Below, piece by piece: positions 1 to 36,254 of a DNA stretch of 36,254 nucleotides (the first letter of the stretch is position 1; each line of letters begins with the position of its first letter). Under the pieces are notes generated by a model. The model made no database searches and was not told where the DNA came from. It saw nothing but the letters and a program-made list of their open reading frames with translations. This DNA comes from a virus, in IMG/VR virus record IMGVR_UViG_3300027971_000119, positions 1-36,254 of that record, one strand, 5' to 3'. The position numbers and the translations under genes are program-made.

Positions 1-379
1 GCCCCACCCACACCGCGTCGCCGGTCGAGGGGCGTTCCTCGTCGCGCTTGGTGCCGTCGAGGAACGTCACCTTGTCGGCGCGGATCTCCCAGACCTTGCG
101 CTTGACGCCCTCCTTGTCAGTGTACTCCCGGCTCTCCAACCGGCCCTCGACGTAGACCGAGCGCCCCTTGGCCAGATGCTGGCCGCAGAGTTCAGCCGTC
201 TTGCCCCACACGCTGACCGCGTGCCACTCGGTCCGCTCCTGCCGCTGCCCGTCCTTGTCGGTCCATTGCTCGCTCGTGGCGATGCGCAGCTCGGTGACGG
301 CCTGCCCGCCCTGCGTGTAGCGCACCTCGGGGTCCGCGCCGAGATTGCCGATGAGGATGACTTTGTTGACGCTTGCCAT
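1..379 (-). CDS. ssb: Single-stranded DNA-binding protein, left copy, C-terminus cut by window edge
   Basis: Codes for the first 126 residues of an SSB. It binds single-stranded DNA during phage replication and recombination. The N-terminus [14 protein letters not shown] and the OB-fold segments around WHAVSVWGK and [10 protein letters not shown] (here [10 protein letters not shown]) are typical of bacterial SSB. The ATG at 379 is chosen because AGGAG lies 6 nt upstream. The acidic tail is missing only because the window ends; the second copy at 34109-34573 shows it in full. This copy differs from the other at 3 of 126 residues while about 20 of 379 bases differ, so most changes are silent. 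It is the last gene of the RecT operon. Confidence 0.93.
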
Positions 380-391
380 ATCTGCTCCTGT

Positions 392-742
392 TCAGTGGTA
401 GTACCCGCAGGCGCCCATCGCCCGCAGCTCTCGCCGTACTGCCTCGAGGCGGTCCCGCCCCATGCGATTCATGATGTTTGTCCAGGCGCCGTGCCGGTTC
501 AGCCACACGCCGAAGACGTGCCAGCCGCCCCGCACGCCGGGGTATCCGTCCCACTCGGTCGCCGATTCCTCGTGCTGCTCCTCGGCCTCGACGACCAGCT
601 CGGTCTCGTACTCGCCGCCCATGTCGATGCTGACGTCGTAGCCATCGGGCGCCCAGCGTCGGTACGTTGGCCGACCCTGAGCGCACCAAGCATCGAGCAA
701 GCGCCGCTTGTGACGCAGCCACGTCTCCGGGTTGTGCGTCAT
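392..742 (-). CDS. Hypothetical 116-aa protein of the recombination operon, left copy
   Basis: I do not recognise a family. The protein is soluble-looking, rich in Trp, Tyr and Gly, with a charged middle (EAEEQHEESATEWDG) and a C-terminus ending GACGYYH. Its ATG overlaps the stop of the preceding gene in an ATGA, and SSB starts 12 bp downstream, so it is translated with the RecT-SSB operon. The second copy at 34586-34936 differs at only 3 of 116 residues, so the sequence is under strong constraint. A role in recombination or replication is inferred from position only. Confidence 0.8.
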   Translation of the reverse strand: MTHNPETWLRHKRRLLDAWCAQGRPTYRRWAPDGYDVSIDMGGEYETELVVEAEEQHEESATEWDGYPGVRGGWHVFGVWLNRHGAWTNIMNRMGRDRLEAVRRELRAMGACGYYH

Positions 743-1173
743 GGTGCACCGTCAGGGTCACCGGGAGGGCCGAAGTCCTCCGCATCCCAATCGGCCGAGC
801 CCGCCGACGAACTGGGCGCGGAAATGACAACCTTGAAGGGCTTGACGTCCTTGACCCGCGTCACGCGCAGCCGGTCGGCCTCGGGCACCGAGAGCACGCA
901 GCGCTCGGCCAGACGGTCGATGGCCTGCCGCTGCAGTTCCATCTTGTTGAGCGCGTCGGCCTGCATGTCCCAGCACGCCGAGGTCGAGTCGCTGTTACGC
1001 ACGCCGAGCTCGTCGATGCACTGCACCGTAGCGCGCTCGATGCTCTTGCCGACCTGCTCGCCGTTCTGCGACCCGACGATGAAGGTGATGGTAGCGCCGA
1101 GGCAGGCGCCGAGCGTGACGCTCACCCAATCGAAGCCGCGCCCATCCTTATCGCCCACGATGAGGTCAGACAT
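739..1173 (-). CDS. Membrane-anchored hypothetical protein, 144 aa, left copy
   Basis: Unknown family. Start chosen at ATG 1173 (MSDLIVGDKDG) because it overlaps the end of the 76-aa gene by 8 bp and has a purine-rich stretch (GGGGATGGG) a short distance upstream; the open frame extends further up but that part shadows the 76-aa gene. Residues about 16-36 form one hydrophobic, glycine-rich segment likely to span the membrane. The rest is soluble, with an amphipathic helix (DALNKMELQRQAIDRLAE) and an acidic Pro/Asp-rich tail. The second copy (34933-35367) differs at 8 of 144 residues, mostly in the membrane segment and tail. Confidence 0.78.
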   Translation of the reverse strand: MSDLIVGDKDGRGFDWVSVTLGACLGATITFIVGSQNGEQVGKSIERATVQCIDELGVRNSDSTSACWDMQADALNKMELQRQAIDRLAERCVLSVPEADRLRVTRVKDVKPFKVVISAPSSSAGSADWDAEDFGPPGDPDGAP

Positions 1174-1396
1174 CTGAGCCCATCCCCAGCGCCTCAAGCT
1201 CGGCCTTGTAGCCGCGCATCTGACTGATGAGGTTCGAGCGGCTGGGCTCGCTGTCACACCAGATGAGCGCCCCGACACAGACCCCGATCCCGAACACGAT
1301 GGACAAGTCGACCGCGCCACGCTCCTGAGCATCACGCGCCGCCTGCATGCACTCGACGCGCAGGACGTCGAGCTCCACTTGCTGCTCCATGGTCAT
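1166..1396 (-). CDS. Small single-span membrane protein, 76 aa, left copy
   Basis: Unknown family. An N-terminal charged helix (EQQVELDVLR) is followed by one clear membrane segment at about residues 32-46 (IVFGIGVCVGALIW) and a short polar tail. ATG at 1396 lies 3 bp after the RecT stop; a second in-frame ATG two codons later (1390) is possible. It overlaps the next gene by 8 bp. This is the fastest-changing protein of the repeated segment: 11 of 76 residues differ from the copy at 35360-35590, against 2-6% in its neighbours. Function not assignable; superinfection exclusion or membrane tethering would be guesses. Confidence 0.78.
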   Translation of the reverse strand: MTMEQQVELDVLRVECMQAARDAQERGAVDLSIVFGIGVCVGALIWCDSEPSRSNLISQMRGYKAELEALGMGSDV

Positions 1397-1399
1397 GTT

Positions 1400-2209
1400 T
1401 CAGCCCTCCCCTTGCGTCTCGTAGGTGACCTCGGCGTCCATCGCCTGGTCTCGCTCGGCACGCCACGCAGCCAGCGCAGTCCGGCCGCGGCTCGTCGTCA
1501 GGTAGGACACAGCGCCGCGCAGTCGACCGAGCGGAGCCGTGCCGATGTCGAGGCCATCCCGCGCCAACAGCGTCTCGACGTAGTCGGGCACATCGTCGCC
1601 GAGGCCGAGCAGCTCACCCGTCAGGCCAGACCGCGTGTCGACCGCAACCGGCAGCTGCTCGACCTTGGGCGCTTCCTCGAGCAACTGCACGACCGGCTTG
1701 GGCTGCTCGAGCGGGGTCGACAGTTCGTCGGGGTCGTAGATGCCTGCAACAAGGTCGGGGTAGACGATGCGCGCCAGAGCCGCAGCGCACCGCGCCCGCA
1801 GCATCGCCTCGGGGTAGGAGCGCCAGCCCTGCCCGCCAGTGAGCCCCGCGCGCTGCGCCTGCTCGATGGTCCATGTCAGCGTGGTCGGCTCGGTGTCGCC
1901 CTTGCGCTGCGTCGTGTAGGTCGCCTTACTGGCAGTCGACTCGACGAGGCGCCACTGGAGGCACTCCCCCGAGCGACGGACCAGCGCAACCGTGGCGTCG
2001 GCTGCGAGCGTGACCTTGCCCTTGATGACGCCGAGCATGCGCATCGACTGCATCGGGGCGAGGCCCAGTTCGCGACCGGCCATGAGGACGATGAGCGCGT
2101 CGTGAGGCTTGCCGCGCAGCGCGTCGGGCGCCAGCGACGAGGCCGCAGCCACGAGCGCAGTGGGGCCGAGCACGTCGGCCTGGGCGATGATGTCCGTATT
2201 GCTTGCCAT
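1400..2209 (-). CDS. recT: RecT-family single-strand annealing protein, left copy (complete)
   Basis: 269 aa. Probably anneals complementary single strands during phage recombination, partnered by the SSB of the same operon. RecT-like signs are the N-terminal segment ALIVLMAGRELGLAPMQSMRM followed by a GKVTLAADA strand, and the block GWRSYPEAMLRARC..ALARIVYPDLVAGIYDPDEL, which resembles the W-x-x-YP-x-x-ML-R-A-R signature of RecT proteins. ATG 2209 is chosen over the upstream in-frame ATG because AAGGGAGA sits 5 nt before it and the longer form would cover the 5' hairpin. First gene after its own promoter (2299-2327). No exonuclease partner of the RecE type is seen next to it; the nuclease at 29291 is distant. 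Confidence 0.75.
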   Translation of the reverse strand: MASNTDIIAQADVLGPTALVAAASSLAPDALRGKPHDALIVLMAGRELGLAPMQSMRMLGVIKGKVTLAADATVALVRRSGECLQWRLVESTASKATYTTQRKGDTEPTTLTWTIEQAQRAGLTGGQGWRSYPEAMLRARCAAALARIVYPDLVAGIYDPDELSTPLEQPKPVVQLLEEAPKVEQLPVAVDTRSGLTGELLGLGDDVPDYVETLLARDGLDIGTAPLGRLRGAVSYLTTSRGRTALAAWRAERDQAMDAEVTYETQGEG

Positions 2210-2221
2210 GTTGTCTCCCTT

Positions 2222-2237
2222 GCCGCTCCCCAGCGGC
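2222..2237 (-). promoter_or_regulatory. 5' leader hairpin of the recT operon
   Basis: On the transcribed strand GCCGCT-GGGG-AGCGGC gives a perfect 6-bp stem with a GGGG loop, ending a few bases before the AAGGGAGA ribosome site of recT. The identical 16-nt hairpin occurs before the 187-aa gene at 32594-32609. Two identical copies at equivalent places suggest a post-transcriptional control site or mRNA stabiliser (inference). Confidence 0.6.
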
Positions 2238-2298
2238 GTCAATCCCACCGCTCGGTGGCCTCTTGTTTCGTCGTCGTCAGCGCCTTGCTGATGAGGTG

Positions 2299-2327
2299 AA
2301 TCTATGCGCCTTCACTTGCGGACGCAA
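2299..2327 (-). promoter_or_regulatory. Putative sigma70-type promoter of the recT operon
   Basis: Transcribed strand reads TTGCGT (2327-2322), 17-nt spacer, TAGATT (2304-2299). The start codon lies about 90 nt downstream. The same -35 hexamer at 16-17 nt from a TACAGT box recurs at 32616-32643 and 34017-34045, which strengthens the call. Confidence 0.6.
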
Positions 2328-2329
2328 GT
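2314..2329. promoter_or_regulatory. Putative operator: palindrome over the recT -35 box
   Basis: ACTTGCG-GA-CGCAAGT is a perfect 7-bp inverted repeat with a 2-bp spacer, lying over the -35 element. The core TTGCGGACGCAA recurs at 32632-32643 over the next early promoter. This is the form expected of a dimeric repressor or activator site. The 81-aa HTH protein at 33740-33985 is a candidate ligand (inference). Confidence 0.55.
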
Positions 2330-2363
2330 AAAAAGGCGAGAGGCGCGCGCTTTTTTGCGCCTT
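2330..2363 (-). terminator. Intrinsic terminator of the late operon
   Basis: On the minus strand AAGGCG (2363-2358) pairs with CGCCTT (2338-2333), with nested AGGCGC/GCGCCT, and the right arm runs into TTTTT. It follows the last late gene (stop at 2400) and directly precedes the recT promoter, so it would insulate early from late transcription. Confidence 0.6.
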
Positions 2364-2399
2364 GTTCGCAGAGCCTAGAGCCGTGCGGACTTGCGCCGT

Positions 2400-2726
2400 T
2401 TACTGCTCGGGCTTGTCGTCTTCGCCTGCCGTCGTCGCCTTGGCGCCGAACTGGTAGCCGAAGACCACGAGCACGATGGACTTAATCAAGTCGAACAGGC
2501 CGCGCCTGAGGTCGTCGCTCATCAGCTGCACGTCCCACGAGACCATGACGTCCGCGACGAACACGCCCAAGAAGACCGTAAGGACGAGCGCGACGAACCG
2601 CGTGAGCCACTCACGTTGACCCAGCGTCTGCGGGATGATGCTGTTCACGTACCAGACCAGAGCGCCGACGACCGCGACGCTTAGGACGACGCCCGCAATC
2701 ATGACCCACGCGTCGCCGTGCAGCAT
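2400..2726 (-). CDS. Three-span membrane protein, holin-like candidate
   Basis: 108 aa with three hydrophobic segments at about residues 7-29, 42-64 and 75-94, short loops and a charged C-terminal tail (GEDDKPEQ). This size and topology match class I holins, which open the inner membrane for the endolysin; that is inference, since many small phage membrane proteins look alike. It is the last gene of the late operon and its ATG overlaps the stop of the tail-tip gene (ATGA), so it is co-translated. A second holin candidate lies in the lysis cluster at 23553-23747, so one of the two may do another job. Confidence 0.75.
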   Translation of the reverse strand: MLHGDAWVMIAGVVLSVAVVGALVWYVNSIIPQTLGQREWLTRFVALVLTVFLGVFVADVMVSWDVQLMSDDLRRGLFDLIKSIVLVVFGYQFGAKATTAGEDDKPEQ

Positions 2727-5700
2727 CAGCCGATGCTCTTGGCCGGGTCGGTCCCGCCGATGGTCCCGTCAGGTCGAGCGAGGTACGCGTACCGTCGCAC
2801 CTGGTCGGTGACGAGCGACCACCCTGCGTGCTCGATGTCGTCGCCGATGGCGAGGCCGTGCGCGCCGTCGAGCGTGACGGTGACGCCCACGATGCTGACG
2901 ATGGTGCGGGTTGTGGAGCTCGACCACGCGCCCGCAGGCACGCATAGGACGACGTCCTGCGAGGCGAAGTACTGCACCGCGCTCGTGCCGAGGTCGGTCT
3001 GCGCCTCGCCGGTGCGAGGGTCCGTCGTGCCGGTGTACTGGTTGACCTCGACCGTGACCGTGACGGGGTCGACAACGGACGCCACGCGCAGGCTCGGCAC
3101 GTAGCCCGAGGGGCGCCCGCCTGTGCAGCTCAGCGTCAGGTTGAGCCTGTTCTTGAGCCAGTCGCGTTCGTAGCCCATGACGCGGCATGGCTGCGAGGTG
3201 ACGCCAATGGTGCCGTCGATGGCGATGGCAGCGGCCGCCGTGAGGACGACGCAGTCGCCGAGCGCGACCTCATGCGCCCCGGCAAGGTCGAGGCTCACCG
3301 CGAGCTGGTAGCGCACGCGAGGCACGCCCACGCGCTTGCGTAGGTGCTGCACGTAAGGGAGCAGGTTGACGGCCGCGTCTGCCGCGCCACCCTCGAGGAC
3401 GATGCCGCGCAGGTCAATGTCGAGCTGGGCGCCAGCGTCGCCACCGGCCGCAGAGATGGCGTCACTGTCGACGTAGGTGATGACGCGCTGCGCCTCGCCC
3501 GCGTCGTTGTAGTCGCTCGATAGCTTGTAGGCGCGGACCACCTTGCCATCGACGGCCGACGTGACCTGCCCATCGACGAGCAGCTCGGCGTCCGTGATGG
3601 TCAGCACGGCCTCGCGCTCGTCGGCCGAGGTGATGGGGGCAAGGGCTACGTACTGCCGCCCGAGGGCGTAGCGCTGCACGACCGACGCGCCGAGCAGGGT
3701 CAGGATGTCCCTGATGTTGTCCTCGACCGTCTCGTTGGGGTCGATGGGGGCGTTGTAGTCACGCAGCACCTCGGGAACAGGGAAGCTCTCGAAACTGCTG
3801 GGCAGCACGTCCGTCGCCGCCAAGCCCGCGCCTACCGGCAGGTAGTCGAGCACGGTCTCAGTCTGGGCGCCCACGGCCGAGACGAGCAGCACAACGGCCG
3901 CCCTGCTCGGGGTCTCCTGCCAGAAGCGCGCAACCGGGGTGACCTGCACCGGGGTCCCTCGGTCGACAATGAACGTGTCGCGCTCGGGTGACCACTGGTC
4001 GACCGTCAGCGAATAGCCAACCTGAGCGCCGGTATCCGGGTCGAGCGCAGGAGTCGAGGCAGAGACGAGGGCGTAGATGACGGACTGTGTGCCGTAGTCG
4101 TCGCCGCCCTCAAGTCGCACCCACTGAGGCGCACCGCCCGCGAAGACGTCGTCAGTCACGAGGAGGTACGTGTCGCCGACCTGCGCCCACGCGAGAGCAG
4201 GGCCGCGCACGTCGTAGGCGTCGGTGTCGTTGTTTCGGTCGAGCGCGCTCGTGTCGACCCGGCGCAGCTTGTTGCTCGGCCACGCGCCAGCATCGAGCGC
4301 GCGCCAATCCCAGCCGAGGCATAGGCTGTTCTCGTTGCCACGGTCTCGGCCGAACCGGACTTGCAGCGCGCCGCCCTGCCCCTGCTCCTGCAGTGCGAGG
4401 TGCACCTGATGTGACCCATCACCCGAGGACCAGAGGCGCACGTTCGCCCAGCGTCCCTCGACGCCCTGCGTGGTGACAGGTGACCACGTCTCGCACTGCC
4501 AGCGGGCCAAGTTCCACGCGCGTTGCGTGAGGTCTGCGCCCGAGACGACGGAGAGCAGGCGGTCAGGCCAGCGGACAATCTCCCCCGCTCCAGTTGGGTC
4601 GACCAGCGAGAGCGTCGAATACTCGGAGGTGGAGACGTTGCCAGCGTCGCCGACGTTAGTGCCGACCAGCGGGACGGCATTTGGGCTGACGTCGAAGCGA
4701 GACTTGCCGCCGCCGGTCAGGCTGCGCGCCGTGACCTCGTGGACAGTCGACGCGCCCACGCCGTTCTCAAGCTGCAGCCGCCCCTGCCGTGGGTGACCAT
4801 CGGGCAGCGTGATGTCGAACAGGTTGCTGTGGGCCGTGTATGCGTTGCCGTCCGTCTCGATGGTGTTGGCGTCGTGCAGGAAGTACGGAGTGCGAACTGC
4901 CGCGCCGGTGTCCCACTGCTGCTCGTGGGAGACCTGGCACCCATCGGCGCCATCTGCCCGAGGCTTGAAGTGATGCCAGCCGCGCACGAGCTGCGCAGAT
5001 GTCGCGCCGCCCGAGAGCTTCTGGCGCATGGCCGCCGTCATGCTCGCGATGCGGAGCGTGAGCGACAGGCCATCGGGCGCCAGCTCGGCCTCTCGGTCGA
5101 GGACGCCGCGCCAGATTTCACGGTAGGAGCCGACACGCTGCCCACCGACGACAGGCGCCGCTTGGACGATGGCCACGCGCCCGCGCCAGAAGATGGGCGC
5201 CTCGGTGACGTAGGGCTGCCAGCCGCGTATCGCGTCGTAGGTGTGCCGATAGCGCCGGGTCTGGCCGATGATGCGGAGGCAGTTCTGCAACGTGTTGCCC
5301 GAGACGCTACCGACCTGCAGCGCCTCAAGGCCCACGTGGATGATGTCGCCCGCGACGATGCCCGACGAGTCGACCACGTCGACATCCGTGGGGCCGAGCT
5401 CGTGAGGGATGGTCGCCGCGATGCGCGTCTTGGAGGCAGCGCCAGCGGGACCGATGCGCCGGAAGGTCGAGACAGGGTGAACCGTCCACGCCGAGCCCGT
5501 CACCGTGGCAGGCGAGACGCGCGCGCCTTGGGCAAGCAGCTTGACCGTGACGGCTTGCTGCTCGCTCATGCCGGTGACGTCGTCGATGCTGCCACCCTCG
5601 GGGCCAAGGTCGAGCACCGCCTCGATGTCGCGATAGTCGCGTGGGTAGAGCCCCGCCAGCGTGCCCTCGATGGTCTGCGTATCAGGCGCGGGGCCGGAGT

Positions 5701-5773
5701 AGTAGCGGTCGGTGACGCCCGCCACGGTCACGAGGATGGCGAGTTGTCGCCCGCGCAGGTCGTCGAGGCTCAC
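2726..5773 (-). CDS. Large tail-tip / baseplate hub-like protein
   Basis: 1015 aa, the largest gene of the tail module and the last structural gene before the membrane protein. Its place after tape measure and distal tail proteins indicates tail-tip or hub function. The N-terminal part reads like a baseplate protein working on surface geometry (ILVTVAGVTDRYYSG, DYRDIEAVLDLG); the middle is beta-rich. Near the C-terminus a segment (TVTVEVNQYTGTTDPRTG) precedes a short domain on position and angle-like strands. I see no clear lambda J signature. Start set at GTG 5773, forming GTGA with the stop of the upstream gene; the longer open frame upstream overlaps that gene. Receptor contact is possible but not shown. 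Confidence 0.8.
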   Translation of the reverse strand: MSLDDLRGRQLAILVTVAGVTDRYYSGPAPDTQTIEGTLAGLYPRDYRDIEAVLDLGPEGGSIDDVTGMSEQQAVTVKLLAQGARVSPATVTGSAWTVHPVSTFRRIGPAGAASKTRIAATIPHELGPTDVDVVDSSGIVAGDIIHVGLEALQVGSVSGNTLQNCLRIIGQTRRYRHTYDAIRGWQPYVTEAPIFWRGRVAIVQAAPVVGGQRVGSYREIWRGVLDREAELAPDGLSLTLRIASMTAAMRQKLSGGATSAQLVRGWHHFKPRADGADGCQVSHEQQWDTGAAVRTPYFLHDANTIETDGNAYTAHSNLFDITLPDGHPRQGRLQLENGVGASTVHEVTARSLTGGGKSRFDVSPNAVPLVGTNVGDAGNVSTSEYSTLSLVDPTGAGEIVRWPDRLLSVVSGADLTQRAWNLARWQCETWSPVTTQGVEGRWANVRLWSSGDGSHQVHLALQEQGQGGALQVRFGRDRGNENSLCLGWDWRALDAGAWPSNKLRRVDTSALDRNNDTDAYDVRGPALAWAQVGDTYLLVTDDVFAGGAPQWVRLEGGDDYGTQSVIYALVSASTPALDPDTGAQVGYSLTVDQWSPERDTFIVDRGTPVQVTPVARFWQETPSRAAVVLLVSAVGAQTETVLDYLPVGAGLAATDVLPSSFESFPVPEVLRDYNAPIDPNETVEDNIRDILTLLGASVVQRYALGRQYVALAPITSADEREAVLTITDAELLVDGQVTSAVDGKVVRAYKLSSDYNDAGEAQRVITYVDSDAISAAGGDAGAQLDIDLRGIVLEGGAADAAVNLLPYVQHLRKRVGVPRVRYQLAVSLDLAGAHEVALGDCVVLTAAAAIAIDGTIGVTSQPCRVMGYERDWLKNRLNLTLSCTGGRPSGYVPSLRVASVVDPVTVTVEVNQYTGTTDPRTGEAQTDLGTSAVQYFASQDVVLCVPAGAWSSSTTRTIVSIVGVTVTLDGAHGLAIGDDIEHAGWSLVTDQVRRYAYLARPDGTIGGTDPAKSIG

Positions 5774-6408
5774 AGCGTATCCCCCCAGACAGGACACCAC
5801 GCGACCGCATGGATGCGGCACGAGGTCGTGTCGATGCGTAGCAGCGCCCGCGTACCGCGCGCCGTGCCGCCCGTCGTGTCAGTCTCCAGCGCTCGGGGCT
5901 GCGTCTTGACCAGACCCGTTGCGAGTCCAGGGCGCCGCGTCGTCCCACTCCTCGACCACGTGGGCATGATGCGGTAACGGTTCGCCGCGTAGCCGCGCAC
6001 GTCTGCGACCAGCGAGTTGTCCGCGCGCGTGAAGATGATGCCGCGGTCGACGGTCGCGCCCGACAGGGTCTGCAGCGTGACGTCAACAGTTGGCGTGATG
6101 GAGTAGTCAGCCTGCAGCGAGGACGTCAGCAGCGCGAGCTCGATGGCGTAGTCGAGTTGCCCGAGCGAGAGCAGCACGTAGGCCGTCTGGTTGATGCCCT
6201 CGGTGTTCGATACGTAGCCCTGCTGCTCGGCCACGACCGTGTCGGCAAACTGCGTCACGTGCGCCGTGTGCCAATGGCGAGACCTGACGCCCGCGAGATG
6301 GTTGAGCGCGTTCGCGTGACCCGCGAGCGTGGGACCGACCACCGGCCGAGCGCTGAACGCCTCGGCCTGCGATGGCTGCGAGAAGATGCCGCGATAAGGG
6401 ACGCTCAC
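5770..6408 (-). CDS. Distal tail protein, hypothetical, 212 aa
   Basis: No family recognised. Start GTG at 6408 (MSVPYRGIFSQ after initiation) forms GTGA with the preceding stop and is preferred to the GTG 4 codons upstream. The protein is mixed alpha/beta with a Thr-rich centre and ends in a Cys-Pro-Trp-containing segment (AVAWCPVWGDTL). It sits between two virion proteins and just before the tail-tip gene, which places it in the tail tip or baseplate. Length and context do not separate a distal tail protein from a connector. Confidence 0.75.
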   Translation of the reverse strand: MSVPYRGIFSQPSQAEAFSARPVVGPTLAGHANALNHLAGVRSRHWHTAHVTQFADTVVAEQQGYVSNTEGINQTAYVLLSLGQLDYAIELALLTSSLQADYSITPTVDVTLQTLSGATVDRGIIFTRADNSLVADVRGYAANRYRIMPTWSRSGTTRRPGLATGLVKTQPRALETDTTGGTARGTRALLRIDTTSCRIHAVAWCPVWGDTL

Positions 6409-7481
6409 TGCCACCCCCACACAAGGACGCCGTGAATGTCACACGCCGAGGTACCCACAGGCACGTCCCACGTTGCGGAGTCTGGCTGTGGCCAGAGGCT
6501 CAGGCCGTGCCACAGCATGCCGACCTGCTGCGCCGTGATGCTCGGCACGTCGAGCTGCGTTACGGGGTCGAGGGTCTCGGTGTCTCGGACCTTGCCCCCC
6601 GCCAGCTGCACTGCGACTTGCCCACCCTCGCCGCTCAGGTCGGCCGTGCCAGCGTAGCCGAAGCGCAGGACGCCCGCGCCGAGGGGCGTGGAGATGGTCA
6701 CGCGCACCGAGAGTGTGCGGTCCTGCGACTCGGTGTCCGGCATGCGGACGCAGGCCCATCGGTGCTGGTAGGGCTGCAGCTTGTCCTGCCCCGCCACGTT
6801 GACGTTCTGCAGGTCGCTGACGTTGACCGCGACGTGGGGCCGCGCGTTGTAGGCCGTCTCGTTGTCGTGCAGGGCCTGCATCGTGCGAGCGCTGAGCGGG
6901 TTGTCCTGGCTGACCTCGCCATCGAACGCCATGCGTCCGTCTGCCTGTCGACCCGCTGGCAGAGACGTAGGCTGCGCATGCGTGACAAGGATGCTCCACA
7001 CCTCAAGCGACGACACGCTGTCAGCGCGCAGGCGCAGGTTGATGCGCTCGTACCCGCCGACCCACGCCACGTTTACCGTGCCGCTGAAAAACTTCACCGT
7101 GGCGTTGAGCCCGCTACCGCCTGTCACCGAGAAGGAGCCACCACCGTTGACGCTCGTGACCTGCAGCAGATGGTTGCTGCCGACAGGGCCGGGTCGCACC
7201 TTGCACGCCACGACGACGAACACCTGAGTGACGCCCGACAACTCGGGGATCTGCCACGTTGCAACGGTGGCCGATGTGTTGGCGATGCGCGCGCAGGGCG
7301 TCGTGCCCGTCGAGGCGTTGTAGACGAAGCTCTGCGAGATGCAGTCGGTGCGCCCTGAGTGCGCGTCGAGCCAGTTGGACGCCGCAGAGAGAGGCGCCAC
7401 CGAGTCGGCTAGAAGCTTCTCGCCGGTCAACAACTCCTGCGGGTCGATGGGCGTGTAGCTTGCGGGGATTGGGCGAGGCAT
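6405..7481 (-). CDS. Virion-associated tail protein, 358 aa
   Basis: Family unknown. Beta-rich with many Ser, Thr, Val and Gly residues (GGGSFSVTGGSGL, VAVQLAGGKV), as expected of a tail-tip or fibre-like structural protein. The C-terminus ends ACDIHGVLVWGWQ; the next gene ends with a similar Cys-containing HAVAWCPVWG motif, so the two proteins may share a terminal fold or be paralogues. ATG at 7481 overlaps the upstream stop (ATGA). Confidence 0.75.
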   Translation of the reverse strand: MPRPIPASYTPIDPQELLTGEKLLADSVAPLSAASNWLDAHSGRTDCISQSFVYNASTGTTPCARIANTSATVATWQIPELSGVTQVFVVVACKVRPGPVGSNHLLQVTSVNGGGSFSVTGGSGLNATVKFFSGTVNVAWVGGYERINLRLRADSVSSLEVWSILVTHAQPTSLPAGRQADGRMAFDGEVSQDNPLSARTMQALHDNETAYNARPHVAVNVSDLQNVNVAGQDKLQPYQHRWACVRMPDTESQDRTLSVRVTISTPLGAGVLRFGYAGTADLSGEGGQVAVQLAGGKVRDTETLDPVTQLDVPSITAQQVGMLWHGLSLWPQPDSATWDVPVGTSACDIHGVLVWGWQ

Positions 7482-8758
7482 CAGGGCTCCTCGACCAGCG
7501 TCATGGCGATGGGCTCAGACCGCACGCGAGCGCCCGAGAGTCTGACGGGGTAGTCGCTGGCCGAGCTCGCCGCGACCCTTGCCACCACGCGCCCCGCGAG
7601 AGGCTCCGTGGTGTACGCGTCGCTGAACGCCGGCACGTCCGTCCCATCGAGCAGCGTCTCAAGGAGCCTCGCCCGCCGCGAGTCGCCCCACGTGAAGTCG
7701 AGCGTGCAGGGCTGTCCGCGCGTGACGTAAGGCGCCCAGGCTGCGATGACCTGGCCCTCGTCGTTCTCTGCCGCCGACTGCCCGCGCACGGTGAACTCCA
7801 ACTCATGCGTGATGGAGTGCCCGACGTGGCGACCTCGCGCTCGACCGTCCTGCAGCTCGACCACGCCGTCGATGCTGCGGAGCACGCGGCTGTGTCGAGT
7901 CAGCCCGCGCTCGAGGACGAGGACGAGGGGCGTGCGGTAGGTCGCCGTCAACAGGTAGCGTGACGAGACGAGCGCCGGGACCTCTGCGCCTGTAAAGCCG
8001 AGCATGCGCCGGAACCGCTTGGAGATGGCCGTCGCAGGCCAGCCGACGCCCGAGATGCCCACCGGGTAGGACGTCCACACGCGCCCCGTCGTGTCGATGC
8101 CCCATCGGATGCGCCGGAACACGTTGTCGTTGGCGTCGTTGTCGACCTGCTCGAGCGAGTCGGTGGGGAACACGCCGTCAGCCTCGGCGTCATAGGCGCG
8201 CAGGGCCACAGGCAACGAATGAACGGTGACGTCTTCGTTGTACAAGCCCCCAAAGGTGAGCCCGTCGTTGACGCTGAACGTCTGGCCCACGTTCCAGAGG
8301 TCGAGGTTGCCACGCTCCCACGCATCGGGCGCCGTGACGATCTGGTACGAGCCGACCGTGGTGGACGAGGTCGCACCAGGAGCGAAGCCCCACGGGTTGC
8401 CCGTCGCCGACTGCACCGCGAAGGAGGCGATCTCCGAAGTGAGCACGCGCACGAAGATGCGGTCGGTCTCGTCGATGCCGACCTCCCACGTGGCAGGCAC
8501 GCCGCCGCCCGCAGTCCAATCAGCGTTGAGCGCCTCGCTCATCGACTGCCCCAGCTGCGAGCCGTAGCCATTGAGGAAGCTCAGCAGGTCGGGGTATCGC
8601 CCGCCGTCGTAGAGCGTGGTCGTGGCAGGAATGGTGACGTTGCCAGCGCCGCGCGTGAACACGGTCGAGCCCGCGAACTCGTAGACGTCGCATCGAGCAA
8701 GCAGCGCAGGGATGGAGCGCGCCGAGGTAGCCGAGCCGGGAAGGACGATGACAGGCAT
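7481..8758 (-). CDS. Tail protein downstream of tape measure, 425 aa
   Basis: Located where distal tail proteins usually lie, directly after the tape measure. The protein is beta-rich. A central part (FRRIRWGIDTTGRVWTSYP, FRRMLGFTGAE) suggests a repeated element built around an Arg-rich strand and a Leu-Gly-Phe turn. I do not recognise a named family. ATG 8758 shares one base with the stop of the tape measure (TGATG); a GTG one codon earlier is also possible. Co-translation with the tape measure is likely. Confidence 0.75.
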   Translation of the reverse strand: MPVIVLPGSATSARSIPALLARCDVYEFAGSTVFTRGAGNVTIPATTTLYDGGRYPDLLSFLNGYGSQLGQSMSEALNADWTAGGGVPATWEVGIDETDRIFVRVLTSEIASFAVQSATGNPWGFAPGATSSTTVGSYQIVTAPDAWERGNLDLWNVGQTFSVNDGLTFGGLYNEDVTVHSLPVALRAYDAEADGVFPTDSLEQVDNDANDNVFRRIRWGIDTTGRVWTSYPVGISGVGWPATAISKRFRRMLGFTGAEVPALVSSRYLLTATYRTPLVLVLERGLTRHSRVLRSIDGVVELQDGRARGRHVGHSITHELEFTVRGQSAAENDEGQVIAAWAPYVTRGQPCTLDFTWGDSRRARLLETLLDGTDVPAFSDAYTTEPLAGRVVARVAASSASDYPVRLSGARVRSEPIAMTLVEEP

Positions 8759-10416
8759 CACACCACCGCCAATCGTGACGAGGAGAGACTACCAGCGCGG
8801 GACTCGCGCTGCGACTGCCGGACGAGCACGTTGCTGACCTCGTCTACGCCGAGGACGACCGTGACGTTGACCGGGGCTGCACCGCCGCCGCCCGCGCTGA
8901 ACGACGACACGCGGTCCTGAGCTCCACCACCCGACGCGCCCGAACTGGCCGCGCTCGAGGAGCCGCCGACCGTCGAAGCGCCGAGCGCCCGAGCAGTGCC
9001 CGCGAGCAGCAGGCCGGTACCAGCCATGACGGCCGAAGCCTGAAAGAGTCCAGGCGCCGTGTATCCAAGCACCGGGCCGGTGAGGGCTGCAGCCACGCCG
9101 AGCGCGCCAAGGAATACAGCGTAGCCGAACGCCTGCGCGCTCAGACCGGCTGCCACCTGCCCCGCGAGCTTGCCGAAGCTGACGCCCGCCTTGTCGCCGT
9201 CGATGACCAGCGTGGCGAGGGCTTGCCCCGCCGCTTGGCTGAACGACTGCAGCGCGCCCACGCCCATCGACTCAAGGTCCATCGCCGACTCGGTCAAACC
9301 GCGCAGGCTCGACTCGGCCGCCGTGACCTGCTCAGGCGCTACTGCATCAGGGGCGATGAGGTCGCCGAGGGCCTGCTGCAGACTCTGCGTCGGAGGTGGC
9401 AGCGACTCGATGAACTGCAGAGGGCTCAGCGCATCGTATGCCGCGCGCGCCTCGGCTGCTGCCTGCGCTTCCTTCTCGGCCTCGACGATGATGCTGATTT
9501 CGCGCGCGTAGGCGTCGGTCGCCTCTTTGACCGCAGCGGTCCGCGCCTTGGTCGAAGCGGTCGCGCGCTCGTTTGCCTTGGTGGCCTGCTCGACGACCAC
9601 GGCTTGCTTCTGCTCTGCCTCGCTAACCACGCCGAGCGTGGTCTTGAGGTTCTTGATGATGTCGTCCCGCTTGCGCGTGTTGAGCTGCAGGTTGAAGTCA
9701 GCAGTTGCGCGCCGGTCCTCGAACTCAAGCGCCTGCTCGTCTACCCGCTGCGCGAGTAGCGCTAGCTCGAGCACGCTGGCCTCAAGCTGTGCGCCGCGCA
9801 GAGTGTCAGCCACTGCGAGTCGTCGCGCATCGTCGCGCAGGCTCTCTGCCTTCTGCCGCGCCGCCTCAGCTGACGCTGCATACTCTCGTGCCTGAGCGTC
9901 GAACGCTGCGATGTCAGACTCCAGAGGGGCTGTCTGGACGCTCGCAGCCCGAGCAATCGACAACTGCTCAAAGGTCAGCTTCGCCACGCCAACCGAGGCG
10001 ATGAGTGCATCGACGTCCGTCTTGGTCGACGCCGCCGCCCTGCCTGCCGCCTCAAAGCCTGACCGCAGCTTGTCGACCGCTGGCACGAATAGCTCAGACT
10101 CTGCGATGGCCTTGGCGACGCCCTGCGCCAGTTCGCCGAACTGGCCGATGACCTGCCCGAGCGGACCAGCCAACCCAACGCCGAGGGCGAGAGATGCGAT
10201 GTCGAGCGCGCCGCTGAACGTGCGCATGGGCTTCTCGACCGAGTCGACGGCATCGTCCAACCGCTTGACCTGACGCTCAAAGCCAGCGAACAGGCCGCCC
10301 GCCTTGTCGGCCTTCTTGCCGGTCGCCTCGGCAGCGTCCTCGACCTTCTTGAGCTTGGCCGCTGCGTCGTCTGCGCCTTGGATTTTGACGTCGATGGCTA
10401 GGCTTGTGACGCTCAC
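8758..10416 (-). CDS. Tail tape measure protein
   Basis: 552 aa. Sets tail length and occupies the tail lumen before DNA ejection. Long Ala-rich, Glu/Lys/Arg-rich helical stretches cover about residues 20-330 (coiled coil), followed by hydrophobic segments at about residues 430-490 (GYAVFLGALGVAAALTGPVL) that are typical of tape measures. It directly follows the G/GT chaperone pair, the usual order in long non-contractile tails. Start GTG 10416 is chosen: AGGAGG lies 7 nt upstream, inside the end of the T frame. By the rough rule of about 0.15 nm per residue it would specify a fairly short tail, near 80 nm (inference). Confidence 0.85.
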   Translation of the reverse strand: MSVTSLAIDVKIQGADDAAAKLKKVEDAAEATGKKADKAGGLFAGFERQVKRLDDAVDSVEKPMRTFSGALDIASLALGVGLAGPLGQVIGQFGELAQGVAKAIAESELFVPAVDKLRSGFEAAGRAAASTKTDVDALIASVGVAKLTFEQLSIARAASVQTAPLESDIAAFDAQAREYAASAEAARQKAESLRDDARRLAVADTLRGAQLEASVLELALLAQRVDEQALEFEDRRATADFNLQLNTRKRDDIIKNLKTTLGVVSEAEQKQAVVVEQATKANERATASTKARTAAVKEATDAYAREISIIVEAEKEAQAAAEARAAYDALSPLQFIESLPPPTQSLQQALGDLIAPDAVAPEQVTAAESSLRGLTESAMDLESMGVGALQSFSQAAGQALATLVIDGDKAGVSFGKLAGQVAAGLSAQAFGYAVFLGALGVAAALTGPVLGYTAPGLFQASAVMAGTGLLLAGTARALGASTVGGSSSAASSGASGGGAQDRVSSFSAGGGGAAPVNVTVVLGVDEVSNVLVRQSQRESRAGSLSSSRLAVV

Positions 10417-10417
10417 T

Positions 10418-11238
10418 TCACTTCCTCCTGCGGGCCACCTCAAGTTCGGCGTTCTCGGCCTCCCTCAACGCCCGCGTCAGATGCAACACACCCTCGACCA
10501 CTGCCGCCGATGCGTCAGGCAGGACGACCTCCAGCGGGATACCTGCGCGCCCAGCCTCTAGCCCGTCGATGACGCAGTGCACCCACAGCTGCCGTGACTC
10601 GTGCTCGGGGCACGTGACGCTCCATCGCTCGCGGTCGTACATGTCGACCGCCAGCCACGTCACACCGTCCCGCTGCTCTCGGGCTGCCCACTCGTCGCCG
10701 ACGCCCCCGCAGTCACCGTCAGCGCAGGCGCCGCACTCGTAGCGTCGGGCGTTGAGCCGATTGCAGGCACCGGCCCACGCGAGCCAGTCGAGGACGGCGC
10801 GTGCGCTTTTCCCAAGGTCGACACAGCCTCGATGTGCGACGCGATGCCCACGATGACCGACTCGGCGTCGGGCAGTAGCTCCCACAGTCGCTCGACCGGA
10901 TAGCCCGAGGCATCCCGCTTGAGTTGCGGCAGGTCACTGAGGCTCACGCAGCACGCCCGCACGATAGCCTCGTGACGACGCAGCACACGCTCAGCAGACA
11001 CGAACGCCGCCGCGCCCTTGGTGATGTGGGCCTGCGCCTCAGCAACGCAGACCGCGCGCCGGTCGAGGGGCAGCGCCTCGACCCACGTCGAATCGTCTGG
11101 AATGACCAAGCACGCCGGGTCGCGCGTCTCGATGTACCGTCGCAACGCCTCGACCTCGTTGGCCTGCTGCACCGATGGGTCGCAGATGAGGACGAACCGC
11201 GCCGCAACCGCCGTGTTGGTGAGGACAACGAGGCCCAT
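10418..11238 (-). CDS. Tail assembly chaperone G-T fusion made by -1 frameshift
   Basis: A second frame (10418-10885, -1 relative to the 192-aa gene) overlaps the end of that gene and has no separate ribosome site. Slippage at GGGAAAA (10813-10807) would give about 144 residues of G fused to 129 residues of T, about 273 aa, coded by 11238-10807 then 10807-10418. The T part holds a Cys-rich patch (ECGACADGDC) and CPEH, possibly metal-binding, and a helical C-terminus. In lambda, gpG and gpGT coat the tape measure during tail assembly; the place between tail tube and tape measure is the same here. The coordinates given are the envelope of the joined product. Confidence 0.8.
10660..11238 (-). 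CDS. Tail assembly chaperone G
   Basis: 192 aa, the unshifted product. It starts at ATG 11238, sharing one base with the stop of the tail tube gene (TAATG). An N-terminal alpha/beta part (VLTNTAVAARFVLICDP) is followed by helices and a low-complexity Ala/Ser/Thr/Pro tail after the slippery site, typical of a G-type product that is normally truncated relative to GT. Role: chaperone for tape measure and tail tube assembly (family knowledge applied by synteny; sequence itself is not diagnostic). Confidence 0.78.
   Translation of the reverse strand: MGLVVLTNTAVAARFVLICDPSVQQANEVEALRRYIETRDPACLVIPDDSTWVEALPLDRRAVCVAEAQAHITKGAAAFVSAERVLRRHEAIVRACCVSLSDLPQLKRDASGYPVERLWELLPDAESVIVGIASHIEAVSTLGKAHAPSSTGSRGPVPAIGSTPDATSAAPALTVTAGASATSGQPESSGTV
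10807..10813 (-). promoter_or_regulatory. -1 programmed ribosomal frameshift site
   Basis: On the coding strand G-GGA-AAA is in the correct phase in the G frame (codons TTG GGA AAA GCG), matching the X-XXY-YYZ rule. After slipping, both tRNAs re-pair (GGG AAA) and the next codon is AGC in the T frame. Lambda uses GGGAAAG at the equivalent place. The sequence after the site is very GC-rich, so a stimulatory stem is possible. Confidence 0.82.
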
Positions 11239-12530
11239 TAGGAGCAGAACGCGAGCAGGAAGTAGCCGCCATTCGCGGCCGTTGGCGTACCACTCGTGCC
11301 GGTGTAGGGGCTCGACGCCGCCGCGATGGTGCAGGTGCTGAAGGAGCGCTCGTCCTCGATGGTGTCGCCGGGCAGCTCCTGGACGAACCCGGCCGGGATG
11401 ATGAGCGCAGCGCCTGCGAGCTCGCCGCCCTCGATGGGGAACACCCACGTGTTGGTTTCGCCGAGGCGAATCATGTCCCGCAGCGTCGCGCGCACGAAGT
11501 CTGAGAAGGTCAACGAAACCGTGACTTGCGCGCTGGTCACCTCGGCATCAGCCGCGCCCACGATGCTCGTGGTAGCCGAGCCGACAGGGTCGAGCCCGAT
11601 GGTGATAGTGGCCGTCATGTCGCGCAGCGTCGCCACGGTCCGCGCGCCGGTGTTGCTCGGGGCGTAGATGGCCTGACCCCAGCGCTTGAGCGCCACGCCG
11701 TTCGCCAAGTTCGCCGGACCCGCCAGCGCAGCCCCGTAGGCCGTGACGGACTTGAACGCGGGCGAGAGCGTGAACGTCATCTCCAGCGTGCGCTTGTCGT
11801 CGCCGCTGAACGCGAGGCCGATGTTGTTCGCGCGGCAGCCGGTGCTCATCACCTCGCGAGCGCGGTCACGGTAGCGCACCGCCAGCGACGTTGCGCCGAG
11901 CGCGCCAATCTTCGGGTAGGCCACGGAGCAGAGCTTGACGCTGTCGCCCGTCTGCGGGTTCGCCGAGAAGGCAGGCCGCACGGTCACCACGTTGGTGCCG
12001 CCATTGACGGCCGTGACGATGGCGTACTCGGTGAGCCGCGCCGCCGACACCCACGCGACCACGTCGCCGGGGTTCACGAGCGCGAGGTCACCCGCGGACA
12101 CCTCGAACTCAACGTCGCTGACGTCGTTCGTCACGGTCACAGCAGAGCCGCCCGTCTTGGCCACGACGCCGAGTGACGAGCCGAGCAGCTCCGCGAGACG
12201 CGTCGAGGCGAAGTTCGTCCCTTGGGCGCTCTCACCCTTGAACACGAGGTCGAAGTCACCGAGCTCACGAATGGCAGGCTCGCCGCTCGACAGGTAGGGC
12301 GCCTCGGGCTCGGGCACCTGACCCGCGCCGCTCGTCGAGACGGCCGGCTCAGAGTAGAGCGGGATGGTCGCCGTGGTGGCCTCGTTGCTCGAGGACGCCC
12401 GCGTGGGCTTCACGGCGTTGAAGGTCAGCGCCGACGTGTCGACCAGCGCGTGGTCCGCTGCGTCGGGGCTGCCATAGGTGGACTCAACCGCGATTGCGAC
12501 CGACTGGCCGCCGAGACGTCCTGCGCTCAT
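11238..12530 (-). CDS. Major tail tube protein
   Basis: 430 aa. Beta-rich with a repeated pattern of short strands, Ala/Gly/Thr/Ser-rich, and an N-terminus (LGGQSVAIAVESTYGSP) like that of phage tail tube proteins that begin with a statement of reference values. The centre contains a domain on VNPGDVVAWVSAARLTEYAIV, plausibly an inserted Ig-like or beta-sandwich part, which explains its length above the usual 150-300 aa. Position directly before the G/GT chaperones and tape measure is diagnostic for tail tube genes. ATG 12530 overlaps the upstream stop of the next frame in the standard ATGA arrangement. Confidence 0.78.
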   Translation of the reverse strand: MSAGRLGGQSVAIAVESTYGSPDAADHALVDTSALTFNAVKPTRASSSNEATTATIPLYSEPAVSTSGAGQVPEPEAPYLSSGEPAIRELGDFDLVFKGESAQGTNFASTRLAELLGSSLGVVAKTGGSAVTVTNDVSDVEFEVSAGDLALVNPGDVVAWVSAARLTEYAIVTAVNGGTNVVTVRPAFSANPQTGDSVKLCSVAYPKIGALGATSLAVRYRDRAREVMSTGCRANNIGLAFSGDDKRTLEMTFTLSPAFKSVTAYGAALAGPANLANGVALKRWGQAIYAPSNTGARTVATLRDMTATITIGLDPVGSATTSIVGAADAEVTSAQVTVSLTFSDFVRATLRDMIRLGETNTWVFPIEGGELAGAALIIPAGFVQELPGDTIEDERSFSTCTIAAASSPYTGTSGTPTAANGGYFLLAFCS

Positions 12531-12979
12531 ACGCTCACCCTCACTGTGGCTCGGACGCGCAGCACGCGCCCCGTGACTCTGTCCGTGTCGCCGATATCCT
12601 CAACCTGAGTGTCGGGGAATACTGCGACGTCATTGGCTTGGGATGCCCATACCGACTGCGGCCGGATGGTGCTGATGATGTTGACGGCGTCCTCGACCGC
12701 TGCCCGGTATGCCGAGCCCGCGAAGTCGGCTTCACGGTAGAGCACCGTGATGAGCACCGAGTAAGACGCCTCGTCGATGGGGTCACCGCTCACGAGGCCG
12801 GTGTCGATGGGCGCGCCCTCTTGGATGTAGAGCGCGCGGCTCGGAACTCGGTCGGACTCCTGCAGCAGTTCACCCTCGCTGGCGAAGTCGACCAGCGAGA
12901 ACGCGAGCCCAGGCGCAGTCGTGGGCACGATGCCGAGGATGGCGCCGTTGAGCGCGTCGAGTAGTCCGTAGAGGCTCAC
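12527..12979 (-). CDS. Tail terminator-like protein
   Basis: 150 aa, located just before the tail tube gene, the usual place of the tail terminator that caps the tube and joins the head. Alpha/beta composition, with an N-terminal helix (LYGLLDALNGAILGIV), a central strand-helix set (YSVLITVLYREADFAGSAYRA) and a C-terminal beta strand pair ending RVLRVRATVRVSV, is compatible with the lambda gpU-type fold. GTG 12979 forms GTGA with the preceding stop. Assignment is from position and general composition. Confidence 0.6.
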   Translation of the reverse strand: MSLYGLLDALNGAILGIVPTTAPGLAFSLVDFASEGELLQESDRVPSRALYIQEGAPIDTGLVSGDPIDEASYSVLITVLYREADFAGSAYRAAVEDAVNIISTIRPQSVWASQANDVAVFPDTQVEDIGDTDRVTGRVLRVRATVRVSV

Positions 12980-13548
12980 TGCTTACCTGCCACTGCGCGA
13001 TTGATGCAGGCGCTGATAATCTCGGGCAGCGCTGCGACGAGGTCCGCATTGTTGCGAGGGCTGATGCCCCACCAGTTGCGCTTGAGATGCGTCGCGCCAG
13101 CGTAGGCCACGGCCGCGCCTCGAGGTGTGATGGTCACGCCCGTCTTGCTGATGGCCTGCACGCCGATGCTGCGCGAGAGTTGCCCCGAGAGGATGAGGTC
13201 GACCTCGACGCTGCGGTCGTTCAGCCCCTTGCGGCTCTCGGCCTTGTACTGCTTGTAACCGTCCTCATAGAAGCGGCCCACGACGCGCCCCTTGTTCGGG
13301 CCTCGCTTGCCCTTCCAAGGCGTGCCGCCCTTGGGCTTCAAGCGCCGCGCAGTCTCGCTGTTGCGATAGATGACGATCGGCTTGGTGCTGTACGCCTTCA
13401 TGCCGTTGTCATCGACGTTGAGCCCCTCGAAGAACGTGCGCTGCACGAGCGACGTGCGCAGAACCTCGGCCACGTCACGCATGGCCTTGAGGTCCCACAC
13501 GAATGAGGGCCACGTCGCGCCGAAGTCGTGGGTGGCCTCAATGCTCAT
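12976..13548 (-). CDS. Virion morphogenesis / tail completion-like protein
   Basis: 190 aa. The motifs LSGQLSRSIGVQ and the C-terminal HLKRNWWGISPRNNADL resemble the phage virion morphogenesis family (Mu gpG-like), whose members share an SG-x-L-x-x-S-I block and a late R-x-(F/W)-x-G-(L/I)-S motif. A basic central part (RLKPKGGTPWKGKRGPNKGR) could contact DNA or the capsid. It follows the connector gene and precedes the tail terminator, consistent with neck or tail completion. ATG 13548 overlaps the upstream stop. Confidence 0.6.
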   Translation of the reverse strand: MSIEATHDFGATWPSFVWDLKAMRDVAEVLRTSLVQRTFFEGLNVDDNGMKAYSTKPIVIYRNSETARRLKPKGGTPWKGKRGPNKGRVVGRFYEDGYKQYKAESRKGLNDRSVEVDLILSGQLSRSIGVQAISKTGVTITPRGAAVAYAGATHLKRNWWGISPRNNADLVAALPEIISACINRAVAGKQ

Positions 13549-14585
13549 CGCTGGTCCGTCACCCGCGCCAGCTCGATGGTCGCCGGGGGCTCTGGGTCCG
13601 TGGGGAAACCGATGATGGCCGTGTTGGTCAACGTCGAGCCGACCTGCCGCGCCAACTGCTGCGACGACGCCGCGTCGATCTCCTCGGGCTCGACCTCGCC
13701 GTTGAGGTTGAGGTCCTGCCAGTCGATGAGGCTGAGCACGTTGTCGAGCTCGGCCGCAGCGCGCTCGCGGTAGTACGTGGCAAGCGCCGTGCGGTCTTGG
13801 CCGCCCATGCTCGTGCCATCGAGAATGACCGCCGCCGCGAGGTAGGCATGCGCCCGCGCGAACTGCCTACCGGGTAGCACGTCCTCGTGGCGAGGCGAGA
13901 TGCGCCGCTTGATGTGGCCGATGAGTTCGTCGAGCGCCGCGTCGCGCTGGAGCTTCCAGCTACCTTGACCAGCGGGCCGCGCTCGCAGGTCAGGCACGTA
14001 GCCGAGCAGCTCCGCGTCAGACAGCCGCGTGGCGAACTCCATCGCTACGACGTGCAGGACGTCCCTGTCTCTATCGTAGGCCAACGGTTCAGCGTTGAAC
14101 GCGTCGACTGTCTCGTAATCGATGGTCCATCGGATGTTGCGCACAGGCGTGGCGCCGATGTGCGCGCTCGGGATGCCCGCCTGACGCTGCAGCCAGTGCA
14201 GATTCGCCGGGTTGACCGAGAACGCGACCGGATGCGGCACCGGCTCGGCAAGCTCAAGCGTGCCCTCGATGCCATCGTCCGTGACCACGCGCACGACGCG
14301 CAGCGAGGCACCGACGAGGCCGATGGACTGCAGCACGACGGCAGCGGGTTGGTCGCCGCTGATGGCCGTGGTGGGCGAGCCCGACAGACCCCACGTCACG
14401 GTCAGCGTGCGGCGGTCCGTGCTGATGGCTGTGACCTGGTCGACCTGCCGCGACTGCAACAATGAGTAGGTCTGCACACCCGCTGGCCAATCGATGGTCA
14501 GCGTGGGGTTAGCGACGAGCACGCCGTCTGGATTAGTCCAGCGCCACACATGGTCGAGGCCGGTCAAGAGCTTGCGTGCGGTCAT
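13545..14585 (-). CDS. Head-tail connector candidate, 346 aa
   Basis: No family recognised with certainty. The first 130 residues are beta-rich. The second half is helical with DELIGHIKRRISPRHEDVLPGRQFARAHAYLAAAVI, resembling the alpha-helical connectors that follow the portal and capsid genes. An acidic DLNLNGEVEPEE loop could bind a metal ion. The gene could be a fusion of a beta domain to a head-tail adaptor. It is one of three late genes that begin exactly 7 nt after a TGTGGTAGGCT box. Confidence 0.65.
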   Translation of the reverse strand: MTARKLLTGLDHVWRWTNPDGVLVANPTLTIDWPAGVQTYSLLQSRQVDQVTAISTDRRTLTVTWGLSGSPTTAISGDQPAAVVLQSIGLVGASLRVVRVVTDDGIEGTLELAEPVPHPVAFSVNPANLHWLQRQAGIPSAHIGATPVRNIRWTIDYETVDAFNAEPLAYDRDRDVLHVVAMEFATRLSDAELLGYVPDLRARPAGQGSWKLQRDAALDELIGHIKRRISPRHEDVLPGRQFARAHAYLAAAVILDGTSMGGQDRTALATYYRERAAAELDNVLSLIDWQDLNLNGEVEPEEIDAASSQQLARQVGSTLTNTAIIGFPTDPEPPATIELARVTDQR

Positions 14586-14592
14586 GGCGCAG

Positions 14593-14609
14593 AGCCTACC
14601 ACACTGAGG
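14593..14609 (-). promoter_or_regulatory. Extended -10-like box before the connector gene
   Basis: Transcribed strand CCTCAGTGTGGTAGGCT, then 7 nt, then ATG 14585. TGGTAGGCT fits the extended -10 pattern TGnTAnnnT. The same box and the same 7-nt spacing occur before the portal and endolysin genes. The AGG could instead serve as a Shine-Dalgarno core. Confidence 0.45.
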
Positions 14610-14617
14610 CCCCTACG

Positions 14618-15457
14618 TCACCCGGTCGCGGCGTTGTTGGCCGTGCGCACGGTCGATGCGTCGGCTTCCTTGTAGCCCCACCGCTTGGCCGTCGCCAAGG
14701 GGACAGCGAGCCACGAGTGTCGGCAGTTGTACCCGCCGCCACTCTCCAAGGGATGAGGCAGGCCGGTCTGTCCGTTGTCGAGCCCGCGCACCAACTCAGG
14801 CGAGAACCAGAAGCCCACGCACGCCTCGCAGAAGGGACGCGTGAGGCCGTCGTCGGGGCCGCCATACGCGAAGCCAACCGGCACGCCGGACTCGTCCGCG
14901 TACGCGTTGGAGATGGCGCGCGCGTACACCGCCGTCTGCGTCCGCGCCTCCGTCGCTGCCTGCCCGAGAGAGACCTGCAGCCGCTCGGCTAGACGCGTCG
15001 ATAGCTCGGTGATGCTCTCCAGCCGATAGCCCTCGCGCATGAGCGGGACAAGGTCCGTGGCCGTCGTCAAGTTCGCCGCTCGGAACGCGTCGTTGGCGTC
15101 GCGCCTAGCTGCGTCGATGACCGCCGTCAATGCCTCGATGTCGACGACGTTGTCGGGGTCGAGACCGACCGAGCGGAGATAGTCAGGAGTCGCGCGCTCG
15201 ATGTCGTCGAGCCCGTCGAGCCACTGGTCTTGAATCTCGCCGGTTTCCTCGGCAACCGCCGCCGCGACCTGGTCGAGCTGCACCGCGAGCAGGCCGGTGC
15301 GCCAATCGCCGCCGCCCGCCTCGGTAGCCAGTTCAAGCAGCCGGTCGCGCAGCGTGTCACGCAGGCCGACGAGCTCCGCGCCGATACGGTCACCGAGTCG
15401 CGTCAGGTCCGCATCTCGACGACGCAGAGCCGCACGGATGTCGGCTGGAATCGCCAC
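14618..15457 (-). CDS. Minor head protein (Mu F / SPP1 gp7-like)
   Basis: 279 aa. A long helical N-terminal two-thirds is followed by the C-terminal cysteine motif RPFCEACVG...YNCRHSWLAV, which is the hallmark of phage head morphogenesis proteins of the Mu F / SPP1 gp7 type. These sit inside or at the vertex of the procapsid with the portal. GTG 15457 follows the upstream TAA directly (TAAGTG), with AAGGG just before it. It lies downstream of the capsid gene rather than next to the portal as in Mu. Confidence 0.8.
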   Translation of the reverse strand: MAIPADIRAALRRRDADLTRLGDRIGAELVGLRDTLRDRLLELATEAGGGDWRTGLLAVQLDQVAAAVAEETGEIQDQWLDGLDDIERATPDYLRSVGLDPDNVVDIEALTAVIDAARRDANDAFRAANLTTATDLVPLMREGYRLESITELSTRLAERLQVSLGQAATEARTQTAVYARAISNAYADESGVPVGFAYGGPDDGLTRPFCEACVGFWFSPELVRGLDNGQTGLPHPLESGGGYNCRHSWLAVPLATAKRWGYKEADASTVRTANNAATG

Positions 15458-15721
15458 TTAGCCCTTGCGCTTACGCGAGACAAGGACCTTGGGCGCAGAT
15501 GTGGGGACGGCTGGCGCTTCATCAACAGGCGCCGCATCGTCCATGAGGGCCGCGATGACCGCCTCGACCTCGGGGGGCGAGCGGTAATCGAGCAGCACCG
15601 CATCCGAGCCCAGCAGCGACGACGCAGCGAGCCACTGCTCGCGGGTCATGTCCACCTCAGCGGGGGCATTGTAGTGCCCCATCTTGGGCAGCGGTCGCAG
15701 GAGTCGGACGCGTGCGCTCAT
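15458..15721 (-). CDS. Small head protein, 87 aa
   Basis: Unknown family. N-terminal strands (ARVRLLRPLPKMGHYNAP), a helix that includes REQWLAASSLLG, and a basic tail (KVLVSRKRKG). ATG 15721 overlaps the stop of the major capsid protein (ATGA), so it is co-translated with it. A small protein in this place is often a head completion or decoration protein (inference). Confidence 0.72.
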   Translation of the reverse strand: MSARVRLLRPLPKMGHYNAPAEVDMTREQWLAASSLLGSDAVLLDYRSPPEVEAVIAALMDDAAPVDEAPAVPTSAPKVLVSRKRKG

Positions 15722-16779
15722 CAGGCCACGACCGCCGTGACGAGGTAGCCGAGGTTGGCGTCGAGGACGACCTCGTCGCTGTAGACCTCGCCGGCCACGA
15801 TGGAGCCGACCGCCTGCGGGGGCGCCGTCAGGTACTCGCGGACCGAGATGGGCAGCGCGAGGCCGTCCATGCTCAGACCCTGACCCGAGAGGCCGTCCTC
15901 GACGAGCAGCAGGGCCGCGACCGCGCGCGCCATGATGTCGCCCGAGGCGTTCGCGATGGTGTCCGCGTTCTCGAGGCAGCCCATCCACAGGGACTTGCCC
16001 CAGAGGTAGGAGCTGCTGAAGGTCGTGGCGTCGGCCGAGGACTGACGACGAGCGCCGCCGATGAGCAGCTTGAGGCCGAGCTCACCCGCGACCAGCTCCT
16101 TGAGGTACGCGTCGGTCGCGACCTGCCGCGTGGCCGCAGCCGCGCCGCTGGTGACGATGCGGACGCCCGAGGCAGCCATGCTGCGCTGGAAGGCGTCAGC
16201 GACCTCACGGCCCATGATGAGCGTGTCGGGGTCGCGACCGTAGGCCGTGGCGCGCACGATGCTCTTGAGGATGGCGAGGTCTTGCATGGGGGTCGCCGTG
16301 ACGATGGTGTCCCACTGCGAGCCCGCACCGGGGACCGCAGCGAGGGCCGCGTCGGGCCAGTTCGCCGTCGAGAAGAACAGCGAGCTGGTGCGCGCCTCCA
16401 TGTCGAGGGCGAGCTTGCGACCGATGGCGCCCGCCTCACGCTCCGTCAGGCTCGTGGGGAACTGCGAGCGGTCGCTCAGCTTCTGGGGGATGACGTCCGA
16501 GGCCAGCTTGTATTCCTCACAGCTGTACAGGACGGTCGTCGGAGCGCCGAGCGCGCGCCGCGGGTAGTCAGCGCCGAGAGCCGTCGCGACGACCTGGGGC
16601 GAGCCCATGTAGCCGCTGGAGTTCTCGACGAAGATGGTGCCCTTGCTGGCCGTGGGGACGACCGGCTGGATGGGGAGGAAGGGGAAGACCAGCCCCTGCA
16701 GGGACTGCGCGGCGCCGATGGCCGCACCCGAGAGGATCGGGGAGACCGGGGCGAGTTGGTTCTGATTGGCTGCGCTCAT
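15721..16779 (-). CDS. Major capsid protein (HK97-fold expected)
   Basis: 352 aa. The shell subunit of the head. The order protease-scaffold, DUF2190-type protein, capsid is the standard one. The sequence has an N-terminal arm (ANQNQLAPVSPIL), then FPFLPIQPVVPTASKGTIF and a block with a long helix (SLTEREAGAIGRKLALDMEARTSS) resembling the E-loop/spine-helix part of the HK97 fold, and a centre with TLIMGREVADAFQ. Length fits the family (about 300-400 aa). GAGG lies about 9 nt before ATG 16779. The S49-type protease upstream may trim the scaffold during maturation. Confidence 0.85.
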   Translation of the reverse strand: MSAANQNQLAPVSPILSGAAIGAAQSLQGLVFPFLPIQPVVPTASKGTIFVENSSGYMGSPQVVATALGADYPRRALGAPTTVLYSCEEYKLASDVIPQKLSDRSQFPTSLTEREAGAIGRKLALDMEARTSSLFFSTANWPDAALAAVPGAGSQWDTIVTATPMQDLAILKSIVRATAYGRDPDTLIMGREVADAFQRSMAASGVRIVTSGAAAATRQVATDAYLKELVAGELGLKLLIGGARRQSSADATTFSSSYLWGKSLWMGCLENADTIANASGDIMARAVAALLLVEDGLSGQGLSMDGLALPISVREYLTAPPQAVGSIVAGEVYSDEVVLDANLGYLVTAVVA

Positions 16780-16789
16780 GGTTCAGTCC

Positions 16790-17185
16790 TCAGGGAAAGA
16801 TGGAGTGCTGGAGGTTGATTTCGCAGACGACACCATCAGCCGTCGCGCCCGTGCTGGTCGCGCCGCTGAGGATGACGCCGAGGATGCGGTCGCCCGAGGC
16901 AGCCGCAACGAGCTTGCCCGCCGCGTCGGCCGTGACGAACTTGCCGGGGTCGATGACGCCGCTCGCGATGGCGAACGGGCAGTTGCCCAGGACCTGCACG
17001 TCGACGATGTCACCCGCGACGCCGCTCGTGAGAGCGATGCCGACGAGGTACACGCCGCCGCTGGTGGCCACAGCCGCAGCCGCGATGCCACCGCTGAGGC
17101 CATCGGCCTTGACGACCTGACCGCGCGTCACGGTGCCCGTGAGGCGGTACGACTTGATGCTCCCGAGACCATTCACGCTGGCCAT
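16790..17185 (-). CDS. DUF2190-type capsid decoration protein
   Basis: 131 aa. Repeated short beta strands with Gly turns, such as TVTRGQVVKADG, GVYLVGIALTSGVAGDIVDVQVLG and ASGVIDPGKFVTADAAGK, match DUF2190 proteins, which are found next to capsid genes in Mu-like and other phages and are thought to decorate or stabilise the shell. GAGGAG precedes ATG 17185. It lies 1 nt after the protease stop and 10 nt before the capsid gene, so the three are expected to be expressed together. Confidence 0.8.
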   Translation of the reverse strand: MASVNGLGSIKSYRLTGTVTRGQVVKADGLSGGIAAAAVATSGGVYLVGIALTSGVAGDIVDVQVLGNCPFAIASGVIDPGKFVTADAAGKLVAAASGDRILGVILSGATSTGATADGVVCEINLQHSIFP

Positions 17186-17186
17186 G

Positions 17187-17600
17187 TCACACTCCTCGAC
17201 CCGCGCGGACTCGCGCGAGCATGTCATTCGCGCGCCGGACCTCGGCAACGCGGGGGTCTTCATTCACAGCATCGGCAGCAGCGCCACCGTGCCCAACAGG
17301 GGCCGCGACAGCGACGATGGGCGACAGGTCAGCGAGCATGCCCGCAACCTCGTCGATGCCCATGCGCATCGCCCGCTCCACCCACTCGCCGCGCTTGGCC
17401 TGCGGGATGCGCCCGCCGACCACGTGCGTCTCGACCATCGCCACCGCATCGCGCCGCAGGAGCTCGTCCTGCGCCTTGTGGGCAGCGTCTTGAATGGCCT
17501 GCAGCTGCTCACGCGCAGCCTGCAGCTCAGCCTGCAGACGCTCGACCTCGCCGAGCGCCGTTGTGTCGACGGCCTGCGCCGTCGTGTTCTCGTCGCCCAT
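17187..17600 (-). CDS. Nested scaffold protein from an internal start in the S49 gene
   Basis: In-frame ATG at residue 372 of the protease gene is preceded by GGGAGG at 5 nt, a strong ribosome site. Initiation there would give a 137-aa C-terminal product starting MGDENTTAQ, made mainly of coiled coil (EVERLQAELQAAREQLQAI) and ending near the protease stop. In lambda the Nu3 scaffold is made the same way from within gene C. Here it would supply scaffold in excess of the full protease-scaffold fusion. Confidence 0.7.
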   Translation of the reverse strand: MGDENTTAQAVDTTALGEVERLQAELQAAREQLQAIQDAAHKAQDELLRRDAVAMVETHVVGGRIPQAKRGEWVERAMRMGIDEVAGMLADLSPIVAVAAPVGHGGAAADAVNEDPRVAEVRRANDMLARVRAGRGV

Positions 17601-18713
17601 CGGGGCCTCCCTGTCGCCGTCCGAGATAGACGCGGCAGCCGTGACGGACCGGACACGCCGCTGGTAGTCGAGGGGCATCGAACCCCCAAGGAACATCCAA
17701 TCGTCTGCATTGGTCGCGATGCGGTCAGCGAGACCACGCGCCACAGCCTCGTCGGCCGCGTAGACCGAGCCATCACCGAGGGACTCGACAGCCACGCCAC
17801 GGTCGGCCGCAATCTCACCGAGCATGATGCCCGCGAGCTGGTCGACACGACGCTGCAGGGCTGCGATGTAGTCGCTGTCGCTGGTCGACGCACGCTTGCG
17901 GGGCGTCTGACTCGACACGACCTCAACCGTGCTGCCTTCGTCGCCATCGCGAGCGAGCGTGACGACCACGCCCACCGAGCCCGCTTGGGCGAGAGGCGAG
18001 AGGACGATCTCATCAGCCGCAGCAGCGAGCCAGAGTGCAGCGCTGGCAGCCATGCCCGAGACGTACGCGAGGACGTAGACGCCCTGCTCCTGCGCCCGAG
18101 CGATAGCGCGCCTGGTCTCGCGCACGCCCGCCACGTAGCCGCCCGGGCTGTCGACGTGCATCACCACGACCTTCTCGCCCTGCAGCTGCGCGCGCTTCAA
18201 GTCGAGCCGCATGCTGTAGTAGTCGATAGGGTAGAGCGGGCCGTCCACGTGCATGGTGCCGAGCGCGCCTTCGATGTACCGCTTGCCCTTGGCCTGCGCC
18301 ATTGACGCGAGGTGTGAGGGCTCGACAGCCAGCGCCGAAACGCCGGGGCTAGGCACGCTGCCTTCCTCCTGCGCACGTCGGACGAGATACAGCTGCTGCA
18401 TCTCCTCGACCCACTCCGACCCAGCGTCGCCGCCCCAGAGGAGCCACGCGACATAGCCGGGAGACTCTGCCCCCTCGACGTCGTCGACGCCTTCCTCCCA
18501 ATCGGCCTCGTGACGAGCGAACCACGCGGGCGCCTCACTGGTCACCCACTGCTCACTCTGAGGCTCGCCGTTCGCGATGCCGTTGGCGCGCCGGATGGTC
18601 TCGGGCTTGATGCCGTCGCCCGACTTGCCCGCCTCGTGCAGAGCCACGCCCTTGAGCGCCTCGCGCTGCACGGCCTCTGGGGGCGTGAGTTCCTCAGTCG
18701 ACAGCAACGGCAT
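17187..18713 (-). CDS. S49-type prohead protease fused to scaffold, with N-terminal phage domain
   Basis: 508 aa. Residues 20-105 form a phage domain with HEAGKSGDGI, ANGE, WFARHEAD and GYVAWLLWGGDAG, known from phage head proteins. Residues 150-345 are an S49/SppA-like protease: oxyanion block DSPGG (188-192), catalytic Ser224 in SGMAASAA, and a Lys at 273 about 49 residues later, the place expected for the Ser-Lys dyad. Residues 372-508 are the scaffold, with coiled coil. It cleaves scaffold and itself to mature the procapsid (family knowledge). ATG 18713 overlaps the portal stop, with GGAGG 6 nt before it. Confidence 0.85.
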   Translation of the reverse strand: MPLLSTEELTPPEAVQREALKGVALHEAGKSGDGIKPETIRRANGIANGEPQSEQWVTSEAPAWFARHEADWEEGVDDVEGAESPGYVAWLLWGGDAGSEWVEEMQQLYLVRRAQEEGSVPSPGVSALAVEPSHLASMAQAKGKRYIEGALGTMHVDGPLYPIDYYSMRLDLKRAQLQGEKVVVMHVDSPGGYVAGVRETRRAIARAQEQGVYVLAYVSGMAASAALWLAAAADEIVLSPLAQAGSVGVVVTLARDGDEGSTVEVVSSQTPRKRASTSDSDYIAALQRRVDQLAGIMLGEIAADRGVAVESLGDGSVYAADEAVARGLADRIATNADDWMFLGGSMPLDYQRRVRSVTAAASISDGDREAPMGDENTTAQAVDTTALGEVERLQAELQAAREQLQAIQDAAHKAQDELLRRDAVAMVETHVVGGRIPQAKRGEWVERAMRMGIDEVAGMLADLSPIVAVAAPVGHGGAAADAVNEDPRVAEVRRANDMLARVRAGRGV

Positions 18714-20095
18714 CAGATGCCTCCGGGGAGCGTAGAAGGTGTAGTCGTCGGCCGCACGGTGCGCCCAAGACGCTCACGCTCGGACCGGACCTCGGCTGCC
18801 CGCGTAGGCGCAGGCAGTTCGAGCGCGGACCGAATCGCCCGCTCGTCCTCGGCCGTGGGAGTCAGGACGCCAGCGGAGAGGAGCGACACGACGTCGCCGA
18901 CCTTCTCCACCCAGAGCGAAGACCTGATGCCCGAGTACGTCAGGCGCGGCAGCTGGTCGAGCGGCATCGGGCCGATGTTCGCATTGACGATGGCGCGCAC
19001 GTAGGAGCTAAGCCCCTCGGCCAGCCATTGACACAAGTCGCCCGCCATCTGCGCTGCGAGCTCCGCGTGAACCTGCGCTGTAGCGTAGGCGCCAGACGAG
19101 CCGCTGGAGCCCATCGCGAGGAACTGCACATAGAACGCCTGCAGAATCTCGCGCTCGATGTCGCTGACCACCGAGTTGATGGGGTACGCGCCACCGCTCG
19201 CCGACGTCGATTCAAAGGAGAGCGACGCCCACGATGGCAGCACGAGCGCCGACTCCTCGTGCGAGGTGTACCGACGCAGGACGCGGAGCAGCTCGTCGCG
19301 CGCAGCCTCGTACTCTTGCTGCGAGGGAGCCGTGCCACGCTGACGCGCCAATGCGTCCTCGTCGATGGTGACGGTAGGAACCGGCACCGCGTACCTCTGA
19401 ACGAGCACGTTGCGCAGGTTGGTCGCGCGTCGGTAGTCGCTCGCGAGGGGCTCGACCTGACGCAGCAGGCCCACGCCCTCGACACCCTCGGAGAGCGAGG
19501 GCCAGACGAGATGCACAAGCCGCTCGTAGGGGATGCGGACCGAGCCAACGCTGGACAGGCCGTAAGGCTCGCGCTGCCACTGGTCGACAGCGACGATGCG
19601 CCGTCCCTCGTAGACCCACTGTCGCACGCTCGACTGGTCGCGCGGCTCAAGGTCGATGTACGTGGTGCCCTCGTAGGGGTAGGCCACCATCTCCGCGAGG
19701 GCAAAACCGTAGAGCGCGCCGGTCAGGAGCTGACGCATGCGCGTCTCCCACGACGGCAGGCTCAGCACTCGACCGTCCCACTCGATGACCGGGGAGGCGT
19801 ACCCACCGAGACCGAGCGTGCGCCGCACGACCTCAGCCGCAGCCTCAGACGCAGGCGAGTCGGGCGCAGCTGCGACATCCCACGTGGCCTGCGTCGCCAG
19901 CCCGAGCAGCGCTTGAGCGCCGACTGCGCAGGGAGCGCAGCGCATCGCCACACGATACGCAGCGATGCGCGGGGCGAGTTGGACGAGGCGTAGGTTGGTC
20001 TCGCCGTCATTGACCGGCAGGCTTTGCACGCCCACGCCACGACCGTCGACGGCCTCGGGCGCGCTGTACTTGCTGACCTGTACGGAGAGTGCCAT
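18713..20095 (-). CDS. Portal protein (DUF935-type)
   Basis: 460 aa. Forms the dodecameric ring at the unique capsid vertex through which DNA is packaged. Evidence: the DUF935-like run with YGFALAEMVAY, HLVWPSLSEGVEGVGLLR, DYRRATNLRNVLVQRYAVPVPTV and the C-terminal LAAQMAGDLCQWLAEGLSSYVRAIV, plus the position between terminase and prohead protease. ATG 20095 (MALSVQVSK) is chosen rather than the upstream ATG at 20164 because the longer form crosses the structured region. A TGTGCTAGGGT box ends 7 nt before the start. Confidence 0.83.
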   Translation of the reverse strand: MALSVQVSKYSAPEAVDGRGVGVQSLPVNDGETNLRLVQLAPRIAAYRVAMRCAPCAVGAQALLGLATQATWDVAAAPDSPASEAAAEVVRRTLGLGGYASPVIEWDGRVLSLPSWETRMRQLLTGALYGFALAEMVAYPYEGTTYIDLEPRDQSSVRQWVYEGRRIVAVDQWQREPYGLSSVGSVRIPYERLVHLVWPSLSEGVEGVGLLRQVEPLASDYRRATNLRNVLVQRYAVPVPTVTIDEDALARQRGTAPSQQEYEAARDELLRVLRRYTSHEESALVLPSWASLSFESTSASGGAYPINSVVSDIEREILQAFYVQFLAMGSSGSSGAYATAQVHAELAAQMAGDLCQWLAEGLSSYVRAIVNANIGPMPLDQLPRLTYSGIRSSLWVEKVGDVVSLLSAGVLTPTAEDERAIRSALELPAPTRAAEVRSERERLGRTVRPTTTPSTLPGGI

Positions 20096-20102
20096 GAGCG
20101 GC

Positions 20103-20113
20103 ACCCTAGCACA
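20103..20113 (-). promoter_or_regulatory. Extended -10-like box before portal gene
   Basis: Transcribed strand TGTGCTAGGGT, 7 nt before ATG 20095; fits TGnTAnnnT. A GTGCGT sequence lies 17 nt upstream of the TAGGGT, close to the early TTGCGT. Shared with the boxes at 14593 and 28039. Confidence 0.45.
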
Positions 20114-20132
20114 GCGCGTTAGAAAACGCACG

Positions 20133-20229
20133 CCCCCGCCAAGACACGCACGGTCAGTGCTCAAGGCGCCCAGCGGGACCGTCTACCGATGGTCTGGCCG
20201 GGACTCCGCGAGCCTTGGCTTGGCGGGGG
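20133..20229 (-). ncRNA. Structured 97-nt element between terminase and portal genes
   Basis: On the transcribed strand CCCCCGCCAAG (20229-20219) is perfectly complementary to CTTGGCGGGGG (20143-20133), an 11-bp closing stem. The enclosed sequence holds CAAGGC/GCCTTG (6 bp), an inner CCAG/CTGG plus ACC/GGT arm, and a hairpin GCAC-TGACC-GTGC, giving a branched fold. No credible ORF lies inside. It could be a cis-regulatory leader of the portal operon, an independent small RNA, or a packaging signal, given the terminase nearby. Not matched to a known family. Confidence 0.5.
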
Positions 20230-20235
20230 AGACTC

Positions 20236-20301
20236 TCAGATGATGCTGAACAGGCCGCCGTGGCAGGCGATGATGACGATCTTGAGCATGATGGCAGTCA
20301 C
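20236..20301 (-). CDS. Microprotein B, 21 aa
   Basis: A very short hydrophobic peptide rich in Ile and Leu (MLKIVIIACHGG inside). GTG 20301 overlaps the stop of microprotein A (GTGA). GGAGG lies 6 nt upstream, a strong ribosome site. It resembles microprotein A in sequence (V-I-x-A-x-C-x-G-G) and in the ribosome-site region, so the two probably arose by duplication. Function unknown. A purely non-coding role for this region is the alternative. Confidence 0.45.
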   Translation of the reverse strand: MTAIMLKIVIIACHGGLFSII

Positions 20302-20366
20302 AGGGAACCTCCGCAGCTGTGGGCGATGACCTTGAAGACGATGATGAGCGACGTGAACGAGACCAT
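20298..20366 (-). CDS. Microprotein A, 22 aa
   Basis: Starts at ATG 20366, with AGGAGGG 4 nt before it, one of the best ribosome sites of the window. Hydrophobic (SLIIVFKVIAHSCGG). It is followed without gap by microprotein B. Both peptides share hydrophobic Ile/Val stretches followed by a Cys and a Gly-Gly. Peptide of this kind could be a membrane or signalling peptide, or merely a leader controlling the downstream portal operon. Confidence 0.48.
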   Translation of the reverse strand: MVSFTSLIIVFKVIAHSCGGSL

Positions 20367-20391
20367 GGGACCCTCCTAGATTGGCCGGGGG

Positions 20392-20526
20392 CTAGGCCAG
20401 AGTCAGCACGCGCACCGTGAGCCCATCCCACGACACGCGGTCGACTCGCCGGACTCGGGCCGCCCCCGAGGTCAAGCTACCACGTTGCCCGAGCGCGTCA
20501 AGCTCAGCGCACGTCCATCGGGTCAT
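20392..20526 (-). CDS. Small protein, 44 aa, possible head-tail joining type
   Basis: ATG 20526 lies inside the end of the terminase gene (22-bp overlap) in another frame. The sequence (TCAELDALGQRG..SGAARVRRVDRVSWDGLTVRV) has an ELxAL helix followed by a short beta hairpin, reminiscent of the N-terminal part of gpW-like head-tail joining proteins, but it is shorter than that family (about 65-70 aa). Its place between terminase and portal matches where gpW-like genes lie in many phages. No strong ribosome site; coupling to terminase translation is assumed. A chance ORF is possible. Confidence 0.45.
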   Translation of the reverse strand: MTRWTCAELDALGQRGSLTSGAARVRRVDRVSWDGLTVRVLTLA

Positions 20527-21910
20527 GCTCGACGCGTCGACGCTCAGGAACTGCAGGAGTTGCCTCGCGCCGCGTCGGGTCGGGCAGATACCACAGCACC
20601 TCGCGCACGGCATACCGCAGCGTGTCGGCGTGGTGGTCGTGCGTCCCGTCCTTGGCAGGTCGACCAGGTGCGCGGTCGTCCCAGCGATAGCCGGTCATGG
20701 CCTTGGCGAGTGTGCGTTTGCTGGCAGGCGCTCGGATGCCAGCGTCAAAGAGCGCACGGTCGACCGTCAGAGCGCCGCGCTCGAGCGCCAAGTTCACCCG
20801 CGTACAACCGCTGACGATGTCCCGCCGTTCGGGGTCGCGCTCGATTCGGGGCATGATGCCCAGCCCCTTGGGAGGCGACAGCGCCACGAGGTCGAGGTCG
20901 GCGACGCCGGTCTGCGCCGAGCGCGCGCTGCCTGCAGGGTCGGCCACGACGGCATCGAGCGGGATGCGCTGGCTGCCCTGCTGCCACAGTCGCCGAGGCG
21001 TGCACTCGATGGAGAGGCGCGCGAGGAAGTCGGGCAGCGTCTCGTCGTCGGGCGCCCACTCTCGGGTCACATGCCACCGACCGCGCGTGAGCTCGACGAG
21101 GAGCAGCGCGCACGGATGACGCAGGCCGAAGTCCATCGCAAGCATGGTCCGCATGTAGCTGTAGTCGACCAGCTCCTGCGTCACGCACTTCTCGGGCGCC
21201 CACGCGTGAAAGACCGACCCAACCGGGGGCAACGGCCTGTTCTCGACCAGCGCAGCGAAGTCACGGTCGCTCAGCGTCTCACGCATGCGCTCAAGCCATC
21301 CTGCCCCGAGGTGCTGCGCGTTCTCGCTGCTCTGCGGTAGGTAAGCCTCGCCGCCTATCTCCCGCGTTCGTTCTACCCACCACGCAGGCTCGACCGGGAT
21401 GCCACAGGTCACGACGACGGGCCGCTGCATCTGTCCGCGCTGGTCGGCCACAGGTACACGAGCACGCGACCGCGCCACGTCGAGCACGTCGGGCCGCAGT
21501 ACCTGGCACTCGTCCACGAGGACGGCATGCGCGTTGAGACCCTCGATAGGTGATGAGCCGGGGCCAGAGTTCGCCGGGGTGTCGAGGTGAGCCAAGAGCA
21601 GCCGCGACCCTGAGGCCCATACGAACGCCTGCTCTGACGCCGCATAGGTTACCGACGAGCCCGCGAGCAGGCCGTGCAGATGCGGTAGATGCACGTCACG
21701 GAGACGTCTGAACGTGTCCATGCCGACGACCACCAGCGCCCCGGGCCGAGTCTCGCAAAGAAGGATGGCGAGAGCACAGAGCGCGAGTGACTTGCCGCTG
21801 CCCAAGCCACCACGGACCGCCGCTGCGTCTGATGGCCATTCACCCGACAAGCCAGCTCGGAGGAACTCGGCCTGCCACGGCAGCGGGTCAAGCTCGCTGA
21901 TGCGAGGCAT
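20504..21910 (-). CDS. Terminase large subunit
   Basis: 468 aa. ATP-driven motor that packages DNA and cuts it with its nuclease domain. Walker A GGLGSGKS at residues 34-41, Walker B AVLVDEC at 129-135 with Asp133-Glu134. The C-terminal nuclease shows MDFGLRH, VVADPAG and HDHHADTLRYAV, giving the acidic and His residues of the RNase H-like fold. ATG 21910 overlaps the upstream zinc protein by 23 bp. The N-terminal short residue run before Walker A is usual for phage terminases. Confidence 0.93.
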   Translation of the reverse strand: MPRISELDPLPWQAEFLRAGLSGEWPSDAAAVRGGLGSGKSLALCALAILLCETRPGALVVVGMDTFRRLRDVHLPHLHGLLAGSSVTYAASEQAFVWASGSRLLLAHLDTPANSGPGSSPIEGLNAHAVLVDECQVLRPDVLDVARSRARVPVADQRGQMQRPVVVTCGIPVEPAWWVERTREIGGEAYLPQSSENAQHLGAGWLERMRETLSDRDFAALVENRPLPPVGSVFHAWAPEKCVTQELVDYSYMRTMLAMDFGLRHPCALLLVELTRGRWHVTREWAPDDETLPDFLARLSIECTPRRLWQQGSQRIPLDAVVADPAGSARSAQTGVADLDLVALSPPKGLGIMPRIERDPERRDIVSGCTRVNLALERGALTVDRALFDAGIRAPASKRTLAKAMTGYRWDDRAPGRPAKDGTHDHHADTLRYAVREVLWYLPDPTRREATPAVPERRRVEHDPMDVR

Positions 21911-22121
21911 GGTGCACGCAGAGATGCAGGGCGCTGTTGCCCGGCACCGTCTCGACCGAGTGCGCGCTGCAGACCTCTAGCCCGCAGCGGCCCTGCGCGT
22001 CGTCGTGGTCGCAGACGTACCGCGCGTGCTCGTGGCAGTCTGGCAGCTCGCAGGCTCGGCCTGGATGCCAGCCGAAGCGCGTCTCACCGAGGCCGCCTTG
22101 CCATGAGAGCAGCACGCTCAC
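21888..22121 (-). CDS. Cys/His-rich zinc-binding protein, 77 aa
   Basis: Six Cys and several His in a compact order: C24, C29, H32, C37, H39, C46, C51, H54, then C68 and H70-H71. That is enough for two zinc sites, similar in spacing to cross-brace or B-box-like zinc modules. GTG 22121 forms GTGA with the small terminase stop, and the gene overlaps the large terminase start. A gene locked between the two terminase subunits suggests a role in DNA packaging, for example as an adaptor or nicking helper (inference). Not recognised as a known packaging factor. Confidence 0.72.
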   Translation of the reverse strand: MSVLLSWQGGLGETRFGWHPGRACELPDCHEHARYVCDHDDAQGRCGLEVCSAHSVETVPGNSALHLCVHHASHQRA

Positions 22122-22555
22122 GCGTTGCCGACCTTCTCAGGCTTGGCGCTGACGAGCTTCTGCAACAGAGGCGCAACCTCGGCGCCCTGGTGAACGTGCG
22201 TCGTGACCTGCACCTCGGGACGCTGGGGGAAGTGCTCGGGGTCGTAGCGCTCGAGGAGCCATGCCGAGGCACGCCAGTCATCAGCGCCTGCCGTGGCGAT
22301 GTTTTGGACCAGCGCTGCCCTAGATCGTACGCGCGCGCGTGCCCAACGGTCCGCGAACTTCGCGAACTGCCCACCCTGCGACGCCTTGTTCTGCCAGCTC
22401 AGGACCGTGCCCTCACTGACTCCGCACTCGATGCAGGCGTACTTGCCGACGCCCAACCGCTCCAGCGCATCGCAGAGCTTCTCGATGATTTCATCCGTGC
22501 AGGTCGTCGGACGCCCGCCGGGGTTCTTGCCCTCGGCCTTCTTGCCCCTTGGCAT
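22118..22555 (-). CDS. Terminase small subunit
   Basis: 145 aa. Binds the packaging start site and recruits the large subunit. A helix-turn-helix at about residues 33-58 (LGVGKYACIECGVSEGTVLSWQNKA) is followed by a long helical oligomerisation region (RWARARVRSRAALVQNIATAG) and the DDWRASAWLLERYDPEHF segment characteristic of many phage small terminases. ATG 22555 is chosen: it shares one base with the upstream stop (TAATG) and GGAG lies 8 nt before. The open frame upstream of it overlaps the 129-aa gene. Confidence 0.8.
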   Translation of the reverse strand: MPRGKKAEGKNPGGRPTTCTDEIIEKLCDALERLGVGKYACIECGVSEGTVLSWQNKASQGGQFAKFADRWARARVRSRAALVQNIATAGADDWRASAWLLERYDPEHFPQRPEVQVTTHVHQGAEVAPLLQKLVSAKPEKVGNA

Positions 22556-22944
22556 TACGCCACTCCTAACAGCGCCTCGCGAGCCGTAGCCCGTAGCCGC
22601 TGCATCGTCGCCTGTCGCATCGCTGCCCCCATCTCGGGGACGACAGGTGCTCCGTACACCTGCCCGCTTACTTGCCACCGACCCAGCATGACAGCAGCGA
22701 CGCCTCGCCGTCTAGCCGCCATGAGCACGTGGTCATGGTGCATCTGCTCGGGGCCGCTCTCATGCTCGCCGTCGCCGATGTCCTCGGCCACGAACACAAG
22801 GTCGGGCGGGGGCATGTCGTCGAGCTGCCGCAGCGCGTCGATGACGCGAGAGTGGACCGTGGTTGTCACAGGGCCAAGGAGCGCCGCCGCCTGCCTCAGT
22901 AGGTCACGACAGGCGTGCGTCTCCGCGTAGATGAGGATGTGCAT
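22555..22944 (-). CDS. Hypothetical 129-aa protein before the small terminase
   Basis: No family recognised. The beginning (HILIYAETHACRDLLRQAAALLG) and the next strand-helix pairs (TTVHSRVIDALRQLDDMPPPDLVFVAED) look like alternating beta-alpha units, as in receiver or Rossmann-like folds, but with no catalytic residues that I can defend. A Met/His-rich middle (PEQMHHDHVLMAA) could bind metal. ATGA overlap with the upstream coiled-coil gene. Confidence 0.7.
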   Translation of the reverse strand: MHILIYAETHACRDLLRQAAALLGPVTTTVHSRVIDALRQLDDMPPPDLVFVAEDIGDGEHESGPEQMHHDHVLMAARRRGVAAVMLGRWQVSGQVYGAPVVPEMGAAMRQATMQRLRATAREALLGVA

Positions 22945-23219
22945 CAGGCGTCTCCGTCTTGCACCGGCTGCCCGGACAGCCGCGAAATCTCGACCCGCTG
23001 GAGGATATCACGCTTCTGCCCGACCATCCGCTCCGTGAGAGTCTTCGCGCTTACCTTGGACTCGTCGAGGCTCTGCACCCGCGTCTGCAGGGTCGTCACG
23101 TCAGCCTGCAGCCGGTCGACGTGGGCGCGGGTTTGCGCTGCGTGGGCTGCGACGCGCCACAGCACGCCGCCCATGGTGACGCCGAGGCCGGTGAGGGCGA
23201 TGGCCGTGGTGACCTCCAT
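22944..23219 (-). CDS. Membrane-anchored coiled-coil protein, 91 aa
   Basis: One N-terminal membrane segment (residues about 3-22, TTAIALTGLGVTMGGVLW) followed by a heptad-like coiled coil (HVDRLQADVTTLQTRVQSL) and a charged tail. This is the layout of DUF2730-type proteins in Mu-like phages and of inner-membrane spanins. Downstream of two lipoproteins and a holin candidate, a lysis role is plausible; next to the terminase genes a DUF2730-like role is equally possible. ATG 23219 lies 1 nt after the upstream stop. Confidence 0.7.
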   Translation of the reverse strand: MEVTTAIALTGLGVTMGGVLWRVAAHAAQTRAHVDRLQADVTTLQTRVQSLDESKVSAKTLTERMVGQKRDILQRVEISRLSGQPVQDGDA

Positions 23220-23220
23220 G

Positions 23221-23556
23221 TCACTTCCCCTTACCCAGCACGCGCTCAGTCTCGCGCATCTTGGCCGCGTCGATGGCCTCTTGCTTGCGCGCCCTCTCCG
23301 ACTCGTCGTCAGACGCGACAAGCCACGCCTGCGCCGCAGCAGCGAGCGCCACCGAGAACACCACCGCCCCCGCTCGGGCAGAGAGCGCCTGGCACTCGTC
23401 CTCGGTCGAGTCGGGACACTGAGCCGCGACCGTGGCCGCGCCGGTGCCAAGCGTCACGAGGCCGATGGCGATTGCCCGCTCGACAGGCGAGGGCCTGACG
23501 CGTGGCTGCCCCCCGCAGCCGACGAGGAGTGCGACTGCGAGGATGGCCGCCTTCAT
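23221..23556 (-). CDS. Lipoprotein with two hydrophobic segments, 111 aa
   Basis: A signal peptide with a good lipobox (LLVGC, Cys14) is followed by a short Pro/Arg region and two further hydrophobic stretches (AIAIGLVTLGTGAATVAA and AGAVVFSVALAAAAQAWLVA), then a charged tail. A lipoprotein next to a holin candidate and a membrane coiled-coil protein suggests an outer-membrane spanin partner, which would mean a Gram-negative host (inference). The extra hydrophobic stretches are unusual for simple spanins. ATG 23556 overlaps the upstream stop (ATGA). Confidence 0.68.
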   Translation of the reverse strand: MKAAILAVALLVGCGGQPRVRPSPVERAIAIGLVTLGTGAATVAAQCPDSTEDECQALSARAGAVVFSVALAAAAQAWLVASDDESERARKQEAIDAAKMRETERVLGKGK

Positions 23557-23747
23557 GCTGCAGGCGTGGTCGGCGGGGTCGTGGGTGGGTGCTGGTCACG
23601 GTCAGCCATCGACCGACCGGCCAGCACGCCGATGATGCCCGCAATCTGGGCGATGGCGCCGTCCGTCGAGCCTTCGCCGTGCATCGCCAAGATGGTGATG
23701 GCGACGATGCCGACCACGCCCGCGATGAGCGTGCGATAGCCTCGCAT
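23553..23747 (-). CDS. Holin-like membrane protein, 64 aa
   Basis: Begins MRGYRTLIAGVVGIVAITIL, a start seen in many small phage holins, and has two membrane segments (about residues 6-21 and 33-45) separated by a polar loop and followed by a Pro/Thr-rich tail. Start taken at ATG 23747 with AAGG upstream; GTG 23762 with a GTGA overlap is a possible alternative adding 5 residues. Lies in the presumed lysis cluster. Confidence 0.62.
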   Translation of the reverse strand: MRGYRTLIAGVVGIVAITILAMHGEGSTDGAIAQIAGIIGVLAGRSMADRDQHPPTTPPTTPAA

Positions 23748-23758
23748 GCTTACCGCCT

Positions 23759-24103
23759 TCACGGGGCCGACTCAGGCGCAGCGAGCTTGGGCACCTCGGC
23801 ATCTGGGGCCGCACCCGTCGCAGGAGCCGACGCAGGAACCGACGCAGGCGCGAGCGCAAGGACGCGCTCGCAGCTCGTCGTCACCCGAGCGCCAGCCACG
23901 AGCACCGTGGCCGAGATGCCAACGAGCGGCAGGCCGTGCGCCTCGGGCAGCTCGACCGAGATGGAGCCGACCGGGGTGACGCACTCCCACGGACGCATGC
24001 CCGAGCTCGACGACGGGACCGACGAGGGAGCCGGGACGGGAGGCAGATGCGCGCCAGAGCACGCACCGCAGAGGAGAGCCGCGAAGGAGAGACGAGAGGT
24101 CAT
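23759..24103 (-). CDS. Secreted or lipid-anchored protein, 114 aa
   Basis: N-terminal hydrophobic signal (RLSFAALLCGAC, Cys12 and Cys15) resembles a lipoprotein signal, although the lipobox is imperfect because a Cys stands at -3. The mature part begins with a low-complexity Pro/Ser region, then a small beta domain (VGSISVELPEAHGLPLVGISATVLVAG) and an Ala/Pro-rich tail. ATG 24103 overlaps the stop of the 57-aa gene (ATGA). Possible envelope protein of the lysis cluster. Confidence 0.62.
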   Translation of the reverse strand: MTSRLSFAALLCGACSGAHLPPVPAPSSVPSSSSGMRPWECVTPVGSISVELPEAHGLPLVGISATVLVAGARVTTSCERVLALAPASVPASAPATGAAPDAEVPKLAAPESAP

Positions 24104-24273
24104 GGTGCTGCGTCCGGCAGAGTGACGTCGAGCGTCGGATGGACCTCGACAGAGGTGATGTTGCTGTCGCGCCAGAAGTAGCGCGCGCGCGCGTCCACGT
24201 CCTCGATGGACCACCCAGCAAAGAGCCGGATGTACTGCGCGCCGTCGATGATGGCGATGACGAGGTAGAGCAT
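24100..24273 (-). CDS. Small protein downstream of the tail fibre, 57 aa
   Basis: A compact ORF with ATG 24273 overlapping the fibre stop and its own stop overlapping the next ATG, so it fits the gene chain exactly. Sequence begins [21 protein letters not shown] and ends TLDVTLPDAAP. An N-terminal hydrophobic strand-like region suggests a small structural or chaperone-like protein, perhaps for fibre folding (inference). Confidence 0.72.
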   Translation of the reverse strand: MLYLVIAIIDGAQYIRLFAGWSIEDVDARARYFWRDSNITSVEVHPTLDVTLPDAAP

Positions 24274-27050
24274 CAGGGCCTCCCGAAGTAGGTCGTGCGG
24301 AACGTGTAGTCAGGCGGGGCATCGTTCACCGAGCCGAACTTGACCCACCACCCGCGAATCTGCGTCGTGCGCGTCGCGCTGGTCGACGTGCCGAGACGGA
24401 CGCTGCCAGACAGCGACGTGTCAGCCGTCAGGCTCGCGTAGCTGTACGCGTACAGCATGCGCGGACCGCTCCAGAAGTAGACCCGCGTGCCGCTGCGTCG
24501 GATGGTCCAGATGCACCAGTCGTTGACCGCGTGCGGCATCAGCAGCTCCATCAGCCCCGCCTCAAGGACGAGGCCAGACGTCGACGGATAGAGGCTGATG
24601 CGCTTGGTGCCATCACGGATGACGAACGCGCTCTCGTTGGCCGTGCCGACCTGCGACGCGCGCATCTCGACGCGAGCCTCCCAGACTGTGTTCGCGGCGA
24701 ACCCGGCGTAGGTCGCGGTCAGTCGGGCCGGGTTCGTCGTGCTCGCGAGTTGGATGGCCGTGCCGCTGCCGACCACCGGGTAGGTGATGACGGGCGACGT
24801 CTCAGCCGTCCAGCCAGTGGGCACCGCCCCGCTCGGGTCGGAGAATGAGTCATCCCAAGAGTCGGCCGCGTAGCCTGAGCCCGAGCCGCTCACCGTCGTC
24901 CACGTGGGAGCGCCGCCGCCCGAGCTCGTCAGCACCTGCCCGTTGGTCCCGCTCGAGGCGGTCGACAGAATCTCGCGACCCGCCGTGGTGATGTCCGCGA
25001 CTGCCGCTGTGTCGACGCCCGTGAAGTACGCCAGCTTGTTCGCCGCAGTGGTCACGCCCGCGAGGGCCGTCAACGTGGCGTCAGCAGCTTGGAATGCCGT
25101 CGCGGCCGAGGTCGCCGCAGTGCCGAGGCCCAGCGTCGTGCGAGCCGTCGCCGCGTCGGCATCGTCGAGGAGCGTCCGCGCGAAGGCAGTCAGAGTCGCG
25201 ACCGCCGCGACATCGACGCCCGTGAAGTACGGGAGACGGTCCGCCGCAGTCGTGAGACCCGCGAGCGCACTGAGCGTCGCATCAGCCGGCTGAAACGACG
25301 TCGAAGCCGAGGTCGCCGCAGTGCCAAGCCCCAGCGTGGTCCGCGCCGTCGCCGCGTCCGCGTCGTCGAGCAAGGTGCGAGCGAACGAGGTGAGCGTCGT
25401 CATGGCTGCAGTCGCTGTATTAGACGCGGTCAGCCCGCTTGTGTAATAAGCGATTCGGTCGGCCGCTGGGGTCAGGCCGCTGATGGCCGTGACCGGTGCA
25501 CCGCTGATTGCGTTTCCATCTCTGTAGACCGTCGCGCCCGTCGTCGTCTGAAATCGGCCATTGAGCAGCGCCGCGTTCGTCGAGACGGCAAGGGTCGGGG
25601 CAGTGGCCAGGCCCGCGCTGTCGGAGATGAGGACCTTGAGGTAGTTCTGCGTGTTGTTCGTGTAGGTCGCGCCCGCGTTGAACAGGCATCGGTCGATGAG
25701 AATCGTGCCGGTGAAGCCCGCATCGATGCTGACGTTGCCGAGCGTCGAGCCGACGATGTAGATCGTCGCGGATATGGCTCCGATGGAGAGCCCGCCCTCA
25801 AGCTGGCAGCGCTCGATGCGATGCACGCCCGCGCCCGTCGTCGAGATGGTCGTCAGGCCCTCGACCTGGAGATTGACCAGGCGAACGCGCACGGCGTTGT
25901 TGCCGATGGTGAGCGCTCGACCCGACGAGAGCGACGCCACCGTGCCGCCGAAGTCGCCCGCTTGGGGTCCGATGATGGCGATGTTGTTGCGGCCGGTCGG
26001 GATGGTGACTGTGGCGCCCGCGTAAGAGCCGGGGCCGACGATGACCTGACAGGCCGGACCGACCGGGGTCGCGTCGATAGCCGTCTGGATGTCCCGCGTC
26101 GGGGAGGCCGGGACCGTGCTCGCATGCGCGAAGTCGCTGAAGGTCTGCGACGGCAGCTCCTCGTATCGGTCCGTGAGACCGACGACCGTGCCAGCGCCGC
26201 CGCTTGGAGTCTCCCAAGTCGGAGCGACGCCAGCGCCGCCCGAGGTGAGGACCTGACCGGCCGCGCCTGCGTCGCCGTTGACGCGCAGCTCCTCGAGCAC
26301 GAGAGCGAGTGCTTGAGGCACGTCACCACTGTCCGCGCTAGTCAGCGTGGCGAGCCCAGCAGGGACCGTGAGCGCCAGCCGATTGGTCGTACCGTTGTCG
26401 GTGACGCCGACTTGACCGGCATTGACGTTGCCGCTCTGCGAGCCATTCCCAGCGGAGATGCTCGATGGGTTGAGCACAACCACGTCGCTCGGGTTGAGCG
26501 GGTCCACGATGGACAGCTCGGTCGACACCGGATTGACCGCGAGAAACTGGCCGTCGAGGTTGGTCACGGTCAGGCAGTCGGAAGCATCGCCGATGATGGC
26601 GAGTGTGCCGGCCCCGACGTTATAGGTCAGGTTCGCCGACCCCCCGATGGAGTCGACGCCCGTGCCGAACGCAATCTCGTCGGCAGCGATGGTGCCCGCG
26701 ATGCCACCCGACGCCGCAGCAGGCGCCCACTCGGAGCCCGACCACGTCAGCACCTCACCCGAGGACGGAGCCGTCGAGGCCACGTCAGACAGGTCCGCGA
26801 GCGCCGCAGCGTGGACATGGTCGCCGCGCGCGTAGTCGTCGGACGAGCCCGCGTTGGCCGTGCCGATGTTGGCAGGCGTGCTCGCGTAGGGCGTCTGCGG
26901 GTCGCCCGGAGGCCCAGGCGGGCCGGGGTCACCCTGCGGCCCAGGAGGCCCCTCGGGACCAACCGGCCCCTGCGGACCCTCGGGACCAGCCGGACCAGCC
27001 GGACCAGCCGGACCCGGCTGACCGGGGAAAGTCGTTGTGGTACCAGCCAT
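24273..27050 (-). CDS. Tail fibre with collagen-like stem, repeats, beta-helix and lectin-like tip
   Basis: 925 aa. Residues about 9-50 are about 14 G-X-Y triplets ([13 protein letters not shown]), a collagen-like trimeric stem. The centre (around residues 310-480) has regularly spaced hydrophobic strands of the pectin-lyase-like beta-helix kind ([29 protein letters not shown]). Then two 67-aa repeats ([20 protein letters not shown]). The C-terminal 200 residues look like a concanavalin-A-like sandwich ([23 protein letters not shown]). ATG 27050 is chosen over upstream in-frame starts because it overlaps the preceding stop. Receptor binding is expected. Unusually, the gene is far from the tail module. 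Confidence 0.85.
24980..25455 (-). repeat. Tandem 67-aa repeats in the tail fibre gene
   Basis: Two nearly identical units 201 bp apart encode [20 protein letters not shown]... and [20 protein letters not shown]..., each followed by ALAG and a YFTGVD block; a third degenerate unit ([10 protein letters not shown]) precedes. Repeats of this kind are common in fibre stems and favour recombination that changes fibre length. Confidence 0.7.
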
Positions 27051-27514
27051 CACGGCACCTTGCGGAAGTGAGCGCAGACCTCGACGTCGCTCGCGCCAAC
27101 GGCCGAGCCCTTGAGCGAGAGCGTGGTGATGCTGCTCTGCGCCGTCCCGCTCAGGACGCCACGGACCTCGATGCTCTTGGCCGTGCCAGCGTCGAGCCGG
27201 GGCGCGTTCGTCGTCGCTGCGGGGCAGCTCGTCGCCGGTCCGAGGCAGATGAACGAGGCGTTGCCGCCCCACGCATCACGCGAGACCAGCGAGAGCGACG
27301 AGAGGAACAAGCCCGCCGTCAGCGCCGCGCCGGTCGAGGTGTCCTTCATGTCCGCGCTCGCAATCTGCGTCCACGCCGCCGAGGTCGGAGCGACCACCGC
27401 GCAGCCGTACACGTTGCCATAGATGCCGTTGGCGTCCTGCGCCGAGCCCGTCACCGGAACCGCGCCGACCATCGCCACAGCCGCGACCACTGCTGCCACC
27501 TTACGCATTGTCAT
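27050..27514 (-). CDS. Secreted beta-rich protein with signal peptide, 154 aa
   Basis: Begins [20 protein letters not shown] and a cleavable signal peptide ending near GSA. The mature part is rich in Ala, Ser, Thr and Gly with four Cys (near YGCAVV, FICLG, TSCPA and EVCAHF), enough for two disulphides, and no clear family. A Sec signal on a late phage gene directly before the fibre is unusual. It may be an envelope protein, a surface-modifying factor or an adhesin accessory (inference). Start 27514 (a second ATG at 27508 is possible) overlaps the endolysin gene by 14 bp. Confidence 0.65.
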
Positions 27515-28031
27515 CGCTCCCGACCTCCATGCTGATACGAATGACCGTCGCGCAGTCCACCACGGCCGCGCGGAATCTCTGCCAAGTTGCATCATCGACG
27601 CCCGAGCCCTTCCAGCTCGCCAAGCGCCCGCGATTGTCGACGTGGACGAAGCTCGGGTAGATGCCGACCCCGCCCACCGGAATATCGCGCTGGCCCATCA
27701 GCCGCAGCGCCACAAGGGCCACGTCGATGGGCAGCATGCCGCCGACCTGCACATCGGCCGCAGCGTCTGGGCTGCCGTCAGGCTTGCCTCGCTCCTTGAC
27801 CGAGGGTCGGAGCTCGGGGGGCATGTGCCGCGAGTTCGCCGCCGTCTTGGACTCCTTGCGCTCACCCGAGACGATGCGGACCGAGCGCCCGAGCGCCTCG
27901 CGCAGTGGCTCCAGCGTGCGCTGGCACAGCTCAAGGTAGCGGGCTCGGGACGTGGGAGTCTGCCAGACGTGGCCGTTGCGCCAGTCCAAGAACTCGACGT
28001 CGGAGAAATGCGGGGATAGGCGGTCGCTCAT
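27501..28031 (-). CDS. M15-type peptidase, putative endolysin
   Basis: 176 aa. Probably cuts peptidoglycan peptide bonds. The start LSPHFSDVEF is a frequent N-terminal motif of phage M15 peptidases. Metal-ligand candidates are His69 (SRHM), Asp93 (AADVQ) and His130 (FVHVDNRG, with Asp132). The His-Asp spacing is enlarged by an insertion (PPELRPSVKERGKPDG) relative to the usual S-x-H-x-x-G-x-A-x-D. ATG 28031 is preferred to GTG 28040; a TGTGGTAGGGT box ends 7 nt upstream. First gene of the late operon. Confidence 0.78.
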   Translation of the reverse strand: MSDRLSPHFSDVEFLDWRNGHVWQTPTSRARYLELCQRTLEPLREALGRSVRIVSGERKESKTAANSRHMPPELRPSVKERGKPDGSPDAAADVQVGGMLPIDVALVALRLMGQRDIPVGGVGIYPSFVHVDNRGRLASWKGSGVDDATWQRFRAAVVDCATVIRISMEVGSDDNA

Positions 28032-28038
28032 GCGCGAC

Positions 28039-28052
28039 ACCCTACCACATCA
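28039..28052 (-). promoter_or_regulatory. Extended -10-like box before the endolysin gene
   Basis: Transcribed strand TGATGTGGTAGGGT, 7 nt before ATG 28031. TGGTAGGGT fits TGnTAnnnT. The same box with the same spacing stands before the connector (14585) and portal (20095) genes. This copy lies at the head of the 25-kb late region, so it is a likely late promoter. Confidence 0.5.
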
Positions 28053-28064
28053 GGCCCACTCCTG

Positions 28065-28150
28065 CATGGTCTAGGAGGGATGGAGGCGACGGCAGACGGT
28101 GACGAGGGGCAAGGAGACAACCGAAGCGCCACGCAGGAGCCTAGACCATG
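28065..28150. repeat. Inverted repeat in the early/late gap
   Basis: CATGGTCTAGG (28065-28075) and CCTAGACCATG (28140-28150) are perfect 11-bp inverse copies separated by 64 bp; a third partial copy CCTAGAC lies at 28176-28182. The gap 28032-28250 contains no convincing minus-strand gene and holds the late start, so these may be binding sites for a late regulator. Confidence 0.5.
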
Positions 28151-28186
28151 GGGGAGATGTCCCGCCCCCATCCCACCTAGACAATA

Positions 28187-28238
28187 CTCACGCTTCCCGT
28201 TCAGCCGCGTACGGAGTGCAGACGCCGAGGAGCGTGAG
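28187..28238. repeat. Inverted repeat just after the 351-aa gene
   Basis: CTCACGCT (28187-28194) and AGCGTGAG (28231-28238) form an 8-bp perfect inverted repeat with a 36-bp spacer, lying directly downstream of the 351-aa stop (28251). No T run follows, so it is a weak terminator; it may mark a regulatory or operator region. Confidence 0.35.
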
Positions 28239-28250
28239 ATGGGTACAGTA

Positions 28251-29306
28251 TCACCGAACGGAGCGCCGCGCCACATCCTGCCGATGCTCTCGCATGTCGG
28301 CGTGCCGGCCTGCCCGGTCTGCTGCGATGCGGTTGGCATCGGGTCCGTGCACCGTGCGCCCAAGATGGTCGTCGATGGTTGAGGCGGGAGGTCGACCCGC
28401 GCCGCCTCGGCGCTGCCACTTGTCGCGCGCTGCTCGCTCCTTGCAGAGCCGCAGGAAGCGCTCGACATAGACCATCTCGGACGCTGCTCGCTCCGACTCG
28501 CGCTGCCTGCGCCGCGCATTGACCACGGCCTGCCCATAGGTAAACTCGGCCTGCAGCAGCGTCGGGCTAATCCTCTCGCTGGCCATGATGAGATGCACGA
28601 TGACCTTCCCGGCCGCGTACCTGCCGGTCACGTCGATGCCGAGTTTGGGCGCCGCCTCGAGGCAGCGAGCATGCAGCAAGGCGGGCGCCTGGTAGTTATA
28701 CGCGCGCGCGCGGTCGTCGGAATCAGTAGGAGGTCGACCACTGCGCAGAGGCGAGTCAGGCGGGCGCTCGCCTGTCCTCGTGTCGCATCTGATGCCGAGG
28801 CGCTCCAGTCCGTCGATGAGCTGCACAGCCAAGATGGAAGCAAGCGATACCGCTGCGCCGCTGTGCGCGCTTATCTCTTGGCGCCACTGTAGGAGCCTCT
28901 GCAGCGCCGCGCCCGAGATGTGGACGTGTCGACTCTGGCCGCCCTCCTCTGCTCGCCTGGCACGCTCCAAGCCTAGCAACTCAAGGATGGCACCGCTGCG
29001 CAGGTCGATGTTCTCGCGCTGCTGGTACTCGCCCACGTAGCGCATCAGATACGTCGACATGGCCAACCGGGGCTGAGTCCCGCGCGCGTTTATCTCGACG
29101 AGCTCGCGAGTCCATAGCGTCGTGGCGCGCGCCGTGTATTTGCACGACAGCCCGATGCCGTGCTGATGCAGCGCGCTGACGATGCGAGTGGTGAGCAGGA
29201 ACTTGAGCGCCGCGTATCGCTGCCTCTCCTCATCCCACGTCGCACACTGCCACTCGCGGATTGTCGGCAGATGCTGCTCAGGTAGGACGGTCAGGAAATC
29301 AGCCAC
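28251..29306 (-). CDS. Hypothetical 351-aa protein at the end of the early operon
   Basis: No family recognised. Alpha-helical and basic, with a helical core near SGAALQRLLQWRQEISAHSG and VSLASILAVQLIDGLERLG, and a highly basic C-terminus (RRRQRESERAASEM, KERAARDKWQRRGGAGRP). GTG 29306 overlaps the nuclease stop by 16 bp with GAGG upstream. The gene is the last before the late region and beside its presumed promoter, the place where lambda has its late antiterminator Q. A late regulator is a reasonable guess but not shown. The last 45 residues overlap an antisense ORF on the plus strand. Confidence 0.68.
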   Translation of the reverse strand: MADFLTVLPEQHLPTIREWQCATWDEERQRYAALKFLLTTRIVSALHQHGIGLSCKYTARATTLWTRELVEINARGTQPRLAMSTYLMRYVGEYQQRENIDLRSGAILELLGLERARRAEEGGQSRHVHISGAALQRLLQWRQEISAHSGAAVSLASILAVQLIDGLERLGIRCDTRTGERPPDSPLRSGRPPTDSDDRARAYNYQAPALLHARCLEAAPKLGIDVTGRYAAGKVIVHLIMASERISPTLLQAEFTYGQAVVNARRRQRESERAASEMVYVERFLRLCKERAARDKWQRRGGAGRPPASTIDDHLGRTVHGPDANRIAADRAGRHADMREHRQDVARRSVR

Positions 29307-29818
29307 TGTGACCCCCTCAAGAGCCGCGCCCGAGGCGCCAACTCCGTCTCTGTCACCGATGCCTTGCCCGCCTCACGCCAGAGGCGCAGGACGCCGAACT
29401 CAATGCACCACTGCGACCCGCGCCAATCGAGCAGCACGAGGGCGAGGCCGCCGAGCTGGTCGACCGCGTCGAGCGTCTCCCACTCGATACCCGCAGGCTT
29501 ACCCGCAGTCGGGCCGCCGAGCGCCTCACTGAACCACCACCGCTCGGTCGTGCAGGTCTTCGCCTCGAGCGCGACCGCTCGACCGCCAGCGACGCAGCCG
29601 ACGAAGTCGACCGACGCTCGGCTTGCCCAAGTCGCGGGGAAGGTCGTGCGCCCTCGGGCATCCATGCCAGTCGGACCCATGACCCGCGCCTCGGTAGGGA
29701 CGCGGACCAGCCACGCCTTATTGGCCGCGCGGAGTTGGTCGTGGTAGGCGTCGATGACTTGCTCCCACTGTGAGCCGCGCCGCTGCGAGGAGCGACCCCT
29801 AGTCGCTGCCGTGGTCAT
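29291..29818 (-). CDS. PD-(D/E)XK nuclease, RecU-like Holliday junction resolvase candidate
   Basis: 175 aa. The pattern Asp71 (SVDFVG), Glu85-Ala-Lys87 (ALEAKTC) is the PD-(D/E)XK catalytic signature. Sequence features resemble RecU-like proteins: an early G-x-x-W-E helix, a basic-to-hydrophobic strand before the Asp, and a late helix (WETLDAVDQLGGLALVLLDW). Likely cuts branched DNA arising during replication and recombination. ATG 29818 with GAGGGG 6 nt before it and an ATGA overlap; the GTG at 29839 upstream is less likely. Confidence 0.6.
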   Translation of the reverse strand: MTTAATRGRSSQRRGSQWEQVIDAYHDQLRAANKAWLVRVPTEARVMGPTGMDARGRTTFPATWASRASVDFVGCVAGGRAVALEAKTCTTERWWFSEALGGPTAGKPAGIEWETLDAVDQLGGLALVLLDWRGSQWCIEFGVLRLWREAGKASVTETELAPRARLLRGSQWLIS

Positions 29819-30132
29819 GGTCGACCCCTCTCTGGCCACGTGGCCAGAATCCGCGCATGGTGCTCGGCCAGAGTCTGCAGCACCGACGCAGGCAGCACGC
29901 TGCCCGTCTGGTAGCTGTGGTCGACCGCCGCTAGGGCCTCGCGCAAGCCCGCCAGCTCCCGTTCGGCATCTAGAGCACGGGCGACTAGCTCAGAGCGGAG
30001 TGCATCCAGTCGGAATCTTTCACGTCGCTCAAAGTCGCACTCTGTTCTCAGGTTTTCAATCGCTTGCCGAAGCACTTGCGCGTCCGGCGTCTGAAGCCTA
30101 TTGAGGATCTCATAGACGTCAGGTTTCGTCAT
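29815..30132 (-). CDS. Coiled-coil hypothetical protein, 105 aa
   Basis: Strongly helical and charged, with a coiled coil over residues about 20-70 (RRERFRLDALRSELVARALDAERELAGLREAL). Unknown family. ATG 30132 overlaps the upstream TTG-started gene (ATGA). Its base composition is lower in GC than the flanks, as are the following genes up to about 31260, which may mark a later acquisition. Confidence 0.68.
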   Translation of the reverse strand: MTKPDVYEILNRLQTPDAQVLRQAIENLRTECDFERRERFRLDALRSELVARALDAERELAGLREALAAVDHSYQTGSVLPASVLQTLAEHHARILATWPERGRP

Positions 30133-30425
30133 GGCTCCTGCCCCAGCGCCCGCTTGGCCGCGTCTCTCGTCTCGCGCAGCGCCTCGACAGTGCGCCCGAG
30201 AGCGACGTGCAGCTCGTCGGCCTCAAACCACGCCTGCCCCTCCGCAAAGCTCCACGTGCGCCACATCACCGGACCGTCGCCGCCTCGAGGCAGATACTCG
30301 ACCAGAGCGAGCCGGCCGAACCTCACCCGCACCGTGCCGATGTCCTGCACTCGGCCGCGCAGACCATGTCGCTCCAACGCCGCGCGCAGGTTGACCCGCG
30401 CCGCTGCCAAGTCAGCCTTGCTCAA
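30129..30425 (-). CDS. Hypothetical 98-aa protein with TTG start
   Basis: Unknown family. Basic N-terminal helix, then a beta part (QDIGTVRVRFGRLALVEYLPRGGDGPVMWRTWSF), then a helix (HVALGRTVEALRETRDAAKRAL). TTG 30425 is taken as start because GGGGTGAG precedes it and it lies in the end of the upstream gene. The beta part could be a small DNA- or protein-binding module. Confidence 0.62.
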   Translation of the reverse strand: MSKADLAAARVNLRAALERHGLRGRVQDIGTVRVRFGRLALVEYLPRGGDGPVMWRTWSFAEGQAWFEADELHVALGRTVEALRETRDAAKRALGQEP

Positions 30426-30624
30426 TGCTCACCCCCTGCGCTAGCTCGTCCTGCGCCCACCCGCACCCCTCGCAGGAGTGCCGCGTCAGCCACCACTGGT
30501 GGCGCTCGTCGAGGTCGGATGCCGTGACCCGCTGCGAGCGCTCGGCCGTCCTCGACCCGCACTCGGGGCAGGGATTACCGCCGCCCAACTTCACCTGTGG
30601 GTGCATCGTCAGGATTCGCTCCAT
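30412..30624 (-). CDS. Zinc-ribbon protein, 70 aa
   Basis: Two CxxC knuckles, CPEC (residues about 19-22) and CEGC (about 51-54), about 28 residues apart, form a typical zinc ribbon. Such small proteins often bind nucleic acid or a polymerase partner. Overlaps the DpdA-like gene by 16 bp. Its neighbour on the 5' side is the DpdA-like gene, so a link with DNA modification is possible but not shown. Confidence 0.7.
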   Translation of the reverse strand: MERILTMHPQVKLGGGNPCPECGSRTAERSQRVTASDLDERHQWWLTRHSCEGCGWAQDELAQGVSIEQG

Positions 30625-31268
30625 GAACTCATCTCCATTTCAATCCGATGTTGCATTAGTGGAATCATGCTTAGCTGCCTCCTGGCAGCATCGAGCAGTG
30701 GGAGCGTCACGGCGAATCTTGAGACTGAGGAGCCGTCGAAAGAATCAACGCCCGCACGTGCGCATATCTCAATGCGTCTGGCCGTATTGACCCTGCCCAC
30801 ATGGCAGATGGCGCCCCGACCATGCGCAACGCTCGACCATGTAGCAGCCGTGTGCTCTTTCCACTGGCTGTCGCCGCCGACGAAGATGCCGACGCGCGAA
30901 GACAGAAGGTGCTCAATGTCGCGTGGATTGTGCCCATTCTGCACAGCCACGAGCACGCGTGGCACGTCTCGCAAGAGTCGTTCAATCCATGACGCGCTAA
31001 GTTCAAGGCTACGCTGACCGCCCATCACAATGTCGGGAGCAACTACCCAATCGGCATTTGCCCCGTGGCTCTGCACAGCTGATTCAAAGCGCTTTAGGTC
31101 AAGCATCGGCTCGCCAGCCATGAACGCCGTCCACGCGCCATTGTCGAGAGCGTAAGGGAACCCATGCGCGTTGAGCACGCCACGTGGCGAGAGCATCAAC
31201 CGCCAACCTGCTGCGCGTAACACTGCGAGGTTCCGTCGCGTGCCAGTGCGGGCCGCATAGGCAATCAC
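30609..31268 (-). CDS. dpdA: DpdA-like 7-deazaguanine transglycosylase
   Basis: 219 aa, TGT-like TIM barrel. In phages, DpdA-type proteins exchange guanine in DNA for preQ0, preQ1 or a related base and protect from restriction. Motifs: YALDNGAW (Asp42), DWVVAPDI (Asp79), AVQNG (Gln110), GIFVGGDSQW (130-137), HVGRVNTARRI (156-166) and GVDSFDG (Asp175, Asp178), the order seen in phage DpdA and tRNA transglycosylase relatives. It is on the short side for DpdA. GTG 31268 overlaps the helicase-loader stop (GTGA); an upstream ATG exists. No preQ0 synthesis genes are seen, so the base would come from the host. Local GC is about 58-65%, below the flanks. Confidence 0.78.
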   Translation of the reverse strand: MIAYAARTGTRRNLAVLRAAGWRLMLSPRGVLNAHGFPYALDNGAWTAFMAGEPMLDLKRFESAVQSHGANADWVVAPDIVMGGQRSLELSASWIERLLRDVPRVLVAVQNGHNPRDIEHLLSSRVGIFVGGDSQWKEHTAATWSSVAHGRGAICHVGRVNTARRIEICARAGVDSFDGSSVSRFAVTLPLLDAARRQLSMIPLMQHRIEMEMSSWSES

Positions 31269-32014
31269 ACCGTAGACCGCCAATCCTTGCCCGTCATCAC
31301 CACCGGCCGCGTGCTCGTCTTGATGCGGCTCCACAGTCGGTCACCCAGGTGCATCTCAAGCCCTTCATCGGTGAGGTTGCTCGCGATGAGCACCGTACCA
31401 CCCGACAGCGTGCGCCGCTCGAGCAGCTGGTCGAGCTGCGACTGCGCCCAGTCCGTGTCACGCTCTCGCCCGATGTCGTCGAGCGCCACGACTGCAGGCC
31501 GCTCGATGCGCGCCTTGAGCGCTGCCATGTCGCTGTCCCGCCCCATCGCCTGCCGCATGTCGTCGAGCCACAGCGCCCACGAGACGTAACGCGCCGAGAT
31601 GCCGCGCTCGCAGAGGCCACGCACTGCGCAGAGCATGCGATGTGTCTTGCCCCGTCCAGTCGAGCCGAGGAAGCGCAGGCCCTTGCCCTCGGGCTGGTAG
31701 CTCTCCACCCACGCGCGCCCCTCGGGGCTCAAGTCGTCCATCGTCGTGTGGTTGTAGGTCCAAGGGATGCGCGCCAGCGTCAGGCGCCGCATGCGAGCCC
31801 CGATGCCCGCGCACTGGCAGCGCTCGCCCGTCCTCGTGTCGCTCTCGGTCCCGCAGCACACGGGGCAGGTGTACGACCGCCACGCGCAGAGGCCGTCGTC
31901 GGTCTTGTGGAGCTCGACGTCATGCCACGAGAGCGGGACCAGATGCGGACAAGGCACCGTGGGCGCGTCAGGGTCGAGGAACTTGCTCAGGTCGTTGGGG
32001 TCGATGGGCTTCAT
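31265..32014 (-). CDS. dnaC: DnaC-like helicase loader ATPase
   Basis: 249 aa. Loads the host replicative helicase at the phage origin. AAA+ features: Walker A GSTGRGKT (117-124), Walker B VVALDD (175-180), sensor-1 Asn213 in IASNLT, and arginine finger around RLWSRI (226-231). The N-terminal 70 residues carry a Cys cluster (PCPHL, CPVCC, CQC), possibly a zinc site, as in DnaC/DnaI-type loaders. ATG 32014 overlaps the preceding stop (ATGA). The phage codes for no helicase or polymerase of its own, so it depends on host replisome parts. Confidence 0.85.
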   Translation of the reverse strand: MKPIDPNDLSKFLDPDAPTVPCPHLVPLSWHDVELHKTDDGLCAWRSYTCPVCCGTESDTRTGERCQCAGIGARMRRLTLARIPWTYNHTTMDDLSPEGRAWVESYQPEGKGLRFLGSTGRGKTHRMLCAVRGLCERGISARYVSWALWLDDMRQAMGRDSDMAALKARIERPAVVALDDIGRERDTDWAQSQLDQLLERRTLSGGTVLIASNLTDEGLEMHLGDRLWSRIKTSTRPVVMTGKDWRSTV

Positions 32015-32574
32015 GCGTCCTCCGTGGGCCGCTTGAGCGCGCCCTCAATGTCGGCCGTGAGCAGGTGCTCGACCATCTTCTGCGCCGCCTCAAGCGCGTG
32101 CCCGTACAACTCGCCGACGAGGTCGTTGTACGCGTCGCCCGCATCGCCGCCACGACGCAGGCCCAGCTCGATGAGCGCGAACCGCGTCATCACCGACGCG
32201 AGGTCGAACGCGCTGAGCTCGACCTGGTCACGCCCCGGCAGGACTGCGCCGAGGATGCGCCACTTGTCCCGCGAGGCCACATTACACGTGCTGCGCGGAA
32301 CGTCGCGGAGGTCGAGCCCGCGCAGGTCTTCGCGCCAGAGGTCGACCGACACGCGCCGCGTCGGCTCACCGTAGCGGTACTCCTGCAGGCCCTGCGTCAA
32401 GTCGGGCGCCGGGGGCTGCGGACCGTCCATGCCGCAGCGCCGCCACGCTGCGACCTCCTGCAGCCACGTCTCGTACTCGGGCGTCTTGCGGTAGCTGTAG
32501 GCCGCACGCGCAGCCTCGGCTGCGTCGCTGATGGCGTAGTTGTCGGCCGTGCCGATGCGCTTGTCGTCGCTCAT
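32011..32574 (-). CDS. Hypothetical 187-aa protein, first gene of the second early unit
   Basis: No family recognised. Acidic and helical. The N-terminal helix region (DAAEAARAAYSYRKTPEY) leads into WLQEVAAWRRCGMDG and a Pro-rich loop (PQPPAPDL); the C-terminal third is helical (YNDLVGELYGHALEAAQKMV). AGGAGA precedes ATG 32574 and the leader hairpin lies 20 nt further up. It sits directly before the helicase loader and may assist replication (inference). Confidence 0.75.
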   Translation of the reverse strand: MSDDKRIGTADNYAISDAAEAARAAYSYRKTPEYETWLQEVAAWRRCGMDGPQPPAPDLTQGLQEYRYGEPTRRVSVDLWREDLRGLDLRDVPRSTCNVASRDKWRILGAVLPGRDQVELSAFDLASVMTRFALIELGLRRGGDAGDAYNDLVGELYGHALEAAQKMVEHLLTADIEGALKRPTEDA

Positions 32575-32593
32575 GCTGTCTCCTGTGGTTGGT

Positions 32594-32609
32594 GCCGCTC
32601 CCCAGCGGC
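32594..32609 (-). promoter_or_regulatory. 5' leader hairpin of the 187-aa gene
   Basis: The same GCCGCT-GGGG-AGCGGC hairpin as at 2222-2237, here 20 nt before ATG 32574. Identical sequence and similar placement before the first gene of two early transcripts. Confidence 0.6.
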
Positions 32610-32615
32610 AAGGTC

Positions 32616-32643
32616 ACTGTAGCGCGTCCGATTGCGGACGCAA
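32616..32643 (-). promoter_or_regulatory. Putative sigma70-type promoter of the helicase-loader operon
   Basis: Transcribed strand TTGCGT (32643-32638), 16-nt spacer, TACAGT (32621-32616). The -35 box is inside a TTGCG-GA-CGCAA palindrome (32632-32643) and a second inverted repeat GCGTCCG/CGGACGC (32624-32641). Same -35 hexamer as at 2322 and 34040. Confidence 0.6.
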
Positions 32644-32649
32644 GTAAAA

Positions 32650-32883
32650 TCAGCGGGTAATCGGCCACCCCTGCCGCTTGCCCACTGCATGGATTGCGAC
32701 AACTCGCTGTCCCGCGTCGAGGCGTCGCCCGGCCAGTGCGTCGAGGAGCAGGTCACGCGCCTTGACCCGCGCGTTGCGCTCGTCCTCGAGGCGCGGAGGC
32801 CGGGCCGTCAGTATGCTCCGCACGTCTGGGGCGCAGATGACGTTGAGCAGGGCTTGGATTGTCTCGTCGTTGATGGTGCTCAA
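32650..32883 (-). CDS. Hypothetical 77-aa protein with TTG start
   Basis: Unknown. Helical and basic at the C-terminus (LLLDALAGRRLDAGQRVVAIHAVGKRQG). TTG 32883 overlaps the initiator stop (TTGA), with AGGGG about 9 nt before it; no ATG or GTG fits better. It closes the first early replication unit; the second promoter follows. Confidence 0.62.
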   Translation of the reverse strand: MSTINDETIQALLNVICAPDVRSILTARPPRLEDERNARVKARDLLLDALAGRRLDAGQRVVAIHAVGKRQGWPITR

Positions 32884-33743
32884 AAGGTGTACCCCTGGTC
32901 AGGCACGTCCTTCCACGCGTCGTTCACACGCTTGGGGTCGTGGTCGTTGGGTTTTTCCGACTTTGACCGGCTCTGACCGGACTTTGTCGGTTTTGGCTCG
33001 TGCACGCCGTCGCGCAGAATCATGCGCAGCAGCGACAGGCTTGGACCTCCACCACCTGCCACTTCTGCCGAACGGTCGATGCACTTCATGACGTAGTCGG
33101 CTCCGCGCTCGGCAACCGCTGCGCTCAGGGCGTCGATGTCCAGAGCACCGACCACGAGGGGCGCCGCTCCTGTCTTGCTTCGGAGCGCGAGGCGCCAGCG
33201 CTCAGCGACTGCCCCGAGCTGGTCACCCGTCGTGGCCGCCGTGGCTGCCTCGCGCGCGGGCGCATGCGCGCGCGTGGTAGCTGCGTCAGCAGCTACTGTC
33301 CTGTCGTGTACTGTCGTGTCTTGTACTGTACTGTTGTAACGGTCCGCGTCGTCAGGCGTAACGGTCGACTCCGTTACGCGTAACGGTGGCGTAACGGTCG
33401 ACTCCGTTACGGTGGCGTTACGGGCTGCGTTACGGTGGCGCTTCTGGCGGTCCGCGTTGGTCGGGTCGAGCTGCGTGCGCTTCCACTCCTCGACGTCGTA
33501 GCCGTCGCCGTCCGCGCGCTCGATGAGCAGGCCGACCCGGACGAAGTGCTCAATGGCGCGTGTCCACTCCTCGACCGTCGAGCCCCAGAGGTGGGCGAGT
33601 TGCGCTGGGCTAGCTGCCAAGGCTGGCAGATGCCCCGCGTTCTTCTTGGCTCGGATGAGGACTGCGGGCCAGTACAGGGCGAACCCTGTGCAGAGCAGAC
33701 GCTCGTCGGTCGGCACGTCGCAGTCGACGCGTACCCAGCTCAC
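32880..33743 (-). CDS. Replication initiator / replisome organiser
   Basis: 287 aa. N-terminal region (residues 1-95) looks like a winged-helix DNA-binding module, with DERLLCTGFALYWPAVLIRAKK and LAHLWGSTVEEWTRAIEHFVRVGLL, followed by the frequent phage pattern DPTNADRQKRHRNA. The centre is low-complexity Thr/Val because it carries the iteron DNA (33290-33440). The C-terminal third is helical and Lys-rich. It resembles lambda O in arrangement: iterons inside the initiator gene, helicase loader close downstream. GTG 33743 forms GTGA with the HTH stop. Confidence 0.72.
   Translation of the reverse strand: MSWVRVDCDVPTDERLLCTGFALYWPAVLIRAKKNAGHLPALAASPAQLAHLWGSTVEEWTRAIEHFVRVGLLIERADGDGYDVEEWKRTQLDPTNADRQKRHRNAARNATVTESTVTPPLRVTESTVTPDDADRYNSTVQDTTVHDRTVAADAATTRAHAPAREAATAATTGDQLGAVAERWRLALRSKTGAAPLVVGALDIDALSAAVAERGADYVMKCIDRSAEVAGGGGPSLSLLRMILRDGVHEPKPTKSGQSRSKSEKPNDHDPKRVNDAWKDVPDQGYTF
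33250..33440. other. Candidate replication origin with iterons inside the initiator gene
   Basis: Eight GTAAC or GTTAC cores lie between 33336 and 33433 (at 33336, 33358, 33373, 33380, 33391, 33406, 33417, 33429), many as GTAACGG or CCGTTAC. Two exact 24-bp direct repeats (33355-33378 and 33388-33411), 33 bp apart, each contain an 8-bp inverted repeat CGTAACGG/CCGTTACG. Upstream are four TACTGT copies (33294-33334) and a GC-alternating run with GCGCATGCGC. Such iteron clusters are binding sites for the encoded initiator. Confidence 0.7.
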
Positions 33744-33985
33744 TGCGCGTCTGCCGCTTCAAGGATGCGCTTGGCCGCATCGACCTGGGCCTGCGTCGGC
33801 TTCACGACCTTGGCCGCACGCTGGTGCGCCCACAGGCCGAGCTTGACCAGGCGTCGCCGCGCCAGCGGGGAGGGCGTCGCCCCCTTGTGAATCCAGCGCC
33901 AAGCCGTGCTGAACGACACGCCCGCGGCCTCTGCGAGAGCCTTGATGGTCAGGCCGCTGGCCTCCCACGCGATGATGTTGAACAT
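33740..33985 (-). CDS. HTH DNA-binding protein, Cro-like candidate
   Basis: 81 aa. Helix-turn-helix at residues about 12-35 (LTIKALAEAAGVSFSTAWRW), then a basic region (LARRRLVKLGLWAHQRAAK) and a helical tail. ATG 33985 chosen because AAGGAGA lies 4-5 nt upstream; the upstream open frame would run into the promoter. Monocistronic start with its own promoter (34017-34045). It may bind the TTGCG palindromes at the early promoters, either as repressor or activator (inference). Confidence 0.75.
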   Translation of the reverse strand: MFNIIAWEASGLTIKALAEAAGVSFSTAWRWIHKGATPSPLARRRLVKLGLWAHQRAAKVVKPTQAQVDAAKRILEAADAQ

Positions 33986-34016
33986 GGTGTCTCCTTGCCC
34001 ATCAGTCGGGCGTCTT

Positions 34017-34045
34017 ACTGTATCCGTGCGGCAATCCACACGCAA
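34017..34045 (-). promoter_or_regulatory. Putative sigma70-type promoter of the HTH-initiator unit
   Basis: Transcribed strand TTGCGT (34045-34040), 17-nt spacer, TACAGT (34022-34017); the HTH start codon follows about 30 nt later. The palindrome seen at the other two early promoters is only partly present here. It lies just after the SSB terminator. Confidence 0.58.
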
Positions 34046-34047
34046 AC

Positions 34048-34080
34048 TAAAAGGGCGCGCCCACGTCAGCGAGCACGCCC
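34048..34080 (-). terminator. Intrinsic terminator after SSB
   Basis: On the minus strand GGGCGTGC (34080-34073) pairs with GCGCGCCC (34060-34053) through 8 positions (one G-T), loop 12 nt, then TTTTAGTTT. It ends the recT-SSB operon 28 nt after the SSB stop. Confidence 0.72.
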
Positions 34081-34108
34081 CGATTGCCCGATGATGCGGC
34101 CGCGCGCG

Positions 34109-34573
34109 TCAGAACGGGATGGGGTCCGAGTCGTCAGGCGTCGTGGGCTTGGAGAATGGCGGGTTGCTCCGCACTCGCTCCTTGGGCGGTCCTTGCCCCA
34201 CCCACACCGCGTCGCCGGTCGAGGGGCGTTCCTCGTCGCGCTTGGTGCCGTCGAGGAACGTCACCTTGTCGGCGCGGATCTCCCAGACCTTGCGCTTGAC
34301 GCCCTCCTTGTCAGTGTACTCGCGGCTCTCAAGCCTGCCCTCGACGTAGACCTTTCGACCCTTCGCCAAGTACTGCCCGCAGAGCTCGGCCGTCTTGCCC
34401 CACACGCTGACAGCGTGCCACTCGGTCCGCTCCTGCCGCTGCCCGTCCTTGTCGGTCCACTGCTCGCTCGTGGCCATGCGCAGCTCGGTGACGGCCTGCC
34501 CGCCCTGCGTGTAGCGTACCTCGGGGTCCGCGCCGAGGTTGCCGATGAGGATGACTTTGTTGACGCTTGCCAT
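34109..34573 (-). CDS. ssb: Single-stranded DNA-binding protein, right copy (complete)
   Basis: 154 aa, complete. OB-fold domain over residues 1-110 and a low-complexity linker lead to the acidic tip DDSDPIPF, the conserved SSB C-terminal tail that recruits partner proteins. AGGAG precedes ATG 34573. It follows the 116-aa gene and is closed by the terminator at 34048-34080. The copy at the left edge of the window is the same gene in a diverged version. Confidence 0.95.
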
Positions 34574-34585
34574 ATCTGCTCCTGT

Positions 34586-34936
34586 TCAGTGGTAGTAGCC
34601 GCAGGCGCCCATCGCCCGCAGTTCTCGCCGTACCGCCTCTAGGCGGTCCCGTCCCATGCGATTCATGATGTTTGTCCAGGCGCCGTGCCGCTGGAGCCAC
34701 ACCCCGAAGACGTGCCAGCCACCACGCACGCCGGGGTATCCGTCCCACTCGGTCGCCGACTCCTCGTGCTGCTCCTCGGCCTCGACCACTAGCTCGGTTT
34801 CGTACTCGCCGCCCATGTCGATGCTGACGTCGTAGCCATCAGGCGCCCAGCGTCGATAGCTCGGTCGACCTTGAGCACACCAGGCATCGAGCAGGCGCCG
34901 CTTGTGGCGCAGCCACTTCTCCGGGTTGTGCGTCAT
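34586..34936 (-). CDS. Hypothetical 116-aa protein of the recombination operon, right copy
   Basis: Diverged copy of the protein at 392-742; 113 of 116 residues agree (differences at residues 7, 26 and 82). Same ATGA overlap with the preceding gene and the same 12-bp gap to SSB. The pattern of mainly silent changes indicates that both versions code for functional protein. Confidence 0.8.
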   Translation of the reverse strand: MTHNPEKWLRHKRRLLDAWCAQGRPSYRRWAPDGYDVSIDMGGEYETELVVEAEEQHEESATEWDGYPGVRGGWHVFGVWLQRHGAWTNIMNRMGRDRLEAVRRELRAMGACGYYH

Positions 34937-35367
34937 GGCTTGCCGTCCGGGTCACCCTCGGGTCCGAAGTCCTCCGCATCCCAATCGGCCGAGCCTGCGT
35001 TGGAGCTGGGCGCTGGAATGACAACCTTGAACGGCTTGACGTCCTTGACCCGCGTCACGCGCAGCCGGTCGGCCTCGGGCACCGAGAGCACGCAGCGCTC
35101 GGCCAAGCGGTCGATGGCCTGCCGCTGCAACTCCATCTTGTTGAGCGCGTCGGCCTGCATGTCCCAGCACGCCGAGGTCGAGTCGCTGTTACGCACGCCC
35201 AGCTCGTCGATGCACTGCACTGTCGCGCGCTCGATGCTCTTGCCCACGGCCTCGCCGTTCTGCGCGCCCACGAGGAAGGTGATGGTCGCGCCGAGGCAGG
35301 CGCCGAGCGTGACGCTCATCCAGTCGAAGCCGCGCCCATCCTTATCGCCCACGATGAGGTCAGACAT
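34933..35367 (-). CDS. Membrane-anchored hypothetical protein, 144 aa, right copy
   Basis: Diverged copy of the protein at 739-1173, same start (MSDLIVGDKDG), same single membrane segment at residues 16-36 and acidic tail. GGGGAGGGGG lies 5 nt before ATG 35367 and supports the start. Eight residues differ from the left copy, four of them in or near the membrane segment. Confidence 0.78.
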   Translation of the reverse strand: MSDLIVGDKDGRGFDWMSVTLGACLGATITFLVGAQNGEAVGKSIERATVQCIDELGVRNSDSTSACWDMQADALNKMELQRQAIDRLAERCVLSVPEADRLRVTRVKDVKPFKVVIPAPSSNAGSADWDAEDFGPEGDPDGKP

Positions 35368-35590
35368 TGGACCCCCTCCCCAGCGACTCAAGCTCGGACT
35401 TGTATTGGCGCATCTGACTGATGAGGTTCGAGCGACTCGGCTCGGCATCGCACCAGATGAGCGCGCCGACACAGACCCCGATGCCAAACACGACGGCCAA
35501 GTCGACCGCGCCACGCTCCTGAGCATCACGCGCCGCCTGCATACACTGAGCGCGCAGGACGTCGAGCTCCACTTGCTGTTCGATTGTCAT
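35360..35590 (-). CDS. Small single-span membrane protein, 76 aa, right copy
   Basis: Diverged copy of the protein at 1166-1396, with 11 of 76 residues changed, including changes on both sides of the membrane segment (AVVFGIGVCVGALIW). Overlaps the next gene by 8 bp. Its faster change than neighbours may reflect a role at the host interface. Confidence 0.78.
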   Translation of the reverse strand: MTIEQQVELDVLRAQCMQAARDAQERGAVDLAVVFGIGVCVGALIWCDAEPSRSNLISQMRQYKSELESLGRGSNV

Positions 35591-35593
35591 GTC

Positions 35594-36254
35594 TCAGCCC
35601 TCCCCTTGCGTCTCGTAGGTGACCTCAGCATCCATCGCCTGGTCTCGCTCAGCCCGCCACGCAGCCAGCGCAGTCCGGCCACGGCTCGTCGTCAGGTAGG
35701 ACACAGCGCCGCGCAGTCGACTGAGCGGGGCCGTGCCGATGTCGAGGCCATCCCGCGCCAACAGCGTCTCGACGTAGTCGGGCACATCGTCGCCGAGGCC
35801 GAGCAGCTCGCCCGTCAGGCCGGACCGCGTGTCGACCGCGACCGGCAGATGCTCGACCTTGAGCGCCTCCTCGAGCACCTGCACGACCGGCTTGGGCTGC
35901 TCGAGCGGAGTCGCGAGCTCGTCGGGGTCATAGATGCCCGCGACGAGGTCCGGGTAGACGATGCGGGCGAGAGCCGACGCGCATCGAGCGCGGAGCATCG
36001 CCTCCGGGTAGGAGCGCCAACCCTGCCCGCCAGTGAGCCCCGCACGCTGCGCCTGCTCGATGGTCCACGTCAGCGTCGTCGGCTCGGTGTCGCCCTTGCG
36101 CTGCGTCAGGTAGGTGGCCTTGGTCGCGGTCGACTCGACGAGGCGCCACTGGAGGCACTCCCCCGAGCGACGGACCAGCGCAACCGTGGCGTCGGCTGCG
36201 AGCGTGACCTTGCCCTTGATGACGCCGAGCATGCGCATCGACTGCATCGGGGCG
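35594..36254 (-). CDS. recT: RecT-family annealing protein, right copy, N-terminus cut by window edge
   Basis: Codes for the C-terminal 219 residues; the start lies beyond the window. In the shared part, 8 of 217 residues differ from the copy at 1400-2209. The GWRSYPEAMLRARC and YPDLVAGIYDPDEL blocks are unchanged, so the core of the annealing fold is conserved. Confidence 0.75.
   Translation of the reverse strand, partial: APMQSMRMLGVIKGKVTLAADATVALVRRSGECLQWRLVESTATKATYLTQRKGDTEPTTLTWTIEQAQRAGLTGGQGWRSYPEAMLRARCASALARIVYPDLVAGIYDPDELATPLEQPKPVVQVLEEALKVEHLPVAVDTRSGLTGELLGLGDDVPDYVETLLARDGLDIGTAPLSRLRGAVSYLTTSRGRTALAAWRAERDQAMDAEVTYETQGEG

Follow-up and report, generated by a model that had tools for sequence, protein, structure and literature searches.

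A compact DpdA-like protein encoded in a phage replication operon: a probable DNA guanine transglycosylase using host-made 7-deazaguanine

The window considered here, a 36,254-nucleotide stretch of viral DNA (IMGVR_UViG_3300027971_000119, positions 1 to 36,254), carries among its replication genes a short reading frame whose product recalls phage DpdA, raising the question of what so small a protein does and from where it would obtain its base. The reading that best fits the evidence is that it is probably a compact DpdA-like DNA guanine transglycosylase which uses host-made 7-deazaguanine. An earlier note, made from the letters of the window, had placed the gene at 30609-31268 and listed five motifs; the coordinates proved exact and the ORF real, and all five motifs, ALDNGA(W), APD, FVGG, HVGRVN and DSFDG, occur in the protein. 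The gene and its surroundings are as follows.

30609..31268, minus strand: compact TGT/DpdA-like protein, 219 aa, GTG start (phrog_15826; AlphaFold2 model; TGT matches in the PDB)
31265..32014, minus strand: DnaC-like helicase loader, directly upstream (phrog_50, E=2.8e-33; GTGA overlap)
30412..30624, minus strand: small zinc-ribbon ORF, directly downstream (context only; retained by sister phages lacking the TGT gene)
30616..31279, no strand assigned: cassette boundaries (replaced in sister contigs L211 and L212 by about 247 bp that hold an unrelated small ORF)

The GTG at 31268 shares a GTGA with the TGA that terminates the DnaC-like gene, to which the compact gene is likely to be translationally coupled, and the ORF ends at 30609. 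The loader itself is genomic context and not a partner. 'Early operon', the earlier description of this region, is a fair label, since RecT-like, SSB, replication-initiation, DnaC-like and RecU/Holliday-junction-resolvase genes surround the compact gene. Its 3' end overlaps the zinc-ribbon ORF, which the same description had also singled out; this neighbour is indeed present, but its supposed link to the TGT gene fell away, as the zinc-ribbon gene falls beyond the exchanged stretch and the sister phages retain it while lacking the TGT gene, and it is therefore ruled out as a partner. Elsewhere in the window, a direct near-repeat of about 2.06 kb (1-2060 versus 34195-36254, 92.5% identical), containing a RecT-like gene and a neighbouring gene, represents either a duplication whose copies have diverged or an oddity of contig assembly. 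A long ORF at 24273-27272 probably encodes a tail fibre, as it contains collagen-like GPxGPx sequence together with an internal repeat (24996-25169 / 25197-25370, 79%), and 28251-29306 encodes a 351-aa protein with no Pfam or PHROG match that is conserved in sister phages.

The protein matches phrog_15826, a family listed under 'unknown function', over essentially its full length (E = 1.3e-41, profile positions 1-205 of 212) and shares 45-70% identity with viral and prophage relatives, so the ORF is not a chance one. The scan yielded 9 close viral loci, at least 513 confirmed wider viral relatives, of which 80 were retained, and, on the bacterial side, 59 loci from genera such as Sphingopyxis/Sphingomonas, Caballeronia/Paraburkholderia and Pseudomonas. 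Named phages with a family member amount to only about two dozen records, including actinophages (StevieRay-type Mycobacterium phages, Arthrobacter Aoka and Sonali, Rhodococcus ReqiPine5), Erythrobacter R6L and ZS04, two cyanophages, two coliphages and one vibriophage; a search of annotated phages with the window DNA gave no match. In Erythrobacter phage ZS04 (L012, 5001-5642) the compact relative is annotated 'DarB-like antirestriction protein', which is probably a misannotation. Weak matches to Pfam DUF3151 and NCBIfam choice_anch_J fell under cut-off and were set aside, and PADLOC gave no match to the compact protein. No biochemical test or DNA modification data for phrog_15826 were found in the literature.

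The DpdA-like identity originally proposed for the protein stands as far as relatedness is concerned, but not as membership of the classical family. The classical DpdA profile, phrog_887, matches the window protein with an E of 0.019 over 48 residues, too weak for membership when true classical DpdA proteins score 1e-43 or better, and the protein belongs instead to the separate phrog_15826. In ten viral records the phrog_887 matches turned out to be the compact protein again and no second DpdA. DpdA3 and DpdA4 are presumably also groups other than the compact family. The bacterial TGT profile PF01702 gave no match to the window protein at E up to 1, the CxCxxC...H C-terminal zinc-binding segment of tRNA TGTs is absent, the protein ending about 40 residues past Asp178, and searching the PDB by sequence, using either the protein or the family alignment, returned no matches.

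Structure prediction, which the earlier note had put forward as a check, gave a TGT-type barrel, and the predicted catalytic Asp residues are conserved in the family. The AlphaFold2 model, computed here from 36 aligned sequences, contains a confident barrel (pLDDT 88.5, pTM 0.83). Against solved structures, Foldseek placed TGT first (E 7.7e-6, TM 0.57-0.61 by query length); further TIM barrels followed closely in the ranking. VIA-align 2 returned preQ1-bound TGT as the best match (Z 15.5, 2.9 A over 202 residues), many TIM barrels lying within a few Z units of TGT, and 49 of the 50 entries in its listing were TGT, the exception being pyruvate kinase (Z 14.9 but 4.6 A). The modelled protein thus adopts the TGT-type barrel fold.

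Profile alignments, on which the residue equivalence to TGT rests, point to the same enzyme group. Aligned by hhalign, the family matched phage DpdA with an E of 1.6e-5 over 161 columns, LDNGA, VQ.G, FVGG and HVGRVN falling on or near their DpdA counterparts, and matched bacterial TGT with an E of 4.4e-3 over 183 columns, which is weak taken alone, in the register LDNGA/TDSGG, APD/FDEC, VQ.G/VQGG, FVGG/AIGG, HVGRVN/LMGVG and DSFDG/DMFDC. Conservation was counted over 138 distinct relatives, and Asp79, Gln110, Gly131, Lys137, His156, Arg159, Asn161, Arg165, Asp178 and Gly179 are each present in all of them. The TGT numbering below (Asp102, Asp156, Gln203, Gly230, Asp280) is that of the Zymomonas enzyme.

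31143..31145, minus strand: Asp42 of LDNGA, predicted counterpart of TGT Asp102 and of the DpdA LDSGA Asp (137/138; aligned with TDSGGF and LDSGAF)
31032..31034, minus strand: Asp79 of APD, predicted base-recognition Asp (TGT Asp156; 138/138; aligned with TGT FDEC)
30939..30941, minus strand: Gln110 of VQNG, predicted base-binding Gln (TGT Gln203; 138/138; profile alignment)
30873..30878, minus strand: Gly131-Gly132 of FVGG, predicted base-pocket loop (TGT Gly230 region; 138/138 and 137/138)
30786..30803, minus strand: HVGRVN, with His156, Arg159 and Asn161 (H, R and N each 138/138; aligned with TGT LMGVG and DpdA HAFGIT)
30735..30737, minus strand: Asp178 of DSFDG, predicted nucleophile (TGT Asp280; 138/138; aligned with DMFDC and near DpdA CDSSSW)

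The putative catalytic and base-binding Asp, Gln and Gly set is, judging from these alignments, present in TGT order.

The gene is also a recent arrival. Sister contigs L211 and L212 match the window at 89% identity over 31280-33377 and at 95% over 30128-30615, and no copy of the compact gene was found elsewhere in them; at 3733-3979, in place of the TGT gene, they carry a small, possibly helix-turn-helix ORF. The GC content of the gene, 59.1% against 67.8% for the window, is the lowest of the window, falling under every sampled 660-nt stretch (mean 67.8%, SD 1.75), and its GC3 is 0.63 versus 0.76-0.91 in ten other genes. The absence of the gene from the sisters, together with the lowest GC, therefore identifies it as a recent single-gene cassette. 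Late acquisition, as first suspected from base composition, is supported by GC, GC3 and the sister phages alike; the low GC of the gene was read correctly, and the figure of about 72% then given for a late-gene line lies above the 65 to 71% of 1-kb windows outside the region.

The strongest functional evidence comes from neighbour genes outside the window. QueC scored over cut-off in 11 and QueD in 7 of 50 viral records carrying the compact gene; queD was the very next gene in 7/7 of these records, and queC likewise in nearly all. A local search reaching up to 8 kb either side of the gene at 148 loci found queC at 27, a frequency counted within gene-carrying records, so that the argument is one of adjacency inside them, 26 of these being adjacent to the compact gene and every one on the same strand. 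At 10 loci queD was present (9 adjacent), and a YhhQ-like gene (PF02592) was present at 6, each about within one gene, with Pfam confirmation for two; a PAPS-reductase/DndC-like PP-loop gene lay close by at 28. At least one such partner occurs at 66/148 loci, and adjacent partners of all four kinds share the strand of the compact gene. The queC partners all contain SGGxDS and most the zinc motif, and the queD partners keep CxxxHGH. On a quick tree with modest branch support, the minimum number of changes is 10 for queC, 6 for queD, 5 for the YhhQ-like gene and 8 for the PAPS/DndC-like gene, so that partner pairing has been gained or lost many times. As queC, queD and a YhhQ-type transporter stand repeatedly beside the relatives, the adjacency computed here ties the phrog_15826 family to 7-deazaguanine. 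DNA methyltransferase genes are also common neighbours. Beside the compact gene of StevieRay lies gp53 (L015, 4382-4912), annotated hypothetical, which resembles a YhhQ-type queuosine-precursor transporter; the Mycobacterium host of this phage is reported to be without preQ0 genes (PMC6884629).

The window itself carries no such partner. As had been claimed before, precursor genes of its own are lacking: queC, queD, PAPS-reductase, YhhQ-like and classical dpdA genes were not found in the record, nor were folE and queE, the record being possibly incomplete, and its nearest relatives are likewise without a partner gene. The precursor base is therefore likely to be supplied by the host; among 24 genomes of hosts of prophage relatives, QueC and TGT were each present in 23. 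There are precedents for both outcomes of such dependence: Pantoea phage MED16 (PMC8306585) and Salmonella phage 7-11 (PMC6884629) have dpdA without the pathway and low dADG in their DNA, and the dpdA-only mycobacteriophage Orion, whose host is without preQ0 genes, has no 7-deazaguanine in its DNA (PMC6884629), so a lone dpdA-type gene need not modify. The search with the compact family did not retrieve Orion.

Taken together, the proposed mechanism would be that of a minimal TGT-fold enzyme swapping guanine in phage DNA for 7-deazaguanine, the inserted base most likely being preQ0 or something closely derived from it. If the residues work as their counterparts do in TGT, the sugar would be joined covalently to Asp178 in an intermediate once guanine has left, Asp42 would serve as general acid/base, and the new base would be held by Asp79, Gln110 and Gly131-132. 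This base would be drawn from the host queuosine pathway, the phage making none, and other phages of the family bring one step with them, in the form of QueC, QueD or a preQ0-type transporter. The benefit to the phage would likely be protection from restriction.

Some phages carry more than the compact gene. Sonali, vibriophage R29Z and coliphage phiG7 combine it with a classical dpdA and preQ0 pathway genes; since they carry both enzymes, the role of the compact enzyme may be distinct from, or partly redundant with, that of classical DpdA. In Escherichia phage phiG7 (L155, 13244-13836) the compact gene is interrupted, its two parts lying in different reading frames, and SHIN8, also a phage with classical dpdA and preQ0-pathway genes, shows a two-piece match of the same kind. 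A broader proposal, which we advance tentatively and with considerable doubt, is that phrog_15826 is a separate class of minimal DNA guanine transglycosylase, specific for a base or target of its own and acting as a plug-in module. Some phages would use it with nothing but base made by the host, others would add a single precursor enzyme or an importer, or else a PP-loop enzyme of the DndC-like kind that makes an undescribed base, and in some it would work alongside classical DpdA.

The PP-loop neighbours bear on a narrower alternative, which we consider unlikely, namely that an active enzyme inserts some base outside the known ones, the PP-loop partner converting the precursor in the PAPS/DndC-like branch and the compact enzyme being specialised for such a base, also when beside classical DpdA. 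The frequency of PAPS-reductase/DndC-like genes would suit it, as would the three phages with both enzymes and the observation that an adjacent queC occurs together with a PAPS-like gene at 0/148 loci, an exclusion that is not independent since the DndC-like cases come mostly from one Burkholderia-group lineage; no PP-loop partner occurs in the window or in its nearest relatives. In the Burkholderia-group prophages the PAPS-like partner is a roughly 600-aa DndC-like form, which scored 149 bits against TIGR03183, under the cut-off of that model. At L059 (8719-10539) and similar Caballeronia and Paraburkholderia loci this PP-loop protein of about 600 aa is encoded directly downstream of the compact TGT, and its frame is apparently broken in several genomes.

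TGT acts on tRNA, and the preferred reading of a DNA-modifying enzyme has to be weighed against a compact tRNA-guanine transglycosylase which would alter host tRNA (e.g. decoding) and not DNA. The linkage to queC and queD alone does not tell the two substrates apart, the transporter linkage suits tRNA equally, and the top solved structures are tRNA TGTs. DNA is favoured because the gene sits in a replication/recombination operon, often near DNA methyltransferase genes, and because family members co-occur with classical dpdA and the preQ0 pathway. The missing PF01702 match and zinc-binding segment, the better alignment to phage DpdA than to TGT and the TGT already possessed by hosts of prophage relatives further speak against a tRNA substrate, which we regard as distinctly improbable. 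That the protein interferes with host 7-deazaguanine systems (Qat, type IV CBASS deazaguanylation) or consumes free base would fit a one-gene accessory cassette and the QueC-family enzymes that conjugate deazaguanine to proteins in defence (PMC13329287), but is very improbable, as the queC and queD of relatives suit base use better than base removal and the TGT active-site set is fully conserved.

A DNA guanine transglycosylase using host-made base would give a likely function to a large phage family of the unknown-function class and indicate how small a TGT-type enzyme may be. It also suggests a single-gene cassette, parasitising a host tRNA-modification pathway, as one means by which DNA modification can spread, and the pairing in mycobacteriophages of the compact gene with a YhhQ-type transporter, in a host reported without preQ0 genes, makes dependence on imported base testable.

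Among the closest known systems are StevieRay gp54, Aoka gp40 and Sonali gp81, which are also phrog_15826 proteins, share about 22-35% identity with the window protein and are called 'DpdA-like tRNA-guanine transglycosylase' (by annotation only); StevieRay, Aoka and ReqiPine5 have a nearby YhhQ-like gene, whereas the window has none. The singleton dpdA genes of 7-11, MED16 and Orion resemble the window gene as phage transglycosylases relying on host or environmental precursor, but the MED16 DpdA, unlike the window protein, is reported to fall into a DpdA/TGT cluster that includes homologues of TGT from proteobacteria (PMC8306585). Bacterial TGT (PF01702), the top solved structural match, has its Asp/Asp/Gln/Gly-Gly/Asp in register with the compact protein; it is about 370 residues long against 219, and the compact protein differs further in lacking the zinc segment and the PF01702 match and in its phage replication context. 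Classical DpdA (phrog_887; CAjan, 9g and Rosebush type) is about 300 aa, so that the compact protein is some 80-100 residues shorter, has Gln in VQDG where classical DpdA has His in FH.G, and is usually encoded without a full preQ0 pathway, sometimes beside classical DpdA itself; the two have in common the TGT-like barrel, 7-deazaguanine genes nearby and, in the same order, the LDSGA/LDNGA, ...GG, H-x-x-G and D-S-S/D-G motifs.
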